A stretch of 64,000 bases of DNA, taken from contig JAUIAM010000006.1 in NCBI GenBank assembly GCA_030425485.1, positions 1 through 64,000 of the forward strand, read 5' to 3'. The position numbers and the translations under genes are program-made. The notes beneath the pieces are model-generated. The model was given only the letters and a program-made list of their open reading frames with translations. It had not been told where the DNA came from and ran no database searches. Positions 1 to 64,000 of this stretch are shown here, one piece after another (the first letter of the stretch is position 1; each line of letters starts with the position of its first letter). This DNA is from Verrucomicrobiia bacterium. GTDB taxonomy: Bacteria; Verrucomicrobiota; Verrucomicrobiia; Opitutales; Cerasicoccaceae.

Positions 1-31
1 GGTCTGCGCGATAGTCCGCGCACGGCTCTTT

Positions 32-722
32 GTTTCAATCCGCGCCCCCGTGTGGGGGCGACCCTCAAGGCCCAGCTCAACAAGGCCACTGGCGGCGAGT
101 TTCAATCCGCGCCCCCGTGTGGGGGCGACTCAGCATAAATGTGAACTACGCTAACACGGAGGCGTTTCAATCCGCGCCCCCGTGTGGGGGCGACGCCGAG
201 CGCGTAGCGGTTGACGCCGCGCCCTTTGGCGTTTCAATCCGCGCCCCCGTGTGGGGGCGACGAACTCGTCCTTTCGGTGCTCAGTAAAGGCCTTTAGTTT
301 CAATCCGCGCCCCCGTGTGGGGGCGACGCTGGCTATGCGTACCTACGGGCATGTGCGCGATGTTTCAATCCGCGCCCCCGTGTGGGGGCGACAAAGTCCT
401 GTGGGCAGCCGCCGAGAAGTTCCCGCAGTTTCAATCCGCGCCCCCGTGTGGGGGCGACAGGTAAAATGCCCGCGTCGGCTTGGGGTATGCAAGGTTTCAA
501 TCCGCGCCCCCGTGTGGGGGCGACGGGCGGGGTGAAGATGTCACGCGCGAACCGCTCAAGTTTCAATCCGCGCCCCCGTGTGGGGGCGACTTTCAAATCA
601 AGTACCTGTTCACCACAAAGGAAATGTTTCAATCCGCGCCCCCGTGTGGGGGCGACCGTTTCCGTACTTTGGCGGAAAGTCACTCGTGACAGTTTCAATC
701 CGCGCCCCCGTGTGGGGGCGAC
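32..722 (-). CRISPR. Type I-C CRISPR array, 11 repeats visible, runs off the left edge
   Basis: Eleven identical 31-bp repeats start at 32, 99, 164, 231, 297, 362, 428, 494, 560, 626 and 692, with ten spacers of 34-36 bp. Read on the minus strand (the cas direction) each repeat begins GTCGC, forms a 7-bp GC stem (repeat positions 3-9 with 14-20) around an ACAC loop, and ends in the 11-nt tail CGGATTGAAAC, which is the 5' handle expected from Cas5c cleavage in type I-C. Bases 1-31 before the last visible repeat are unique and shorter than a spacer, so the array probably continues beyond the window. The newest spacer should be 657-691, next to the leader. Read on the plus strand that spacer encodes FPYFGGKSLVT, which resembles the start of phage D12-class adenine methylases. 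All repeats are intact, so there is no degenerate terminal repeat here. Confidence 0.98.
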
Positions 723-910
723 AGCACTACCGTTAAGTAGCGACAGCAGAACAGTATAGGTTGTGAGTTGTGAGAACTACAAGCTCTAGATGGGGCAGTC
801 GAAGCACTTGTAGTTTGAGCTGACTGTCAAAGAACAGGGAATCAAGGACTTGCGACAGACGCGAACCTACCGGGCTTTTTGTGTGCGCTATAGGTTCGCA
901 GTGACGACTT
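723..910 (-). promoter_or_regulatory. CRISPR leader between cas2 and the array
   Basis: This 188-bp non-coding stretch lies between the cas2 stop and the first repeat, where a type I-C leader belongs. It contains two perfect 9-bp inverted repeats. One is 775-783 with 807-815 (aactacaag / cttgtagtt). The other is 861-869 with 891-899 (gcgaaccta / taggttcgc), immediately downstream of cas2. The second could be a cas2 transcript terminator or processing hairpin; the first could be a structured leader element or a protein site. No clear promoter can be assigned by eye. Confidence 0.75.
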
Positions 911-1201
911 TTAGACCATGAGCAGGCCGTCTATATCGAAGCCCATGTCTTTGCCATGGTGCTCGACGCGGTGCTGCCAATTGTTCCCTAGATTATAAAT
1001 GCGGATGGAGTCAGTCTCACTGTCGATGATCTTGAGCAAACGTTGTTTGAGGGCAACATATTCGGCTGGGGCAACTTTGCACTCGAAAACTGAGTTCTGG
1101 ACGCGCTGTCCGTAGTCGAGGCAGGCCTTTGCAACATGGCGCAGGCGCCGCTGTCCGGCGGGCGTTGTGGTCGAAACATCATATGCAACGAGTAGGTACA
1201 T
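911..1201 (-). CDS. cas2: CRISPR-associated endonuclease Cas2
   Basis: A 96-residue Cas2 of normal family length. It begins MYLLVAYDVSTTT, with the conserved metal-binding aspartate (D8) at the end of the first beta strand, followed by the RLRHVAK helix and the QNSVFEC strand typical of the ferredoxin-like fold. Cas2 dimers bridge two Cas1 dimers in the spacer-integration complex. The gene is the last of the cas operon, 2 bp after cas1, and lies directly before the leader and array, so adaptation genes and their substrate are adjacent. Nothing looks truncated. Confidence 0.97.
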   Translation of the reverse strand: MYLLVAYDVSTTTPAGQRRLRHVAKACLDYGQRVQNSVFECKVAPAEYVALKQRLLKIIDSETDSIRIYNLGNNWQHRVEHHGKDMGFDIDGLLMV

Positions 1202-1203
1202 GG

Positions 1204-2238
1204 CTAGCGTGAGAGATAGGCAGGGTAGGTGTCGAGGTCTCCGCGCAAGTAGCGTGCGAGGAGGCGTGCCTGGATATGGGGCAGGAGACCATAGGTGATG
1301 CGCTCTTCGGTCAGTGGATGAACAAGCTGCTTTTGCTTACGCTCTTGCCACGCGTTTAGGACGAGTTTCCGCGCACTGGTCTTGAGGTATACGCCGCCGT
1401 TTTCCCGCGTTTCAAAATTTCTGGCTGAGATCTGTTGCCTGTTAATGAGTGTGAGTGCTGTCCTATCCGCTATGATGGCGCGAAACTCCTCCGCGAGGTC
1501 CAGGGCTAGGCAGGGTCTGCCGGGCCTGTCGCGGTGGAGAAATCCGCATTGTGCGTCCAGCCCACAGGATTCCAGTGCGCTTCGGCAGTCGTGGGTGAGG
1601 AGGGTGTAACAAAAGGACAGCAAGGCATTGACGGGGTCTTTCGGTGGCCTGCGCTCACGTGTGGTAAAGCTAAGTGCTGTCTGTGTCAGCAGGCTTGGGA
1701 AGGCTGCGAAGTACAGGCTGGCGGCTTCGCCCTCTGTGCCGCGTAGGCTGTCCAGATTGGGTGCGTGCTGAGCCATGCGTGCGCGGTGAGCCAACTGCTC
1801 GGCGGTGGTGATCAATATCTGTTGCCGTTCGTCCCCCTTATTGCCATGGTCTCTGGCACCGCGCATCAGCACCTGTCGTCCGTTGGCAATTTTTGCGGCG
1901 ACAATATTACGGGCGACATCTAGCGACGTGGTGGGATCGTCACTGGCCCGAAACTGGGACCGCCGCAGAAGGATGTTCCCGGTAGTGAAACCGCGTGTAG
2001 CCGCTTGAAATTTGCCATGCGGCGTGTGGAAGGATAAGGTGATGTCGGCCTCAGCGCACGCCGCCAGGAGTGATGCGCTGGCGGTACAGTCCCAGGCGAA
2101 GCAGCAGATGCCATCCAGATTATGCAGCGGTACCCGCAGCTTTGACTCGCCTTCGTGGCGTACCTCAATGGCGGCTCCGACTTTGTGCAGGTAGACATCC
2201 TCAAGCGTGATGTACAGGGTATTGAGATGGGTTTTCAT
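1204..2238 (-). CDS. cas1: CRISPR-associated endonuclease Cas1 (type I-C)
   Basis: A 344-residue Cas1 of the I-C subfamily, the integrase that inserts new spacers at the leader end of the array. The N-terminal beta domain starts MKTHLNTLYITLEDVYLHK. The alpha domain carries the metal triad: the glutamate in LRGTEGEAASLYF, the histidine in CGFLHRDRPGRP and the acidic cluster in LALDLAEEFR. Its start codon overlaps the cas4 stop by 4 bp (ATGA), consistent with translational coupling, and cas2 follows after 2 bp. Length and motifs are complete, so it should be active. Confidence 0.97.
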   Translation of the reverse strand: MKTHLNTLYITLEDVYLHKVGAAIEVRHEGESKLRVPLHNLDGICCFAWDCTASASLLAACAEADITLSFHTPHGKFQAATRGFTTGNILLRRSQFRASDDPTTSLDVARNIVAAKIANGRQVLMRGARDHGNKGDERQQILITTAEQLAHRARMAQHAPNLDSLRGTEGEAASLYFAAFPSLLTQTALSFTTRERRPPKDPVNALLSFCYTLLTHDCRSALESCGLDAQCGFLHRDRPGRPCLALDLAEEFRAIIADRTALTLINRQQISARNFETRENGGVYLKTSARKLVLNAWQERKQKQLVHPLTEERITYGLLPHIQARLLARYLRGDLDTYPAYLSR

Positions 2239-2927
2239 TCCACGAGCACACTTTCCAGAGAGCGGTTAAACCACTGACGTGTTCCGCGCCGAAGGCGTTG
2301 CGCGTTTGGCTGACACAGGCTGCGGAGTGAGCAGGGGTCGCAGAGCCTGGCTGAATACTCAGCAGCGGGGGTCATGCCCTGACTTATCATCTCGCGTACT
2401 GAGGCGGCAGCTTGCAGCGTGAGCATGCGTAAGTCGTGGTCGAGATGGACAGCATGGCGACGCTGGTTTTTTCCGTAAAAGAGAAAGCCGGTGTCGATGT
2501 CGCCGGGTGACAGGTCAAAGGTTTCCTCAAGACAAAGTGCCTGCCCGCAAAGTTGGATGTCGTCCGCGCGGTGCGCCTTGGGACGACCGCGCTTGTACTC
2601 GATGGGGACAATGCGTGTGCCCTGGTGGATTTCAACAACGTCGCATACGCCATGCAGGGCGTGTGTGGTAGAGCGCACCTCTAGCCCGCGTGTGATGCGT
2701 ACGCCGGGGCGGCTTTCACCCTGGCCTGCATGGGCTTTTTCGTGGAGCACATTTCCCTCCGCCGTGCTGTAGCTCTCGGCCCACTCCCGCTCCACGTGAA
2801 TCAGCGCACACTGCCGTGGGCAGTACAGGTAGTGCTGCAGTGCGGAGAGCGGGACTGAGAGGGGCGAGTCGATAGCGGATTTAAATGCGGCGGATAAGGG
2901 TGACGCCATCGGGGATGGCTTTTTCAT
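2235..2927 (-). CDS. cas4: CRISPR-associated exonuclease Cas4
   Basis: A 230-residue Cas4, a RecB-family nuclease that processes prespacers and selects the PAM for Cas1-Cas2. The iron-sulfur cysteines are visible: one in HYLYCPRQCAL near residue 34 and the others in LCDPCSLRSLCQP near the C-terminus. The nuclease core shows GVCDVVEI (metal Asp) and PIEYKRGR (E-x-K). The first ATG lies inside the 3' end of cas7, giving a 47-bp overlap. A second ATG seven codons later would also overlap, and no later ATG or GTG precedes the conserved SALQHYLYCP segment, so the overlap appears real. The stop overlaps cas1 by 4 bp. Confidence 0.95.
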   Translation of the reverse strand: MKKPSPMASPLSAAFKSAIDSPLSVPLSALQHYLYCPRQCALIHVEREWAESYSTAEGNVLHEKAHAGQGESRPGVRITRGLEVRSTTHALHGVCDVVEIHQGTRIVPIEYKRGRPKAHRADDIQLCGQALCLEETFDLSPGDIDTGFLFYGKNQRRHAVHLDHDLRMLTLQAAASVREMISQGMTPAAEYSARLCDPCSLRSLCQPNAQRLRRGTRQWFNRSLESVLVE

Positions 2928-3720
2928 CCACGGTCACGTCGTAATCGGAGAAATTGCGCGGGGCCTCCACACCCTCCTTGCGCTTGACCTGTACTAGGTC
3001 GAAGAGCTTTTGGGAAGGAGCTTTGCCCAGGGCATTGTCGTGCTTGAAGACGAGCAGTGCCTGGGGATTCATGCTGCCCGCCGGACGGGCGGCGGACTGG
3101 TCAAACTGGAAGGCATTTTCGAGCGCGGTAAAGAGCAGCTCGAGGTCGTCATCGTCGAAACCGGTCTGTTCCGCCAAGAAGGGGTTCACGAAGCCTTTGG
3201 CCAGATACAACCCGTAGGGGACGGTGAACTTGCGGCCCATGGTGCGCTCTTTCTCGATGTCTTTTTCGTTGGTGACAGAGGTGCGGGTGATGGCGTGCTC
3301 GCTGGTTACCACCGTGTCAATCGAGCGGGCAAAGGAAACTTGTACCGGACCGCGTACCTGCCCGCAGTTGACTTCGGTAGACATGACCGCACCAAAGGTG
3401 CGCACATCGTAGTAGTTCTTGCACATCCACTCGCGCGCCGCGTCTTTGACCGTCGCCTTGACCTTTTTCTCAGGCTTTTCGCCAATGGCTTCGTAGGCTT
3501 CTTTATGCTGGTTGTTGTGGACGGCACCTTCGACGAAGTAGATGCGGTTGTCGCTGGTTTGGGCGACGAAGTTGCGGATCTTGCGCTTGAGGCAAACGTC
3601 GGTCACGAGGCCTTGCCCGGTCTCTACATCGATGCGGGGCAGGTTGCCGGCGTCGGGGTCGCCATTGGGGTTGGCGTCCTGGCAATCAAAAAGGAAGAGG
3701 AAATCGTATCGGTTGTTCAT
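2881..3720 (-). CDS. cas7: Cascade backbone protein Cas7 (Csd2, type I-C)
   Basis: A 279-residue Cas7/Csd2, the subunit that polymerises along the crRNA spacer and forms the Cascade filament. It begins MNNRYDFLFLFDCQDANPNG, the typical Csd2 start with the DxxNGDPDAGNLPRID segment. The central region has the RTFGAVM and GPVQVSFARSID motifs of the family, and the length is normal. The gene starts 11 bp after cas8c and its 3' end overlaps the cas4 start, so effector and adaptation genes are in one transcript. In I-C systems Cas7, Cas5c and Cas8c (with an internally translated small subunit) make the complete surveillance complex. Confidence 0.96.
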   Translation of the reverse strand: MNNRYDFLFLFDCQDANPNGDPDAGNLPRIDVETGQGLVTDVCLKRKIRNFVAQTSDNRIYFVEGAVHNNQHKEAYEAIGEKPEKKVKATVKDAAREWMCKNYYDVRTFGAVMSTEVNCGQVRGPVQVSFARSIDTVVTSEHAITRTSVTNEKDIEKERTMGRKFTVPYGLYLAKGFVNPFLAEQTGFDDDDLELLFTALENAFQFDQSAARPAGSMNPQALLVFKHDNALGKAPSQKLFDLVQVKRKEGVEAPRNFSDYDVTVDEKAIPDGVTLIRRI

Positions 3721-3731
3721 GGGCGTTGAAT

Positions 3732-5564
3732 TTAGGCGGTTACAGGTTCAAGGGTTTCGGGGTCTTTGGCTTTGGCGGGAAAGAAGGCTTTGCGCTGGTG
3801 GTAGTAGCCGATGGCGAACTTCCCCTGGTCGAGGAGACTGAGCTGGGGGGGGTAGCCGTCTGCGCTAAAAAAACCAAAGATGTCCTGTACCAGTATTTCC
3901 CTTTTTCTTTTGAGTTTGAGTGCCAAATCGAAATCAATGCTCTTATTGTTTTTCGCTAATTCGTGAGGCATCTTTTCTAAATGGTGCTGATAGGTGCGCA
4001 GCAGCCTGGGAAAAACACTTCTGGGCGTGGCCGAAGCCGAGCTGTAGTAGCGGTCACGGATCGTGGCGTTGAGCCCCGGGAGCGCCTCTTCCTGGGTTTT
4101 TTCCAGAGCGGCGAAAAGCCTGCCGAGCAGGTAGGCCGGGTCGGTATTCTCAGTGTCTAGCATGATGGGTATGGGGAGTGAATGGTTGCGGACAAGGACG
4201 GCTTTTATCATGGCCGCACGTAAATAGTTGATCGTCCGGTCGGCGTGGATGCGCCGCAGGATGGCGGTGTAGAGCCCTTCGGGGTACTTGCCTCCGGTAA
4301 TGATGGAGCGGACTAGGGCTCCGCCGAGCAGGGGAGGGACATCGTCGCCGCGCCTTACCGTCTGGCTGAGGAACATCCACAGCGGCGGGAACTCCGGGTC
4401 GGGTCGGCGCTTGCCGCTGCTTCCGTCAAACTCGCGCACAATGGCGATGTGAGACTGGTGCTGGTGCAGCTTCTCCAGCAACTCGGCTACGGTAGAGCGA
4501 TGGAAAAAGCGGACGGAGATGCGGCCAGGATTAGGTTGCTCCAGTCCAAGAATGTAGAATGGAACGTCGGCTGAAGTGCTGTCCAATTCAAGGGCACCTC
4601 CGGTTTTAATGGCATGCAGCAGAGATTTAATACTCTCTAGTCGTGTTGCGTCCTGGCTTTCAGTATCGTTGGGAAGGTCACCGAATATATCTGCAAAGCA
4701 ACTTTCGAGGACCGTTTTTTCTTTTGTCCAGTAAGCGACTTTCGTCCCGGCCAAGGTAAAACAGTGATTCCTCTTTTGGGGTCCAATTGTCAGCGCATTC
4801 AGCGCTGTGCCGTAGCGAAAAGCTGCGTGCTTTGAAACCGGGCAGTTTTCAGTTGAGCTTTTTGCATAAGATTCGAAAGGGGTATTTGACTGAATGTTCA
4901 CCAAAGACGTAGAGCTTGCGAATCCCTTGATGTCAGGGTGGATGCTGCACAGTTCAGTGTTTTCTTCGCCCGTTATCAGGCACTGACCGAATTTTGCACT
5001 ACTATCAGGTTCGTTATAATGGCTTAACCACCATTTGCGGACTTGCTCGTCTTCGTGTACTTCCTTTCGTTCGCTTATGATTTGAAATACACCGAAATTA
5101 TCGAAATGCGGGTCATTTATGGCATACTTTTCAGAGAAGGATGCTGGTTGCCATGATTTCAGGAAGAGGCAAACGGCAGAGTACCACTTAGAGTTTATCT
5201 CTGACTCAAGCCCAATGTGAAAATCTCGAAATAGCTCGAATTTATCCTTCGCCAAGCCGCTTTTTCCTATACCAAGTATATACTCGGATTTATCGCACAT
5301 AAATTGAGGAAAGGCGGAGCTAGTTCGTTTCTTATGCGCTGGCACCAGCATCAGGCTTGGCTCAAAAATAACTTTTGGTGGATTCTTTCCTTTTGCGGGC
5401 AACGTGCGTTTCCGCCTCGCATCGATAATGTCGTGCAAGGTCCCGTCCGGCCTCAGGACGATTTTAAAGCTGACCTTTTGCGGGGAAAACCCGGGAGGGG
5501 CGATGCCGTAGGCGTCGTCCTGTGCCAGCCGGTCGTAGAGCTCGTAGAGGGTCTGGAGAATCAT
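3732..5564 (-). CDS. cas8c: Cascade large subunit Cas8c (Csd1)
   Basis: A 610-residue Cas8c/Csd1, the type I-C large subunit that recognises the PAM and recruits Cas3. The N-terminus ([17 protein letters not shown], then [19 protein letters not shown]) and the internal [20 protein letters not shown] segment are typical of the family. In characterised I-C systems the C-terminal part is also translated from an internal start to give Cas11c; this gene is long enough for that, but I cannot pick the internal start with confidence. It overlaps cas5c by 4 bp (ATGA) and precedes cas7 by 11 bp. The central part is more AT-rich than its neighbours. Confidence 0.95.
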
Positions 5565-6286
5565 GACGAGATGGGGAAGGGGAGTGCGGGGACGCTGATG
5601 ACTCCGTCGCGCATGATGGCGCGGAAAAAATGGGGTGTGGTGGACTTCACCTTTTTCGTGCGGCGGTCCTGGTCGAACTCGATGTCATGCAACATGTAGC
5701 CCAGGTCTTTTTCGCCCAGCAGCGAGGCGTCTGGCGCGGGGGTATTAGCCTCTTCCTCGATCAACTCGAAAGCAGCGGGAAATTCGCGGCAGCCGAAGTA
5801 GGGCTGTTGAAAGGCCTGTCCTTTTCGGGCCCGGCGTTTGAACATGTCCAGATGCTTGCCCACGGCTTCGCTCTCAGATACTTCATCGCCGCCTTTGTCT
5901 ACCCGGCGATCCAGCACGGCGATGTGCGCCCGGATGAGGTAGGCAACATCCGCCAGCAGCAGGGAGGCCCGCTGTTGGCGGTTTTCATCCACGGCCATGT
6001 GCGGGATGATGGACGAGTCTTTCATCCCGGCGTTGACCCCCGTTGCGCCTTTGACTGGGATCTTGGACGAGACTTCGTTGCGCCGGATGTTGGTAAAACG
6101 GATGGGCTTCAGCACTGTGATCTCGTCAATCAGCCAGCGTATCTGCGGCTTCCAGTAGATGGCCTCCAGAAGGCCACGGGCAGCAGAGGGCGTCATGGCA
6201 TCATAGGAGACGCGCTCCACCTTCATCTCAGGGCGGGAAAACAGGGCATAGTCGCCAGAAACATATAGGGTGACGCCGTAGCTCAT
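5561..6286 (-). CDS. cas5c: Cas5c (Cas5d), crRNA-processing Cascade subunit
   Basis: A 241-residue Cas5c. In type I-C, which lacks Cas6, this protein cuts the repeat at the base of its hairpin and stays bound to the 11-nt 5' handle. The family start [21 protein letters not shown] is present. Y44 and the adjacent pair K144-H145 ([12 protein letters not shown]) match the tyrosine and Lys-His residues known as catalytic in Cas5d. It is the first gene of the leftward cas5c-cas8c-cas7-cas4-cas1-cas2 operon, so its promoter must lie in 6287-6430, the same stretch that holds the crRNA-like target site described below. Confidence 0.96.
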
Positions 6287-6373
6287 TGTATTTTATTATG
6301 AATAGATATAAGAACAGACGCTCTTTCAATTAAAATTTCCATATCAAAAGCATTAAAATTTATACCATAGCCC

Positions 6374-6408
6374 TTCCTATGAATTCTTTTATAGATATTG
6401 ACATGTGG
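6374..6408 (+). promoter_or_regulatory. PAM plus partial protospacer matching the crRNA-like RNA
   Basis: TTC at 6374-6376, the type I-C PAM, is followed at 6377 by a sequence matching the spacer-like segment of the crRNA-like element (starting at 6630) at 15 of the first 19 positions. Mismatches are at positions 6, 9, 12 and 18. Positions 6, 12 and 18 are bases that type I Cascade flips out and does not read. Beyond position 19 the match fades, which should allow binding without full R-loop formation and Cas3 cutting. The TTGACA -35 of the rightward promoter (6398-6403) occupies protospacer positions 22-27. Confidence 0.8.
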
Positions 6409-6426
6409 GGCTTTTCTGATAATGTT
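6398..6426 (+). promoter_or_regulatory. Promoter of the candidate toxin (creT-like)
   Basis: A consensus -35 TTGACA at 6398-6403 is followed 16-17 bp later by a weak -10 in TGATAATGTT (6417-6426). It points rightwards, away from the cas operon and towards the small ORF at 6435/6531. The -35 lies within the Cascade target site, so a bound complex would block RNA polymerase. The -35 is clear; the exact -10 is not. Confidence 0.6.
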
Positions 6427-6530
6427 GTATAGAAATGAGCCGCTATACTCTAGAATTATTACCACCAGAAGCCCGCATTTGCGGACTCGGCTGTATAAAA
6501 AGTGGTCATGGTATTGTTGCTGGAGCCTTC

Positions 6531-6626
6531 ATGGATAGTTGGTGCGTGGCAGGGATTTGCGGATTTATTTTACTGGTTAGTCTACTGGCAGGGATTTTTT
6601 TGTCGCGAAAATCTCGCGCGGATTGA
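6531..6626 (+). CDS. Candidate creT-like toxin: 31-residue single-helix membrane peptide
   Basis: An ATG at 6531 preceded by GGAG (6522-6525) with 5-nt spacing opens a 31-residue ORF: a short polar start (MDSWCV), a hydrophobic helix of about 20 residues (GICGFILLVSLLAGIFL) and a positively charged end (SRKSRAD). This is the topology of small membrane toxins such as Hok and Fst, and the RKS after the helix recalls Hok. The same frame can start at ATG 6435 (63 residues) without a recognisable ribosome site. A 12-bp direct repeat (6547-6558 and 6586-6597), 39 bp apart, sits in the helix region. The stop codon lies inside the handle of the crRNA-like repeat. No known family is recognised; the toxin role is inferred from context only. 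Confidence 0.5.
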   Translation: MDSWCVAGICGFILLVSLLAGIFLSRKSRAD

Positions 6627-6683
6627 AACCTATGTATCCTGTTATACAGGTGTAAGAAGAGCCCCCGTTTGGGGGCTTTTTTT
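6602..6683 (+). ncRNA. crRNA-like regulatory RNA (creA-like): degenerate repeat, spacer-like segment, repeat-like terminator
   Basis: Positions 6602-6629 form a degenerate CRISPR repeat. The first 5 nt (GTCGC) and last 14 nt (GCGCGGATTGAAAC) are identical to the array repeat in crRNA orientation. The middle 12 nt are replaced by 9, which still make a hairpin (CGCGA-AAATC-TCGCG, 6604-6618) ending exactly 11 nt before the repeat end, so the Cas5c handle is kept. A spacer-like segment follows (6630-6657). The second hairpin (6660-6677, 7-bp stem, 4-nt loop) has the same stem and loop lengths as the array repeat and runs into seven Ts. It lies between cas3 and cas5c on the opposite strand. A weak promoter, TTGCGG-18-TCTACT, lies at 6557-6586. 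The layout matches CreA antitoxin RNAs of CreTA modules. Confidence 0.8.
6660..6683 (+). terminator. Intrinsic terminator formed by the second repeat-like hairpin
   Basis: A 7-bp stem (6660-6666 with 6671-6677) around a GTTT loop is followed by seven Ts on the plus strand, so it ends rightward transcription just before the 3' end of the convergent cas3. The stem and loop sizes match the CRISPR repeat hairpin, so the element may serve both as terminator and as a repeat mimic for Cas5c. Confidence 0.8.
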
Positions 6684-9051
6684 ATAGAGCTAAAAAACGG
6701 CTACTGGCGTACTCGTCGCTGAGGACGAGCCCGAAGTTTGCGTTGTAATTCGTGTCGTTGGAGATGAGTACGTGGAACTGTCCTTCGCGGAGATGCTCGA
6801 AGCTATTCCAGTTTTGCTGGATCAGTTTTGGGGAAATCTGGACCGTGTAGCGCTGGAGACCGCGGAGCAGGTGGCGATTGAGCGGGATGTGCTCGTTGCG
6901 CAGCTCATCGATCAGGGCCTCTGCCTTCTCGTCGAAGGGGATGATGACGGGCTGCTGCCAGTCATCGATGAGCTGAAACTTTTCCGCGATGGTTTTGAAA
7001 TTAAAAATGAAAGGATAGTGCTTATCGCCCAGCCGCATGTTTTCCCGGGCAAGAATGCACTGGCTGTCCCAGCGCTCTTTCTGCGAGTAATAGTAGAGGT
7101 CAAAATAGTGGCGTATGGCTTCCTCCCCGAGCAGGTCGTCGTGACATTCCATTACCCGGCTGGTGATTTGAGCGGTTTCTCTGAAGTAGGCTTCTGCCCG
7201 CCGTTCCGATTCTTCGTCACTTTCAGGAGTGAAAATATAGGTACTTCCCAAGCGTCCTAACTTCCCATTGCGATTGCAGCGTCCGGCGGCCTGGGCTATG
7301 GAGTCGAGGCCGGCGAGAGCGCGGTAGACCACCGGGAAGTCGACATCAACTCCGGCCTCGATCAACTGTGTGGACACGAGGCGGACCGGGAGCCCATCCC
7401 GCAGTCGCTCACGGACGGTCTGCAGGACCGTGCTGCGGTGCTCGGGGCACATGAGTGCGGAAAGGTGGTAGTTTCCGTCTTTAGGCCCTAGCATTTGGTA
7501 GAGCTGCTGGGCATGCTTTCTCCGGTTAACAATGCACAGCACCTGCTCTTCATCCGCCATTTTCTCGACCAGTTTTGAGTCTGCTAATTGACCGATATTT
7601 TGCAGCTCGACACGCTTGAGGGCATGGAAAAGGGCAGGGGGATTACGTATGATCTCGCGCAGGTTTTTCAGCCCGATGGGAAAGTAGGTTTCATCAAAGC
7701 GAATTGCAGGTTGCGTCGCCGTGCAAAGCACGCAGGTGGTGTTGTAGTTTTGCGCAAGTTCCTCCAGCACGCGCAGGCAGGGCGAGAGGAAATCGACGGG
7801 AAGGGTTTGCGCCTCGTCCAGAATAACGACCGCATTGGCGATATTGTGAACCTTGCGTGAGCGGGAGGTTTTGGCCGCGAACAACGATTCGTAGAATTGG
7901 ACTGCGGTGGTGATAATGATCGGGGCGTCCCAGTTTTCTGCTGCCAGCCGGGAGGTCGTGCTTTCGTCTTTGCCCTCGGGCGCGTAGGCGCTGTGGTGTT
8001 CGATCAGCGGGGTGAACGCCTCCGTCTCCAGTGGCTGCACAATCGCCCGCAGTACCTCGGCGTTCTGCTCAATGATCGAGGTGAACGGTACGACGCAGAT
8101 GATGCGCTGCTGGTCATGACGTATCGCATGCTCCAACGCGAAGGCCAGTGAAGAGAGCGTTTTTCCTCCCCCTGTGGGGACTGTCAGGGTGAACAAGCCG
8201 GGAGACTTGGCAGCGGCTTCACGGCAGTTGCGTACGACTTCAGCTCGCATATGGTTGACGGTATCATCAGGAGACGGAACGCCAAATCGAGCGATGTGCT
8301 GATCGAGTAATGCCTTGATGGCCTCTAGGGGCTTGGGCGGAGGTTGATTACGGGTACGGTATTTATCCACGCTCATAAACGACTCCGTTGCTAAAAAATC
8401 TGCGTCCACCAGGCAGGAGTAGAGCATCCTTACGAACAGACTGAGGGAAAATGTATGCTGGGAACTCGGGGAGCGCTTGAGGAATGCCGGGAGCGGCGGT
8501 ATGGGGAGATTGAGAAGCGCATCAGGGGCGTCGCCTGGCTTAAAGTCCAGTTGCTTGTCCAGTCGTCCTTTCTGGGTACCGGCAAGGGGATTTCCCGCCC
8601 CGGAATCCAATAAACCAGAGTGGTGGCCTGCGATGCCGAAAGCCAGTAGATGCCCAGAGACACCATGTGCCCGGACGGCGTGCTGCGCACCTGCCGTGGC
8701 ATGGTCAATTTTTTCAAGTACTTCCGCTTGGTGGGGATCGGCTTTGGATTCGAGGTATGCCTGCCACTTCGGGGCGAATTTTCCCAGATCGTGCCACCAC
8801 CCGATGAGCTCTCCCCACTCACTCAGTACAGATGCGGTTTTCTCATCCTCTACAACTAACCCGGCAGCAAACTCACCGCATAAGCATGCCACTTTGTTTA
8901 AATGCCCGTGTTGCGTGTGAAGTATTCGAGCAACTGCTCTATTACCGGAGTCATCCAAATGGCCGTTGCTGGTAAGCAGGGGCTCCCAATCTTCCTGTTG
9001 TAGTACTCTGCCTTCGGGGCTAACTTTCGTATGGGCGTAACAGGTAGTCAT
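6682..9051 (-). CDS. cas3: CRISPR-associated helicase-nuclease Cas3 (type I-C)
   Basis: Cas3 unwinds and degrades DNA after Cascade binding. The N-terminal HD nuclease shows WWHDLGKFAPKW and the HATAGAQHA and AGHHSG histidine motifs. The helicase follows, with VPTGGGKTLSSLAF (Walker A), VILDEAQTLP (motif II, DEAQ variant) and the C-terminal LIEAGVDVDFP and QAAGRCNRNG motifs. I start it at the ATG beginning MTTCYAHTKVSPEG (789 residues), because I-C Cas3 proteins begin near this YAHT segment. ATGs at 9060 and 9072 are alternatives, and the upstream extension to 9180 looks non-coding. Cas3 is usually directly next to cas5c; here a 395-bp cassette on the opposite strand separates them. Confidence 0.95.
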   Translation of the reverse strand: MTTCYAHTKVSPEGRVLQQEDWEPLLTSNGHLDDSGNRAVARILHTQHGHLNKVACLCGEFAAGLVVEDEKTASVLSEWGELIGWWHDLGKFAPKWQAYLESKADPHQAEVLEKIDHATAGAQHAVRAHGVSGHLLAFGIAGHHSGLLDSGAGNPLAGTQKGRLDKQLDFKPGDAPDALLNLPIPPLPAFLKRSPSSQHTFSLSLFVRMLYSCLVDADFLATESFMSVDKYRTRNQPPPKPLEAIKALLDQHIARFGVPSPDDTVNHMRAEVVRNCREAAAKSPGLFTLTVPTGGGKTLSSLAFALEHAIRHDQQRIICVVPFTSIIEQNAEVLRAIVQPLETEAFTPLIEHHSAYAPEGKDESTTSRLAAENWDAPIIITTAVQFYESLFAAKTSRSRKVHNIANAVVILDEAQTLPVDFLSPCLRVLEELAQNYNTTCVLCTATQPAIRFDETYFPIGLKNLREIIRNPPALFHALKRVELQNIGQLADSKLVEKMADEEQVLCIVNRRKHAQQLYQMLGPKDGNYHLSALMCPEHRSTVLQTVRERLRDGLPVRLVSTQLIEAGVDVDFPVVYRALAGLDSIAQAAGRCNRNGKLGRLGSTYIFTPESDEESERRAEAYFRETAQITSRVMECHDDLLGEEAIRHYFDLYYYSQKERWDSQCILARENMRLGDKHYPFIFNFKTIAEKFQLIDDWQQPVIIPFDEKAEALIDELRNEHIPLNRHLLRGLQRYTVQISPKLIQQNWNSFEHLREGQFHVLISNDTNYNANFGLVLSDEYASSRFLAL

Positions 9052-9328
9052 GTCGGGCATGTCGATGGTCATTACATACCGGCTGTATAGAAGTAAAGCG
9101 ACACTATAGTGAGAAAGGCTACAGTTTAGTATCGATTCGGCGGGTTTTACGGCAGAGGAAGCGATTGAGACGAATATCACTTGCTATGCGGCAACGCAGC
9201 ACCTGAACAAGGGCTTCAGCATAAAGCCCATCATCGATAAGGATGGCAACACGCGCCAGCGAAAGCTCCATAGTGGTTATGCTCCGACTTTTGAGCAACT
9301 GGCGCAATATCCCGACCGCACTTGGGAG

Positions 9329-10675
9329 ATGGCCCGGGAACGTGATTTGCTCGGTACCTGTGACCCTGAATATTGGGGGTCCGGCCCAAAACGCCAGACG
9401 AAGCATCCCGCCAGAAGCTGGATTGCTGGCTTGCCTCGTTTAATCTTTCTGAGCGACATGGGGGACGCTTTCTCGCGGCCAGCAGATTTCCCATACCTTG
9501 AGGAGCATGTGATGCCTGCCATCAGGTCAAAAGAAGGCACACAACACCTTTGGCTATGGCTGACGAAGAGACCGCACCATATGCTGAAATTCGCTGAGAG
9601 GATCGGCGGGCTCCCTGACAATGTCTGCGCCATGACCACATTAACCGGCGCGAATGCAGCCAATCTGAAACGTTTAGAGCAACTGCGAAAAGTTCCTGCC
9701 TCGTGCAGAGGGTTGTCCATTGAGCCGCTCTGGGAATCGATACCTGGAAGCAAGCTCAATTTGGAGGGTATTGATTGGGTAATTGCAGGCGGCGAGTCAG
9801 GCAGTGGGGCATATGTGCGTACGTTCGATGTCGAGTGGGCGCGTCAACTGCGTGACCACTGCCGAGAGAGCGGCGTTGCCTTTTTCATGAAGCAAATGGG
9901 GCGGCACCCCGTCGATGCCTCCGGAACGGCCATCAAGCTCAAGGATTCGCATGGCGGGAATTGGGATGAGTGGGAGGATGCGGGATTGTCCGATCTGAAG
10001 CTGAGAGAATTTCCAGAGTACTTTCACCAATACCGCAAAGCTGAGTTACCCGCAAAGCTGCGGCCAGACCGTCGACCACCCTATGTGCAGAAGCTAGACA
10101 TTGTTCAAGACAGCAAACTGAGTCCGGAGGAGCGTCGGCAGTACCGCGAGCTCAAAGGGCGTGTCAACAAGGCGGCGCGATACCTGCTTGATGCGAATTT
10201 GGCCTTGCTCGAAATCCGGGATCAGCGCCTGTATCGCGAAGATTTTTCTACCTTTGAAGCCTATTGCCAGTCGGTGCACGACTTTTCACGTCAATACGCC
10301 AGCAACCTCATCCAAGCCGGTAAAACCTACCTCGATTTGTCAACTTTAGTTGACAAAAACCAAGGCGATAAAGCGGTCATTCCTCGCAAGGAATCTCAAC
10401 TAAGGGAGTTGCGCCGACTCAAGGATCCAGAGGCGGAATACGAGGTGCTGGTTGAACTTCAAAATGGCGACATGGATGGTGCATTAACCGTGGGCCGAAT
10501 TCATGATGCTGTGCAGCGACGCCTCGATCAGAAGCCCGCTAATCCGCGTCCGCAGAGTCCGAGCATGCGCCTCCAATCTGCTCGAGAATTATTGCCCCGA
10601 TTGGAGCATGCTATCGAGAGGGGCGAAGATTGGCAGTCTTGCCTACAGGAAATTCGCGCTCTGCTCGGAGAATAG
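9329..10675 (+). CDS. DUF5131 (phage Gp37/Gp68-like) protein with extra C-terminal domain, N-terminus apparently missing
   Basis: The first part shows the DUF5131/Gp37-Gp68 core: PRLIFLSDMGDAF, HLWLWLTKRPHHML, GLSIEPLWESI, IDWVIAGGESGSGA and GVAFFMKQMGRHP. These are radical-SAM-like proteins of phage and mobile elements with unknown substrate. The second part (from about residue 240) resembles phage/plasmid DNA-binding regions (FEAYCQSVHDFSRQYASNLIQAG). Coding sequence clearly continues upstream in frame to about 9112 (including AEEAIETNITCYAATQ) but meets stop codons there with no start codon, so the 5' end with the expected cysteine cluster is lost. The break lies just outside the cas3 start. 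It may be a remnant or start from ATG 9329. Confidence 0.75.
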   Translation: MARERDLLGTCDPEYWGSGPKRQTKHPARSWIAGLPRLIFLSDMGDAFSRPADFPYLEEHVMPAIRSKEGTQHLWLWLTKRPHHMLKFAERIGGLPDNVCAMTTLTGANAANLKRLEQLRKVPASCRGLSIEPLWESIPGSKLNLEGIDWVIAGGESGSGAYVRTFDVEWARQLRDHCRESGVAFFMKQMGRHPVDASGTAIKLKDSHGGNWDEWEDAGLSDLKLREFPEYFHQYRKAELPAKLRPDRRPPYVQKLDIVQDSKLSPEERRQYRELKGRVNKAARYLLDANLALLEIRDQRLYREDFSTFEAYCQSVHDFSRQYASNLIQAGKTYLDLSTLVDKNQGDKAVIPRKESQLRELRRLKDPEAEYEVLVELQNGDMDGALTVGRIHDAVQRRLDQKPANPRPQSPSMRLQSARELLPRLEHAIERGEDWQSCLQEIRALLGE

Positions 10676-11170
10676 TGATTGGACTCAACCGGACTTCCCC
10701 GGAGTTCGGGTACCAAATGAAGCCTGTTTTACTTCACGAGGTGGTATCATCAGCGATACCACCTCCCGCTCTTCCAGAGGGTATTATCATTTCAAACAGT
10801 TCGCGATTATCAACGACTTACGCGATTTCAAAAAGTGAAAAATCCGGGCCTAAAGAATATTTAAAAGCAAGTAAGAGGGAGCTAGCTTGCTTTTGAGACG
10901 AGAACACGTGTAATGAGTTTATCGCGGCTATCATGAAAACGATAAGTCTAAAACGATAAGTCGATATAGCCCGGAACGAAAAATACGTTTAATGAACTTT
11001 ATTGCTATCCCTATTTCGAGAATAGTGTGAATTAGAATTATGCCGTTTAACGCGCTTAATATGACTCGCGGCTACCATGGTATACCCTTGCTCATAAAAA
11101 CGCGCCAGAGCATTAAAATTTTAAACCCTAGGGCTATCGTGAACTCGCACTCGTGTCTTGATTTTTGCAA
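10676..11170. other. Intergenic stretch with a perfect 11-bp inverted repeat
   Basis: No convincing gene. A perfect inverted repeat, GAGGTGGTATC (10738-10748) and GATACCACCTC (10755-10765) with a 6-nt loop, lacks a T-tract, so it is more likely an operator or recombination site than a terminator. Further right, a 13-bp unit (aaacgataagtc) is repeated in tandem around 10937-10962. Near-copies of cgcggctatcatg occur at about 10923 and 11069. The rest is AT-rich and looks like degraded mobile DNA. Confidence 0.5.
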
Positions 11171-11440
11171 TCAGCGATGGACCCGGCTGCTGGGGACCTT
11201 TTTGGCGAGTTTGCTGTTTTGCGGAATATCCGGTGAAAGCAACTCCCATGCTTCGAGGCTGTAAGCCGAAGCCAAGCGCTCGATTGTGGAGAGCCAAATC
11301 TGCTTCTTTTTACCGGTTTCGATCTGCTGGTAGAATTTGTAGCCAATGCCTGCTACCTGGGCAAATTCCTCTTGGGTAAGCTCATGTCTGGTTCTGAGTT
11401 CCCGGAGTTTTGCGCCTAAAGCTATCAGCGATGCGTTCAC
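11171..11440 (-). CDS. XRE-family helix-turn-helix regulator
   Basis: An 89-residue protein that is almost entirely one HTH_3 domain: LGAKLRELRTRHELTQEEFAQ covers helices 1-2, and VAGIGYKFYQQIETGKKK contains the recognition helix and the conserved E-x-G turn. A short basic tail follows. Such single-domain proteins regulate themselves or neighbouring mobile genes. It is transcribed away from the PEP-CTERM gene, and between them lies a promoter with an inverted repeat next to its -35, a plausible operator for this protein. The target is an inference. Confidence 0.85.
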   Translation of the reverse strand: MNASLIALGAKLRELRTRHELTQEEFAQVAGIGYKFYQQIETGKKKQIWLSTIERLASAYSLEAWELLSPDIPQNSKLAKKVPSSRVHR

Positions 11441-11464
11441 TCAATCACCATACGATCATAGGGC

Positions 11465-11494
11465 TTGACAGAACACCCCATGTTCTTGTAGTAT
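11465..11494 (+). promoter_or_regulatory. Promoter with palindromic operator next to the -35
   Basis: TTGACA (11465-11470) and TAGTAT (11489-11494) are 18 bp apart. The inverted repeat GAACA-N5-TGTTC (11471-11485) begins directly after the -35 and fills the spacer. A protein bound there would block the promoter. It points towards the small ORF at 11544 and the PEP-CTERM gene. The divergent XRE protein is the obvious candidate. LexA of this phylum is reported to use TGTTC/GAACA half-sites, but in the opposite order. Confidence 0.6.
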
Positions 11495-11543
11495 TTTCTC
11501 GCTAAACCTATCACACAATCCCCAACCGAAAACCTGCCATCCC

Positions 11544-11636
11544 ATGAAAATCACCAAAACGAAGCCAGTTTTCCTCGCTGTCCTAGCGTTGGGATCGCCC
11601 GCAATAGGGTTGCATATTGCACAATGTGGTCGCTAG
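11544..11636 (+). CDS. Possible 30-residue leader-like peptide
   Basis: An ATG at 11544 opens a 30-codon frame (MKITKTKPVFLAVLALG, then SPAIGLHIAQCGR) with a basic start and a hydrophobic stretch resembling a truncated signal peptide. No good ribosome site is seen. It lies between the promoter at 11465 and the PEP-CTERM start at 11647, ending 11 bp before it. It could be a leader peptide, a decayed exported-protein gene or chance. Confidence 0.3.
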   Translation: MKITKTKPVFLAVLALGSPAIGLHIAQCGR

Positions 11637-11646
11637 ATTTAAGCGC

Positions 11647-12195
11647 ATGTCAATTAAACGATTAGCTATACTAAGTCTTTTGCTTACTTTGTTGGCCCCG
11701 CTATCCCGGGCAGCCATTTCGATAAACTACAATAATGCTACCGGCGCCTACAGTGTCTCCGGCTTCGACCCGGGCCCGGGGCTTAATCCGGGGGGATTCA
11801 TCGGTATCGTCTGGACCTGGGCATCAGAAGCGCAAGCAGATGAGGTGAATGCACTGATCACGGCCTTGGTCGGCGATACGGGCCTGACCGGCACCGTCAA
11901 TGGCAGCGACTTTGTGGCAGATGGCCCCGTGACGGCGAATGCTGAGGATATGGGCTTTATGTTTTCCACCCCGCTGGAGACTGGCGAGTTCGTGATGGAT
12001 TCTACCTCTGGAATCGTCGCCTCGGGATTGTGGACGTTCGGCGATGGTGCCTTTATCGGCGCCCCCGGTTCCTTTGGGACGTCCACGGATCCGCTGACGT
12101 TGAGTGTCGGCGTTGTGCCCGAGCCCGCCACTTGGGCCACCCTCGTCGGCGTGGCCGCTCTGGGCCTGACCGCCCTGCGCCGCCGCCGGGTCTAA
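11647..12195 (+). CDS. PEP-CTERM exported protein
   Basis: About 182 residues, with a signal peptide (MSIKRLAILSLLLTLLAPLS, cleavage near SRA-AIS) and a C-terminal PEP-CTERM sorting signal: VVPEPATWATLVGVAALGL followed by the arginine cluster RRRRV. Such proteins are processed by exosortase and are often linked to exopolysaccharide and cell-surface layers. I start at ATG 11647 rather than the upstream ATG at 11617, because the signal peptide begins there and the longer version overlaps the preceding small ORF. The body (ISINYNNATGAYSVSGF onwards) has no recognised domain. The exosortase gene is not in this window. Confidence 0.85.
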   Translation: MSIKRLAILSLLLTLLAPLSRAAISINYNNATGAYSVSGFDPGPGLNPGGFIGIVWTWASEAQADEVNALITALVGDTGLTGTVNGSDFVADGPVTANAEDMGFMFSTPLETGEFVMDSTSGIVASGLWTFGDGAFIGAPGSFGTSTDPLTLSVGVVPEPATWATLVGVAALGLTALRRRRV

Positions 12196-12276
12196 GCCTG
12201 GGCAACCCATACGAACCGCTGTAGTATTCTACTATGGCTTAAATGAAAAACTGGCCCCAGTTGCTATGGTCGGTAT

Positions 12277-12945
12277 TTGGTGATCCTGCTGCTTGGCTTC
12301 TGGCTCTACGGCTGGATTGATGACCACCTATACCCCGGGGGCTTTGATTGGCATCTGTATCTCGCCAATGCCTTCATGAAGGTACTCGTGCTGGCTTTGT
12401 TGCTGCTCGGGATTAAGGCAGTGAAGGATACCCGTAAGCTCGCACCGATCACTACAGGCCTGAAGAAGTTCGGAGTCAGCCTGCTGCTAGTACTCCTTTT
12501 CCTGACGGCTCTGCCGAGTGCATTCTTTGTCGTAGACCTCTATCGCGCATTCAGTGCCTACAGCGAGAAGCAGGCGTATGAGCGCGTTGCCCCGGAACAA
12601 TTCCGCACCTCCATTATCGAAAACAGTCCCGTTCCTGTCCTGGGCGAGGACGCGCTCGTCATCCGCGACCTAATCGTTCGCGACCTAAACAGCTGGATGC
12701 AGTATAGAATACGCAGCATCGAGGGCATTGTGCAAAAGCAACTGGAGCGGAACATTTCACCACACGTGGGTGAACTCCTCGTGCTGATCCTCTTCGCCGA
12801 ACGCTATCCTCAAGCGGACGTTTCCCAGCGCATAGAAAACAAGCTCCACGAGCTCGCAAACCTCTATGGCTTCCACTCATGGGAAGAACTCAGCAGCTTC
12901 TCGTATCGCAATCGCAGCAGCGTATCACAACAGCCAGGCTGGTGA
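12277..12945 (+). CDS. Membrane protein of unknown function, N-terminus possibly frameshifted
   Basis: Two hydrophobic helices (VILLLGFWLYGW; ALLLLGI continuing to LLLVLLFLTALPSAFFVV) precede a soluble C-terminal part of about 130 residues. I recognise no family. In this frame the only starts are TTG 12277 or GTG 12280, with no ribosome site. In another frame ATG 12243 begins MKNWPQLLWSV, a natural-looking membrane-protein start that runs into a stop unless the reading shifts near 12274-12279, where it would join the present frame. A one-base indel is therefore likely, either a real mutation or a sequence error. Confidence 0.6.
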   Translation: MVILLLGFWLYGWIDDHLYPGGFDWHLYLANAFMKVLVLALLLLGIKAVKDTRKLAPITTGLKKFGVSLLLVLLFLTALPSAFFVVDLYRAFSAYSEKQAYERVAPEQFRTSIIENSPVPVLGEDALVIRDLIVRDLNSWMQYRIRSIEGIVQKQLERNISPHVGELLVLILFAERYPQADVSQRIENKLHELANLYGFHSWEELSSFSYRNRSSVSQQPGW

Positions 12946-13016
12946 GAGATGAGCAACTCATAAAATCACCTCGACAATCATCTACATAGTGTATCAAATG
13001 TTACCGCATCTTGCGT

Positions 13017-13889
13017 ATGAATATTTATTTTACAATTCTCTTGGTAACCCTATGCGCTTGGATAACACACTTCAGTATCGGGAATGAGCAGGCCGATGTA
13101 GGCCCACTCACTCCCACCGAGGCAGACGCGATTGTCCGCCAGCAGATGGCAGAGAAGGAGCAGCAACGCCAGGCCAAGATGGACGAACTGGAATCAGCCA
13201 CGGTGATCGAGTCTTTCGAGGCCGATTTAGGTGATAGGAAGGTTATTTTTAACAGGGTTATGCCTTCGGCCACAACGGATAGGGTTGCAAAGGCACGCCA
13301 AGCTCAAGCGAGCCCCACTTCTGCCCAGTTCGAAGCGCAAACCTTCCCCCAACAAGAGGCGGCGAAAGCGGAGGAGACTTTATTTCTTTCAGCTACAGTT
13401 TATTCAGACGGGGTGTCTCAACTCCTCTGGACTCATGAAGGCGTCAATTACCAGGCTTTCGCCAATGTCGATTTTCGCTACCTGGAGGGAATCGCTAGCA
13501 TCGAAACAGCGGAAACTCGTTACGGCGTTATCCTATCGGTGAGCGGAAAGCGGGAGGTTGCGGCAACCTCACCGAGCCATGAGACTGCGCCTCAGAGCGC
13601 CTCGCCTTGGCGTCCGGGAATGTCGGACTTCTCAGCGGGTGGAGTTGAGTACCTCGTGGTTTCGGATGATGAGGCGATTTTAGAAAACGACGCTGCTTTT
13701 GGAGCTATCGATGCCTTGCTCCTGTACTATCAGGAGAATGAAACCGAATTGAGAGTCGATTATCAGAAGCGCGAGGCTATTCGGCAGGCCAAAGACCGTT
13801 ACCGACAGGCTAATCCGTCCCAAGCCCAGGATACGATCATCAATTTTTCCCCCGCCCCTGAAAGCAAATCGCTACAGGCTGGGCGCTAA
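13017..13889 (+). CDS. Exported or membrane-anchored protein of unknown function
   Basis: About 290 residues. The N-terminus MNIYFTILLVTLCAWITHFS is a signal peptide or anchor. The next segment is charged and probably coiled-coil (AIVRQQMAEKEQQRQAKMDE). The rest has no motif I recognise. I use ATG 13017 instead of the TTG six bases earlier. It lies 15 bp before the 1319-residue secreted protein and probably shares its transcript. The C-terminal part (QKREAIRQAKDRYRQA) is again helical and charged. Confidence 0.7.
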   Translation: MNIYFTILLVTLCAWITHFSIGNEQADVGPLTPTEADAIVRQQMAEKEQQRQAKMDELESATVIESFEADLGDRKVIFNRVMPSATTDRVAKARQAQASPTSAQFEAQTFPQQEAAKAEETLFLSATVYSDGVSQLLWTHEGVNYQAFANVDFRYLEGIASIETAETRYGVILSVSGKREVAATSPSHETAPQSASPWRPGMSDFSAGGVEYLVVSDDEAILENDAAFGAIDALLLYYQENETELRVDYQKREAIRQAKDRYRQANPSQAQDTIINFSPAPESKSLQAGR

Positions 13890-13904
13890 GCTGCTATCAA
13901 CGCC

Positions 13905-16900
13905 ATGACCCCAAGACACGCCCCACTCTTTGCCTTATCGCTATACTTTTCTGTCACAGCACCTGTCTGGTGCCAGACAGCAAGCTCCCCGAACGAAGGC
14001 GTAGAAATCAGCCACGATGTCATCAGCGGCAACCATTCATATCGCTGGTGGGCCCGCGAAGATCACTACTACTATATTCAGGAAAACGATGACCTGATGG
14101 ATGGCAGTTGGGTCTTTTTCCCCTATGCGGTAAAGGGGCAGGACGGCATTGAGGGCATCGATTTTTCAACTACGGCTGACATGCTCTTTCTCCGGTTGGC
14201 CTACACCGATGATCGCAATTCTCCCTTGGTCGTAACCGACCGCGACGGAGACGGCTTTTCGGACTTGAGCGAGTTGGACATGGGGACAGACCCCTTCGAT
14301 GCGACCGATATCGACCTAAACGGGATACCGGACGACATTGATGCCCTCTGGGCCAGCGTCCCCAGCGCATGGAAACAGGCATTTGTAGACGACCCTAACA
14401 AGGCCATTTATGACCCAAATAATGAGATAAACACCACTTCCAAGGTCTTACCCGGGGCGGATTACGATGGCGATGGGATTCTCAATATCGTAGAGCACGA
14501 ATTGGGCACTAATCCGCTGGACTATTATAACGGGGTGACTCCCGTCCTTAGTAGACTAAGGGGCGACAACCAGGAAGTGCTGCCGGAGACCATTACACTT
14601 ACAGCCTATCGCGTTGTAGTTGAAGATCCAAGTGGTGCTCCACTGACCAACGCTCCTGTCGTATTCAATGTGTCTGCGGGCTTGGGCAGCTTGAGCGATA
14701 CGCTGTACGTCAACCAGCAAGGCGTAAGCACACTCATCTACCGGACCAATCGAAAAGGTATTATTCATGAGTACGACACGCCTGTTTATTTTAAAGCACC
14801 AACTACAATCACTGCCTCGCCTGAGGTGAGCACCGTCAGTGCCTTAGCGGGAACAGCGTCAACTGATTTCACAGTGAATACGGTAGATACACTCAGTGAA
14901 GGGCCCGCTTTCCCGACCGAGTTAGGCTTCATGGAGGAAACTGACGGCAGTTATACGATTAGCTGGAGGTCAACAGCTGCGGGCTCGCCCGTATCCGTTG
15001 TATTAGAGCAGTTCGTCGATGGCGAATGGGTCGAGCTTGTGTCAGAAGATTATTCCAATCTAGTTCCCGCTGATGGCACATACTACGAGATTTCGCTGCC
15101 ATCGACGAGTAACCTGACTACCAATTCGAATCTAAGGGCGGTGAATTACTTCTCCTCTGGCGACCCTACGGTATCCGCCGAAAGCAATCCCACGCCGCCC
15201 AATTATGTCGTTATTGACATCGGGCTAACCTCGGAGATCGGCGGAGACCTTGCCCAAGGGCAGCTCTTGCGTGTAGCCAATAACGGTTGGGTGCTGACTG
15301 AGAAAGGACGTAACACTTACTATAGGCTTAAAATTGGTGGAACTCCAGAGCGGCTATATGATTTAGATCAATCAGATTGGCAGCCCTCAACCCCATCACA
15401 TTTCGGTGTGCATGCCTGGGAAGTTCCTACATTTATCCCTAACTTTGGGTGTAGAGATATTAATGGCAGTGGAGTCGTTGTGGGATATGGTTTGCGCAGG
15501 TTTGTGGCAGTGGATCCTCAACAGGCTCATCGTATCGACGATACCGTGGGTCTCATATGGGGCAGTGACCCAAGTGAACCTACGGAGTATTATTCGAATA
15601 TCACCCGAATGCTCGATCAGCCAATCGGAGACGAGATCGAGACCTATTTAAGACTCACGCATATCGACGACGATATGAATACCTTGGGAGAAAAAGGCTA
15701 CTCCGGGGATCAATACCATAATCTGGCGATACATGGGGTCAAAAACCTGGATACAATTGTGTTTTCCAACTCATCAGACTCTCAGGCCTCCACGAAGCAT
15801 CAGCACTTTGACTTAAAGGACGGAGTACACCTGTATGATAAATTTGTCTATGATGGTGGTTACGTGTTGGATAGTAGCTTGATTGATGGTGCAAGTATCG
15901 GAAATGGATATGTCGTTAACGACATCAATGAGCTAGGTCTCGTATTAGGGTTTTCAGATGAAGATACGGCACTTATTTACGCTGGCGGAACCGCATTCAA
16001 CATCAATAGATATGTGCCTTTCCGGATATCTGACTTTGAATCAACACAAGGCGTCATGGCCTTTGGCATTGACGCTATATCTGGCAACCTTTGCATCGGT
16101 GAACAAAGGAAGGACTCGCAGACGGATGAATTAGTTGCCTGGTCAACGCCTGAACTATTCAACTGGTTCGCAGTAAGCGACGTCGTGACAAATGGCTCAG
16201 CCTGGTCTAATATCGAGTTATGGGACATGGCACCTGATGGTGTCCTATACGCAACGGCAACAAATATTTCTGACGGACTCCCGCACCTTGTGGCATTGGT
16301 GCCCATAACCGTTGAGTGGGAGTCTAAATACGATGACAATCCCGTTGAGGACTTTAAAGTGCCAGCCTATTATAGCGAATACACCTCAAAGGATTTGAGC
16401 TGGCTAGAAGGCAAGCGTTACTTTTCAGGGGGAGCAGATAGTAGCGCCACATTTAATCGGACTCGGATAAATGTTAAAGTGAGCATACCTGGCTTTGGAG
16501 GTGAAACCATCAATTTAAAAGCATTCGATGTCGATGATCCCACCCCGGGCGTTTGGGACCCTGAAGGAATCATCGATAGCAATGATGACGACCCGCAGAC
16601 GGCTGGAAATGATAATAACCTGGGTTGGCTTCCAGATATTTTTGCTGGAAAATTCGTGTCCACGGGAACAAATGCAGCAACGGCTGTTTTAGATGCCAAC
16701 GGGGAAGCTGTCCTCGAATTCACTACCAGCGCACACCCTGGAAGTAACTTCCGTATCGCTGTGACTTTACAACAGCAGGCATCCGAGTTGCAGAATCTTC
16801 AGGTGAGTGATTCTACTCAGGATTACTACGTTACAGCGGATAATGAATCGGTTAATGGTTTCCCGGGAGCAATCTCTCCAATGCTTACCGTTTGGAGAAA

Positions 16901-17864
16901 GCTACACTTAGAGGTTGATTCAATGAAAGCTTCCAGTACTTCGTTGGAAGACAATTTTATCATTGGAAACATTATAGGCTATGAACAAAGTCCTGATAAT
17001 CACGAAGCACTTAGATTAAATACCCAACAAGTTATTACTGTAGATAAGGAGCAATTTGAATGGGGGACACTAATCGGTCAGAATGGTAGCGGTGTGGTTC
17101 GGAAAGTAGGTGATAGCTTTATTGAGATATGGAATCCGGGAAACCTGTTTTCAGGTAGTGAGTTTTTAGGTCAGTTTTCATTGTATGATGATGATGAAAA
17201 GCATCTTGCTGAGAACGGCCTTCCGCAGCTTCTCCCTTTTCAAGCTAATTCTGGACTAATTACTGAAGCTTTAAAGCCCAAATATGCCCCAGCATTTATT
17301 GATCCAGTCGATGCTAATACCTTAGGTTTGAATCCTAATCCACTAATCGAGTTTGAGCTGAATCGACCTGCCCCATTTATTTTAGGTGATCCATTTTTGA
17401 ACAAGAAAGATTTGGAGGGTACGACCTACTTCTGGGCTTTTACAGTTAGCTTTGCTTATCAGGCTTCGACGAACGATGATTTTGACCCAAATGCCGAAGG
17501 AGGTCTCATGGGCTATACGCCTGAAGACTCAAATTTGCTTGCCGATACGACGAGAGGATATTGTGCCATATTTATGGAGGCTATACGAGAGCAAGCAGTT
17601 TCGGCGGCAGCTATGAGTAATAGGGTTTTTGCGCCTGAAATTTATTTCCATCCTGAAAATATAGCTAATAGACAAGAGCTTTTTTATGGATGGCTTTATG
17701 GCACAATTGCTCACGAAGTTGGACACCCGCCAGAGAGTAACGGAAATGATGGCGACCACGAAGAAGGAGGACTTATGCAGGATGGTGCAGCCATGATTGA
17801 TACTGATTTTTCTGGCGAAAGCATTAAACGATTTAGGAGTGCAATAAAATGGGACGACACTTAA
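13905..17864 (+). CDS. Large secreted protein with Ca-binding-type repeats and a C-terminal HEVGH motif
   Basis: 1319 residues with a signal peptide (residues 1-24). Residues near 108-145 and 185-205 contain DRDGDGFSDLSELDMGTDP and DYDGDGILNIVEHELGTNP, the DxDGDG loops of thrombospondin type-3/EF-hand-like repeats. An Ig-like segment (VVVEDPSGAPLTNAPVVFNV) and a probable beta-propeller-like middle (GYVVNDINELGLVLGFS) follow. Near the end, HEVGH at residues 1270-1274 with a further histidine in NDGDHEEGG is the HExxH signature of zinc metallopeptidases. The 3' half is visibly more AT-rich. It overlaps the next gene by 16 bp. Substrate and role are unknown; an extracellular protease is one possibility. 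Confidence 0.75.
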   Translation: MTPRHAPLFALSLYFSVTAPVWCQTASSPNEGVEISHDVISGNHSYRWWAREDHYYYIQENDDLMDGSWVFFPYAVKGQDGIEGIDFSTTADMLFLRLAYTDDRNSPLVVTDRDGDGFSDLSELDMGTDPFDATDIDLNGIPDDIDALWASVPSAWKQAFVDDPNKAIYDPNNEINTTSKVLPGADYDGDGILNIVEHELGTNPLDYYNGVTPVLSRLRGDNQEVLPETITLTAYRVVVEDPSGAPLTNAPVVFNVSAGLGSLSDTLYVNQQGVSTLIYRTNRKGIIHEYDTPVYFKAPTTITASPEVSTVSALAGTASTDFTVNTVDTLSEGPAFPTELGFMEETDGSYTISWRSTAAGSPVSVVLEQFVDGEWVELVSEDYSNLVPADGTYYEISLPSTSNLTTNSNLRAVNYFSSGDPTVSAESNPTPPNYVVIDIGLTSEIGGDLAQGQLLRVANNGWVLTEKGRNTYYRLKIGGTPERLYDLDQSDWQPSTPSHFGVHAWEVPTFIPNFGCRDINGSGVVVGYGLRRFVAVDPQQAHRIDDTVGLIWGSDPSEPTEYYSNITRMLDQPIGDEIETYLRLTHIDDDMNTLGEKGYSGDQYHNLAIHGVKNLDTIVFSNSSDSQASTKHQHFDLKDGVHLYDKFVYDGGYVLDSSLIDGASIGNGYVVNDINELGLVLGFSDEDTALIYAGGTAFNINRYVPFRISDFESTQGVMAFGIDAISGNLCIGEQRKDSQTDELVAWSTPELFNWFAVSDVVTNGSAWSNIELWDMAPDGVLYATATNISDGLPHLVALVPITVEWESKYDDNPVEDFKVPAYYSEYTSKDLSWLEGKRYFSGGADSSATFNRTRINVKVSIPGFGGETINLKAFDVDDPTPGVWDPEGIIDSNDDDPQTAGNDNNLGWLPDIFAGKFVSTGTNAATAVLDANGEAVLEFTTSAHPGSNFRIAVTLQQQASELQNLQVSDSTQDYYVTADNESVNGFPGAISPMLTVWRKLHLEVDSMKASSTSLEDNFIIGNIIGYEQSPDNHEALRLNTQQVITVDKEQFEWGTLIGQNGSGVVRKVGDSFIEIWNPGNLFSGSEFLGQFSLYDDDEKHLAENGLPQLLPFQANSGLITEALKPKYAPAFIDPVDANTLGLNPNPLIEFELNRPAPFILGDPFLNKKDLEGTTYFWAFTVSFAYQASTNDDFDPNAEGGLMGYTPEDSNLLADTTRGYCAIFMEAIREQAVSAAAMSNRVFAPEIYFHPENIANRQELFYGWLYGTIAHEVGHPPESNGNDGDHEEGGLMQDGAAMIDTDFSGESIKRFRSAIKWDDT

Positions 17865-18646
17865 TCAAAATCATTACGCTAGCTGCATTTTTTGTATGGC
17901 CCTATGCCATTTACTCATCGTCATATCGTCCTGCCGAATCAACTGCTGCAGACGCACTTGCCGATAGAGTTAGACAATATAGAGCATATATTAAAGATGA
18001 ACCTGTTACCGAGTGGTCACAAGTAGCGCTTAATCATGACAATGGCTTGGTAGGACTAAATTCGTACTATAAGAATGGCGACATTACAGAGCTATATTCT
18101 TTTGTACCAATAGAGGACCGAGATAAATTTCCCAATGGCGAGCTCATCCTCATCTACTATAAACCGATTAAATGGCCGAAGGGCTGGACGTTAAATACTA
18201 CTGATATAGATCCAGATTCGATAGATTCACTTTCAGAAGAGCAGCGTAAGGAGTTAAAGAAAAGGCAGGATGCCGCCGCTGGCCGGGAGAAGCCAATACG
18301 CTACCTCATTTACCGCAATGAGGATGATGAATATGACGCCACTTGGTGGTACGAAGACGACGTACAAAAGATGCTTGCTGAGACAGGCATTCACGTACCC
18401 CCGCCCACGCCTTACCGTCCGAATCCAGACACTCGGGAGGCTCCATTGCCTCGGTCGCAATCTCTTGACACTGATGCAGACGATACGAGTACTATCGACA
18501 AGTCTGCTCTAGCTAGCCCGCAGCCTAATACGACTCCCCCCGAGAAGGAACCCGGAACCTCATCATGGTGGATTTGGGCACTCTTGGCGGGGATACCCCT
18601 CATCGCCGTGATCATATTGGTTAGGCGTTCTCGGTCCAAGCAGTAG
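17849..18646 (+). CDS. Exported protein with C-terminal membrane anchor
   Basis: 265 residues: a signal peptide (MGRHLIKIITLAAFFVWPYA), a soluble part of about 200 residues with no known domain, a low-complexity Pro/Thr/Ser/Asp linker, and a C-terminal transmembrane helix (WWIWALLAGIPLIAVIIL) followed by RRSRSK. It starts inside the end of the large secreted protein (16-bp overlap), suggesting coupled translation. The gene at 18968 has the same overall plan and may be a distant paralogue. Confidence 0.7.
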   Translation: MGRHLIKIITLAAFFVWPYAIYSSSYRPAESTAADALADRVRQYRAYIKDEPVTEWSQVALNHDNGLVGLNSYYKNGDITELYSFVPIEDRDKFPNGELILIYYKPIKWPKGWTLNTTDIDPDSIDSLSEEQRKELKKRQDAAAGREKPIRYLIYRNEDDEYDATWWYEDDVQKMLAETGIHVPPPTPYRPNPDTREAPLPRSQSLDTDADDTSTIDKSALASPQPNTTPPEKEPGTSSWWIWALLAGIPLIAVIILVRRSRSKQ

Positions 18647-18967
18647 ATGAGCCAAGTTTTTCAGAAGTCGTACATAGAGCATGTTAAATAAAGTAGTAGC
18701 CTCGCTTAGCTCTACTTTTACCACGGATGACACAGATGCTCGTAGAGAGCCTCAGAATAATCTGCGAACATAGCATTTCTTAAACCACTCTAGTGGTAAT
18801 CTTTTCATCTACAGCGATCGCTGGCAGTGGATTACAAGCCCAGGAAATGGCATGGTTGATCTTTGGCTGAATTACTCTACAAGTGAGCGCAGAGCGCAGA
18901 CCTCCATATTGCTGCGTGATCGTGCAACTGAATTCCATATTGCAGGCATACTGTTTCTACCAATACA
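18647..18967. other. Intergenic stretch with no recognisable feature
   Basis: About 320 bp between two exported-protein genes. I see no ORF, strong promoter or terminator. It contains scattered fragments such as accacggatgacacagatgc, a type of intergenic sequence common in this phylum. Confidence 0.4.
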
Positions 18968-19867
18968 ATGAAGAAAATCATAATTACCATTGCAGGCTTA
19001 TGCCTTTCACTCGTTTACACTTTGGCAGCAATGCCAAGGATAGATCTGTCTGAAAATCATCATATTGATCGTGTTTTAGAGTCTGGATTAAACTACAAGG
19101 TGTATGATGCAGGACCTGGCCGTGGCTCTCCGTTTGTTCGCTTTATGGACCAAGACGTTGAGGTTCTCTTCCCCGGCGGTAGGGCGGTATACCTGAGGGT
19201 TCGGCGGGCAAATTTTACTTACGAACGTGATGGACAGATTATTACAGCCAGTCTTTTCACAGAGTTGATGCCTGACAATGAGGCTGCTAACTTGGCTCGT
19301 ATCGTCATGACAAGCTTCAATCAGTCAACCTCAGATATCGAGCGTTGGGAAAAAGAAGTCGCCGAGGGCATTGATCACTACCCAAGCAGATTTGAAGATT
19401 TGAGAACGGCAACTGGATGGAACCATTACCCAAACCTAATTTTTCGTATTAAAGACAGTCAAAATCCTACTTATGAATGGGAAGGCGAGCTTGGTTTGCG
19501 CTGGAGTTCGCGCCAATACCCCGAAGGCTGGAGCGAATCCCAGGCTGCCATAGATAATCCGAAACCTCCACCCGGCTATGAGCGCATTTCGCTAAATCCT
19601 CCAAGCGGACGCTTTTATGACCGGGTCGAAGGTATAGAAATGGCAACGGGTTTAGACTTAACGCCTGAAAACAACCAGCCCGGAAAAGGGTCAGAGTTGT
19701 TGCCAGAGCCTGAACCACTAATGGAAAATGAATTATCTCAAAATTTGAGCCCAACAACTTCATCGGTGCAGGAGCCTGCATCCTATCTGCCGTGGGTTAT
19801 GGCTGTGTTTCTACTCCTTGCGATTGCAGTTATTATATCGTTAGCTTTGAGAAATAGACGCCGATAG
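18968..19867 (+). CDS. Exported protein with C-terminal membrane anchor, possible paralogue of the gene at 17849
   Basis: 299 residues: a signal peptide (MKKIIITIAGLCLSLVYTLA), a soluble domain of about 210 residues, a Pro/Glu/Ser/Thr-rich linker, and a terminal helix (YLPWVMAVFLLLAIAVIISL) followed by the basic tail RNRRR. The architecture repeats that of the protein at 17849, including a W-x-YPEGWS versus KWPKGWTLN segment in the soluble part, so common descent is plausible. No known family is recognised. Confidence 0.7.
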   Translation: MKKIIITIAGLCLSLVYTLAAMPRIDLSENHHIDRVLESGLNYKVYDAGPGRGSPFVRFMDQDVEVLFPGGRAVYLRVRRANFTYERDGQIITASLFTELMPDNEAANLARIVMTSFNQSTSDIERWEKEVAEGIDHYPSRFEDLRTATGWNHYPNLIFRIKDSQNPTYEWEGELGLRWSSRQYPEGWSESQAAIDNPKPPPGYERISLNPPSGRFYDRVEGIEMATGLDLTPENNQPGKGSELLPEPEPLMENELSQNLSPTTSSVQEPASYLPWVMAVFLLLAIAVIISLALRNRRR

Positions 19868-19999
19868 CATTAGCGTTTCCGTCTGAAATGAGGCGGAGAC
19901 ATTTTTTATATAAGCTGATCAGTGCGGTCGGCTCAAACCTAGCATATAGCTAGTAAGCAAAGCAGGGTTCCCGCTGTCGCACTTCATCTCCTAGCTAAA

Positions 20000-20038
20000 A
20001 AGAAGCCCATTACACCCGCTGTGGGGTATGGGCTTCTT
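20000..20038 (-). terminator. Intrinsic terminator of the DUF932 operon
   Basis: A perfect 11-bp stem (aagaagcccat 20000-20010 with atgggcttctt 20028-20038) is followed on the minus strand by a run of Ts (complement of 19997-20000). It lies just downstream of the DUF932 gene and closes the leftward operon from 22638. Confidence 0.85.
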
Positions 20039-20062
20039 GAGTAGTAGTCGCAGCTCGACGCT

Positions 20063-20851
20063 CTAGTTTCGCCCGTTGCTGAAGCCCACCTGTTTATCCA
20101 GGAGCGTGTGCAATCGTTGTGTGCGTTGTGGGAGGAGGGTGAGGTTGCCTTTGAGGGTTTCGGTGAAGGCGTTTTGGAGTGACCAGACATTGCGTGGGCT
20201 GAAGCAGCCGTGGCTGGGTTTACGCCATTCTTTTAGGACGTGCGGTATCTGCTGGTTGGAGCACACGCCTGCGTCCACCGCTCGAACAATCATGTCGTGC
20301 GCGGTGGAGCTGCGGATAGTGGTTTCCTTGTAGTGCTCGATGCGGCGGGCTTGTTCGTTAAACCCGTGATCGAGTTCCTTGACCGCCCGATGCGCCAGCT
20401 CGCCCAAGTCACGCAGGATGAAGCGCGTGTGCTTGCGGGCCAGTTTGATTTCACCTGCGAAGGCAAGGTTCGAGCAAACCAGGACTTGCGTCCCGGCTAC
20501 GATACCCGCGGGGACGGTCTTGTCGTGGGAGTTACGCACGCCGACAACCCAGTGGTAATCGCTGTTATCGTTCGCCTCCCGGGTAATCTCCAGGAGGCCG
20601 AAGAAGCGGGCCGACTTCTTGCTGAGAGCATAGGCACTGTTGGTGATACGCAGTCCGCGCTCCAGCAGGGCGACCTCGACCGCGTTGAGCACGGTGATGT
20701 GAGGCACGGGCTGCCAGGTGCGGGTGGAAGGAGGCGTTTGGGCCTCCGCGATACGGCTGCGGGGAACGGCTTGCGCTCCGCAATGCAGCAGGAGGTTGCA
20801 CCGTTTGGGTTGGGCCGGAGGTACGCCCGGCTCTAGAACTTGATTGATCAT
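20063..20851 (-). CDS. DUF932-family phage/plasmid-like protein
   Basis: 262 residues matching the DUF932 pattern common on plasmids and phages: FGLLEITREANDNSDYHWVVGVRNSHDKT, then GIVAGTQVLVCSNLAFAGEIK, then helical regions and a C-terminal segment (SPRNVWSLQNAFTETLKG). The biochemical role of the family is not established. It is the last gene of a leftward group with a PD-(D/E)XK nuclease and two small membrane genes, a grouping seen on mobile elements. A good terminator follows. Confidence 0.85.
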   Translation of the reverse strand: MINQVLEPGVPPAQPKRCNLLLHCGAQAVPRSRIAEAQTPPSTRTWQPVPHITVLNAVEVALLERGLRITNSAYALSKKSARFFGLLEITREANDNSDYHWVVGVRNSHDKTVPAGIVAGTQVLVCSNLAFAGEIKLARKHTRFILRDLGELAHRAVKELDHGFNEQARRIEHYKETTIRSSTAHDMIVRAVDAGVCSNQQIPHVLKEWRKPSHGCFSPRNVWSLQNAFTETLKGNLTLLPQRTQRLHTLLDKQVGFSNGRN

Positions 20852-20917
20852 AATTCGCTTTTCATTTGATGGTTGTTGAGTGAGGAGGCCCCGGGAAGCA
20901 GTCAGGCTCCCCGGGGC

Positions 20918-21139
20918 TTAGTCGTAGTAGCGCGGCGGTCCGCCGGGGCGTCCGAGCCCAGACTTGAGCCATAGGTAGCCGAGCCCGAGGATCAGGCCGA
21001 CCACCGCGACGGGCAGCAACACCGGCAGGACGAGTGAGGCGAGCAGCACCGTGGCGATGCCCACGATGAGCGCGATGACCAGGGGCAGGATGCCCTTAAT
21101 CAGCAGCCACGGATCGTTGTCACCGGGATTCATAGTCAT
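20918..21139 (-). CDS. Small two-helix membrane protein
   Basis: 73 residues, mostly two hydrophobic helices (GILPLVIALIVGIATVLLAS and LVLPVLLPVAVVGLILGLGY) and a Gly/Pro-rich tail (GRPGGPPRYYD). The start overlaps the end of the lipoprotein gene by about 20 bp. Function unknown. Its place between DUF932 and a lipoprotein suggests it belongs to the mobile element. Confidence 0.7.
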   Translation of the reverse strand: MTMNPGDNDPWLLIKGILPLVIALIVGIATVLLASLVLPVLLPVAVVGLILGLGYLWLKSGLGRPGGPPRYYD

Positions 21140-21296
21140 CTCCTTTTTGACGGGTGTGAGGCAGGCGTTGGATGACCGCGCTCACGATCAGGGCCAGCCC
21201 CACGATAGCGAGGCCGCCGCCGATGGGTGTCATGTCCGGCTCGCGCGTGCAGCCGCTTAGCAGCAGGAGCACAGGCAGGTGTATCCAGATTTTCAT
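21120..21296 (-). CDS. Small lipoprotein
   Basis: 58 residues. MKIWIHLPVLLLLSGC is a lipoprotein signal with lipobox LLSGC. A second hydrophobic helix (IGGGLAIVGLALIVSAVI) and a charged tail follow. I choose ATG 21296, which overlaps the nuclease stop by 4 bp (ATGA) and starts directly at the signal sequence; a start at 21344 would add an unlikely prefix. Probably translated together with the nuclease. Function unknown. Confidence 0.75.
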   Translation of the reverse strand: MKIWIHLPVLLLLSGCTREPDMTPIGGGLAIVGLALIVSAVIQRLPHTRQKGDDYESR

Positions 21297-22147
21297 GACA
21301 GGCCTCCCGCCCATTGTGAGCACTGGCTGCGGAACGCGCACCACGCGCAGTGCATGCCCGGCTGCGGTACCCAGGATTCCTCATAGATGCCCTTGACCGC
21401 GTGCTCAGCCATCGCCCAGAAGCGAGCGATATCGGCTTCGCTAGCCGGGGGCAGGCTATGCACGATGACCTTGGGCTCCTTGGTTTTAACCAGGAAGACC
21501 AGTTCGCGTGCCGTCACCCTGCTGCCGGCTGCCTCCTCCACGAGGAGCTGGTAGGCAGTCAACTGCAAGCTGTGCTGGAAGGCTTCCAGGTCTAGGTTCG
21601 GCGTGCTGGCACAGGTCTTGAAGTCGACCACCACGTTGCCCGGTTTAACCAGATCCACGTAACCCAGCACGGGCGACGGCAGCTCAGGGAAGTGCTCCTC
21701 CAGTTTTACCTCCACGCCCACAGGCTTGCCCTCGGACTTGGCATGATCGCTCGCCAGGTAAGCTTGTATGAGCGATTCGCCTTTGACCGTGAGCTTGTCC
21801 AACTCGCCGTCCTTGAGCGTTACGCCCTCGGACGTAGCCATGTGCGTTAGCGCATCCTTAAACGCCTGCACGATGGTATCAGCAGAGGCGTCACCTTCAC
21901 GCCACCGAGCCAACCAGAAGGCCTGCAGGGCAGCGTGAACAGCTTTGCCAAAGATCAGCGCGGGTGAACTCGGTTCAGGCAGTTGCAGGACCTTCTTGAA
22001 GTAGAACTTGAGCGAGCACGTCAGGTACAACTTCAAGCTGCTCGGGCTGATGTATTCCAAGGCACCGTCCGAAGACTTTAGGGGAAAGGCGATGAGTTGC
22101 CCGGGTTTGGAAACAAGTGTTTCGGATTTCCCGTTGGGTGAACTCAT
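21293..22147 (-). CDS. PD-(D/E)XK nuclease, RecB/Cas4-like
   Basis: 284 residues of the PDDEXK_1 (RecB-type) family. The first cysteine is in SSLKLYLTCSLKFYF. The helix LIFGKAVHAALQAFW carries the conserved histidine. The core shows LGYVDLVK (metal Asp), VVVDFKTC (D-x-K) and the QLTAYQLLVEE helix. The C-terminal cysteines CAWCAFRSQC complete a likely 4Fe-4S cluster, as in AddB or Cas4. It overlaps both neighbours by 4 bp. Such genes on mobile elements probably process DNA ends; the cellular role here is inferred. Confidence 0.88.
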   Translation of the reverse strand: MSSPNGKSETLVSKPGQLIAFPLKSSDGALEYISPSSLKLYLTCSLKFYFKKVLQLPEPSSPALIFGKAVHAALQAFWLARWREGDASADTIVQAFKDALTHMATSEGVTLKDGELDKLTVKGESLIQAYLASDHAKSEGKPVGVEVKLEEHFPELPSPVLGYVDLVKPGNVVVDFKTCASTPNLDLEAFQHSLQLTAYQLLVEEAAGSRVTARELVFLVKTKEPKVIVHSLPPASEADIARFWAMAEHAVKGIYEESWVPQPGMHCAWCAFRSQCSQWAGGLS

Positions 22148-22638
22148 CGCGACCTCCCGTTGGCATAACTGCCGTTGCGGTTATAGGCCCCGCGTCGACC
22201 GTTGCCGTTGGGCTTGCTGCCGTATTGCTCCAGCAGCTCATCAATCAGCCCGGAGGCTTCCATGCGGTTGAGCGCTTTCACACCCTTGCCGAAGCGTTCA
22301 CGGGCCAGTTGATCGACCTCGTCCTTGTCGAGCTTATGCTCCTCCACGATCTTGAGGATAAGCCTTTGCTGCTTGAGCGAGCACTGCCAGGCCTCGTCAT
22401 GGGACGCACGGTTGTGCCCGTTGCCTGATGGCTCGCTGCCGTTTTGAGCTGGCAGCCAACCGGTGTGCTGGATTTCACGATCCACTGCGTCTTGGAGCAG
22501 GGCGTAGATGCGCTGTGATTCTTCCGGGACCTTGCTGATGTCGTTCAGCTCCGCCCGGATCGTCACCCCGTACTGGTGCGACGAGTAACCAGGTAACCCG
22601 AGTTTTTTTGAGTAATTTGCTTCGAGGACAATGGCCAT
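22144..22638 (-). CDS. Conserved mobile-element protein of unknown function
   Basis: 164 residues. The start MAIVLEANYSKKLGLPGYSS followed by HQYGVTIRAELND suggests a beta-rich domain. The middle is charged and helical, and the C-terminus is Gly/Asn/Arg-rich and probably disordered (NGNGRRGAYNRNGSYANGRS). A strong ribosome site (GGGAGG) precedes the ATG. It heads the leftward operon and overlaps the nuclease by 4 bp, so the two likely work together, for example a DNA-binding partner with the nuclease. That function is a guess. Confidence 0.7.
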   Translation of the reverse strand: MAIVLEANYSKKLGLPGYSSHQYGVTIRAELNDISKVPEESQRIYALLQDAVDREIQHTGWLPAQNGSEPSGNGHNRASHDEAWQCSLKQQRLILKIVEEHKLDKDEVDQLARERFGKGVKALNRMEASGLIDELLEQYGSKPNGNGRRGAYNRNGSYANGRSR

Positions 22639-22676
22639 CGAAACCTCCCTTCTTTAGCAACCTGTAGACACAAAAA

Positions 22677-22704
22677 GGCCCGGATCAGGTCGAAAATCCG
22701 GGCC
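22677..22704 (-). terminator. Terminator or attenuator in the leader of the nuclease-DUF932 operon
   Basis: A perfect 9-bp stem (GGCCCGGAT 22677-22685, ATCCGGGCC 22696-22704) is followed by TTTTT on the minus strand. It lies about 40 bp before the first gene of the operon. It therefore either ends the transcript of the replication gene upstream or acts as an attenuator of the operon. Confidence 0.75.
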
Positions 22705-22910
22705 AATAAGACAGCGAAAACGCTCGCATCTCATCCATATCTAACGCGAATACAGGTCTTGTTGCGTTTTTTGAGTCGCCCGAAATCAATTCGCGGTTTT
22801 CGTCGTGCGCCTACCTTAAAAGTGAAAAAGCAAAAAACACCGTTAAAAATTTGTTAATGTCCTCTACAGCCCGCATTAAACCTAGAATCCTATAGGAAAT
22901 TCAAACGCGA

Positions 22911-22951
22911 GATCTTTTACAATGGGCGATCGATCTTTTACAATTGTAAAA
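22911..22951. repeat. 21-bp-spaced direct repeats ending in a 16-bp palindrome
   Basis: gatcttttacaat occurs at 22911-22923 and again at 22932-22944, a spacing of 21 bp or two helical turns. The second copy is part of the perfect palindrome TTTTACAATTGTAAAA (22936-22951). This is typical of a repressor operator or replication iterons. It lies between the nuclease operon and the replication gene. Confidence 0.65.
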
Positions 22952-23044
22952 GAAGTCCGTTTTGCTCTATAGGGTCTTTACCCGTGTCTCATTCGCCCAT
23001 TGGCTCCGTCTGGCCGCTTTTCAGAGGCAAAAGGAGGAATTTCG

Positions 23045-23155
23045 GTGCGATCAAGAGGCTACGATGCGATTGTTGCTTATGAGTTTACTGGCGTCCATCA
23101 TCGCCAGGAAGGCATCGCCGACTTCGCCCTGCGGGTGGAACGCGGCGCTCGGTAG
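23045..23155 (+). CDS. Small ORF (36 residues) with ideal ribosome-binding site
   Basis: GTG 23045 is preceded by AGGAGG (23032-23037) with 7-nt spacing and opens a 36-codon frame: VRSRGYDAIVAYEFTGVHHR, then QEGIADFALRVERGAR. The composition is balanced and protein-like. It runs rightwards, convergent with the replication gene, downstream of the palindrome at 22936. No family is recognised. It may be a small regulator of the element, or the remnant of a larger gene. The following 115 bp to 23271 hold no further gene. Confidence 0.45.
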   Translation: MRSRGYDAIVAYEFTGVHHRQEGIADFALRVERGAR

Positions 23156-23271
23156 TGGGTCCGTCGCTTCGCTCCCGGCCCACTACGCTGCGCGACCTTG
23201 TCCATCGTCACTGCAACCTGGGCTGAGATTTCCTGGACGGAGGTAAACCTCCGTTTGGTGTTGAAGAGGGG

Positions 23272-24393
23272 TTAAGAACTGAGAACTCGCCTGGCCTCTT
23301 TAATGAGTTCGGGGTATGTAGGATGGTAGAGAGGAGCTTCTGTTTTGTGAATCGCCTCTGGATCGTCTGCATCGAAATCGATAGGGGCAGGACCCGGCAT
23401 GGTAATCTGCTGACTCGAAAAACCGCCCTCTGGAAGCAGGTTCTCCCACCGAATCGACTCAGCGACGAGAGAGGGCATTAAACGGCCAACTTCACGGCGT
23501 AATTTCTTAGCACGACTGACGCCAACACAATTATTGAGGTAAGTTTCAAAGAGCTCAGGATCGCGGAAGTTGACCAGAGCCAGAAAGGTGGAAATCTTTT
23601 TGCTCACTCCGGGAAAGCGCTCTACACGAATTGCGCACAATACCTCACGCAGTGCCCGATAGCCTGTTTTTAGCTCCAAGTGCTTCGGACGCGCTTCACC
23701 ACCTCCGAGGAATTTTCGAATCTTCGCTCTCTCAAGCTGGACTTCAACCCGGACAATATCGCTTGGCGGATCCTGATAGCCCCGTGCCTCCAGAGCCTCC
23801 ACTACGCCGGGTATATGGGCAAGCTGTACGTGGAAAGGCACTGGCTTGGCGAATTTGAGTTTCTTTCCCTCTCGGCGTTTGGCTTCCATTTGCTTCTTCT
23901 TATTATAGAAGCGGAGATTTTGCCCAGATAAGGGCAGGAGAATTGACTCTCCGGGATGTATCTCAGGTGTCTTTTGCGAGTAATGTTGCTTGGCATTGGT
24001 ATAAGCGATTTCCAATTCCTTATAGTCCATCCGCAGCTGAATCGCGATATCAGCCCGGGAGTATTCACGTCGATCATCCGAGGGATCAAGAGGTGTGCAA
24101 ATCTCATCGAAGAGCAAATCCGCCACTTTCACCGCCAAGTCCAGGTCCTTTTGGGAATGGATGACGACACCATTGTGTCCATACAGGAGTGTGGGTAGGC
24201 TGGGCACGTGAAAGGTGTCAAAGTAATTGCCGCTGTGGGAAAAGGCGCGGAGGTTAAGATGACGGTGCCGAGCCGACGCACTTTTCGTAACCACCCCCTC
24301 GGGCCTCACTTTTTCATTCCAGGTGATGTCCCAGTCACCTTCATGCTCCTCCCGGATAATGCGGTAGTCCTGAAAGTGTACGGTATCAAACAT
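23272..24393 (-). CDS. Phage/plasmid replication-initiator-like protein
   Basis: 373 residues, starting at MFDTVHFQDYRI rather than four codons earlier. The pattern MFDTV, then RHRHLNLRAFSHSGNYF, PSLPTLLYGHNG, REYSRADIAIQLRMDY and LRFYNKKKQMEAK, resembles gene II/X-type rolling-circle replication proteins of filamentous phages and related plasmid proteins. The region VEVQLERAKIRKF also fits. If so, it would nick the element origin and begin replication. I cannot place the catalytic tyrosine with certainty. It is followed by a small helix-turn-helix-like gene upstream, a common pairing. Confidence 0.65.
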   Translation of the reverse strand: MFDTVHFQDYRIIREEHEGDWDITWNEKVRPEGVVTKSASARHRHLNLRAFSHSGNYFDTFHVPSLPTLLYGHNGVVIHSQKDLDLAVKVADLLFDEICTPLDPSDDRREYSRADIAIQLRMDYKELEIAYTNAKQHYSQKTPEIHPGESILLPLSGQNLRFYNKKKQMEAKRREGKKLKFAKPVPFHVQLAHIPGVVEALEARGYQDPPSDIVRVEVQLERAKIRKFLGGGEARPKHLELKTGYRALREVLCAIRVERFPGVSKKISTFLALVNFRDPELFETYLNNCVGVSRAKKLRREVGRLMPSLVAESIRWENLLPEGGFSSQQITMPGPAPIDFDADDPEAIHKTEAPLYHPTYPELIKEARRVLSS

Positions 24394-24501
24394 GGCAGGA
24401 CGCAAACACGATGACGTGGGATTTCATTTTCTTAGATGAAATTGAAATCAATGGAGATGGAAATGAGTGAAAAGGTTAAAAATGGCCCTGGTTGCTCTAT
24501 G

Positions 24502-24969
24502 TTATAGCAGGTTTCTATCCAGCAGGGCCCCAGCCACAAAGCCAATGCGAGCGTCTTCGCTGAACAGCTTGAGGTCCTGAAGATGCTTGTACAGGGCCTT
24601 GTATAAAGCCAGCACTTGCTCGCTTTCTTCGCGAGTCATCGCGGCAGGTAGTTTGATGGGCAACTTGGCATCAATTGCCTCGGGAACAGTAACAGCCAAC
24701 CCGGCGTGAAAAAGCTCCTGGGATCGCTCACTCGCTTCTTCCCCAGCGAGCTTCTGACGGTACTCCGCAATATCCACCAAGGGCATGCCCAGCTTCTGAC
24801 GGGTTTGATTGAGCGCGTAGTAGCCACGCACATCCTTACAGGCAACAAATTTTCCCCTTTTAACCCAGTCGTGAAAGGTAGAGGGCTTCATCGATGGATT
24901 GAAGAGAGCCATGATTTCCTCACGGGAAACAAAAATATCATCAACCAGATTCGATACTTGGGAGGACAT
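24502..24969 (-). CDS. Probable small DNA-binding protein of the integrated element
   Basis: 155 residues from MSSQVSNLVDDIFVSREEIM. The segment REEIMALFNPSMKPSTFHDW looks like a helix-turn-helix of the excisionase/MerR kind, followed by VKRGKFVACKDVRGYYALNQ, the typical wing. The C-terminal half is helical. It is transcribed leftwards towards the replication gene, and its upstream side faces tRNA-Pro, where an excisionase or regulator would be expected. I see no integrase gene beside it. Confidence 0.6.
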   Translation of the reverse strand: MSSQVSNLVDDIFVSREEIMALFNPSMKPSTFHDWVKRGKFVACKDVRGYYALNQTRQKLGMPLVDIAEYRQKLAGEEASERSQELFHAGLAVTVPEAIDAKLPIKLPAAMTREESEQVLALYKALYKHLQDLKLFSEDARIGFVAGALLDRNLL

Positions 24970-25180
24970 GCCAAGCACTATGGCAGAAGCATATTCGTAA
25001 TAAAAGCAGAATCACGAGATACGTCCGTATCACAAATGTAAAATAGTTGCCCAAACAGTTGCCCAAAATCAGGGGGTTTTTCCGGATTTACCCGGATTAT
25101 GCCGGACGCCACCGGACTGGGGCACTTGAGCGGTATCGCTCGTAACTCCCTCACATAGCGGGCTTTCCGCATAAAATAAA

Positions 25181-25258
25181 TGGTCGGGGCAGCAGGATTC
25201 GAACCTGCGACCCTCTGCTCCCAAAGCAGATGCGCTAGCCAGGCTGCGCTATGCCCCG
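25181..25258 (-). tRNA. tRNA-Pro (UGG)
   Basis: A 78-nt cloverleaf including an encoded CCA. The acceptor stem pairs CGGGGCA with TGCCCCG plus discriminator A. The anticodon stem-loop CTGCT-TTGGGAG-AGCAG gives anticodon TGG. The T arm contains GGTTCGAATCC. It borders the integrated element at 20-25 kb; tRNA 3' ends are usual integration sites. I did not find a second copy of its 3' end in the window. Confidence 0.97.
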
Positions 25259-25432
25259 ACACGGGAAACGGGTGAAGTTGCACCACCTCGGGGTCAGAGT
25301 CAATGCTTAGTTAGCGGGGTATTTTCGGGCGCATTAGGTCTGCGCCGACCTCGGCGAATCGCGATATTGCCGTCGAAAGTGCCAGAGAATGCGGCTTGCG
25401 CCGGAGTGTGCGAGCGTTCTAGGCTGCGTGAT

Positions 25433-26131
25433 ATGGACGATGACGCGCTTGGTAATGATCCTTTTATCTCCACTGGCAGCTCCCGCGGCGGGGCAGCGGT
25501 GTTTTTGCCCATCGGCATAGCCCTGATCGGGCTGGTTCTGGGCGGGCTCGCCCTGTACTTCAGTTTGTCCAAGGGTAAACAGGACGAGCTCTCCAAGCAG
25601 ATTACGGCCAAAAGCGACCAGATCACGCAGCTCGAGCAGCGCAACTCCCAGCTCAATGCCCAACTGGAGAAGCTCACCCTCGATATGGACGGGCTCAAGC
25701 AACAGCTCCGCACCGTAACCGGGCAGACGCAGAACGCACTCAATCAGGTCGGGCAGGAGATCATCGCCACCCGTCAGCAGATCGCGACCAATTCCTCAAA
25801 ATTAAAGGAAATCGTGGAAGGACTTAACAGCGGAACCACACGCGCCCCCGCTGCCACGGCCAGCACACGCACCCCTGCCGCCAGCAGCACGGCGACCAGC
25901 TCCGGCGGCACAACTCGACCAGCGGTGAGCGAGCCCGAGAGCAGCACGACGAGCACGGGCTTTGTGCCGGGCGGTATACGCAGCCACGTCATTGCCGAGG
26001 GGGAGACCTTTTCCAGCGTCGCCAGCCGCTACGGCGTGCCCTTGCAAAAGGTCATCGAGGCCAACCCGGAAGTGAACCCGAACCGCCTCCAGATCGGCCA
26101 GAAGATCAACGTCCCGCATCACCAGCCGTGA
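25433..26131 (+). CDS. LysM-domain membrane protein with coiled coil
   Basis: 232 residues from ATG 25433. A short acidic N-terminus precedes one transmembrane helix (AAVFLPIGIALIGLVLGGLA). A long coiled coil follows (about residues 55-125, from QDELSKQITAKSDQITQLEQ). After a Thr/Ala/Ser-rich linker comes a C-terminal LysM domain: HVIAEGETFSSVASRYGVPL then NRLQIGQKINVP. LysM binds peptidoglycan, so the protein probably bridges inner membrane and cell wall. It overlaps the next gene by 4 bp (GTGA). Confidence 0.88.
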   Translation: MDDDALGNDPFISTGSSRGGAAVFLPIGIALIGLVLGGLALYFSLSKGKQDELSKQITAKSDQITQLEQRNSQLNAQLEKLTLDMDGLKQQLRTVTGQTQNALNQVGQEIIATRQQIATNSSKLKEIVEGLNSGTTRAPAATASTRTPAASSTATSSGGTTRPAVSEPESSTTSTGFVPGGIRSHVIAEGETFSSVASRYGVPLQKVIEANPEVNPNRLQIGQKINVPHHQP

Positions 26132-26688
26132 GCGATCAGGTACCTTCGCTTTGGACGCCCGGCGAGGAAGTCCTCCATGCAGAGTGCCGGGTGTACGACG
26201 TGTACAAGCGGCGCTATACACACCCCGGCGACCAGCGCAGCGGTGATTTTTTCATCATCCGCAGCAACGACTGGGTCCAGGTGCTCCCGCTCACCACGGA
26301 CGGGCAACTCGTACTGGTGCGTCAGTACCGCTTTGGCACGCACGAGCTTTCCTGGGAAGTCCCCGGCGGGGTGATTGACGACGGCGAGGACGCCCTCGGC
26401 GCCGGGCTCCGCGAGTTGGAGGAGGAGACGGGTTACCACAGCGCGCAGGCCCGTATCCTCTCCTGGTGCTACCCCAATCCCGCCCTGCAAGCCAACCGGA
26501 CGCACTTTGTCCTGGCCGAAGGCTGCGTCAAACGCTCTGCCCAAAACCTCGATGCCAACGAAGAGCTACAGGTGAAGCTCTTCTCAGTCGAGGAAGCCAG
26601 CGCCATGGCCCGCCGGGGCGAGATCAGCCATGCGCTCGCCATCAACGCTATTTTCTTCCTCGAACACCACCTCGCGGAAAAGAGCTAG
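26128..26688 (+). CDS. Nudix hydrolase, ADP-sugar pyrophosphatase type
   Basis: 186 residues starting at a GTG that overlaps the LysM gene stop. The Nudix box is complete: GGVIDDGEDALGAGLRELEEETGY (G-x5-E-x7-R-E-L-x-E-E-x-G). The region before it (LPLTTDGQLVLVRQYRFGTH) and the E-x-PGG motif are typical of ADP-ribose/ADP-sugar pyrophosphatases, which clear nucleotide sugars. The exact substrate is an inference. Possibly translated together with the LysM protein. Confidence 0.88.
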   Translation: MSDQVPSLWTPGEEVLHAECRVYDVYKRRYTHPGDQRSGDFFIIRSNDWVQVLPLTTDGQLVLVRQYRFGTHELSWEVPGGVIDDGEDALGAGLRELEEETGYHSAQARILSWCYPNPALQANRTHFVLAEGCVKRSAQNLDANEELQVKLFSVEEASAMARRGEISHALAINAIFFLEHHLAEKS

Positions 26689-27095
26689 CCGCGCTTCTGC
26701 GGGCCGTACCAGACACCTTCAGGCAGGTAGATGCCGCCCAGTTCGCGGGCTTTTTCGTTGGTCATTAGGTAGGTCCAGACCGTACCCAGCGGTGAGCCGT
26801 CGGGGCGAAAGCATTCCGCTCCGATGCGTTGGTACTCGTTTTCAACGGGCGGGCGCCCTGCCTCGTAGCCTTCGAGGGTGTCCAGCCCGGCCAGCGCGGC
26901 ATCGTCCTTGAGGGTCAGCAGCTCGCCCTGTACCCAATCGCTCCCTGTGGTCATGCCGGGGTAGCCGGGGGCGAGGTCGTAGAGCTGGCCCCGGAGTTTC
27001 GCCGGCTCGTGCGCGGTGACTTTACCTTCACAAAACTCCGCCCAGTAGTAGCCTCCGGGCTTAAGTGTGCCGTAGACAAAGACCCGGTGCCTCAT
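26685..27095 (-). CDS. Gamma-glutamylcyclotransferase-like (AIG2/GGCT fold) protein
   Basis: 136 residues. The start MRHRVFVYGTLKPGGYYW contains the YGTLKPG motif that binds substrate in this fold. LRGQLYDLAPGYPGM and GELLTLKDDAALAGLDTLEG follow, including the region of the conserved acidic residue, and then the YLMTNEKA segment. Family members act on gamma-glutamyl amines or peptides, but many have unknown substrates. It is convergent with the Nudix gene, overlapping by 4 bp. Confidence 0.85.
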   Translation of the reverse strand: MRHRVFVYGTLKPGGYYWAEFCEGKVTAHEPAKLRGQLYDLAPGYPGMTTGSDWVQGELLTLKDDAALAGLDTLEGYEAGRPPVENEYQRIGAECFRPDGSPLGTVWTYLMTNEKARELGGIYLPEGVWYGPQKRG

Positions 27096-27100
27096 GAGCC

Positions 27101-28024
27101 TTACTTGACCGGGTTGCGGGTGTCCTGATTCATGCGCTGCTGCGGCGCGCTCTTCGTATTGAAAAAGTCCTGACCGCTGTAGTCCCCGCCAATGTCCTGC
27201 ATCTCCGGGATAAACTGGCCGGAAGACTTTGTCGTGGCGGTGAGAAAAATCATCACGCGGCGGCTGGACTGCGTGGTGCCGGTAGCGGCAGAGGAACCCC
27301 TCTCGACCGTGCGCGTGTCTTCGTCCACGCTTGAGCCGCCGATGGCGATGGTCTGCCCGTCCTGCACAACGACGTTTGTCGTGGCCGTGCGCTTGATGAC
27401 GTCATCGTCGGCGCCCACACGGGTCACGGTCGGGGTCAGGGCGACTTGGATGGAGCCGTCGCCATTGACGCGCGGGAGCACTTCGAGGAACTCACCCACG
27501 GGGACGCGCTCCACGGCCTCCGGACCACCGCTGCCTTGTGGGGTGGTGGTAAACTTATCGCTGGAAATCTGAAGGTAGGCCGGGCGATTGCTCATGGTGG
27601 TGGCGGTCAGGGAGTTAGTGATCTTGCCACCCTGTTTGCGATCCAGCAGGTCGAGCACAACGCTGAACTGCGGGTCATCCAGCACGATGCTGCCCGAGCT
27701 GCGCAGGCCGTATTCCTGAACAAAGGACTCGCTCACCTCGGTCACGTAAACGGTCATGGAGACCTGCCGCGAGACGCCGTCGAGCTGTTCGATCACGATC
27801 TGCAACTGCTCCTGCTGGGCCGGGGTGGCCAGCACGATGAGGGCATTGCTCTGCGTGTCCACGCTCACCCGCCCGGTCGCGCCGACCATCTGCTGGGCTA
27901 CGTTGACCAGGCTGGCCGCATCGCGGTTTTGCAGTTCATAGACCTGCATTTCCTGCGCCTGCTGGGCCGGAGCCACGGCGCTGAAGGTTAACCAGACAAG
28001 CAGGGTAAAAATTCCGATACGCAT
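27101..28024 (-). CDS. Short secretin-domain protein (type II/IV secretion-like)
   Basis: 307 residues. A signal peptide (MRIGIFTLLVWLTFSAVAPA) is followed by an N1/STN-like domain (QVYELQNRDAASLVNVAQQM and VSVDTQSNALIVLATPAQQE) and a secretin-type beta domain (GEFLEVLPRVNGDGSIQVAL then VVVQDGQTIAIGGSSVDED). Full secretins are 450 residues or longer with several N domains, so this is a minimal form, perhaps a periplasmic accessory rather than a pore. It stands alone, without other secretion genes nearby. Confidence 0.8.
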   Translation of the reverse strand: MRIGIFTLLVWLTFSAVAPAQQAQEMQVYELQNRDAASLVNVAQQMVGATGRVSVDTQSNALIVLATPAQQEQLQIVIEQLDGVSRQVSMTVYVTEVSESFVQEYGLRSSGSIVLDDPQFSVVLDLLDRKQGGKITNSLTATTMSNRPAYLQISSDKFTTTPQGSGGPEAVERVPVGEFLEVLPRVNGDGSIQVALTPTVTRVGADDDVIKRTATTNVVVQDGQTIAIGGSSVDEDTRTVERGSSAATGTTQSSRRVMIFLTATTKSSGQFIPEMQDIGGDYSGQDFFNTKSAPQQRMNQDTRNPVK

Positions 28025-28141
28025 CCGCTAAAGAAAAACAAGCCATGGCCGCTTTGCAAGTCAGAGGGTAAGTGTGCCCGATCCGCGCTTTCCCGCCTTG
28101 AACTTTGGGCGAGTTTGTTTCAGGCTGGCGGACTTTTCCCT

Positions 28142-29500
28142 ATGAACCGCGTCTATATCAAGACCTACGGCTGCCAGATGAACGAGCGCGACTCGGAGGC
28201 CGTCGCCGCCATGCTGCGGGGGCGGGGCTACAGCATTGTGGCCGAAGAAGCCGAGGCCGACGTGGTGCTGCTCAACACCTGCAGCGTGCGCGATCAGGCA
28301 GAGCAGAAAGCCATCGGCAAGGCCGGGCACCTGGCCCGTCGCAAAAAAAAGGACCCGAATTTCATGATCGGGGTCATGGGCTGCATGGCTCAAAACCGGG
28401 GCAACGACCTGCTCGACAAGCTGCCCGATCTCGACTTACTCGTGGGCACGCAGAAGTTTCACGCCGTCCCCGATCACCTCGATAACCTCATTGCCAGCCT
28501 GCAAGGGCAGGGGCCCCGCCCGGCCACACTCGTTGACCTGGCCGAGGAGGCCGGCTCGCAAAACACCATCCGCGACCACGTGCCGGACCAGCGTCAAGTC
28601 TCAGCCTTTGTCAGTATCATGCAGGGCTGTAACATGAAGTGCAGCTACTGCATCGTGCCCAAGACACGCGGCGAGGAGCGCGGACGGCCCATCGACGACA
28701 TCGTGGCCGAGGTGGAAGAGCTCGCAGCCAAGGGCACGCGCGAAGTCACCCTGCTGGGACAGATCGTCAACCAGTACGGCATCCGGGAGTTTCCCTTCGC
28801 CGACGGCAAGAGCCCCTTTGTCCAGCTCCTCGAACGCGTGAACGAGGTGCCGGGTATCGAGCGCATCCGCTTTACCAGCCCGCATCCCAGCGGTTTCAAG
28901 CAAGACCTGATCGACTGCTACGGGCGGCTCGACAAGCTCTGCGAGTACATCCACTTCCCCATGCAGAGCGGCTCAAACCGTATTTTGAAAGAAATGCGTC
29001 GCCCCTACACGATCGAGAAGTTCCGCCGCATCCTCGACGCCATGCGCGAGCGTTGCCCGGACCTGTACATCTCGACCGATGTCATCGTGGGCTTCCCCGG
29101 CGAGACCGAAGAGGACTTTGCCCTGACCCGCGAGGCCTTCGAGCAGATCGGCTTCGACATGGCTTTTATCTTTAAATACTCGGTGCGCCCCGACACGACC
29201 GCTGCGCCACTAGGCGACCCCATCAGCGCCGAGATCAAGGACGCCCGCAACAAAGAGCTGCTCGAAATCCTCCAGCAGAGCTCCCTGCGCCGAAATACTT
29301 CACTCGTGGGCACCACGCAGGAAGTCCTGGTCGAAGGCCCGGCCAAGCGTGGCGAAGGCATGTACCTCGGGCGCACCCGTGGCTACCGCAAGGTGGTCTT
29401 CCCCGGCAGCGAGCGGCTCGTGGGCGAACTCGTCCCGGTCGAAATCGACGAGGCCACCGTCACCACCCTGACCGGACGCCTCGTCCTGGCCGGGGTATAA
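28142..29500 (+). CDS. miaB: tRNA-2-methylthio-N6-dimethylallyladenosine synthase MiaB
   Basis: 452 residues from ATG 28142 (MNRVYIKTYGCQMNERDSEA). The N-terminal UPF0004 domain carries cysteines of the auxiliary cluster (GCQMN, NTCSVRD, GCMAQ). The radical-SAM cluster is MQGCNMKCSYCIVPKTRG. The C-terminal TRAM domain follows GTTQEVLVEG. MiaB methylthiolates A37 of tRNAs reading codons that begin with U. The length is normal. An upstream ATG at 28115 would add nine residues without support. Confidence 0.96.
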   Translation: MNRVYIKTYGCQMNERDSEAVAAMLRGRGYSIVAEEAEADVVLLNTCSVRDQAEQKAIGKAGHLARRKKKDPNFMIGVMGCMAQNRGNDLLDKLPDLDLLVGTQKFHAVPDHLDNLIASLQGQGPRPATLVDLAEEAGSQNTIRDHVPDQRQVSAFVSIMQGCNMKCSYCIVPKTRGEERGRPIDDIVAEVEELAAKGTREVTLLGQIVNQYGIREFPFADGKSPFVQLLERVNEVPGIERIRFTSPHPSGFKQDLIDCYGRLDKLCEYIHFPMQSGSNRILKEMRRPYTIEKFRRILDAMRERCPDLYISTDVIVGFPGETEEDFALTREAFEQIGFDMAFIFKYSVRPDTTAAPLGDPISAEIKDARNKELLEILQQSSLRRNTSLVGTTQEVLVEGPAKRGEGMYLGRTRGYRKVVFPGSERLVGELVPVEIDEATVTTLTGRLVLAGV

Positions 29501-29511
29501 GGGTAACTGCC

Positions 29512-29904
29512 ATGTTTGATATTCGATTCGAATCTGAAACTGAAAATATCGCATGTATCACACTAGGCGATTTTAAGGAATCATTTGAAGTTTCGGCCAA
29601 TATTGAGCCAAATACCTTAATTGCCATGTGGAAAACGGCCTTAAATGAATCTCTCAATGATAAAGCCGTAGTATTACCAGTTTGGGTAACCAATAGCCAT
29701 ATAGCTCGTGGCTGGGTACTTTACCCAGACGGAGATTCAATCCATATACAAGATATGCTATTTGTAACACCACCATTACCAAGCTTAAATATGCCAACGA
29801 TGCCACCGCGAGCAACCACCACTGAGGACGGCCATCGTATTTCGGAATGGTCCATTAAGTTGGAGGAAGTAAAAGAATTTCTTGAGCGTAGTGCCGCAAT
29901 CTAA
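29512..29904 (+). CDS. Hypothetical protein in AT-rich DNA
   Basis: 130 residues, starting 11 bp after miaB. It has no signal peptide or helix and no recognised family. The pattern of beta strands (MFDIRFESETENIACITLGD, then VVLPVWVTNSHIARGWVLYP) suggests a compact beta-rich fold, with the C-terminal end helical (IKLEEVKEFLERS). Codon and base use are clearly more AT-rich than miaB or the next genes, which points to recent acquisition. The form resembles small immunity-type proteins, but this is only an impression. Confidence 0.65.
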   Translation: MFDIRFESETENIACITLGDFKESFEVSANIEPNTLIAMWKTALNESLNDKAVVLPVWVTNSHIARGWVLYPDGDSIHIQDMLFVTPPLPSLNMPTMPPRATTTEDGHRISEWSIKLEEVKEFLERSAAI

Positions 29905-30037
29905 ACAAATGCATCCAGCGTTACCACAGAATCGCTAGAGGAGAGGATAGTCGCATCTACCGGAAGCACGCGCAGCGCGGGCAGCCCTGCACTTTTTCCT
30001 TTCCCCCACAGGCGCCCTTCGCCAAGCTGACCGTTTC

Positions 30038-30577
30038 ATGTCCCTTCTTGTCGCCACTCTCCTGACCGGACTGGTCCTGCTCGCCCTCGGCGGCTGGTTC
30101 CTGTGGAACAGCCCCACGGTGAAGTCGTGCTCGATCGCGTTTCTGCGCTCCATGCCAGCGGCGGTCGTGCTCTTTGGTGGTGCAGCGGCGTGGTTCCTCT
30201 GGCACATTTCAAACCTTGGGCAAGCAGACTTTGGCGACTACAAGCAGTTGCTCTTCCTGCTCTTTGCCGGGACGGCCATCGGCTCTTTCTTTTTCGTAAA
30301 GGACTTTCTGGCCGTGCGCGGGCTGGCCATCTTGATGCTCCTGTGTGCTCGCCCCCTGCTCAATGCAGCCTACATGCAGTACGACGACCCGCAGCGTTTG
30401 CTCCTGGTGGGCTTTGTCTACCTGGGCATCGTGCTCGCGCTGTACGTTGGCGCGGCACCTTACCACTTGCGCGATTTCTTGAACTGGCTCTTTGCTCAGG
30501 ACAGCCGCGCTCGCTTCTTGGGCACCGCGCTGGCCGCCTACGGCGCGTTGCTCAGTGTGGTAGCCTTTACGTACTAG
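30038..30577 (+). CDS. Multi-pass membrane protein of unknown function
   Basis: 179 residues with about five hydrophobic helices (LLVATLLTGLVLLALGGWFL; AVVLFGGAAAWFLWHI; LLFLLFAGTAIGSFFFV; LLLVGFVYLGIVLALYV; FLGTALAAYGALLSVVAF). The loops are short. I do not recognise a family. The gene is monocistronic, between an AT-rich hypothetical and gmk. The ATG at 30038 matches the start of the first helix. Confidence 0.7.
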   Translation: MSLLVATLLTGLVLLALGGWFLWNSPTVKSCSIAFLRSMPAAVVLFGGAAAWFLWHISNLGQADFGDYKQLLFLLFAGTAIGSFFFVKDFLAVRGLAILMLLCARPLLNAAYMQYDDPQRLLLVGFVYLGIVLALYVGAAPYHLRDFLNWLFAQDSRARFLGTALAAYGALLSVVAFTY

Positions 30578-30742
30578 TCGGCCGCGATGTGCCGTTAACC
30601 AAGTTTTTTGAATAAGTTAATAGCCGTAAAAAGGCACGAACAAACAAAAGGGCATTCGACATTGCCTAAGGTAAAGAGCAAATCTGAAGCTCTCTGCGAT
30701 ATAGGGTAGACGCAGGGCAGGGCGGGCGTTAGACCCATTCCC

Positions 30743-31327
30743 ATGCCCGAAAGCAATGCAAAGCTGATCGTGATTTCCGGCCCGGCGGGCAGCGGCAAAA
30801 CCACCCTCTGCGACCGTTTGTTGACGGAAAAACCGGGCATCCGGCGCGTCGTCACCTCGACGACCCGCGAGCCGCGTCCGGGCGAGCAGCACGCCATCGA
30901 TTACTACTTTTTCCCCCACGAGACCTTTCAGCAAAAGATCGCTGCGGGGGACTTCTACGAGTACGCCAAGGTCCACAACAACTACTACGGGAGCCTGAAA
31001 AGTGAGGTGAACGACAAGCTCGCTGCCGGGCATGACCTGCTGCTGAACATCGACGTGCAGGGCGCGGCCTCCTTTCGCCAGGCTGCCGCTGTGACGCCCG
31101 AGCTCAAGGGCCGCCTGGCCACGATCTTCGTCTCCGTCACCCCCGAGCAGATGCGTGAGCGCATGCTGGGCCGCGGGGACAGCAACGAGGCCGACATTGC
31201 CAAACGCCTCGAAAGCGCCGTCACCGAGCAGGCCCGCGCGGGCGAGTTCGACCACATCATCCACAGCAGCGACAAGGAGAGCGACTACCGGGCCCTGCTT
31301 AAAATATATGCGCAGCTAAAACGCTGA
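30743..31327 (+). CDS. gmk: Guanylate kinase
   Basis: 194 residues. Guanylate kinase phosphorylates GMP to GDP in purine nucleotide synthesis. The P-loop is GPAGSGKTTLCDR. The GMP-binding region is VVTSTTREPRPGEQHAIDYY, and EYAKVHNNYYGSLK and LLNIDVQGAASFR carry further conserved residues. The lid and C-terminal helix (MLGRGDSNEADIAKRLESA) are complete. Length matches the family. It stands alone here. Confidence 0.96.
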   Translation: MPESNAKLIVISGPAGSGKTTLCDRLLTEKPGIRRVVTSTTREPRPGEQHAIDYYFFPHETFQQKIAAGDFYEYAKVHNNYYGSLKSEVNDKLAAGHDLLLNIDVQGAASFRQAAAVTPELKGRLATIFVSVTPEQMRERMLGRGDSNEADIAKRLESAVTEQARAGEFDHIIHSSDKESDYRALLKIYAQLKR

Positions 31328-31444
31328 TTTTGATTAAGCCCGCGCTCCTCCGGTCGTAAATAAATCGGCTCGACATTTGCTGCTTAGGGGCAATTACTTA
31401 CAGTTAACTTCTAACCGTCTCTAAATCATCAACCGCTACATATC

Positions 31445-32059
31445 ATGAAAACGCTGACTCAATCACTCGTCACTGCCGCTGCACTCACCCTCGCCGCCAA
31501 TCTCGGCTTCGCCATGGAGAGTGCACCGAAGGAAACCTCCACCAATCCCGGTGAAAAAGAATACATGGAGCAGCTCGGCAAGAGCGCTGACTCTGTACTT
31601 AAGGGCTTGGGCCGCGAGCAGTACTCTGGCCTCATGGACGCTTTCTCCGGCAACGGCGAAGCCAAGGGCCTCCTCTCCAAGGCCATGGACATGCTCAAGA
31701 GCGGCAACGACTCCGGTGCCCTCGAAACGCTGAACAAGCTCGGCAACGTCAAAATGACCGACAGCCAGAAGCAGCTCTACAGCGAGTTCAAGAAGAGTGC
31801 CGACGTCTACGTCATGGGCAACAGCTTTGACACGTCCGACCCCGCCGTCAGCGGCCCGGTTAACAACACCATCGCTGCTATCCAGACAGGCGACAGCATC
31901 CAGGCGGCCCAAGGCCTGCAGGAGCTCTACGGCATGAGCGAACTGACCGCCGAGCAGAAGGAAATCGTAGCCCGCATCGCCGCCCAGTACAACGGTGTCG
32001 ACCTGAGCGGTCTCGACAAGGCGCAGAAGGCTGCCGGCTCCGTCAAGGACATGCTCTAA
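31445..32059 (+). CDS. Exported helical protein of unknown function
   Basis: 204 residues with a signal peptide (MKTLTQSLVTAAALTLAANL, cleavage near GFA-MES). The mature protein is almost wholly helical with two similar halves: LGREQYSGLMDAFSGNGEAK and LLSKAMDMLKSGNDSGALET in the first, GSIAAIQTGDSIQAA-like repeats in the second. The TPR-like periodicity suggests a scaffold, but I recognise no family. A good terminator follows. Confidence 0.7.
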   Translation: MKTLTQSLVTAAALTLAANLGFAMESAPKETSTNPGEKEYMEQLGKSADSVLKGLGREQYSGLMDAFSGNGEAKGLLSKAMDMLKSGNDSGALETLNKLGNVKMTDSQKQLYSEFKKSADVYVMGNSFDTSDPAVSGPVNNTIAAIQTGDSIQAAQGLQELYGMSELTAEQKEIVARIAAQYNGVDLSGLDKAQKAAGSVKDML

Positions 32060-32087
32060 GCCAACGAGCTTACCCGTTCTCTTTTCA

Positions 32088-32118
32088 GCCGTCCGGTAAC
32101 TCACCGGGCGGCTTTTTT
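32088..32118 (+). terminator. Intrinsic terminator of the exported helical protein gene
   Basis: A GC-rich stem (gccgtccgg 32088-32096 with ccgggcggc 32104-32112, one G-T pair) is followed by six Ts. Confidence 0.85.
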
Positions 32119-32185
32119 GTGCCTTTGTGGCTATAAGATATTTCTCACGCAAAGAGCGCTAAGCATTTACGATAGAATGCTGGCA

Positions 32186-32218
32186 CAAAAAAGACCCCGG
32201 CTTATTCACCGGGGTCTT
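32186..32218 (-). terminator. Intrinsic terminator of gnd
   Basis: A perfect 10-bp stem (AAGACCCCGG 32191-32200, CCGGGGTCTT 32209-32218) is followed on the minus strand by a T-run (complement of 32186-32192). It lies about 30 bp after the gnd stop. Confidence 0.88.
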
Positions 32219-32247
32219 GGGAAAACTGTGATTAACTCTAGGCGCGC

Positions 32248-33750
32248 TTAGGCTTCGAGCTGTGGGCGCTTCGGGTCGGGCCAGTCGATGTGGTAGAACT
32301 TGCCGCGGGGCTGGTCAACACGCTCGTAGGTGTGCGCTCCGAAGAAGTCACGCTGCGACTGCAGAAGGTTCTGCGGGAGGTTGGCCGTACGGTAGCTGTC
32401 GAAATAGGACAGCGCACTGCCGAAGCAGGGGACCGGTACGCCGTAGCTGACGGCCGTCGCCACGACCTTGCGCCAGTTGCTTTCGAGGCTCTGGACGGTG
32501 TCCTTGAAGTACGGGTCGAGCAGAAGATTGGCCAGGTCTGCGTTGGCTGCATAGGCGTCGGTGATCTTCTGCAGGAAGCCTGCACGGATGATGCACCCGC
32601 CACGGAAGATTTGGGCAATCTCGCCGTAGTTGAGGTTCCAGCCATACTCGCCCGCAGCCGCACGCATGAGCTGGAAGCCCTGGGCGTAGGAGCAAATCTT
32701 CGAACAGTACAGGGCATCGTGGATAGCCTGGATAAGCTCTTCGCGGTCGCCCACAAAGCTGCTGGACGGGCCGGAGAGAATCTTGGAGGCGGCCACGCGC
32801 TCTTCCTTGACTGCACTCAGGCAGCGGGCAAACACGGCCTCGGCGATGGTCGGAGCCGCCGTGCCCATGTCCAGAGCGCTGATGGAAGTCCACTTACCGG
32901 TGCCCTTCTGGCCAGCGGTGTCGAGCACGATGTCAACGAAGTCCTTGCCCGTAGCGGGGTCCTTCTGCGCGAGTACCTCACCGGTGATCTCGATCAGGAA
33001 GGAGTTCAGGATGCCCGTGTTCCACTTCTTAAAGATTTCGGCCATCTCCGGAGCAGACATGCCAAGGAGGTTGCGCATCAGGTCGTAGGCTTCGCAGATC
33101 ATCTGCATATCGCCGTACTCGATGCCGTTGTGGACCATCTTGACGTAGTGACCGGCACCGTTTTCGCCGATGTAAGCCGTGCAGGGCACGCCGCCTTGGA
33201 CGGGCTTGCCGGGAGCGGCGCCTTCGAGTTCCTTGCCGGTCTCGGGGTCAACCTTAGCGGCAACGGCTTCCCAGATCGGCTTGAGGTGTTCCCAGGCTTC
33301 GGGCGTACCGCCGGGCATGAGGGACGGGCCGAAGCGCGCGCCTTCTTCACCACCGGAAACACCGCTGCCGATGAAGCGCAGGCCCTTTTCGGTCAGTTCC
33401 TTCTCCCGGCGGATGGTGTCGATCCAGTAGGCGTTGCCGCCGTCGATCACGATGTCGCCCTCTTCCAGCAGGGGGACGAGGCCGTTGATGACTGCGTCGG
33501 TCGGGCCACCGGCCTTGACGAGAATGATGATCTTACGCGGGCGCTTCAGGCTGGCGACAAAGTCTTCCAGCGTGTGGCAGCCAACGAGGCCGCCCGGCGT
33601 GTCCGGGTTTTCAGCCACGAACTCGTCCGTCTTGGACGTCGTGCGGTTATAGACCGAAATCTTAAAGCCGTGATCGGCAATGTTCAGCGCGAGGTTTTGG
33701 CCCATGACGGCGAGGCCGACGAGACCGATATCAGAGACTGCTTCTGGCAT
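32248..33750 (-). CDS. gnd: 6-phosphogluconate dehydrogenase, long dimeric type
   Basis: 500 residues. It oxidatively decarboxylates 6-phosphogluconate to ribulose 5-phosphate, making NADPH in the pentose phosphate pathway. The Rossmann motif is [20 protein letters not shown]. The catalytic region [20 protein letters not shown] contains the conserved lysine and asparagine. IIDGGNAYW and the C-terminal [10 protein letters not shown]-like segment ([13 protein letters not shown]) are present. The length equals the classical dimeric enzyme. A second, shorter enzyme is encoded just upstream. Confidence 0.95.
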
Positions 33751-33845
33751 AATCTTACACGTGTTGGATGTGAGCGTGCCGCAGCGTCATCCGCCCGGCA
33801 AATATGGAAACAGCAGACTTTCGAGCCCGTTCCCAAATGGCAAAT

Positions 33846-33879
33846 CAAAAAATACCCCGGGCCTGCGCTCCGGGGTATT
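33846..33879 (-). terminator. Intrinsic terminator of the short 6-phosphogluconate dehydrogenase gene
   Basis: A perfect 10-bp stem (AATACCCCGG 33851-33860, CCGGGGTATT 33870-33879) is followed on the minus strand by a T-run (complement of 33846-33852). It separates the two dehydrogenase genes into independent transcripts. Confidence 0.88.
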
Positions 33880-33902
33880 GCTGGGCAAAGTTTGGGTGAT
33901 GC

Positions 33903-34910
33903 TTAGTCCTTCTTTTCCAGATGGCCGCCAAACTGGTAGCGCATGGCGGAGCAGACCTTGTCGGCAAAGGCGTGCTCTTCGCGGGAGCGGAAGCGGGCGT
34001 AGAGCGAGCTGGTCAGCACCGGAGCCGGGGTGGCTGAGTCGATGGCGGCCTCGATCGTCCAGCGGCCTTCGCCGGAGTCCGAAACGCGCCCCGAGAATTT
34101 CTCCAGGTCCTTGTCGCCTACGAAAGACGCGGCGGTCAGGTCGAGCAGCCAGGAGGCGATGACGGAGCCGCGACGCCAGACCTCGGAGATTTCGCCCAGG
34201 TCGAGGTCGTAGTCGAGATCGCCATGCATGGAGGGCGCGGTCTCGGCGTCGACTTCTTGCGCACGGGTGTCGCAATCGGCATTTTTCAGGATGTCCAGGC
34301 CCTCGGCGTAGGCGGCCATGATGCCGTACTCGATGCCGTTGTGGACCATCTTGACGAAGTGCCCGGCCCCGGCAGGCCCGCAGTGCAGGTAGCCCTTGTG
34401 GGCGGTGCCGCCCTCTGGGCGGTTGGGGGTCTTGTCGATGTCGCCTTCGCCGGGGGCGATAGTGGCAAAAATCGGGTCGAGGTGCTGCACGGCCTCTTTC
34501 TCACCGCCAATCATAAGGCAGTAGCCACGCTCCAGGCCCCAGACGCCGCCCGAGGTGCCGCAGTCGATGTAGTGAATGCCCTTGGGCTTGAGTTCGCCTG
34601 CGCGGCGGCGGTCATCACGAAAGTAGGAGTTGCCGCCGTCGATGATGATGTCGCCCTTGTCCATGAGCTCAGCCAGTTCACCGACGATCTTATCGGTAAT
34701 GGCGGCGGGGATCATGACCCAGGCGGCTTTGGGCGTTTCGAGTTTGGAGACGAAATCTTCGAGCGAGTCAGAGCCAACAGCCCCCTCGGCCACGAGCTCG
34801 GCCACGGTGTCCTTGTTGGTGTCAAAAACGACGCATGTGTGTCCGGCTTTCATGAGGCGGCGCACCATGTTGGCGCCCATACGGCCGAGGCCTACCATTC
34901 CGAGTTGCAT
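33903..34910 (-). CDS. 6-phosphogluconate dehydrogenase, short type (GndA/YqeC-like)
   Basis: 335 residues from ATG 34910 ([20 protein letters not shown]); longer starts lack support. GLGRMG is the dinucleotide-binding loop. [32 protein letters not shown] and [20 protein letters not shown] hold substrate-binding residues and the catalytic lysine. The short form lacks the large C-terminal duplication of the dimeric enzyme and often prefers NAD. Having both types side by side suggests separate NADPH and NADH routes from 6-phosphogluconate, though cofactor use cannot be settled here. Confidence 0.9.
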
Positions 34911-35084
34911 AACAGAATCCTTGGTTTGGGTTGTAATAATATCAATTGCGAGAGAGACTTCGCACAGGATGCCGTGCATATCCGTAACTGCCAACCCTTT
35001 TTGAGGCGTCACCGGAAATTCACCTACATTGAAACACAACGAATACGCTTGCCGCCGCACCTCTGGAAAGGCATAACCCGCATC

Positions 35085-35735
35085 ATGCTCCGATTTGCCG
35101 AAGAAATTGTCCTGCTTGCCCTAAACGACGAAACCGGAAGGATCAGCCGGAACGTGCCCGAGCAGTCGCTCGAAGCCGCTATCGCGGGTGCCCTACTCAT
35201 GGAGCTCGACTTCATGAACCGCATCGACTCGGACCCGGAATCCATCACTCTGGTCAAGAGCGATCCCACCGGTGACCCGCTGCTGGACGAAACCATTTCC
35301 ATCCTCGGCTCGGTCGGAGACAAGACCCCCATCACCAAGGCACTGGCCAAACTCATGCTGCGAGCAGACGAGTTTGAGGGCCGCCTGCTGGCCGCTCTCG
35401 TTCACAAGGGCATTTTGCAGGAAAAGGACAAGTCCTTCCTCTGGATCAAGGGCGAGCGCACCTACCCGGCCATCGATGGTCGTGAAGAGTCAGAGGTGCG
35501 CACCCGCATCCGCATGATTATCCTGACGGATACCATTCCGGACCCACGCGATGTCGTCATCGTGGCCCTGATGGAGTCCTGCCGCCTGCACCGTAACGTC
35601 TTCATCCACGAGGAGCTGGCCTCCTGCCGCAAGCGCATCGCCGAAATCGGCAAGATGGACTTTATCGCGCAGGGCATCCAGCAAGTGATGGAGTTCAAGG
35701 AAAAGCAGCCGATCGAAGAAATCGCCCACGCCTAA
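35085..35735 (+). CDS. GPP34 (GOLPH3)-family protein
   Basis: 216 residues. The start [20 protein letters not shown] is the GPP34 signature, followed by [20 protein letters not shown]. In eukaryotes GPP34 proteins bind phosphatidylinositol 4-phosphate in the Golgi; bacterial versions have no settled role. I start at ATG 35085. The open frame extends far upstream, but that part is antisense to the short dehydrogenase gene and is not convincing. It is divergent from the dehydrogenase. Confidence 0.88.
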
Positions 35736-35893
35736 GCGGGAGCTTTCCAGACATCTGCTAACGGCTCAGGACAGCCGTAGTTTCCCGTAGCGAATATCCC
35801 TTTGTCATCCTGGATAAGTCTGCCGTGCAGGCGCATCGAAGGACCTCTACTTACGTACGAAAACAGGCGTATGCTATGACAAAGCTGCCCGAA

Positions 35894-36049
35894 CTACTTG
35901 AGCATGTCGGCCTGCTCTTGCAGGTGCATCTCGCGGTTGTAGTCACCGCCTTCGCTGGAGTCCGTCGTGCCGGAGCGCTCGGGTGGTGTCGAGCAGCCAG
36001 CCAGTAATGCGATGATAACGAGTGAGAGGAACGCGCGCGGATTATTCAT
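35894..36049 (-). CDS. Small lipoprotein (51 residues)
   Basis: ATG 36049 to TAG 35894. MNNPRAFLSLVIIALLAGCS is a lipoprotein signal peptide with lipobox LLAGC, followed by a polar tail (STPPERSGTTDSSEGGDYN, then REMHLQEQADMLK). The start overlaps the cupin gene stop by 8 bp, so the two may be co-translated. No family recognised. Small lipoproteins like this are easily missed by gene finders. Confidence 0.6.
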   Translation of the reverse strand: MNNPRAFLSLVIIALLAGCSTPPERSGTTDSSEGGDYNREMHLQEQADMLK

Positions 36050-36413
36050 CTAAGTAAACGGTATTAGAGGGCTCCCAGGCCGGGGTGCAAGTGCAGAGTA
36101 TGGCCAGTGTCTGCTCTCCAACGCACCAAATCTGGTGATGCTGGGTGGGTTTGATAAGCACGGAATCTCCCGCCGCGAGCTCGCGATGCTCGCCGTCTAT
36201 CTCCACCCGGGCCCGCCCCTCCAGCTCGTAGTAAATTTCCTCCGCAACCGGGTGGTAGTGCGGACGTGAGGCCACCCCGGGCGGAATCTCTACGCGGGCC
36301 AGGCTCGATGTCTCGGTCACTCCACCGTTGCGCCCGATGAGCTCATAGACGATTTCGCCATGCGGCGTGGGGTAGGGCGTAACGGTGGCTTAACTAACGT
36401 GGTGCATGGTCAT
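36042..36413 (-). pseudogene. Cupin-domain protein with an early in-frame stop codon
   Basis: The cupin core is clear: PGVASRPHYHPVAEEIYYEL (metal-binding H-x-H and E) and AGDSVLIKPTQHHQIWCVG. The only start downstream of the nearest stop is GTG 36320, giving 92 residues. However, homologous-looking sequence continues upstream in the same frame (ATVTPYPTPHGEIVYELIG) to a TAA at 36392-36390. Seven codons before it lies an in-frame ATG (36413, MTMHHVS). The natural gene thus appears to run from 36413 with a nonsense codon at position 8. Restart at GTG 36320 could still make a short cupin. Confidence 0.65.
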
Positions 36414-36444
36414 GTATTCATAAAGCGGATACAGCCCACACGTC

Positions 36445-37329
36445 CTAATAATTCATGGTCACGCCGAGGTAATTGAGCAGCCAGACTTCCTTCCACAGGC
36501 GGTAGCGTCCGTCGTGGGTCAGGCGCCCATGCTCCTCCTGAAACTCGGTCGGCATGAGGTAGCCCTGCTTGCGGTTCAGCCGCTCGAGGGCTTGCTGCTG
36601 GCGATTGAGTTCGCCTACGGCGTCATCATCATCGTCCCATGCTTCCACCTTGGTTTCGAGCTCACGCAGGCGCCTACGGTGGTACTTGATGAGCTGTGGG
36701 AGGTCCCGCATGAGCGGCTTACGGGAGATTTCCCAGTTCTCGGGGTAGTAACCGCCGAAGGGGAGAAAGACGTTGTCCGTGACGAGCCGTCGCCCGTCTT
36801 CGAGGTTGGTCGAGAGGATAAAGGCGACGTTGACCGCCCCCGCGCGCTGCGGGAAAAAGAGGATCTGGCAACGGGTATCGCCCGAACCCTCCTGGTAAAT
36901 CGTAGAGCGGATGGCCAGGGCGTCGCTAAACTCCGCTTTGACCGACTGGAGCTTTTTAAAGCCCTGGCTGCGGAGCCAGTCCCGCATAGTGATGAACTTC
37001 CCCTGGGCGGGCCACTCATCGCCGTCGAGATTCGGCCCGAACTTGGGAAAGAGCGGAATGGGGCTCTTGCTGATCGCTGCGATAACCAACCAGTTGTACA
37101 TCGTTTCGAGCAAAAACCAGCCGAGGAAAGCGGCCAAAGCAACCAACCAGAGCGGGCGGGTGGTCCATTCAAATTCCGTGGCAAAGACCGCGATACCCAG
37201 CGAAAACAGCCCCCACCGCAGCCAACGGTTAAAGATGCCGATCGCGGGGATGCGCCAGTTCAGATTCCCAAAGCTGATGAGCAGCGACATGAGCATCAGC
37301 CCGATCACAATCTGGACGGATAAGGACAT
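36445..37329 (-). CDS. Membrane protein of unknown function
   Basis: 294 residues with three N-terminal helices (VQIVIGLMLMSLLISFGNL; WLRWGLFSLGIAVFATEF; PLWLVALAAFLGWFLLETMY), then a soluble domain of about 200 residues. The soluble part has LPFGGYYPENWEISRKPLMR and a charged helix (HRRRLRELETKVEAWDDDDD). I recognise no family. It lies downstream of dnaN with 48 bp between and may share its transcript. Confidence 0.7.
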   Translation of the reverse strand: MSLSVQIVIGLMLMSLLISFGNLNWRIPAIGIFNRWLRWGLFSLGIAVFATEFEWTTRPLWLVALAAFLGWFLLETMYNWLVIAAISKSPIPLFPKFGPNLDGDEWPAQGKFITMRDWLRSQGFKKLQSVKAEFSDALAIRSTIYQEGSGDTRCQILFFPQRAGAVNVAFILSTNLEDGRRLVTDNVFLPFGGYYPENWEISRKPLMRDLPQLIKYHRRRLRELETKVEAWDDDDDAVGELNRQQQALERLNRKQGYLMPTEFQEEHGRLTHDGRYRLWKEVWLLNYLGVTMNY

Positions 37330-37377
37330 GCAGGAATTAGTCAGGTACGGGGCGTGGATTGTTCCACGCGGGAAATA

Positions 37378-38505
37378 CTAGCTCAGGCGCAGCGGCATGA
37401 TAACGCAGAGGAAATCGTCCAGTGTCTTGAAGACACCGGGGCTGAGTTCGTCTTTGAACTCGAAGTAGATTTCGTCGGCGTTGAGTGCCTTGAGCGGGTC
37501 GAGCAGAAAGTAGGGGTTGAACGCCACCTGAACTTCACCGCCTTCGTAGGCGATAGCCATCGACTCGTGGGATTCACCGTATTCCGGCGAAGAACCGCTG
37601 ATTTCAAGGAGGTTGTCGGCCAGCTTCAGCTTTACAGAGTTGTTCTTGTCGCTGGTGACGAGGGCCGCGCGCTGGACGCACTCGGCCATGAGCTCACGTT
37701 CGATCTTGATCCGGCTCTCGGTCTCCTTGGGGATGACCTGTCGGTAGTTCGGGTAGTTGCCTTCGACGATTTTGGAAACCAGATAGACTGAATCAACGAG
37801 TCCACTGTCATCGTCGCCAGAGATACGGATCTCGAAAGCAACCTGCCGGTCAGTAAAGGTGATTTTCAGCTCCTCGCCTTGACCGAGGGCTTTCTCGAGC
37901 TCGGTTACTGTCTTGGCCGGGAGGATGAAGTGGCCCGCGTTTTCCTCGGTCACTTCGAGCTCCTTGCCTGTCAGGGCGAGGCGGCGACCATCGGTAGCCA
38001 CGAGGGTGAGCTTCTCATCGCCAAAGACGAAGTACACGCCGTTGAGGATGTAGCGGTTTTCGTCACTGCTCATGGCGTAGGAAACGCTCTTGAGCATGCC
38101 GAGGATGTCCTCCTGCTTGAGGTTGAAGACGTGCTGGTCGGCAAATGAGGGCAGCGGGGGGAACTCCTCCTGGGCGATGCCCATGATGCGGAAAAGCGAG
38201 CCGCCGGAAGTGATCTTGGCCTGATTGCCACTGGAGGCGTCTACCTCGACTTCGGAGTCGGGCAGGGCGCGGACGATGGTAGCAAGCTTGCGAACGGGGA
38301 GGGTGATGCCCCCGGCATTCAGCACTTCTGCCTTGATTTGGCAGCGGATGCCGAGGTCGAGATTGGTCGTGGTCAGGGAGAGCTGGTCGCCCTCGGCCTG
38401 GATGAGCACGTTACTCAGAATCGGCATCGTAGCACGGGTGCCGACGACGTTAAGCACCTGCTGCAGACCGTTCACGAAGTGGTCACGTTGAATCTTAAAC
38501 TTCAT
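37378..38505 (-). CDS. dnaN: DNA polymerase III beta subunit (sliding clamp)
   Basis: 375 residues, the usual clamp length. Three repeated clamp domains can be traced: [20 protein letters not shown] begins the first, [20 protein letters not shown] is the conserved segment of the second, and [13 protein letters not shown] with CVIMPLRLS at the end marks the third, including the conserved P-M-R-L tail. The clamp tethers polymerase III to DNA. Neither dnaA nor recF is adjacent, unlike in many genomes. Confidence 0.96.
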
Positions 38506-38802
38506 GTGAGGTCAAAGGTGAGCAGTTTTGGAATAACTGACAACCCTGTATTATTACTCTTATAGATTTTTAAAGAAAGTATCCCTATTATTATACGCTG
38601 TGGAAGAGTGGAATAACCACACTAATAGCCTGATTAACAAGGTGCTACAGCGTAAAAATTGCGTGGACAATCTCGGGGTTTCTTCGGGATGGATGCCAGT
38701 AAACCGGGACAAGTATTTACCCCCAGAGTTATTCCCAGCTTACCGCCATCTTTCTGTCACTTTGTTACGGGGGTGATTTTGGGGTAAAATCGGTACCCGG
38801 AT
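38506..38802. other. Intergenic region upstream of dnaN, weakly origin-like
   Basis: A 297-bp gap with an AT-rich half (38545-38600, tattattactcttatag) and several sequences that differ by two bases from the DnaA box TTATCCACA: tgtggaaga near 38599, gtggacaat near 38662 and ttattccca near 38730. Together with dnaN this hints at an origin, but the matches are imperfect and dnaA is absent. It certainly holds the dnaN promoter. Confidence 0.3.
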
Positions 38803-40095
38803 TCAGGGTTTAGATTGCCCGTTTTTCTCCTCCGCGTCGAGCTCCCAGATGATGCGCGCACCGGGATTATAAAACACGTAGGAAAAGAACCAGTTGAGCG
38901 TAACCACAATGCGGTTGCGCAGGCCGACGAGGAAGGCCAGGTGAATCGTGAGCCAGAGAACCCAGGCGAAGAAGCCCGTGATGCTGTAACCCTTAATCAG
39001 CGCGACGGCTTTGCTTCGCCCGATGGTGGCCATCTCGCCGCGGTTGGAGTACTTAAAGGGCGGACGCTCCCGGTGGCCCGCCTGCTCGTGCCGGATAATG
39101 GAGGCTACGTGCGCTCCGGCCTGTATCGCTCCCTGGGCTACGCCGGGGACAGGTACGCCGTTGGCATCTTGGAGGCGAATGATGTCCCCGATGGCAAAAA
39201 CCTCAGGATGCCCGGGCACGGAACAGTCGGGCTCGACCTCGATCCGCCCGCCCCGGTCTTTGGGCACGTCGAGCGTTTGGGTCAGTGGATTTGCGCCCAT
39301 GCCCGCCGTCCAGCAGATGGTAGCAGCTTCGATGATGGTGCCGTCGTCCAGCTCCACCGTGTCCTTGCGGATGTCTTTCACGCGGAGGCCGAGGAGGACC
39401 TCCACGCCGAGGGCTTCGAGCTGGGCCTGGGCACTTTCTCCTAAATGCTTGGGATAGCTTGGCAGGACTTGGTCCTCGCCTTCGATCAGGACGATGCGGG
39501 CATGCTCGGAGTTAATCCGTGTAAAGTCGCCCTTCATGACCCGCTTGGTCAGTTCGGCCAAGGCCCCGGCGATCTCAACTCCGGTCGGGCCGCCTCCGGC
39601 CACTACCATCGTCATGAGTCGCTGGGTGGCGACGGGGTCGCAGTCACTGCTTTCGGCCTCTTCGAAGGCTTCGAGCACGCGGTGGCGGATTTTTCGTGCA
39701 TCGCTGAGGGATTTCAAGCCGGGGGCGAACGCCTCCCAGTGGTCGTTGCCAAAGTACGAGGTGGTGGCTCCAGCGGCGATGACGAGCGTGTCGAAGCCCA
39801 GTTCGCGCTTGTTCGTTTTAACTTTCTTGGCGGCCAGGTCGATGGACTCGGCCTTTTCCATGAGCACGGTGACGTTGCCCTGGCGCGAGAGGATCGAGCG
39901 CAGCGGCTGGGCGATGTCCGGCGCGGCCAGCCCGGTGGTGGCTACCTGATAGAGCAGGGGCTGGAAGAGGTGGTGGTTGGCCTTGTCCAGCAGCGTGATG
40001 TCCACGTTGGCCTGCTTCAGGCCACGGATGACGGCCAGTCCGCCAAAGCCGCCACCGATAACAAGTACGTGCTTTCTTTCCCACGTTTGTACCAT
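38803..40095 (-). CDS. ndh: NADH dehydrogenase type II
   Basis: 430 residues. It oxidises NADH with FAD and passes electrons to quinones without pumping protons. The FAD motif is VLVIGGGFGGLAVIRGL, the NADH motif is VVAGGGPTGVEIAGALAEL, and GDIIRLQDANGVPVPGVAQG is the conserved second FAD region. The C-terminal hydrophobic part (SITGFFAWVLWLTIHLAFLV) anchors it to the inner face of the membrane. Length and motifs are complete. Confidence 0.94.
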   Translation of the reverse strand: MVQTWERKHVLVIGGGFGGLAVIRGLKQANVDITLLDKANHHLFQPLLYQVATTGLAAPDIAQPLRSILSRQGNVTVLMEKAESIDLAAKKVKTNKRELGFDTLVIAAGATTSYFGNDHWEAFAPGLKSLSDARKIRHRVLEAFEEAESSDCDPVATQRLMTMVVAGGGPTGVEIAGALAELTKRVMKGDFTRINSEHARIVLIEGEDQVLPSYPKHLGESAQAQLEALGVEVLLGLRVKDIRKDTVELDDGTIIEAATICWTAGMGANPLTQTLDVPKDRGGRIEVEPDCSVPGHPEVFAIGDIIRLQDANGVPVPGVAQGAIQAGAHVASIIRHEQAGHRERPPFKYSNRGEMATIGRSKAVALIKGYSITGFFAWVLWLTIHLAFLVGLRNRIVVTLNWFFSYVFYNPGARIIWELDAEEKNGQSKP

Positions 40096-40156
40096 GAGTC
40101 ACACAGTACGCATGACGTTTCCCGGCGCAAGGGGGAGGGCAAGTTCGTTGCGCCGA

Positions 40157-41017
40157 CTACTCCCAGATGGCGACGTTCATGCCGTCGAGGGCAGCGGAGT
40201 CGTCCAGCGGCACGAGGTAGTAGGCTTTGTCAAAGGCGCGCTGGAGCTTCGTCCGCAGGGTGGGCTTGGATGGCTTGGTGCTGAGGTGGAAAAAGCGCTG
40301 GTAGCCGATTTCGCGCAGGACGGTTTCGGACTTGCGGGCCTCTTCGTGCTCGAAGGCTTCCCAGAACACGATCGGCTTGTGCTGCTTAAAGGTTTCGCGC
40401 AGACCGGAGATGACCTTGGGCTCGAAGCCCTCGACGTCGATCTTTACCACGCTGACGCGCTGCCCCTGGCTGAGGAGGTTGGCCAGCTCGGTGTCACCCT
40501 GGGCGACTTCGACCCAGCAGGTGTTTTCGTCCACGCGCTCATGGCCGGGCTCGACAAAGCCGTTGTTGGTTTCAAAGCCGGAACTGTGAAAGAGCGGGAG
40601 CTTGCCGGGCTCGTCGCCGAGGCCTTTTTCGGTCAGGCGGACGTTTCCGATGGAGTTGGTGTAGAGGTTGGCCCGGAGCAGGCAGGCGTTGGCCGGGGTG
40701 GGCTCGAAGGCGAGCACCTGCTTGACGTGCGAGCTGAAAAAGAGGCTGTGGTTGCCGATATTGGCCCCGATGTCGAGCATGACGTCCATCGGGCTGTGGC
40801 GTTTGGCCAGCTCGAGCATGGCGAACATGAGCTGCTTTTCATAGAGCCCGTGGATGATGACGTCGCGGCTGATGCCCTCTTCGGGCAAGACCCAGAGCTT
40901 GGGGTAGTCGCAGCGGTTTTTGGTGATCGCTTTGAGGCAAACCCGCATCCACTTCCGCTTCTGGCCGGTGAGGAAGGCGCTCCCTAGCGAACCACGGTAA
41001 AACATCTCGTCTGGCAT
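40157..41017 (-). CDS. FkbM-family methyltransferase
   Basis: About 286 residues from MPDEMFYRGSLGSAFLTGQK; the longer frame to 41188 overlaps the next gene and looks non-coding. The SAM-binding motif is VMLDIGANIGNHSLFFSSHV, and VLAFEPTPANACLLRANL and VSVVKIDVEGFEPKVISGL are the family motifs II and III. FkbM enzymes O-methylate sugars or polyketides. The acceptor is unknown, and no glycan cluster is adjacent. Confidence 0.85.
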   Translation of the reverse strand: MPDEMFYRGSLGSAFLTGQKRKWMRVCLKAITKNRCDYPKLWVLPEEGISRDVIIHGLYEKQLMFAMLELAKRHSPMDVMLDIGANIGNHSLFFSSHVKQVLAFEPTPANACLLRANLYTNSIGNVRLTEKGLGDEPGKLPLFHSSGFETNNGFVEPGHERVDENTCWVEVAQGDTELANLLSQGQRVSVVKIDVEGFEPKVISGLRETFKQHKPIVFWEAFEHEEARKSETVLREIGYQRFFHLSTKPSKPTLRTKLQRAFDKAYYLVPLDDSAALDGMNVAIWE

Positions 41018-41121
41018 CTTGGGTCTAACTCTGGCCACCGCCCTGCCCGGGGCAATCCTGTTCTGCGGCAAGCGGGCCTCCCGGTATATATATTGCCGGG
41101 TACTCGGGTTTATACGATGTA

Positions 41122-41835
41122 CTACGCAGTTTCTAGATTGCTTGGCGCGGGCGTTATTCCTTCTGGATACCACTGCTTGGGCGGCCATTTTTTCGCCAAA
41201 TGCTTAACATAAACCGGCCCCCTTATTTTACCAAAGCCATAGGCTATGTCCATGGGTGTGAAGCGTAACTCATCCCATCCCTGTTCACGCGCGAGCTCGA
41301 CTACACGTCGTGTACAACATATGTGCAAATTGTACCAATTCGTAATACCAAAGAAATCTGAACCGTCCCATGCGTCATCACGAGGCACTAATCGATTCCC
41401 TTTCACTACCTTTTTCGCGCTGTCACAGACTTCACATACATCGTTGGGGGTCAATCCGAGTGAATTCCACTCCACTTCCATTTTCCCGATGACCTCCAGC
41501 CAGTTAAGCTGCTGGTCTTGGCCAAACTCATCCATGGGTTTTAGGGCATGATACTTCAGTCCCGTAATATTATTTTTCTCCAGACACTTCCGGACGGAGT
41601 CTTGAATAACATAACTATGATTAGATGAACGATAAATCCGCCTCACCTTACCAGGCTCTCGAAATCGCAATTCGGCATCTGTGCCAATGTATCTCCGACC
41701 GTTGCCACATTTGGGGCATCGATTTTTATCACTCAGCAATTCAGACCAATCACGAGGAAAACGCACCCCAGCCTCCGGCCAAGCGTACTTCCACGAAACT
41801 TCAAAGTATTTGGGCTGTACGCAGATTTGATTCAT
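41122..41835 (-). CDS. Double-CXXCG-motif protein (SitI-like immunity family)
   Basis: 237 residues. The first metal-binding pair is CPKCGNG near residue 40. The second is CEVCDSA near residue 134. The C-terminal part, SDFFGITNWYNLHICCTRRV then LREQGWDELRFTPMDIA-like, matches the end of the paralogous double-CXXCG family first seen in Myxococcus, some members of which give immunity to Sit exchange toxins. The DNA is clearly AT-richer than the flanking FkbM and cinA genes, indicating transfer. No toxin gene is next to it, so it may be an orphan immunity gene. Confidence 0.7.
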   Translation of the reverse strand: MNQICVQPKYFEVSWKYAWPEAGVRFPRDWSELLSDKNRCPKCGNGRRYIGTDAELRFREPGKVRRIYRSSNHSYVIQDSVRKCLEKNNITGLKYHALKPMDEFGQDQQLNWLEVIGKMEVEWNSLGLTPNDVCEVCDSAKKVVKGNRLVPRDDAWDGSDFFGITNWYNLHICCTRRVVELAREQGWDELRFTPMDIAYGFGKIRGPVYVKHLAKKWPPKQWYPEGITPAPSNLETA

Positions 41836-41942
41836 TCGCGAATACAGCGAGGCAGGATAGGAACAACCATGTTTGTCATGTGCTTGTTTATTGCTTAAAT
41901 CGTAGACTTAACCCAAGTCTAAGCAACCTTCTAAACCTCGAC

Positions 41943-43229
41943 CTAGTCGGCGCGGATGAGGGTGACCATGGCGTCCTCGACCTTGTACTTGTTCAGCTTG
42001 CGGCGCATGACGTCGAGTGCGCGGTTGACGGCGCGGGTCTTGACCGTGACGCGCTCGCCCGGGTACTTCATGCGGATGCACCAGGTGCCGCAGGGGGCGT
42101 GGTAGCCGATGTAGATCGTGCCAACCGGGTTCTCCGGCGTGCCGCCGCTGGGCCCGGCGAAGCCCGTTACGGACAGGCCGTAGTCGGTGGAGAGGCGTTC
42201 GGCCACCCCGGTGGCCATGGCCACGGCGGTTTCCGCGCTGACTGCGCCGTGCTGGGCGAGGATGTCCTCCGGCACGCCGAGCAACTCCATTTTGGCGTCG
42301 TTGTTGTAGCAGACGATGCCGCCGGTGAAGACCTTGGAGGCGCCGGGGATGTCGGTAAAGGCGTTGGCCAGGAGCCCGCCAGTGCAGGACTCGGCCACGG
42401 CGAGGGTGCGCTCTTCGGCCCGCAGGTGGTCAAAGATGACCTTGGGCAACGGGGTGTCCCCAAAGCAGACGAAGTCCGGGCCGAGTTCTTCCTGGCAAGC
42501 CTTGGCAATGTTTTGGATGTCGGCGCGGGAGTACTCGCCCTTGCCCCGGCTGAGGCGGACGTCGACCATGCCCTGGTGGGCGCAGTAGGCCACACCGAGC
42601 CCGGCGTATTGGTCAAAAATGGGGCGCAGCCGCTCCTCCAGTCCGCTTTCGCCCACGCCCATGGTGCGGATTTGCAGGTAGGCTTCGTCATGGCGGCAAA
42701 GGCCGGCCGAGCACAGGCGGGGGATGACGTGCTCCTTGAGCATCGGGTAGAGTTCGGAGGAGGGGCCCGGGAGCATGGCGAGGTACTTGCCGTCCTTTTC
42801 CATCCAGATGCCGGGCGCGGTGCCGTAGGGGTTAGGGAGAAGTTCGGCCCCGGCGGGCAGGTAGCACTGCTTGAGGTTGTTCTTGCTCATTTCCTTGCCC
42901 AGGCGCTTGAAGCGGGCGCGGATGGCGTCCTCGATGTCCTGGCGGAAAACGAGCTCGGCGCCGAGGACTTCGGCTACGATCTCGCGGGTGTTGTCGTCCA
43001 CGGTGGGCCCGAGCCCCCCGGTGGTGATGACGATGTCGGAGCGCTCCCAACTGTCTTGAAAGAATTCGCGTATCTCGTCCACATCGTCGCGAAAGCAACA
43101 ATTGCGGCGCAGGATGAGCCCGTGGCGGGCGAGTTCCCCCCCGATGTGGGCGAGGTGACCATTTGCGCGGATGCCGAGTAACAACTCATCACCGAGCGTT
43201 AAGAGTTCGACGCGTGGATTTGACGACAT
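41943..43229 (-). CDS. cinA: CinA-family protein (MoaB-like domain plus nicotinamide-nucleotide amidase)
   Basis: 428 residues. The N-terminal MoaB/MogA-like domain shows LLTLGDELLLGIRANGHLAH and VITTGGLGPTVDDNTREIVA. The C-terminal CinA domain shows LAVAESCTGGLLANAFTDIP, GGIVCYNNDAKMELLGV and VTGFAGPSGGTPENPVGTIY, the deamidase residues acting on NMN in pyridine nucleotide salvage. Both domains are complete. It is divergent from uvrC. Confidence 0.93.
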   Translation of the reverse strand: MSSNPRVELLTLGDELLLGIRANGHLAHIGGELARHGLILRRNCCFRDDVDEIREFFQDSWERSDIVITTGGLGPTVDDNTREIVAEVLGAELVFRQDIEDAIRARFKRLGKEMSKNNLKQCYLPAGAELLPNPYGTAPGIWMEKDGKYLAMLPGPSSELYPMLKEHVIPRLCSAGLCRHDEAYLQIRTMGVGESGLEERLRPIFDQYAGLGVAYCAHQGMVDVRLSRGKGEYSRADIQNIAKACQEELGPDFVCFGDTPLPKVIFDHLRAEERTLAVAESCTGGLLANAFTDIPGASKVFTGGIVCYNNDAKMELLGVPEDILAQHGAVSAETAVAMATGVAERLSTDYGLSVTGFAGPSGGTPENPVGTIYIGYHAPCGTWCIRMKYPGERVTVKTRAVNRALDVMRRKLNKYKVEDAMVTLIRAD

Positions 43230-43293
43230 TTGTAGGTAAGTGTTTTATAGCTGTAGACAAAAATGAATTATACATTACCCCGAGTTACGAAAA

Positions 43294-44775
43294 ATGCCAA
43301 CCTCTGAGGTTCAGAAAATCCTGCGCGAGAAAGTGCGGCAGCTCCCGCATACCCCCGGCGTGTACCTGATGAAGGACCGCTTCGGCACCGTGCTGTATGT
43401 GGGCAAGGCCAAGGACCTGAAGAAGCGCGTAAGCACGTACTTCCAGCCCTCGCGCAAGCGGCTCATCGCCCAGCCCAAGGTGGCCACCATGATTGAGCTG
43501 GTACGGGATTTTGAGATCATCGAGGTCAAGAGCGAGACGGAGGCCCTCCTGCTGGAAGGCCGCCTGATTAAGGACTACAAGCCGAAGTACAACACCGACT
43601 TTACAGACAATAAGCAATTCCTGCTCGTGCGGGTGGACGTGGGCAGCGAGCTGCCACGCTTTCGCCTCATTCGCAACCGCAAGGACGATGGCGCGCGCTA
43701 CTTCGGCCCCTTCGCCCACGCGGGCATGCTGCGCAAAACCCTGGCCGAGATGCGGCGCGAGTTCGGTATTCTGCTCGGTGACGCCAGCCCGGTACGCCTC
43801 GAGGACGGCCGGTGGCAGCGTTATGACGATGCCCGCTCGGAGATTTATGGCGCGGCCGAGCCCATCTCGACCGAGGAGTACGCGGCCTGTGTGGAACGCG
43901 CCTGCGAGTTTCTCGACGGCAAGGCCCGCCAATGGCTGGCCGACCTGAAGGTCAAAATGGCCAAGGCAGCCGAGAGCCAACAGTACGAGAAAGCGGCCGA
44001 GCTGCGGGACATTATCCAGGCCATGGAGCAGACCCTGACCCGGACGCGCAAGTTTACCCGTCTGCAGTTGCCCACGAGCAACGACGGCGAAGCGCTCACG
44101 CTTTTGCAGGAACACCTTGGGCTGTCGCGTCGTCCGGAGGCGATGGAGTGTTTCGACATCTCCCACATCTCGGGCTCGTTCGTGGTGGCCTCGATGGCGC
44201 GGTTTACCGGGGGCAGGCCGGATCGCGCGGGCTCACGTCGGTACCGTATCCGCAGCTTTGTGGGCAATGACGACTTTCGCGCCATGGAGGAAGTCGTGGG
44301 CCGCCGCTACCTGCGTCTGCACAACGAGGGCAAGCCTTTCCCCGATCTCGTGGTGATCGACGGGGGCAAGGGCCAGGTCCATGCCGCGATGAAGGCTTTC
44401 CTCTTTCACGAGCTGGAGATGCCGCCCCTGGTCGGCCTGGCCAAGAAGGAGGAGACGGTGATTTTCCCCGACGGTCGCGAGTTGAAGTTACCCCACCACG
44501 ACGCTGGACTGCGGGTGCTCCAGCGCCTGCGCGACGAGGCTCACCGCCTGGCCAATCGCTACAATGCGGAACTGAGGAGCCGGAAAATCCGCGAGACTAT
44601 CCTGGATGATTTCGAGGGGCTGGGGCCCGTGCGTCGCAAGGCCCTGCTCACGCACTTTGGCTCACTGGATAAGCTCCGGCAGGCCAGTGCTGACGAGCTC
44701 CAGGCGGTAGAAGGTATCGGGCCTAAACTGGCCGAGGCCCTGCACGCATTCTTGCATGCTTCGCCGGGCGGGTGA
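43294..44775 (+). CDS. uvrC: Excinuclease ABC subunit C
   Basis: 493 residues. UvrC makes both incisions in nucleotide-excision repair. The N-terminal GIY-YIG nuclease is PGVYLMKDRFGTVLYVGKAK. The UVR motif that binds UvrB is AAESQQYEKAAELRDIIQAM. The C-terminal RNase H-like nuclease begins at MECFDISHISGSFVVASMA and contains VVIDGGKGQ. The end shows the helix-hairpin-helix pair (LDDFEGLGPVRRKALLTHF). It is about 100 residues shorter than the E. coli protein, but no domain is missing. Confidence 0.94.
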   Translation: MPTSEVQKILREKVRQLPHTPGVYLMKDRFGTVLYVGKAKDLKKRVSTYFQPSRKRLIAQPKVATMIELVRDFEIIEVKSETEALLLEGRLIKDYKPKYNTDFTDNKQFLLVRVDVGSELPRFRLIRNRKDDGARYFGPFAHAGMLRKTLAEMRREFGILLGDASPVRLEDGRWQRYDDARSEIYGAAEPISTEEYAACVERACEFLDGKARQWLADLKVKMAKAAESQQYEKAAELRDIIQAMEQTLTRTRKFTRLQLPTSNDGEALTLLQEHLGLSRRPEAMECFDISHISGSFVVASMARFTGGRPDRAGSRRYRIRSFVGNDDFRAMEEVVGRRYLRLHNEGKPFPDLVVIDGGKGQVHAAMKAFLFHELEMPPLVGLAKKEETVIFPDGRELKLPHHDAGLRVLQRLRDEAHRLANRYNAELRSRKIRETILDDFEGLGPVRRKALLTHFGSLDKLRQASADELQAVEGIGPKLAEALHAFLHASPGG

Positions 44776-44935
44776 GCTTGAGGTTGTTTGAGGGGCGCAC
44801 CTGCGGACAAATCCCTGCCAGGGCTACGGGTTTTTACCGAGGTCCTTCTCCATAGTTTCTCCGGGCGCGATTAGATGATTTACCTTTTAATAAAATGTTG
44901 TTATCCAATGGTTTATGGTCAATTATTAACAGACC

Positions 44936-45124
44936 ATGAAGTTTAAAGGGAAACCAGATCTGTCATTTTTGAATGCGGGCACATGCGACCAGGGCGGCTC
45001 GGCCAAGGTCGTTTCGGGTGGCGGTTTCAACCGCTCAGCCAAGGGGTTGCTGGCCAGTGAGCCTGCGAACGCCTCGCCTTCATCCGCAAGCCGGGGCCTG
45101 CTCGGTCGTCTCTTTCGTCGTTAG
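44936..45124 (+). CDS. Possible small protein (62 residues)
   Basis: ATG 44936 opens MKFKGKPDLSFLNAGTCDQG, then a Ser/Ala/Gly-rich stretch and a basic end (RGLLGRLFRR). No ribosome site, signal or known domain is seen. It sits between uvrC and the peroxiredoxin, in the same direction. The amphipathic basic end could bind membrane or nucleic acid, but it may also be a chance frame. Confidence 0.35.
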   Translation: MKFKGKPDLSFLNAGTCDQGGSAKVVSGGGFNRSAKGLLASEPANASPSSASRGLLGRLFRR

Positions 45125-45196
45125 GGAATGCCCGTTTTTTGCGTGCAATATCGCCATGCTGACTTGCGCTGGCGCAGCAGGAGCTTAGGCTGGTGC

Positions 45197-45715
45197 ATGC
45201 AATATGTTCGTTACCTGCTTTTGTCTATGGTTCTCTTTAGCTGCGCTCTTTATGGAAAGGACGAAGTCTTGAACGTCGGTGATCCCGCTCCCGCCGTGGC
45301 CTCGGTCGACCAAAACGGCAACCCTGTCGACTTGGGCGAAGTCTTTGCCTCGGGCACCACGCTGATTTACTTTTATCCCAAGGCGGATACGCCGGGCTGT
45401 ACTGCCCAGGCCTGTAGCCTGCGCGATGCCTACGAGGTGCTGCTGGAGAAGGACGTGACCGTGATCGGTGTGAGCACGGATTCGGTACAAGCCCAGAAAG
45501 CCTTTGCCGAAAAGTACCGTTTGCCTTTCACGCTGCTGGCCGATACCGATGCCAGCGTGACCAAGGCCTTCAAGGTTCCACACGCGATGGGCTTTGCCTC
45601 GCGGCAAGCTTACCTTATCCGCGACGGAAAAATCATCTGGCTCGACCACAAGGCTTCGACCAAAAAGCAGGCCGATGATGTGCTTGCGGTGCTCAGCGAG
45701 CAGGATGCCGGTTAG
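45197..45715 (+). CDS. Exported peroxiredoxin, BCP/PrxQ type
   Basis: 172 residues from MQYVRYLLLSMVLFSCALYG, a signal peptide or lipoprotein-like start. The catalytic segment is YFYPKADTPGCTAQACSLRD: the peroxidatic cysteine and, five residues on, the resolving cysteine, as in BCP/PrxQ proteins. It reduces peroxides using thioredoxin-like partners, here probably in the periplasm. A start at 45128 would add a prefix without support. It overlaps the next gene, on the other strand, by 4 bp. Confidence 0.9.
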   Translation: MQYVRYLLLSMVLFSCALYGKDEVLNVGDPAPAVASVDQNGNPVDLGEVFASGTTLIYFYPKADTPGCTAQACSLRDAYEVLLEKDVTVIGVSTDSVQAQKAFAEKYRLPFTLLADTDASVTKAFKVPHAMGFASRQAYLIRDGKIIWLDHKASTKKQADDVLAVLSEQDAG

Positions 45716-45984
45716 CGCGTGTACTTAAAGTAGGCGAAGATACACACGCCCAGGCATACCGCCAGGGAGAGGCCGCCCATGGTGCGCGTCGTCCAGACCA
45801 GGTAACGATCATCGAGCGTGCCCTCATCATCGGGATGATTTTGGGTCAGCGAATAGACCAGGTTGCAGTACTTTTCATGCAGGGTATCCTTACTGATTGT
45901 CAGTAGATAAATACCCAGAAATGCGGACACGCCGACGACTGATGCGATGACCAGATGCGGCAGAACTTTTAACAATTCACCCAT
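45712..45984 (-). CDS. Small two-helix membrane protein
   Basis: 90 residues with helices LPHLVIASVVGVSAFLGIYL and GLSLAVCLGVCIFAYF, separated by a charged loop of about 35 residues. The layout (helix, G-x-YLLT-x-S-x-D, charged loop, helix) is repeated in the gene at 46248, so the two are probably paralogues. Function unknown. Confidence 0.65.
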   Translation of the reverse strand: MGELLKVLPHLVIASVVGVSAFLGIYLLTISKDTLHEKYCNLVYSLTQNHPDDEGTLDDRYLVWTTRTMGGLSLAVCLGVCIFAYFKYTR

Positions 45985-46247
45985 AGTAGCAGTACCTCAT
46001 CCAGTAAAAAACTATTCGATAGGTCAATCTCAAATAGCGTTAGAGGCCAGGGGTACCAACGCATGGAGCGAAGGTGCAGGTGGGGCGAGGGTACTTCGAC
46101 CAAGATGCTCTTAACTGCCTGAATCCCGGCCATCTGGGTACGAGCTTCCCCTGCGGCAATTCGTGAGTGCTGTGCCTGGCCCTTGTTCGCTACTGTGGGT
46201 GTGCCTATTGCCTATCGACACCTCATTCGAGGCTTGAATGACACGAC

Positions 46248-46511
46248 CTACAGCTTGGGCAACATCACGGCAAAAACCGCGACGGAGATGCTGAACAGCA
46301 CCATGAATACGCCTAATACCTTGAGGCGACGGATAATCGTCGGCATATTGGCGAAGTCCTCGTCTTTCAGCGGCAGCATGGTACGCCGAAGCTGGTAATT
46401 CTGATAAGTCACAGTCAGCTTATCAGAATTAGAGGTGAGCAAGTACATTCCGGTAAAGCCGGGAGCCAAAATGAGGAACGCTATAAGTAGCCAGAGAATT
46501 CCTTCAAGCAT
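46248..46511 (-). CDS. Small two-helix membrane protein, likely paralogue of the gene at 45712
   Basis: 87 residues: MLEGILWLLIAFLILAPGFT, then GMYLLTSNSDKLTVTYQNYQ, a charged loop, and the second helix LGVFMVLFSISVAVFAVML. The shared YLLT-x-S-x-D-x-L after helix 1 supports common origin with the 45712 gene. Function unknown. Confidence 0.65.
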   Translation of the reverse strand: MLEGILWLLIAFLILAPGFTGMYLLTSNSDKLTVTYQNYQLRRTMLPLKDEDFANMPTIIRRLKVLGVFMVLFSISVAVFAVMLPKL

Positions 46512-46721
46512 AGCGGTAGTGTAGTTATAAGTGTGGTGTGTGCAGTGATCGGGTAGTTAGTCGATTTGATGACAACTATGTCAGAAATGAAAAATGTGGC
46601 ACGCCTAAAGTGTACCACTAGGGTAAATTTGTGACACTTTTACAGGTTTTTGCTCACGGAGCTGTGCTACCCCATGAAATGCGCCAATTTAAATAAAAAA
46701 GCAGATTTTTTCAAAAAGTCG

Positions 46722-46749
46722 TTGACATTGGCACGATGAATGGTACAAC
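46722..46749 (+). promoter_or_regulatory. Promoter of the candidate small RNA
   Basis: TTGACA (46722-46727), a 16-bp spacer and TACAAC (46744-46749). It points to a short transcript ending at the hairpin at 46825-46854. The preceding 50 bp are A/T-rich and could act as an UP element. Confidence 0.6.
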
Positions 46750-46755
46750 TGAGAG

Positions 46756-46865
46756 CATAATGTTTTTACGACTTCTCCTACGGGAGATGGGGTAACAAGC
46801 AACGAGATAAAGTAGAAAACTAATGGCGGAGCGTTTAGGGGTAGGCGCTCCGCCTTCATTTTATC
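46756..46865 (+). ncRNA. Candidate small RNA of about 110 nt
   Basis: A promoter (TTGACA at 46722) and an intrinsic terminator (GGCGGAGCG 46825-46833 with CGCTCCGCC 46846-46854, then ttcatttta) define a short unit in a 640-bp gap. Only an 11-codon frame (MFLRLLLREMG, from 46760) fits inside it; this could be a leader peptide. No known RNA family is recognised. The remaining gap on both sides (46512-46721 and 46866-47150) has no gene I can support. Confidence 0.5.
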
Positions 46866-47150
46866 TGGTCACTTTTTTGGGCCGCACGGGCTATGTTTTA
46901 AGATGGGCGATTTGAGGTGCTATAAGTCGTTTAATGCCAATTGATTAAGAGCCAAATATCCTCATCGGTTTCATCCCATGTGGGCCTATTTCTCAGACAT
47001 CGCCTAGGGCAGACGCTGGCTAAGGATGACACGGGATATCGCTTTGATCACCGCATGGGAAGAGCTCCGGGGCCGTCCGTCATGACAGCAATCTGGCAAC
47101 ATTTTGAGCACCCGGCATGCGCAGCCCTGGTCCGATATGCGCAATTTTGC

Positions 47151-48116
47151 TCAATAAACCGCTTTGAGCTGCTCCCAAGCCTCGCGCTGAGCGTCTGTCG
47201 TGGCCGCGGGGACCTCCACGATGACGGCCACGTAGAGATCGCCGCGGGTGCCGTCGGCCTTCTTCATACCCAGGCCTTTCAGGCGCAGGCGGCGGCCCGA
47301 GGGACAACCAGCCGGAATCGTAACCGAGACGCGCTCCTTTAGCGTGGGTACGGCTTTCTTTATACCGAGCGCAACGTCCCAGGGCTTGAGCTCCAGCTCG
47401 TAGACGAGGTCCGCGCCCTCGACCCGAAAGTCCGGGTGTCGCTCAAGTTTGACCCGCAGCAGAAGGTCGCCCGCACCCGCTGCGCCCGGCTGGCCCTTGC
47501 CACCGAGGCGGATTTGCTGACCCTCGCGGACGCCGGCAGGGACTTTGACCCGGAGCTTTTCCGTGCCCGTGCCATCGGGGCGACGCAGGGAAATCTCCCG
47601 CACCGAGCCGTTGTTGGCCTCTTCGAGGGTGACGAGCAGGTCTGCCGTGAGGTCGGCTCCGCGCTGAGGGCCGCCGTAGCCGCCCCGGGAGAAGCCCCCG
47701 CCGTCGGCGAAGTCACTGTAGGCTCCACCGCCGCCCATACCGCCGCCGAAGAATTGCTCGAAAAAGTCGCTGAAGCCCGTGCCGCCAAAGTGGAAATCGC
47801 GCGGCATGCCACCGCCCGAGGTGCGAAACTTGACCCCGCCCGGGCCGCCCCAGTTGGGCGGCGGGGTAAAGTCGGCCCCGGCCTGCCAGTTACTGCCCAT
47901 GGCGTCGTACTTCTCGCGCTTGTCGGGATCGCCGAGGACCTCGTAGGCCTCGTTGATTTCCTTAAACTTGGCCTCGGCGCTGTCCTTGTCGGCCTCGGCG
48001 GCGTGGTCGGGGTGGTGCTGGCGAGCCAGCTTGCGAAAAGCCTTCTTGATTTCGTCCTGGGAGGCCTCGCGGCTCACCCCCAGCACTTCGTAATAGTCAC
48101 GATAGCGAACTGACAT
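47151..48116 (-). CDS. cbpA: DnaJ-class co-chaperone, CbpA type
   Basis: 321 residues. The J domain ([36 protein letters not shown] with the HPD motif) stimulates DnaK. A Gly/Phe-rich linker (residues 80-150) leads to the C-terminal substrate-binding domains ([40 protein letters not shown]). The zinc-finger of DnaJ is absent, which defines the CbpA type. Complete. Confidence 0.92.
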
Positions 48117-48756
48117 GGCCTAAACTTGTAAGCATGTCCGCGCGCAAATCAAGGGCACTTCGCGGCGAAGTTGTCTCCACCTGAATTCAGCCCGGGTTAT
48201 GCCTGCGAAATCGCGCACGAAGGACACGTCTGCATATCTATTGTCAACCTGAGTCCGTCCGTCTTCCCATAACTATGATAAACTCACTGGCCCGGGGTAG
48301 GGATGCCTGCCTCAGGCAGCCGCGGGCGGGGTTGGGGGCAGCGCTCCCTACTAACATCTTATCAATCATAGATGGAAACGGTATAAGTCCGCAAAGTGGA
48401 CGCATCGAAGGAGCTTCACTGGCCCTCGTCTCGTATAAGCGGAGCAGTCTTTGGCGACCGAAGGAGGAGATCCCTCGACTCGCTATGCTCGCTCAGGATG
48501 ACAGCAGCCAGGGTCGTGTAGGCAAACCTCCTCAACATCTGTATTTGCACAGTTTTCTCTAACCGCAGAGAACGAGTCTGTGCCATACGCTGACATAATT
48601 TTTCTAAAATGCCCTGCGTACTTTGCGCGCTTTGCGTGAGAAAAATGCTCTTCGTCTTCTCGTTGCGAGGTTTGAAGACACGACCAAGTGTACCGTTAGC
48701 CTGATCGAGTAGCTTTGCGCGCTTCGCGTACTTTGCGTGAACAAAGCTATACTTGC
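48117..48756. repeat. Gene-free stretch with dispersed intergenic repeats
   Basis: 640 bp with no convincing gene. The right part (48600-48750) contains repeated units such as gcgtactttgcgcg and ctttgcgtgagaaa. The same family occurs at 32113-32160, 50689-50765 and 54642-54760, in both orientations. These look like copies of a small non-coding repeat of this genome. Confidence 0.55.
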
Positions 48757-49392
48757 CTAATACGTGTACTCGTAGACCTCGCCGTCCTTGTCTGTGACGG
48801 TCAGGGTGCCACCGTTTTCGCTGACTACCAGCTCGGTGTAGGACTCGCCGTTAATCGGCTCAATGGGCTCGAAATAGATGCCTTCGAGCTGGGCGTAGGT
48901 CGCGGATGATACGCCTTCTTCAAGGATGTACTGCTGCCCGGCGCTGGCAATCTGTCGCAGGTTGTTGACGACGGGGGCCTGACTGCGCCATTGCTCAAGC
49001 TCTGCCTTTCGCTTCCGGCTCTCGATCAAACTTTCGGCGATGATATCCTCGTATTCGGAATAGATTTTGGCGTTGGAGCGCTCCAGCACGATGGCGGCCA
49101 TGACCATTTGTAGGATCACGCGATCTTTCTCAACTTGGCGTATGTCTAGCAGCAGCGGTATAGGAATCTCGCCTGTAGGGTCGTTGATGAGTACACCCGA
49201 CCCATCCTTGAGCACCTCGTAGCTGCCCTCGGTAGCTTGCCCGATTATCGGCAAGTAGCCCACGTAGGTGCCATCATCTTTGATAGAAATGATGCCGTTG
49301 CCTTCGGAAGACTGGATCGTCCAGTAGCCGGTCAGATCCAGCGCATTGAGGGAGAAGGGGAGGAGGAGGATAATCAGGATGACGTGTTTCAT
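48757..49392 (-). CDS. Exported protein of unknown function
   Basis: 211 residues with a signal peptide (MKHVILIILLLPFSLNALDL). The first half is a small beta domain (TGYWTIQSSEGNGIISIKDD, then GTYVGYLPIIGQATEGSYEV), lipocalin-like in pattern. The second half is helical with NLRQIASAGQQYILEEGVSS, a pattern close to that found after the pilin-like helix in type II pseudopilins of this phylum. No firm family. Confidence 0.68.
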   Translation of the reverse strand: MKHVILIILLLPFSLNALDLTGYWTIQSSEGNGIISIKDDGTYVGYLPIIGQATEGSYEVLKDGSGVLINDPTGEIPIPLLLDIRQVEKDRVILQMVMAAIVLERSNAKIYSEYEDIIAESLIESRKRKAELEQWRSQAPVVNNLRQIASAGQQYILEEGVSSATYAQLEGIYFEPIEPINGESYTELVVSENGGTLTVTDKDGEVYEYTY

Positions 49393-49500
49393 GGTACATT
49401 TTCTATATCACATCGCAGGGTTTCACAACGGCTAATATTGCCCCGATCGGAAATTCCGCTATTGCCGAGGGCGCGGTGATCTTGCCAAGATGCCCGTCCC

Positions 49501-50595
49501 ATGAGTTCCCCGGCCCTGACCTTTATTTGCGGAGACGACGACTTCCTCGTCAGTCAGGAGGGGCGGGCGCTCTTTGAGGAAAAGACCCGCGACATCGCGG
49601 ACGATTTTTCCAAGGAAACCCTCGAAGCCACCGCCCAGAACGTGGGCGAGGTGGAAGCCGTGGTCAACCGCCTGCGCGACGCCGCCCAGACGCTCTCCAT
49701 GTTTGGCGACAAGAAGGTCGTCTGGCTCAAGGACGTGAACTTCCTGGCCGACTCCGTCACCGGGCGCGCCGAGGGCACGAAAGCACTCGTCGAGGACATG
49801 CAGGGCGTGCTCTCCGGGCTCGACCCCGCCGCGGTGGAAGTCATCGTGACGGCCTTTCCGGTCGACCGCCGCCGCAAGGAGTTCAAGTGGTTTCAGAAAA
49901 ACGGTGACTTTCGCGATCTCAAAGGCGCAGCCGACGAGGACTCGCTCATCTCCCTCGTTCGGGCCCGCGCAGAGGAGCTCGGGGCGAGCTTCACCCACGG
50001 TGCGGCCGCCGCCCTGGTGGGCAAAGTCCAGGGCAACACACGGCTCATTTTAGAAGAAACCAACAAGCTCGCCACTTACGCGGGGCAGGGCGGGGAAGTG
50101 ACCGAGACGGAAGTCACCGAGCTCGTCCCGGCTTTTGGCGAGGGGGACTTCTTCGAGGCGGCAGAGGCCTTCTTTTCGCTCGATCTGGGCTGGACGCTGG
50201 AGGCGCTCCGTCGGCACTTCTTTACCAGCAGTGAGGCCCGGCCGCTCATCGCCTCGATGCAGAACCGCAACCGTCTCATGGTGCAGCTACGCGTGCTGAT
50301 GGACTCGGGCGAGCTCCCGCTCGGCTACCGGGGCTTTGCCAAGGGCGACTTCGACCGCGCCGCCCGCACCTACGCACAGCACTTCGGGGGCTTCGACGCC
50401 AAGGCCTCCTTCAACGTCTTTACGCAAAACCTCTGGTACCTCGGCAACAAGATCGCCCCCAGCGCAAAGCAGCTCACGCTCAAGCGGCTGATCGACTTTC
50501 AACTGGAGTTCATGCGGGCCTTCGAGGACCTCATCCGCCGCCCGCAGGACCAGCACGCCGTCATGCGCGACCTCGCCATCCGCTGCCTCAGCTAG
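49501..50595 (+). CDS. holA: DNA polymerase III delta subunit
   Basis: 364 residues. Delta opens the sliding clamp within the clamp loader. The start MSSPALTFICGDDDFLVSQE matches the family (short strand, then GDD/GEE-type helix start). VEVIVTAFPVDRRRKEFKWF and GNTRLILEETNKLATYAGQG are the conserved AAA-like parts, with FFEAAEAFFSLDLGWTLEAL and the C-terminal helical domain after. Length is normal. Confidence 0.88.
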   Translation: MSSPALTFICGDDDFLVSQEGRALFEEKTRDIADDFSKETLEATAQNVGEVEAVVNRLRDAAQTLSMFGDKKVVWLKDVNFLADSVTGRAEGTKALVEDMQGVLSGLDPAAVEVIVTAFPVDRRRKEFKWFQKNGDFRDLKGAADEDSLISLVRARAEELGASFTHGAAAALVGKVQGNTRLILEETNKLATYAGQGGEVTETEVTELVPAFGEGDFFEAAEAFFSLDLGWTLEALRRHFFTSSEARPLIASMQNRNRLMVQLRVLMDSGELPLGYRGFAKGDFDRAARTYAQHFGGFDAKASFNVFTQNLWYLGNKIAPSAKQLTLKRLIDFQLEFMRAFEDLIRRPQDQHAVMRDLAIRCLS

Positions 50596-50688
50596 GCAGG
50601 CAGGGCCAGCCCTGCACCCGTGTGATGCTTCGCATCACCTTTATTCATGTGGCAGTTTCCTAATTTCTTGAAAAAGATAACTGGCCAC

Positions 50689-50765
50689 AACAAGACACAA
50701 AAAACACAAAACGCCGGAGAGTTGTCCAAAACGCTCTGTGTCTTTGTGCCTTTGCGGTGAAATTA
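50689..50765. repeat. Copy of the dispersed ctttg-rich intergenic repeat
   Basis: Contains gacacaaaaaacacaaaacg followed by ctgtgtctttgtgcctttgcgg: the two arms are roughly complementary around a gccggagagttgtcc centre. It belongs to the same family as the repeats at 32113, 48600 and 54642. It lies between holA and the SET-domain gene. Confidence 0.5.
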
Positions 50766-50790
50766 CTTTCGGCAGGCCCTAAACCGCGGC

Positions 50791-51279
50791 TTACGCCACG
50801 ACCGGCTCGGGCATGACCTTGAGCAGGTGTCGCGGGCTGAAGCGTTTGCGGATGGGCTGGTGGACCTCCGGGGAGCAGGTCAGGTCGCTCCAGGGGCAGG
50901 CGTCGTACTCACCGTAGTTTTCAAAAATCTCCTCACCCTCGTAGATGTCTCGCAGGGCGACGGAGCACAGCGGGTTGCCGTCAGCGGGCGCGCCGGAGTT
51001 GGGCTCGCCGGAGTGGTTGACGTAGCGTGCGTTGTCCAGACAGATGATGATGCTGTCCAGGCGGCTCGAGTAGTACCCGTAGATGCGGGCAGCGTGCACG
51101 AGCCCGCCGATGGTTTTGTTCATGTGGGACCCGGTCAGCGTCTCCAGATGGGGACGGCTGAGCAGGACGACGTTATCGAGGGTGGCTTGCCACCAGATAG
51201 AGCCTGCCGGGATGAACCGGCGGGCGAAAAGGCCGTGACCGTGAATCGGGCTGGGCCGGACTTCCGCAAACAGGGCCAT
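50791..51279 (-). CDS. SET-domain protein
   Basis: About 162 residues from MALFAEVRPSPIHGHGLFAR. This start is preceded by AAGGGG and sits right at the first SET motif; longer starts at 51321 or 51363 are possible. NARYVNHSGEPNSGAPADG is the NHS motif that binds SAM, and YEGEEIFENYGEYDACPW is the C-terminal motif with the conserved tyrosine. SET proteins methylate lysines; bacterial substrates are mostly unknown. Confidence 0.82.
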   Translation of the reverse strand: MALFAEVRPSPIHGHGLFARRFIPAGSIWWQATLDNVVLLSRPHLETLTGSHMNKTIGGLVHAARIYGYYSSRLDSIIICLDNARYVNHSGEPNSGAPADGNPLCSVALRDIYEGEEIFENYGEYDACPWSDLTCSPEVHQPIRKRFSPRHLLKVMPEPVVA

Positions 51280-51444
51280 GGGATTGGCCCCTTGGGAGAC
51301 AAAGACAGGATGACTTTGCATGTGATGTTTTGTAAGCATAGCAAATCGGACTTTTTCTCCCAAAAGTAAAGCGAAGAATAGGGGGTGGATGCAGAATATT
51401 TTCGGAAAAATTGCCCTTGATTAGCTCCTAAATAAGAGCTAATA

Positions 51445-51717
51445 ATGTCCTCTATGCAGTACATGCCAGTCAGTGAACTCAAGCGTTCCAAAAATCTGTG
51501 GGCCAGCCTCTCGGAGTCGAAGGAAGTCGTCCTCACCCGGGACGGCAAGCCCGGAGCGCTCATGGTGGAAGTGACCGGGGAAAACCTGGAGCAGGTGGTG
51601 CAGGCGGTGCGGGGCGCGCTCTTTTCGCAGGCCGTGCGCAACGCCCGGGAACGGGCTCGGTTTGACCCACCTTCTGAGCAGGACATTGCACGGGAAATTC
51701 AGCAAGCGCGCCAGTGA
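51445..51717 (+). CDS. Antitoxin of a PIN toxin-antitoxin pair (Phd-like)
   Basis: 90 residues. MQYMPVSELKRSKNLWASLS then SKEVVLTRDGKPGALMVEVT is the Phd/YefM-type DNA-binding fold, with the strand LTRDGKP that is typical of it. The C-terminus (ARERARFDPPSEQDIAREIQ) should wrap the toxin. Its stop overlaps the toxin start (GTGA), as is normal for such pairs. Antitoxin-toxin complexes usually repress their own promoter. Confidence 0.88.
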   Translation: MSSMQYMPVSELKRSKNLWASLSESKEVVLTRDGKPGALMVEVTGENLEQVVQAVRGALFSQAVRNARERARFDPPSEQDIAREIQQARQ

Positions 51718-52124
51718 GGGATATTGTCCTCGATACGAACGTCCTCGTCTCTGGAATGCTGAGCGCGGGAAACCCGCCCGGACGCATCATCGATCTGGTG
51801 CGCGCGGGGGCTGTGCGCCTGGTGGTGGACGACCGCATTCTCGGTGAATACGCAGATGTGCTTCAGCGACCATATCTGGCCAAGTACCTCACCCCGATGG
51901 AAATTGGCTGGACGCTGGATTTTCTCACTCACGCCTCCCTGCGGACTGTTGCTGATACTGTCATCGGCGGCTTACCCGACTCAAAGGATGCCTGCTTTCT
52001 CGAACTCGCGCTTTCCGCTGGGATCCCGCTCGTTACGGGCAATATTAAGCACTTTCCACCTAAGAAACGCCAAGGTGTTGAGATGCTCACTCCACGCCAG
52101 TTTATTGATCAAATAGGCAAGTAA
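51714..52124 (+). CDS. PIN-domain toxin
   Basis: 136 residues starting with GTG. IVLDTNVLVSGMLSAGNPPG holds the first catalytic aspartate. LVVDDRILGEYADVL holds the conserved acidic residue of the second motif. GLPDSKDACFLELALSAGIP then LVTGNIKHFP is the third, D-x-x-F/D type. PIN toxins of this COG1569-like group are metal-dependent RNases. All acidic residues are present, so it should be active unless bound by the antitoxin encoded directly upstream. Confidence 0.92.
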   Translation: MRDIVLDTNVLVSGMLSAGNPPGRIIDLVRAGAVRLVVDDRILGEYADVLQRPYLAKYLTPMEIGWTLDFLTHASLRTVADTVIGGLPDSKDACFLELALSAGIPLVTGNIKHFPPKKRQGVEMLTPRQFIDQIGK

Positions 52125-52178
52125 TCCTCCCCACTCGCGGCTCGACCTAGGGGAGTGGGCGTGGTTTAGTCTGCGCTT

Positions 52179-52604
52179 ATGACACGCTTTTTCCGCCTCA
52201 CGATTTTGCTCATGGCCTGTGTGGCTGCGCCTGCGGCCTATGCGCTGCCCGATAAGGAGATTGCCGGGCGCGAGGCGGCCGATGCCTGGCTCGCGCTGGT
52301 GGACCACGGCAAGTACATGGAGAGCTGGCAGGCCACCGCGCCTGTTTTCCGTGATTCGATTACGGGTAAGGAGTGGGTCGAGGCCATGATGAAAGTGCGT
52401 GAGCCGCTGGGTAAGGTCGAGAGCCGCAAGCTCAAGGCGCTGCTCTACACCCCTGCGCTGCCGGATGCGCCTCCGGGCGAATACGTTGTGGTGCAGTACG
52501 AGACGCAGTTTGCCGGACGCGAGGGGCTTGCCGTGGCGACCGTTGTGACCATGTGGGTGCAGGAGCACAGCGCTTGGCGCGTTTGCGGGTACTACATCCA
52601 GTAA
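52179..52604 (+). CDS. DUF4019-family exported protein
   Basis: 141 residues with a signal peptide (MTRFFRLTILLMACVAAPAA). The mature part matches DUF4019: AADAWLALVDHGKYMESWQA, then EWVEAMMKVREPLGKVESRK and a C-terminal strand pattern ending in WRVCGYYI. The function of the family is not known. It is a typical small stand-alone periplasmic protein. Confidence 0.85.
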   Translation: MTRFFRLTILLMACVAAPAAYALPDKEIAGREAADAWLALVDHGKYMESWQATAPVFRDSITGKEWVEAMMKVREPLGKVESRKLKALLYTPALPDAPPGEYVVVQYETQFAGREGLAVATVVTMWVQEHSAWRVCGYYIQ

Positions 52605-52636
52605 AGGCAAGCGCTTTCAAATTCTCGGGTTAGTGG

Positions 52637-53122
52637 CTACTTGGCGTAAAAGCCCTTGTCTTTTGGGGTGGGCTGTTGCGGTGGGCACTTGGGGGCTTTT
52701 TGTTTGTGCTCGATTTCGAGCAGCCCCGCCCAGGTGCGCAGGTAGAGCGAAACGTCGCCGGGCTGGTTGCGCTGCAGGTAGCGCATGCCGCCGGGCACGG
52801 CCATGAGGATGCGCACATCGCTCAAGTACTCCAGGTGGTGGAGATCCCGGCGCTCCAGCCCGAGCCCTATCAGGCAACTGATGAGCTCGTCCATGGGCTG
52901 GCAACTGGTGGGGCAGTAGTCGTTGGCGTACTCGGTCCAGTGAGAAAGTTTGCTGCTGCTTGCCCGTTTGAAAATATCCTTTGGCCCGAGGCCGGTAACG
53001 ACCTGCGCCAGGTGTCCGCAGTTGCATTTTCCGGCATGTGCCCAGTGGTAGTCTGCGCCCTCATCGATCCTGCGCGCGGTCTCGCGCAGTGCATCGATCA
53101 GCTTGGGTGAGGGCTTTGCCAT
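52637..53122 (-). CDS. Conserved hypothetical protein with cysteine pairs
   Basis: 161 residues from MAKPSPKLIDALRETARRID; the longer frame to 53233 overlaps the purB upstream region and is unlikely. HWAHAGKCNCGHLAQVVTGL and YANDYCPTSCQPMDELISCL contain cysteine/histidine groups that may bind metal or heme. The protein is cytoplasmic. It is a recurrent hypothetical, as far as I can tell, but I know no function. It is divergent from purB. Confidence 0.7.
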   Translation of the reverse strand: MAKPSPKLIDALRETARRIDEGADYHWAHAGKCNCGHLAQVVTGLGPKDIFKRASSSKLSHWTEYANDYCPTSCQPMDELISCLIGLGLERRDLHHLEYLSDVRILMAVPGGMRYLQRNQPGDVSLYLRTWAGLLEIEHKQKAPKCPPQQPTPKDKGFYAK

Positions 53123-53216
53123 GCAGGGTAATGTGCTACATCCGGGCCCATCGTGCAAGGCAGGGGTGTATTTTTTCCATGACTTGTGTCCCACTTTCCA
53201 CTCTAGTGGTCGCCGT

Positions 53217-54641
53217 ATGGAAAGCATCCCCAATGTACTGGCCGAGCGCTACGCAAGCGCATCTATGTGTGCCATCTGGTCGCCCCGCGGCAAGATCCTG
53301 CTTGAGCGCGAGTTCTGGATCGCCGTGTTGAAGGCCCAGGACGAGCTGGGCCTGTCCGTGCCGGAGGGCGCGGTTGAGGCCTATCAGGCGGTCATCGAGC
53401 AGGTGGACCTCGAGTCCATCCGCCAGCGCGAGCAGATCACCCGGCACGATGTGAAGGCGCGGCTGGAGGAGTTTTGCGACCTGGCCGGACACCAAGTCCT
53501 GCACCGGGGGATGACCAGCCGCGACCTGACCGAGAACGTCGAGCAGCTCCAGGTATTTCGTGCGTTGGAGCTTATTCGGGAAAAGGTGGCCGCGACGCTT
53601 ATCGCGCTCAGCCGCCGGGCGGAGGAGTCCAAGTCGCTGCCCATCACCGCACGCACGCACAATGTGGCCGCCCAGCTCACCACCTACGGCAAACGCCTGG
53701 CCATGTTTGGCGAGGACATGCTGCACGCCTTTACCAAGCTCGACCAGATTCTGGCTACCTATCCCGCGCGCGGGCTCAAGGGCGCGGTCGGCACCCAGAC
53801 TGACCAGCTCCGCCTCTTTGATGGGGATACGAGCAAGACCGCCGAGCTCGACGCCAAGGTCGGCGCGCATCTCGGGCTGCCGGCCAGCCTCGACTGTCCC
53901 GGTCAGGTCTACCCGCGCAGCCTGGACTTCGAGGTCGTGAGCGCGCTTTTCCAGCTCGCCTGCGGTCCGGCCTCTCTGGCCAAGACCTTGCGCCTCATGG
54001 CGGGGCACGAGCTGGCCAGCGAAGGCTTTGCCAAGGGGCAAACGGGTTCTTCGGCCATGCCGCACAAGATGAATTCCCGCAGTTGCGAGCGCGTCAACGG
54101 ATTCCACCACCTGCTGCGTGGCTACGTCACGATAGCGGGCGAGTTGGCCGGTGACCAGTGGAACGAGGGCGATGTTTCCTGCTCCGTGGTGCGCCGCGTG
54201 GTCTTGCCTGATGCCTTCTTTGCACTCGACGGCCTGCTGGAGACCTTCCTCACCATCCTCGGCCAGATGGAGGTTTATCCGGAAATGACGGCGGCCGAAA
54301 ACGCCCGCTACCTGCCTTTCCTTTCGACCACGGCCTTCCTGATGGAGGCGGTCAAGAGCGGGGTAGGGCGCGAGGTGGCCCACGCCGCGATCAAGGAGCA
54401 CGCGCTGGCTACGGTTCGCGACCTGCGCACGGCCAAGATCAAGGAGAACGATCTTCTCGACCGTCTGGCCGGAGACGAGCGATTGGGCATCAGCCGCGAA
54501 GACCTCGCCGTGGTGCTCGACCGCGCCGCAGGCGAAACTGGAGCCGCGGTCGAGCAGGTTAACCGTTTTGCGGGTCGCGTGGGCGAACTGGCCAAGCGTT
54601 TCCCCGCCGCAGCTGATTACAAGCCCGGCACGATCCTCTAG
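53217..54641 (+). CDS. purB: Adenylosuccinate lyase
   Basis: 474 residues from ATG 53217 (MESIPNVLAERYASASMCAI). It splits adenylosuccinate and SAICAR in purine synthesis. The signature loop is GSSAMPHKMNSRSCERVNG. The histidine regions (VLHRGMTSRDLTENVEQLQV and PITARTHNVAAQLTTYGKRL) are intact. The fumarase-like helical core is complete. The partner purA lies 7 kb downstream. Confidence 0.95.
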   Translation: MESIPNVLAERYASASMCAIWSPRGKILLEREFWIAVLKAQDELGLSVPEGAVEAYQAVIEQVDLESIRQREQITRHDVKARLEEFCDLAGHQVLHRGMTSRDLTENVEQLQVFRALELIREKVAATLIALSRRAEESKSLPITARTHNVAAQLTTYGKRLAMFGEDMLHAFTKLDQILATYPARGLKGAVGTQTDQLRLFDGDTSKTAELDAKVGAHLGLPASLDCPGQVYPRSLDFEVVSALFQLACGPASLAKTLRLMAGHELASEGFAKGQTGSSAMPHKMNSRSCERVNGFHHLLRGYVTIAGELAGDQWNEGDVSCSVVRRVVLPDAFFALDGLLETFLTILGQMEVYPEMTAAENARYLPFLSTTAFLMEAVKSGVGREVAHAAIKEHALATVRDLRTAKIKENDLLDRLAGDERLGISREDLAVVLDRAAGETGAAVEQVNRFAGRVGELAKRFPAAADYKPGTIL

Positions 54642-54760
54642 TCACTGTCCTTTGTGCCTTTGTGAGTCTATTTATTTTGACCGCAAAGGCGCAAAGACGC
54701 GGAGGGGGAAGGGCTACGACTTTGCGAAAATCGCCTTGGCGTTCTTTGCGTGAGAAGTGT
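54642..54760. repeat. Copy of the dispersed ctttg-rich intergenic repeat
   Basis: Directly after purB: ctttgtgcctttgtgag, gaccgcaaaggcgcaaagac and ctttgcgtgagaag. Same family as 32113, 48600 and 50689. The arms can pair into a long imperfect hairpin. Confidence 0.5.
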
Positions 54761-54887
54761 TTTCCTCTCATACGGGGGGCGATACGGTCGGCATCCCGCT
54801 GCCTGCGCTCTAAACCGCTGCTTTCGGGTTGTCTTTGGGTGGGTTATGGTGCTAGATTATTGCTATAACCCCTACGGAGTGATTGCC

Positions 54888-55082
54888 ATGAGTGATTCTA
54901 CGACCAGTGACCCCAACAAGCCCAAGGAAGGCTTTGACGTCGAGCTGTCCGCCGAAAAGTACGAAAAGGAAGATTACAACGACTACCCGACGCCGACCGG
55001 CAGCGATAAGACCCTCCTCATCGGCGTGCTCGTCGGCGTGGCCATCATCTTCCTCTTTATCATCCTTGCCGTCGGCTTCTAG
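54888..55082 (+). CDS. Small tail-anchored membrane protein
   Basis: 64 residues from MSDSTTSDPNKPKEGFDVEL. A charged, polar N-terminal half (KYEKEDYNDYPTPTGSDKT) is followed by one C-terminal helix (LLIGVLVGVAIIFLFIILAV). This is tail-anchored topology. ATG 54888 is preceded by a GGAG-like site (cggagtgattgcc). Function unknown. Confidence 0.65.
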   Translation: MSDSTTSDPNKPKEGFDVELSAEKYEKEDYNDYPTPTGSDKTLLIGVLVGVAIIFLFIILAVGF

Positions 55083-55141
55083 GCGGCGCCTTTACCTTGC
55101 CGTATCGATTTGGTGCCTAGGCTGTGACAATTAGCCTGGGG

Positions 55142-55564
55142 CTAAGCTTTGTTTTGACCAAAGACCCAGCGGTCATAGATAAAGAATTTGAGCATGAAGC
55201 TCAACACGTGGACCACGACTACGGCGAGCAGGAAGTAGAGTTGCGCGACCTCGACCAGTAGCATGAACAGGAGCCACTCAATAATGCGGGAAGAGAGGCT
55301 AACGGCGACTGTTTTAGCAACCTGATGTCGAATAAAACTACGGTCTTTGACATCGTGGTACACCCAGTAGCGCATCACGGCAAAGTTGACGCTGAATGCA
55401 ATCAACAGGGTTATGGCGTATGCGATGGGGGGGCGGATCCCGAGCACATCGACCCAAAAGGCAGTCAGCGCCAGAACAAGGCCGAAGCTGAAGGCCGCGG
55501 CAAAAAGGTAACGCGTGAGGTAGAGGCGTTTCGCCTTCCAGAGCTGCCTGAGGCGATCTAGCAT
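55142..55564 (-). CDS. GtrA-family membrane protein
   Basis: 140 residues with four helices (YLFAAAFSFGLVLALTAFWV; AYAITLLIAFSVNFAVMRYW; the third near IIEWLLFMLLVEVAQLYF; VVVVHVLSFMLKFFIYDRWV). The motif NFAVMRYWVY and the terminal FIYDRWVF are typical of GtrA proteins, which help to move lipid-linked sugars across the membrane. It overlaps the methyltransferase by 1 bp, so both probably serve one glycan pathway. Confidence 0.85.
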   Translation of the reverse strand: MLDRLRQLWKAKRLYLTRYLFAAAFSFGLVLALTAFWVDVLGIRPPIAYAITLLIAFSVNFAVMRYWVYHDVKDRSFIRHQVAKTVAVSLSSRIIEWLLFMLLVEVAQLYFLLAVVVVHVLSFMLKFFIYDRWVFGQNKA

Positions 55565-56154
55565 CAGTTGATCGTTGAGTGAGCGATAATCCAGGGAAAG
55601 GCGACTTTGATCGTAGGATTCAGGCCTGAGCTTCGTAGAAAGGTGCCGAAGCTCTTGGGATTCCAGTGGTTTATATGCTCGGGATGGTTACCCCACGTTT
55701 TCAGGTATTTCCCACGCAACAGGCTACCGAGCTGGAAATACGGTTCATAGGGGACGCTGAGGACGACTTGTTGTTTGGCCACACGAATGAGCTCCTTCAG
55801 CGCCTCTTGTGGCTGCTCCAGATGCTCAAGGACCTCACAGCAAATCACGGTATCGAAGCTGTCGTCCTCATGAGATATGGCGTAGATTGAGCCTGATTGA
55901 AAGGCATAGGCTGGCAGTCGTTGCCCGGCAAAGGCGACGCATTCCGGATTGAGGTCAAAGCCTGCGACCCGGGGTGGCAAGACGTCTTGCAATTGCTCGA
56001 GGGTGTGCCCTTCACCGCAGCCAGCGTCGAGCAGGCTTGTGCCAGGGGAGGCGGCTAGCTGGCTGCGTAGCGTATTAAAAAAACCGGCAATTAATCGACG
56101 CACAACGGGGTTGCCCGTCTGGTATTTTGCGTGATTTGTCGTTTCGATGCTCAT
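55564..56154 (-). CDS. Class I SAM-dependent methyltransferase
   Basis: 196 residues. GTSLLDAGCGEGHTLEQLQD is SAM motif I, VAGFDLNPECVAFAGQRL motif II and FDTVICCEVLEHLEQPQEAL the post-I/IV region, giving the Methyltransf_11/UbiE-like fold. It is co-transcribed with the GtrA-like gene (1-bp overlap), so a sugar or lipid-linked substrate is plausible but not proven. The start could be either of two methionines at the N-terminus; I use the second. Confidence 0.85.
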   Translation of the reverse strand: MSIETTNHAKYQTGNPVVRRLIAGFFNTLRSQLAASPGTSLLDAGCGEGHTLEQLQDVLPPRVAGFDLNPECVAFAGQRLPAYAFQSGSIYAISHEDDSFDTVICCEVLEHLEQPQEALKELIRVAKQQVVLSVPYEPYFQLGSLLRGKYLKTWGNHPEHINHWNPKSFGTFLRSSGLNPTIKVAFPWIIAHSTIN

Positions 56155-56246
56155 GGCCAAAATGAGTAGATTGCGTTCGTGCCAGCAGGCTGCCCGTAAG
56201 CCATTGCCTAAGCCGTTGGTGTTGACTTAATCGCCTGGTAAAATGC

Positions 56247-57989
56247 ATGGCGAGTGTTTTCGCTAAACGCCCTACCTGTGATCAGCGCATCGCTTTGTTT
56301 TCCACTGCCGCTCATTCCGCCTTGTGCTGGGGGCAGACATGGCTTCATATCGTGGCCGTGCAGCACGAAGGGCTATTCTACATTCTGGGTTACATCCTGG
56401 CCGGGCTGGGCCTGTTCTTCGTCGCGATCCAGATTATCGACCTGCACCTCAAGCGTCTGACGGGTCGCAGCCTGCACGACATTTTCCTCCGCCTGACCTC
56501 GACCCGCTTTCTGGCCGCTTGGTGGGGCTTTTGGGTAGGGGCGATCACGCAGACGGCTTCAGCCATCACCTTTCTGACTATCAGTGTGGTGTCCTCCGGG
56601 CTCATGCCGCGCCAGCGGGCCATTTCGCTGCTCAACTGGTCCAACCCTGGCACCTGTTTGCTGATTTTTTTCCTCATCCTGCCGCTGGATTTATTCGTGG
56701 CCTATCTGGTGGGGGTGGCGGGCATCCTCTATGCGCTGCAGACCTCTCGCCGCTGGCGGGACCTCTTTGGTTTTCTCTTTGGCATGGGGCTGCTCTTTTA
56801 CGGGCTCTTCACCCTGCAGCATTTCGGGGAGCAGTTTCAGCACTTCGAGTGGTTCCGGCATATCCTGGAGGCCACCTCGGACCAGTACCTGCTGGTCTTC
56901 CTCGCCGGGTGCGGGCTGACCGTGCTCGCCCAGTCCGGTAACGCCGTCATCCTCGTGACGATCGTGCTGGCTCAGGCCGGGTTGATGGGCCCGCTGGAAG
57001 CGCTCATGGCGATTTACGGGGTAAATCTCGGGGCCAGCCTGATTACGCACCTGCTCACCCTGCGCCTCAAGGGCACGCCCAAGCAGATGGCCATGTTCCA
57101 AGTCTATTACGGCTGGATTGGTACCTTGATTCTGGTCCCGCTGTTCTTTGTCGAAGTCTGGTTTGAGGTGCCGCTGGTGGCGGCCTTGCTGGACAGCGTC
57201 GGGGGCACCCTCTCGACAAAGATGGCCGTGGCCAACCTCCTGTACTGTGTGGTGACGACCCTTGCCATTATGCCGCTGGAGTCCCTGCTGGCCAAGTGGC
57301 TTCACCAGCGCTATCGGCCCGATGCGGACGAGGACGCCGCCCGCCCCAAGTACCTCTACCCCCGCAGCGAGGCTCAGCCCGAAACCTGTCTCGACCTGAT
57401 CGAGATGGAAGAGAGCCGTCTTGGCGGGCAGCTCGCCCGCTACCTCTCACTTGACGGCAACGCGAACTTCCTCGCGGATGAGGCCCGGCGTGTTCACGAC
57501 AGCTTCGCCTCCCTGCGCCTGTCTATCCAAGGCTATCTTGATCGCCTCGTGCATCAGGAGCTGGCTTCGGCCACCGCCAGTCGGGTCAGCATCCTGAGTG
57601 AGCGGCTTGATGTGATTGCGTCTCTGGAGAGCGAGTTTTTTAAAATCCTGCCCCGGGCCAAAGCCATGGCACGCGCCCAGAGCACCTGTAGTAATCTGAT
57701 CTATCAGGGCTTCGAAGCGGCGGCCTTGACCGTGCTCGATGCCGTCCAGTCCGGCGACACAGAAGACATTGCCCTGGCCCTGCAAATCACCGAAGACGGC
57801 AGTGAAACCCTGGCCGGCATGCGCAAGGGCTTTGTCGAGACCACCGCCCAGGCCAGCCCCAAGGATCAGACGGAGCTTCTCCAGCTTGTGGCGGGCATTG
57901 AGCGGCTCATCTGGCTCATGCACAGCCTGGCGCGGAGTCTGGAGTCTGCCAAGCCGCGCGTTTTGGCCTTTGGCGGCGACCAGAGATAA
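56247..57989 (+). CDS. Na/Pi-cotransporter family protein with PhoU-like C-terminal domain
   Basis: 580 residues. The N-terminal transporter has repeated QTASAITFLTISVVSSGLM and TVLAQSGNAVILVTIVLAQA segments, the NptA/PNaS sodium-phosphate signature with inverted repeats. About nine helices end near residue 350. The C-terminal 200 residues are helical and resemble PhoU (LARYLSLDGNANFLADEARR and so on). This architecture is common in bacteria; phosphate or another oxyanion is the likely substrate. Confidence 0.88.
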   Translation: MASVFAKRPTCDQRIALFSTAAHSALCWGQTWLHIVAVQHEGLFYILGYILAGLGLFFVAIQIIDLHLKRLTGRSLHDIFLRLTSTRFLAAWWGFWVGAITQTASAITFLTISVVSSGLMPRQRAISLLNWSNPGTCLLIFFLILPLDLFVAYLVGVAGILYALQTSRRWRDLFGFLFGMGLLFYGLFTLQHFGEQFQHFEWFRHILEATSDQYLLVFLAGCGLTVLAQSGNAVILVTIVLAQAGLMGPLEALMAIYGVNLGASLITHLLTLRLKGTPKQMAMFQVYYGWIGTLILVPLFFVEVWFEVPLVAALLDSVGGTLSTKMAVANLLYCVVTTLAIMPLESLLAKWLHQRYRPDADEDAARPKYLYPRSEAQPETCLDLIEMEESRLGGQLARYLSLDGNANFLADEARRVHDSFASLRLSIQGYLDRLVHQELASATASRVSILSERLDVIASLESEFFKILPRAKAMARAQSTCSNLIYQGFEAAALTVLDAVQSGDTEDIALALQITEDGSETLAGMRKGFVETTAQASPKDQTELLQLVAGIERLIWLMHSLARSLESAKPRVLAFGGDQR

Positions 57990-58079
57990 GCTGAGAGGCA
58001 TGGGCGTGTTTTTCATTGCCAAGGTCTTGTTTGGGGCTCAAATATTGACCCTTTTCAACACCTCAACACCCGCACAGAT

Positions 58080-59339
58080 ATGTCCGAAGAATTCACCGGC
58101 AACATTTTGATCGTCCAGGACGGCGAGCCAACCGCTACCATCAATTCCGCCCTGGCTGGCGCAGTAACCGAAGCCCTCAACCACGGCGATATCGAAGAAA
58201 TTTACGGTGCGCTTAACGGCCTGCGCGGCGTCATGTCCGAGGACCTCATCGACCTGGCCGAAGAGTCACAGCAGGCCATCCGCGGCCTCCGCTACACTCC
58301 GGGTGCCGCTCTCGGCGTCAGCCGTGGTGCGGTCAAGCGCCCCGAAGAGCTCGAGCGCGTGCTGAGCGTCCTGCAGGCTCACAACATCACTTTTCTCCTG
58401 CTCATCGGCGACCGTGAGACTCAGGAAGCCGGCGCCAGCCTGGTTGCCCTGGCTGAGTCCCAAGGCTACGCCCTGCGCCTCGTTGGCCTGCCCAGCTCCT
58501 TGAGCAATGAGCTCTCCCTGACGGACCACTGCCCCGGCTACGGCAGCGTGGCCAAGCTCGTCGCTTCCGTTGCCAAATCCATCGCTTTCGACGCTGCTTC
58601 CCACGGCAACCACGACCTCGTCAGCATTCTCGAAGTCGGCGGTGGCCACACGGGCTGGATCGCTGCCGCTGCCTCTTTGGCCAAGCGCCGCAACGAACTC
58701 GGCGACCCGCCGCACCTCATCCTCATGCCCGAGGTAGCCTTTGACGCCGACGCTTTCATCGAGCACGTGCGCACCGTCCTGAAGTCCCACACCTACTGCC
58801 AGGTCGTGGTGGGTGCAGGGCTCGTGGATGGCGACGGCAACTACGCCGCTACTTCTATCGCCTCCGAGGCCGCATCTATCAGCGGTATCCTTGGCACCAG
58901 CGAGTACCTTAAGTCGCTGATCGAGCAGCATCTCGCCGTCAAGGTCGAGACGACCGAGCTCGGTCCGCTCCAGCGCTGCGCCGCACAGGTTGCTTCCAAG
59001 ACTGACAGCGACGAGGCCTTCCTCACCGGCCAGTCCGCCGTCAAGGCAGTGGTCAGTGGCACCACGGGCAAAATGATTACGCTTTCGCGCACGGAGTCCG
59101 ACTCCTACGGCTGCGAAACAGGCTTTGCCGAGCTGGGCGATGTGGCTAACAGCGCCAAGGCCTTCCCGGCCAACTGGATCAACGAAGACGGCGTCAGCGT
59201 CAGCTACCAGTACTACAAGTACGCCAGCCCGCTGGCCTCCGGCAGCGTCGAAGTTCCCAGCGAAAACGGCGTGCTCAACTACGTCACGCTTTCGACCAAC
59301 CGCGTAAATAAGGTTCTCGAAGCCTCCTCTATGGCCTAA
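58080..59339 (+). CDS. PFK-family protein lacking catalytic residues (probable pseudoenzyme)
   Basis: 419 residues with the overall plan of clade-B2 PPi-dependent phosphofructokinases: an N-terminal NILIVQDGEPTATINSALAG, a middle NELSLTDHCPGYGSVAKL, and LQRCAAQVASKTDSDEAFLT at the end. However, the active site is altered. The PKTIDND motif reads PSSLSNE, so the proton-accepting Asp is Ser. The GGNDS/GGDGS motif reads IGDRE. The MGRHAGW motif reads GGGHTGW, losing the phosphate-binding Arg. The fold and length are intact and the reading frame is open, so it is probably a regulatory or binding paralogue. A functional enzyme should exist elsewhere in the genome. Confidence 0.85.
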   Translation: MSEEFTGNILIVQDGEPTATINSALAGAVTEALNHGDIEEIYGALNGLRGVMSEDLIDLAEESQQAIRGLRYTPGAALGVSRGAVKRPEELERVLSVLQAHNITFLLLIGDRETQEAGASLVALAESQGYALRLVGLPSSLSNELSLTDHCPGYGSVAKLVASVAKSIAFDAASHGNHDLVSILEVGGGHTGWIAAAASLAKRRNELGDPPHLILMPEVAFDADAFIEHVRTVLKSHTYCQVVVGAGLVDGDGNYAATSIASEAASISGILGTSEYLKSLIEQHLAVKVETTELGPLQRCAAQVASKTDSDEAFLTGQSAVKAVVSGTTGKMITLSRTESDSYGCETGFAELGDVANSAKAFPANWINEDGVSVSYQYYKYASPLASGSVEVPSENGVLNYVTLSTNRVNKVLEASSMA

Positions 59340-59370
59340 CGGGCCGCCCCGCGCTGAATTGATTTGCTAC

Positions 59371-59407
59371 GCGCCCGGATGGTTTGACCGTCCGGGCGCA
59401 TTTTTTT
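59371..59407 (+). terminator. Intrinsic terminator after the PFK-family gene
   Basis: Stem GCGCCCGGA (59371-59379) with TCCGGGCGC (59391-59399), 11-nt loop, then A and seven Ts. Confidence 0.88.
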
Positions 59408-59448
59408 CCCTCGCCACCACGACCCAACGCGCCCTTTTTTCAATAGAC

Positions 59449-60258
59449 ATGAAGCTTCTGGACCAGGCCGAGCGCCGCTTCGGCCGCTACGCGATCAAAA
59501 ACCTCACCTTCTGGCTCATGATTGGCCAGGTGCTGGTCTTTGGTCTGACCTATGTGATGCGTTTTCCGGTTGGCCGTATCGTTTTGGTGCCGGATCTTGT
59601 CCTGGCCGGGCAAGTCTGGCGGCTGGGGACATTCCTCTTTGTCCCGCCCATGACGAGTCCGTTCTTCATCGCCTTTGCGCTCTATTTGTTCTACATTTAT
59701 GGGAGCGCACTGGAGGCCGCCTGGGGTGAATTTCGCTATAATCTCTTCATACTCGGGGCCGCGTTGCTGACCATTGCCGGGGCCTTTGCCGCTCCGGGGC
59801 AGGTCACCACGAATGCCTATATCGGCATGTCCGTTTTCCTGGCCTTTGCCGCGCTCTACCCAAACTTCGAGCTGATGCTCTTTTTCATCCTGCCCGTAAA
59901 GGTGAAATGGCTGGCTGCGCTGACGTGGGTTATCTTCGCATTTGCGATTGTTGGTGGCCCGAATGCGGAGCGCTTCATGGCTCTGGCCGCAGCGCTGAAT
60001 TACTTCCTGTTTTTTGGCCCCGTGCTTCTGCGCAATCGCAAAGCCGCCCATCGTCGGAAGACCTACGAAACCAAGGCGCGGGAAATCGCAGACGCGCCCT
60101 TCCACCGTTGCTGCATTTGCGGGGCGACGGAGAAAACCCATCCCAACGCGCTCTTTGTCTACAAGGACGGGCGCGGCTACTGCGACGAGCACAAGCACCT
60201 CATGAATGAACCCGAGGCGGTGCAGCTCGAGGCGGCGGGCGGAAAGTTTAAGAGCTGA
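59449..60258 (+). CDS. Rhomboid-like membrane protein with C-terminal zinc-binding motif
   Basis: 269 residues from MKLLDQAERRFGRYAIKNLT; the longer frame to 59359 overlaps the terminator. About six helices in rhomboid order are seen, with SALEAAWGEFRYNLFILGAA in the position of the family's WR-like loop region and NAYIGMSVFLAFAALYPNFE where GxSG would be (here G-M-S-V). A second catalytic histidine is not evident, so it may not be a protease. The C-terminal tail has CCICGATEKTHPNALFVYKD and GYCDEHKH, a likely zinc site. Confidence 0.72.
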   Translation: MKLLDQAERRFGRYAIKNLTFWLMIGQVLVFGLTYVMRFPVGRIVLVPDLVLAGQVWRLGTFLFVPPMTSPFFIAFALYLFYIYGSALEAAWGEFRYNLFILGAALLTIAGAFAAPGQVTTNAYIGMSVFLAFAALYPNFELMLFFILPVKVKWLAALTWVIFAFAIVGGPNAERFMALAAALNYFLFFGPVLLRNRKAAHRRKTYETKAREIADAPFHRCCICGATEKTHPNALFVYKDGRGYCDEHKHLMNEPEAVQLEAAGGKFKS

Positions 60259-60322
60259 ATACTTCGCTGAAACAGCCTCGATAAGAGGCTTTGGAGGAGA
60301 AATTACGTCCCCAGTTCGCTCC

Positions 60323-61465
60323 CTACGCCTGTGGCGGCTTGAAGGGGATGTCTACCGTGAAGCGGCAGCCGCCCTCTGGGCGGTTATAGACCCAGATGCG
60401 TCCGTGGTGGGCCTGAACGATTTTTTTGCAAATCATGAGCCCGAGCCCGACGGATTTTTCGCCCCCGGTGGGCTTGACCGAGGTCGTGCCAAACTCCTCA
60501 AACATGCGCGGCAGCTCCTCCTCCGGAATGCCCGGCCCCTCGTCGTCCACATGGAGCACGGCCCGGTCCTGGTAGGGCTCCAGGCGGACATAGACCTTTG
60601 TGTTGGACGGTGAGTACTTGATCGCGTTGCTGACCAGGTTGTCGGCCACGCGGCCAATCTGCTGTCCGTCGCAGATGACCTCTTTCGGCATCTGGTCTGC
60701 TTGCAGCGTGAGGGTGATAGACTTGCGCTTGGCGTTGGGCTCCTGCAGGCGCAGGCATTTTTCCATTGTGGCCTGCAGATCGGTCGGCTCGTAGTGGAGC
60801 TCGACGGTTTCACGCTCGATCACCGAGAGGTCGAGCAGGTCCTCGACCAGTGCCAGCATGGTTTCGCTCGCGTCCTTGATCGAGCGGATTACGTCCTCCT
60901 GTTCGTCGTTGATGCTGCCCAGCGAGCCATCGAGCAGGAACTCGGACAGCCCGTTGATGCTGCCCAACGGGCCGCGCAGGTCGTGCGAAGCCATGCCAAT
61001 GAGCTTCACCTTGCTCTGATTCGAGCTCTGGAGGGCGTCGATAAAGTTGTCCTGCATGCGGAGCAGCTCAGCCATGCGGAGGTGAATTTTTATCCGGGCC
61101 ACGGCTTCGACCGGGTTAAAGGGCTTGGTCAGGTAATCCGAACCACCGCAACTGAAGCCCTGCTCCATGGCCGCCGTGTCCTTTTCTGCCGTGAGGAAGA
61201 TGACGGGTACGTCTTCAGTCTTGCTCGAGTCCTTGATCTGGCGGCAGACGTCAAACCCGCTGCTATCGCCGAGGTTAACGTCCAGCATGACGAGGTCCGG
61301 GCGCTGCTGGCGGATGAACTCCAGGGCCTCCTGGCCGGAGTTAGCGCAGGATACCTTGAAGAAGTGCTTCTGGAGCAGCGTGGAGATGACCTTGCGTGCC
61401 ACCATGGAGTCATCCACCACCAGGATGTTCTTTCCCGCAAATTCGATTTCCTTTTTCGGCTCCAT
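60323..61465 (-). CDS. Response regulator-histidine kinase hybrid
   Basis: 380 residues. The N-terminal receiver domain has the acidic pocket (NILVVDDSMVARKVISTLLQ), the phospho-acceptor in RPDLVMLDVNLGDSSGFDV and the K in VIFLTAEKD. A linker helix leads to the HisKA domain with phospho-histidine in IGMASHDLRGPLGSINGLSE. The HATPase domain has the N box (VADNLVSNAIKYSP), the G1 box (DDEGPGIPEEEL) and the G2 box (GLGLMICKKIVQAHHGR). No membrane segment is present, so it is a soluble kinase that needs an upstream signal, probably by phosphotransfer to its receiver. Confidence 0.93.
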   Translation of the reverse strand: MEPKKEIEFAGKNILVVDDSMVARKVISTLLQKHFFKVSCANSGQEALEFIRQQRPDLVMLDVNLGDSSGFDVCRQIKDSSKTEDVPVIFLTAEKDTAAMEQGFSCGGSDYLTKPFNPVEAVARIKIHLRMAELLRMQDNFIDALQSSNQSKVKLIGMASHDLRGPLGSINGLSEFLLDGSLGSINDEQEDVIRSIKDASETMLALVEDLLDLSVIERETVELHYEPTDLQATMEKCLRLQEPNAKRKSITLTLQADQMPKEVICDGQQIGRVADNLVSNAIKYSPSNTKVYVRLEPYQDRAVLHVDDEGPGIPEEELPRMFEEFGTTSVKPTGGEKSVGLGLMICKKIVQAHHGRIWVYNRPEGGCRFTVDIPFKPPQA

Positions 61466-61515
61466 TACGCTTCGTCTATGCTAGAAAGAACTGAGCTATG
61501 CGTGTGGGTCAACCT

Positions 61516-63060
61516 TCATGCCAGCTTCAGCAGCTCCTTGGTTTCGGGGACGTCGCGGATGATCTGTGCGGTATCCGGCCCGACGCCGATGTAGCGCAGG
61601 TTGGGCTGGGGGACCTGGTGGCCGTTGCGCTCGGCTACGGTGAGCAGGCTTTTGACGCAAAAGGCCACGTAGCGTTGGGCGTTGGCTGGGAGCTCAGCGA
61701 ACTTGCGTACGCCGGAGATGTCCTCGCGCCAGCACGGCAATTCGGTGTAGACGGGTTCCAGGGCGCGGCGCACGCGGTCCTCCCGGGGCACTTCGTAGTA
61801 CTCGGTGCCGTCGGCAGCGCGGTAGTGGGTGCAGACCTTGAGCGTGCCCAGCTCGCCCGTTTCGTCGGTCAGGGCGTCGAGTTTGTTCAAGACGAGGTCT
61901 TCGAAGCCGCCAAAGCGCAGGGCGTCGCCCTTTTCCACCGCGTCAAACCAGCCGACCATGCGCTGACGGCCCGTGCTGGTGCCAAACTCGATGTGCTTGA
62001 GACGCTCGCCCAGCGGGTGTCCGTCGGGGAACTGGGTCAGAAAGATGTGGGTGCCGACCTTGGTGTCGTAGGCCTTGCAGCAGCCGACGGTGTGGATGGG
62101 CTGCACGGGCAGGCCGGCGGACTGGAAAAACTCCGGGCTGTAGGTGTGCGAGGCGGTCACGTTGGGGGCAAAGCCGTGGCGTTTATCCAGCCAGTAGGAT
62201 TGGCCAAACTCGCCCACGATGCTCTGGCCACGCTGGAGGGCGAGCAGCATGCGCTCGCGCAGGTCGATGACCTGTTTGGACAGGGCGGAGCCTGCCTCCC
62301 AGTAAACGTTGGTCAGTTCCTCCAAATTGAGCGTAAAGGGCTCGCTGCCGAGGAAGCGTTTGAAGTCAAACTCCTCGGCTGAGAAGATGCCCTGCTCGAC
62401 GGCAGCGGCGTTGGCCCGCGTCTCGGCCTGGGTCAGGGTGTCGAAAAAGCCGTACCAATCCTCTGCGCTCACCTGGTAGACGTGTTGGATGGTCCGCAGG
62501 GCGCGGTCGGCGCGCATGGCGAGTTTGGCCGCATAGTCGGATTTCTCCCCACGGAATGCGCCGTAGCCAATCTGGAGCTGGCCCACTTCGTCCAGGTAGG
62601 AGGGGGTGATGCCGCGTCCGGTCGAGCCGCGCGGATCTTCGCCGAGGACTTTTACGCGGTAATTCTCCGAGGCCAGGTCGAGCAGGCGGTGGCAGAGGTC
62701 GCTCACCATCGTGCGCTCGTCGATCGCCAGTCGGGCAATGACGTTGTAGCCTGCTGCCTCAAGGGGCTTGGCTTCCCACCAGAACTTGCGTGGGTCGGCC
62801 ACTACGCCCATGCCGATAGCCAGCAGTTCGATGTCCGGGTCGATCACGCCCGCCGGAAGCAGGTTCAGCTTGAGCCCGCCCGCGGTGTGCCCGCTGTTGG
62901 CTCCGCCATTTACCTTGAGCACGGCGGCGACCGGGTGCTCCAGCGATGAGGTTTCCTTCAGCTCGGCGATGAGCTCGTATACGACGCGGCCTTTGCCCTC
63001 GTCGCCCATGCTGATGCCGACGTCGGCCAGCAGTTGACTGGTAAAGGGAGTTAACGCCAT
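61516..63060 (-). CDS. purA: Adenylosuccinate synthetase
   Basis: 514 residues from [20 protein letters not shown]. It joins IMP and aspartate using GTP in AMP synthesis. GDEGKGR is the catalytic P-loop with the aspartate and lysine. [28 protein letters not shown] and [14 protein letters not shown] follow, the last replacing the family's EGAQG-type motif. The protein is about 80 residues longer than the E. coli enzyme, through insertions in the C-terminal half, a form seen in this phylum. The upstream ATG at 63144 would add an unlikely prefix. Confidence 0.9.
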
Positions 63061-63536
63061 GATCTCGAAATAACAGGGTTGGACATGAAGTTGTTGCGCA
63101 TTGCCAAAACCTGAAAGGATGTCCAAGCCCCCCGCAAAATGCAACCCCCGAGAAACCGCCCTCGGGAAAAGTGCGTAGCGTATGGGGTAACGACCCTGTA
63201 GGGTGCATTTTTTCTACGCTTTTAGGGATTTTTTCGGAATAGATACCTTGGACACCCGCTCCTAACTGCACACTACGCCAACGAGAAAGGAGTCCGCCCC
63301 AAAGACACAATCCGTACGCTAATAGTTTGATACCCCACCAGCGGCCAAAGTCGGCTGCTTTCACCCGAGGCGGTACCCGGGCCTGTCGTAGCCAAGGTCA
63401 TGCCTCATTCCCTAAAATGCCATCCGGCGCCTGGCAGGGCCTTGCCTTGTCTGATTCCGGCACTCAGCGTGCGCGTCTGGTCCTGACCACGCCGGCGCGC
63501 GCCACCCTAATGCAAACTCACGCTCAATACCTGCTC
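63061..63536. other. Intergenic region between purA and the CBM2 gene
   Basis: 476 bp, divergent promoters. A short palindrome accctgtagggt near 63190 is followed by gcattttttc and may be a weak terminator. GC-rich stem-forming sequence precedes the CBM2 gene (63340-63520), but I cannot match it to a riboswitch class. Confidence 0.4.
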
Positions 63537-64000
63537 ATGAAAAAACACCTGATTCGGGCATGGACGGCCTTTGCCGCCTTTGCCACACTGCTGGCCTCCG
63601 CCCAAGCGAGCACCACAGAACTGACCATCGACCCCAACAGCGATTGGGGTAGCGGTTTTACCGCCAATGCTTCTTTTGCTAACAATACCGGCAGCCCGCT
63701 TGATGGCTGGCAGCTCGAGTTCCACCTTACCCACCAGATCACGAGCATCTGGAACGCCAAAATCATCAGTCAGGAGGGCAACCGCTACGTCGTTGGTAAC
63801 GAGTCGTGGAACGGCTCCGTCGCCGCCGGCGCAAACGTGCAGTTCGGTTTTAATGGCTCTCCCGGCAGCCCACCTGCCACCTTGAGCGCTGCTCTCAGCG
63901 GTTCGGGGACCACAAACCCCGACCCTACGCCCGATCCCGATCCTACGCCGAGTCCGGACCCGGACCCAGACCCGGGCGAGACTTCGATCGCCGTTGGCTA
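63537..64000 (+). CDS. Secreted CBM2 carbohydrate-binding protein, cut by the window end
   Basis: The first 154 codons are present. A signal peptide (MKKHLIRAWTAFAAFATLLA, cleavage near AQA-STT) is followed by a family 2 carbohydrate-binding module: WGSGFTANASFANNTGSPLD, WQLEFHLTHQITSIWNAKI and SWNGSVAAGANVQFGFNGSP, with the three exposed tryptophans typical of cellulose- or chitin-binding CBM2. A Pro/Asp-rich linker (PDPTPDPDPTPSPDPDPDP) leads towards a catalytic domain beyond the window. Likely an extracellular glycoside hydrolase. Confidence 0.85.
   Translation, partial: MKKHLIRAWTAFAAFATLLASAQASTTELTIDPNSDWGSGFTANASFANNTGSPLDGWQLEFHLTHQITSIWNAKIISQEGNRYVVGNESWNGSVAAGANVQFGFNGSPGSPPATLSAALSGSGTTNPDPTPDPDPTPSPDPDPDPGETSIAVG

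What the first reader, a model, noticed from the sequence alone, without database searches (positions are those of the whole stretch)
6602..6629. Degenerate repeat keeps the exact Cas5c handle and a replaced hairpin
Seen: 19 of 28 bases are the untouched ends of the array repeat (GTCGC and GCGCGGATTGAAAC), while the middle 12 bases are replaced by 9 different ones. The replacement still forms a 5-bp stem (6604-6608 with 6614-6618) that ends 11 nt before the end, exactly as in the array repeat (stem end at position 20 of 31). Keeping structure and handle while the loop and stem change is what selection for Cas5c processing, together with avoidance of recombination with the array, would give. 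A decayed array repeat would not be expected to keep this.
Basis: partly seen in the sequence, partly recalled or inferred. Interest (0 to 1): 0.85.

Follow-up and report, generated by a model that had tools for sequence, protein, structure and literature searches.

The report
CRISPR guide RNA guarding suspected toxin
A worn-looking CRISPR repeat beside a bacterial type I-C CRISPR system appears to make a guide RNA that steers the system's own complex onto the promoter of a neighbouring small membrane-protein gene, probably a toxin held silent while CRISPR works; related loci guard a well-known kind of toxin in the same way.

Summary
In detail: 6602-6629 keeps both repeat ends, and a replaced 5-bp stem ends 11 nt before the repeat end. 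It is not a stray repeat. The bases from 6630 form a guide matching a TTC-flanked site at 6377 (14 of 15 scored positions; 0 of 20,000 shuffled guides do as well within 1500 nt). The site precedes a 63-aa membrane-protein ORF (6435-6626) whose 3' end overlaps the repeat. Of 42 solitary handle sites in type I-C loci I count 23 as elements (3 weak). Scoring all 18 guide positions equally and ignoring the PAM, 20 of 23 give the same site and 17 have PAM TTC; positions 6, 12 and 18 mismatch almost always. Stems change but end 11 nt before the repeat end in 18 of 23. In six Verrucomicrobiota loci the guarded gene is a PIN/VapC toxin behind a FitA-like antitoxin; in several Pseudomonadota loci it is another small membrane protein. 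Best reading: a type I-C relative of CreTA/CrePA, in which a crRNA-like antitoxin guides Cascade to repress a protein toxin. Transcription, processing and toxicity are inferred, not shown. New variant of a known kind.

The parts
32..722 (-). type I-C CRISPR array, 11 repeats of 31 nt (at the contig start)
911..5564 (-). cas2, cas1c, cas4, cas7c/csd2, cas8c/csd1
   Evidence: NCBIfam; the cas1, cas7 and cas8 models are type I-C
5561..6286 (-). cas5c, the crRNA-processing subunit of type I-C
   Evidence: TIGR01876
6374..6376 (+). PAM TTC of the guide's target
6377..6393 (+). target (protospacer): matches guide positions 1-5, 7, 8, 10, 11, 13-17
6398..6425 (+). candidate promoter of the small ORF, TTGACA-16 nt-TAATGT; read by eye, not called by the promoter scan
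   Evidence: sequence; not listed
6435..6626 (+). 63-aa membrane protein ORF (P0001), proposed toxin; start codon 58 nt from the target start; stop codon 6624-6626 lies inside the 5' handle
6602..6629 (+). degenerate repeat: stem 6604-6608/6614-6618, 11-nt 5' handle 6619-6629
6630..6660 (+). guide of the crRNA-like RNA (about the first 17 nt match the target)
6661..6683 (+). terminator-like hairpin GCCCCC-GTTT-GGGGGC followed by seven T, in place of a second repeat
   Evidence: folds; the terminator scan listed none, perhaps because the pairing extends into the T run
6682..9180 (-). cas3 (start codon not settled)

Best explanation
The element is the antitoxin half of a CRISPR-regulated toxin-antitoxin module lying between cas3 and cas5c on the opposite strand. 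One transcript (about 6435 to 6683) carries a 63-aa membrane protein ORF, the degenerate repeat, a guide and a terminator. Cas5c cuts 3' of the hairpin (after 6618), leaving an RNA with an 11-nt handle. That RNA loads into the type I-C Cascade and takes it to the TTC-flanked site at 6377. Pairing is limited to about the first 17 nt, so the complex binds without triggering Cas3 and blocks the ORF's promoter. If Cascade is lost or inhibited, for example by an anti-CRISPR, repression is lifted and the membrane protein is made and harms or arrests the cell. Shown by sequence: handle and stem, the guide-target-PAM relation and its recurrence, the coding nature of the ORF, and PIN/VapC toxins in the same slot of related modules. 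Inferred: transcription, processing, repression, toxicity and the anti-CRISPR trigger.
For: Guide-target: 6377 is the best TTC site in the 64-kb window and no site of any PAM scores higher; 0 of 20,000 shuffled guides reach its score within 1500 nt; in the own genome the next matches to the target pattern have 3 mismatches, the element itself aside. Recurrence: of 17 solitary sites with the best scores, 14 have PAM TTC with the PAM unscored. With all 18 positions scored equally, 20 of 23 elements give the same site, and among the 17 with TTC, positions 6, 12 and 18 match in 1, 3 and 3, the others in 13-17, as expected of Cascade, whose unpaired sixth positions are recalled. ORF coding: codon-position identity 31/35/22 of 59 with the same-genus locus, frame score 91 against -9 +- 19 for column shuffles, 0 of 2000. 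In the family the protein is in 2 of 10 genomes, the two with cas5c. Target-to-ATG distance is 58 nt here and 57-62 nt in 5 of 6 vapC loci (internal ATG chosen in L015 and L052). The guarded gene is PIN in six loci with D5, E42, D96, D114 invariant, each beside a FitA-like RHH gene. A sense-strand ORF with a strong TM stretch fills 8 of 13 target-element intervals, window and L010 included, against 0.37 expected; 6 of 11 against 0.24 without them. In another type I-C system TTC is the PAM and 27 bp of match are needed for interference (PMC8406640, passages).
Against: No RNA or growth data. No protein-family or convincing solved-structure match for the membrane protein, so 'toxin' rests on analogy. 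Only two genomes carry this version. The target is also 91 nt upstream of cas5c, and the same-genus locus L010 has a target 31 nt from cas5c besides the one 23 nt before its ORF, so the cas operon may be repressed as well or instead. The promoter was not called by the scan.
Confidence: 0.7

Rival explanations
1. CreR: the guide represses the cas5-cas8-cas7-cas4-cas1-cas2 operon (autorepression), and the small ORF is not a toxin.
For: The target lies 91 nt upstream of cas5c; L010 has a TTC target 31 nt upstream of cas5c; L023 and, less certainly, L038, L053, L074, L086, L088 and L034 look like CreR elements of type I-C.
Against: The ORF is under coding selection; target-to-ATG spacing equals that of most vapC loci, where cas5c is about 320-365 nt from the target; the element is on the opposite strand to cas. 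Control of both promoters remains possible.
Confidence: 0.18
2. CreTA proper: the repressed product is a toxic RNA, not the protein.
For: The studied type I-B systems use RNA toxins (PMC8501985, passages and abstract start); the interval is short (225 nt from target to repeat).
Against: Frame-specific protein conservation; related modules encode PIN proteins or other TM proteins.
Confidence: 0.07
3. Decayed array repeat or relic of a second array.
For: Single copy with a changed middle.
Against: Guide-target pair, handle and stem position kept across loci, a hairpin after each of the 8 guides examined.
Confidence: 0.02
4. Racr: a solitary repeat that mimics crRNA and inhibits Cascade, of phage origin.
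For: Racrs are solitary repeats in viral genomes (PMC10651486, abstract start in listings).
Against: It lies inside the cas locus with a matching guide and target, and such elements recur in the cas3-cas5 gap of other genomes; a viral-contig scan for the small protein confirmed no relative.
Confidence: 0.03

Closest known systems
CreTA (type I-B haloarchaea; also type I-F Acinetobacter)
   Same: Degenerate repeat with conserved Cas5-binding end, seed pairing at 1-5 and 7-11, TTC PAM, guide beside the repressed gene, terminator in place of a second repeat in H. hispanica (PMC8501985, PMC9458426, passages; PMC10097628, abstract start).
   Different: Type I-C with Cas5c as processing enzyme; the guarded product is a protein, not an RNA; pairing extends to positions 13-17.
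CrePA (KilA-N protein toxin with crRNA-like CreA)
   Same: A crRNA-like RNA guides the effector to repress a protein toxin gene, released when the effector is inhibited (review PMC12737573, passages).
   Different: A small membrane protein here and PIN/VapC in relatives; the type I-C setting and a gene overlapping the repeat were not in the passages read. The original CrePA paper was not read.
CreR (cas-regulating RNA; types I-B, I-E and V-A according to PMC13131331, passage)
   Same: Solitary mini-CRISPR with partial complementarity to a promoter in the cas locus.
   Different: Target spacing and partner gene point to the small ORF rather than, or besides, the cas operon.
FitAB/VapBC toxin-antitoxin
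   Same: Six related loci carry the FitA-like RHH plus PIN pair.
   Different: A guide RNA target sits between antitoxin and toxin genes; the window itself has no vapBC in this gap.

Membership tests
CRISPR-regulated toxin-antitoxin (CreTA/CrePA) | Degenerate repeat keeping the effector-binding 5' handle | tested here: met
CRISPR-regulated toxin-antitoxin (CreTA/CrePA) | Guide with limited, seed-centred match to a PAM-flanked site just upstream of the partner gene | tested here: met
   that the site is a promoter is inferred
CRISPR-regulated toxin-antitoxin (CreTA/CrePA) | Partner gene product is toxic | not testable with these tools
   small helical-hairpin membrane protein; PIN proteins in related loci
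CRISPR-regulated toxin-antitoxin (CreTA/CrePA) | Repression depends on Cascade | not testable with these tools
   needs a reporter assay
CrePA | Toxin with KilA-N domain | tested here: not met
   P0001 has no Pfam match above a curated cut-off and no NCBIfam match at E <= 0.001
CreR | Target lies in the promoter of the cas operon | tested here: inconclusive
   target 91 nt upstream of cas5c and 58 nt upstream of the ORF
Type I-C CRISPR-Cas | cas5c, cas8c/csd1, cas7c/csd2 present | tested here: met
Racr anti-CRISPR RNA | Solitary repeat carried by a mobile element | tested here: not met
   between cas5c and cas3 here, and in the cas3-cas5 gap of other genomes

The most novel reading that the evidence does not exclude
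Type I-C systems in several phyla carry a swappable 'guard' cassette: a protein toxin (small membrane protein or PIN/VapC) silenced by a crRNA-like antitoxin through Cascade. In some, including the window, there is a second lock: Cas5c, in releasing the guide RNA, cuts the toxin message upstream of its stop codon (the stop lies in the handle in the window, L059, L067 and L089), so every processed transcript is also a dead toxin mRNA. Loss or inhibition of Cas5c or of Cascade then frees the toxin.
Probability: 0.4. Interest if true: 0.88.

Novelty: new variant of a known kind. Interest (0 to 1): 0.76.

Why it matters
[quoted passage not shown] The review PMC12737573 (passages) asks whether CreTA/CrePA-like systems exist with other CRISPR types and other toxin targets. 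It predicts that anti-CRISPRs against type I-C trigger death or arrest in such hosts, and gives a sequence rule (solitary handle, TTC site, mismatches at every sixth base) for finding more.

Tried and rejected
Promoter/terminator scan of 6200-6760 found two + strand promoter-like sites, neither at the proposed place (mean of shuffles 1.1), and no terminator, so promoter and terminator claims rest on reading and folding the sequence. Relatives of the 63-aa protein beyond the same-genus one were not found: own genome second hit E 0.02 inside a long frame; 273 same-order genomes gave only weak scattered hits beyond the two (best E 0.0026); viral contigs none confirmed; no Pfam match above cut-off, no NCBIfam match; Foldseek PDB none at E <= 0.001. 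The alignment A4 of four small proteins from Pseudomonadota and Desulfobulbaceae found, beyond the query genome, one weak hit (E 4.7e-4, inside a 726-aa frame) in 369 same-class genomes; L066's protein alone found nothing in plasmids and L066's and L089's have no Pfam match. How many of the 369 genomes hold a type I-C locus was not checked.

Selections made by me. The 42 solitary GGATTGAAA sites were split afterwards into 23 elements (score >= 19, or 18 with PAM TTC), 16 chance sites, and 3 dropped because they look like array repeats (L070:18708, L037:12047, L029:17532). Of the 23, 19 beat all 60 of their shuffled guides; L034 was reached by 1, L092 and L103 by 3, L061 by 10. With all 18 positions scored equally, L119, L103 and L061 give another best site, so these three are weak. 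L027 belongs to a distant cas5 (29% identity) and may be an array repeat. PAMs other than TTC: L125 GTC, L027 GCT, L023 GTT. Stems of five (L104, L052, L034, L119, L103) are under 5 bp at the exact anchor; moving the anchor by -1 still gives 14 of 23, by +1 only 5. In some searches and 46 positions 6, 12 and 18 were not scored, so the contrast there is partly built in; one search is the control without that bias, and leaving out other phases gives lower matches (0.80-0.82 against 0.91). The six extra elements (L058, L059, L065, L066, L067, L089) were found by requiring TTC, so their PAM is not independent evidence; L059 is the weakest (12 of 15). The 13 intervals were picked by hand for length (194-289 nt); L048, L075, L092 and L097 hold no such TM ORF and L089 is below the threshold (1.49 against 1.8). 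Start codons were chosen by me inside longer frames in L058, L059, L067, L089, L015 and L052. The 223 of 268 guide differences followed by targets (eight loci, pairwise) use targets chosen as best matches. Gap counts (61 of 118 under 120 nt) include duplicates of some loci.

Papers: searches listed no paper whose title or abstract start describes VapC or small membrane proteins under crRNA-like control in type I-C; only the listed papers were seen, the library lacks most subscription journals, and the original CreTA, CreR and CrePA papers were not read, so prior publication is not excluded.

Full report
Setting. The window opens with 11 repeats of a CRISPR array (minus strand) followed by cas2, cas1c, cas4, cas7c, cas8c, cas5c and then cas3, all on the minus strand. 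NCBIfam models name type I-C for cas1, cas5, cas7 and cas8. Two same-order genomes found with cas5c (G022, G103) have contigs of the same length as named Opitutia/Opitutales records, so the host is probably a verrucomicrobial bacterium (inference). The finding lies in the 395-nt gap between cas5c and cas3, on the plus strand.

Observation. The 14-nt repeat end occurs once in the assembly outside array-spaced runs.

Guide and target. The bases after the repeat were treated as a crRNA guide. The best TTC-flanked site in 64 kb is 6377 (+). All seven seed positions (1-5, 7, 8) match, position 6 does not, and 14 of 15 scored positions (1-5, 7-11, 13-17) match. No shuffled guide of 20,000 reaches this within 1500 nt, and none of 1000 in the whole window; within the gap one of 20,000 does if no PAM is asked for, none with TTC. 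In the whole genome the target pattern is found here with no mismatch, at the element itself with two, and at three other places with three (the reversed control pattern has seven places). TTC is the functional PAM of a type I-C system in which a 27-bp match was needed for interference (PMC8406640, passages). A 17-nt match should therefore bind without destruction (inference). CreA of type I-B pairs at 1-5 and 7-11 next to TTC, and the one-repeat form of H. hispanica ends at a terminator (PMC8501985, passages).

Recurrence. cas5c searches (273 same-order genomes, 18 with a match; 387 same-phylum genomes, 85 with a match, 30 loci at most taken; the 80 best named loci of 574) gave loci that were scanned for solitary handles. 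Of 42 distinct solitary GGATTGAAA sites, 17 have a guide-target score of 20 or more and all 17 beat their 60 shuffled guides; 14 of the 17 have PAM TTC although the PAM was not scored. I count 23 sites as elements, 16 as chance and dropped 3 as array-like. As a control, all 18 guide positions were then scored equally: 20 of 23 elements give the same site again, 17 of 23 best sites have TTC, and among those 17 the matches per position are 13-17 except at positions 6, 12 and 18, with 1, 3 and 3. A chance or merely duplicated match would not spare every sixth base; Cascade does not pair there (recalled). The hairpin ends exactly 11 nt before the repeat end with at least 5 bp in 18 of 23 elements and 2 of 16 chance sites. 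The arms differ between loci (CGTTTTC/GAAAACG in L013, CGCGCGA/TCGTGCG in L010), so the stem is kept while its sequence changes. The type I-C cryo-EM paper describes the 5' handle, nucleotides U1-G12, clamped by Cas5c and Cas7 (PMC7684278, passages); that Cas5c leaves an 11-nt handle is recalled.

The guarded gene. In six Verrucomicrobiota loci (L013, L015, L017, L039, L052, L104) the target lies between a FitA-like ribbon-helix-helix antitoxin gene and a PIN-domain (VapC) gene, and the element follows vapC; all twelve proteins pass the Pfam cut-offs. The PIN acidic residues D5, E42, D96 and D114 are invariant in the six. In the window and the same-genus locus L010 the same slot holds a 62-63-aa membrane protein. 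Between these two, codon positions 1, 2 and 3 agree at 31, 35 and 22 of 59, and the annotated frame scores far above the others (BLOSUM 91; next best frame 46, on the opposite strand; column shuffles -9 +- 19, 0 of 2000), so it is very probably a real protein. The target starts 58 nt before its ATG; in five of six vapC loci the distance is 57-62 nt, in L017 29 (start codons chosen by me in L015 and L052). L010 has two TTC targets, 82 and 23 nt before the ATG and 31 and 90 nt from cas5c, so it may control both directions. AlphaFold2 gives a two-helix hairpin (mean pLDDT 80.6, two-sequence alignment) with no PDB match at E <= 0.001.

Other phyla. A looser handle search added six Pseudomonadota loci. 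In L058, L059, L065, L066, L067, L089 and, in Desulfobulbaceae with a weaker guide-target pair, L103, the interval between target and element encodes a small protein with a hydrophobic stretch (below my threshold in L089) that ends at or inside the repeat. Over 13 intervals of similar length, window and L010 included, 8 hold a sense-strand ORF with a strong transmembrane stretch; dinucleotide shuffles predict 0.37. L065 and L066 are 42% identical and L103 30% to L066; the others differ. A search of 369 genomes of the same class found no other clear copy.

Mechanism. The simplest account is a toxin held down by a crRNA-like antitoxin through Cascade, released when Cascade fails. Because the window's ORF stop codon (6624-6626) lies 3' of the predicted Cas5c cut (after 6618), processing would also remove the stop from the toxin message; the same holds for L059, L067 and L089, whereas in L010, L058, L065, L066 and L103 the stop lies 5' of the cut. 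This second lock is my inference. In L022, of the same genus as L017, the antitoxin gene remains while vapC, the element and most of cas3 appear to be gone, as expected if the toxin cannot outlive its CRISPR guard, though the contig ends within cas5c.

Comparison with the known. It works like CreTA/CrePA. As a member of the broad class it meets the repeat, guide and target criteria; toxicity and Cascade dependence are untested. It lacks the KilA-N domain of described CrePA and differs from CreTA in guarding a protein. CreR remains the main rival. The review read in part (PMC12737573, passages) poses other CRISPR types and other toxins as open questions; my searches listed no report for type I-C with VapC or small membrane proteins, within an incomplete library.

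Noticed in passing
L023, L038, L053, L074, L086, L088, L034: Solitary elements with a guide-target pair but no toxin-like ORF seen between, with the target near a cas gene start: possible CreR elements of type I-C (L088 Pelosinus and L034 upstream of cas3; L023 with apparent PAM GTT).
   Followed up: partly
L058, L059, L065, L066, L067, L089, L103, cas3-cas5 gap: Small ORFs (35-62 aa) with a hydrophobic stretch ending at or in a degenerate repeat, with a TTC target upstream: a possibly widespread version of the module in Pseudomonadota and Desulfobacterota.
   Followed up: partly
L022:1-861: Locus with cas5c, an orphan FitA-like antitoxin gene and the start of cas3 close behind it: apparent deletion of vapC, element and most of cas3.
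   Followed up: partly
L010, targets at 2248 and 2307 of its reverse complement: Two tandem TTC targets for one guide, one beside cas5c and one beside the small ORF, suggesting joint control of cas operon and small gene.
   Followed up: no
L013, L015, L017, L039, L052, L104: The antitoxin gene is divergent from cas5c with only a short gap, so the RHH antitoxin could also bind the cas promoter.
   Followed up: no
window 9329-10675: A 448-aa plus-strand ORF upstream of cas3 matches Pfam DUF5131 (E 4e-35), a family I recall as phage Gp37/Gp68-like.
   Followed up: partly
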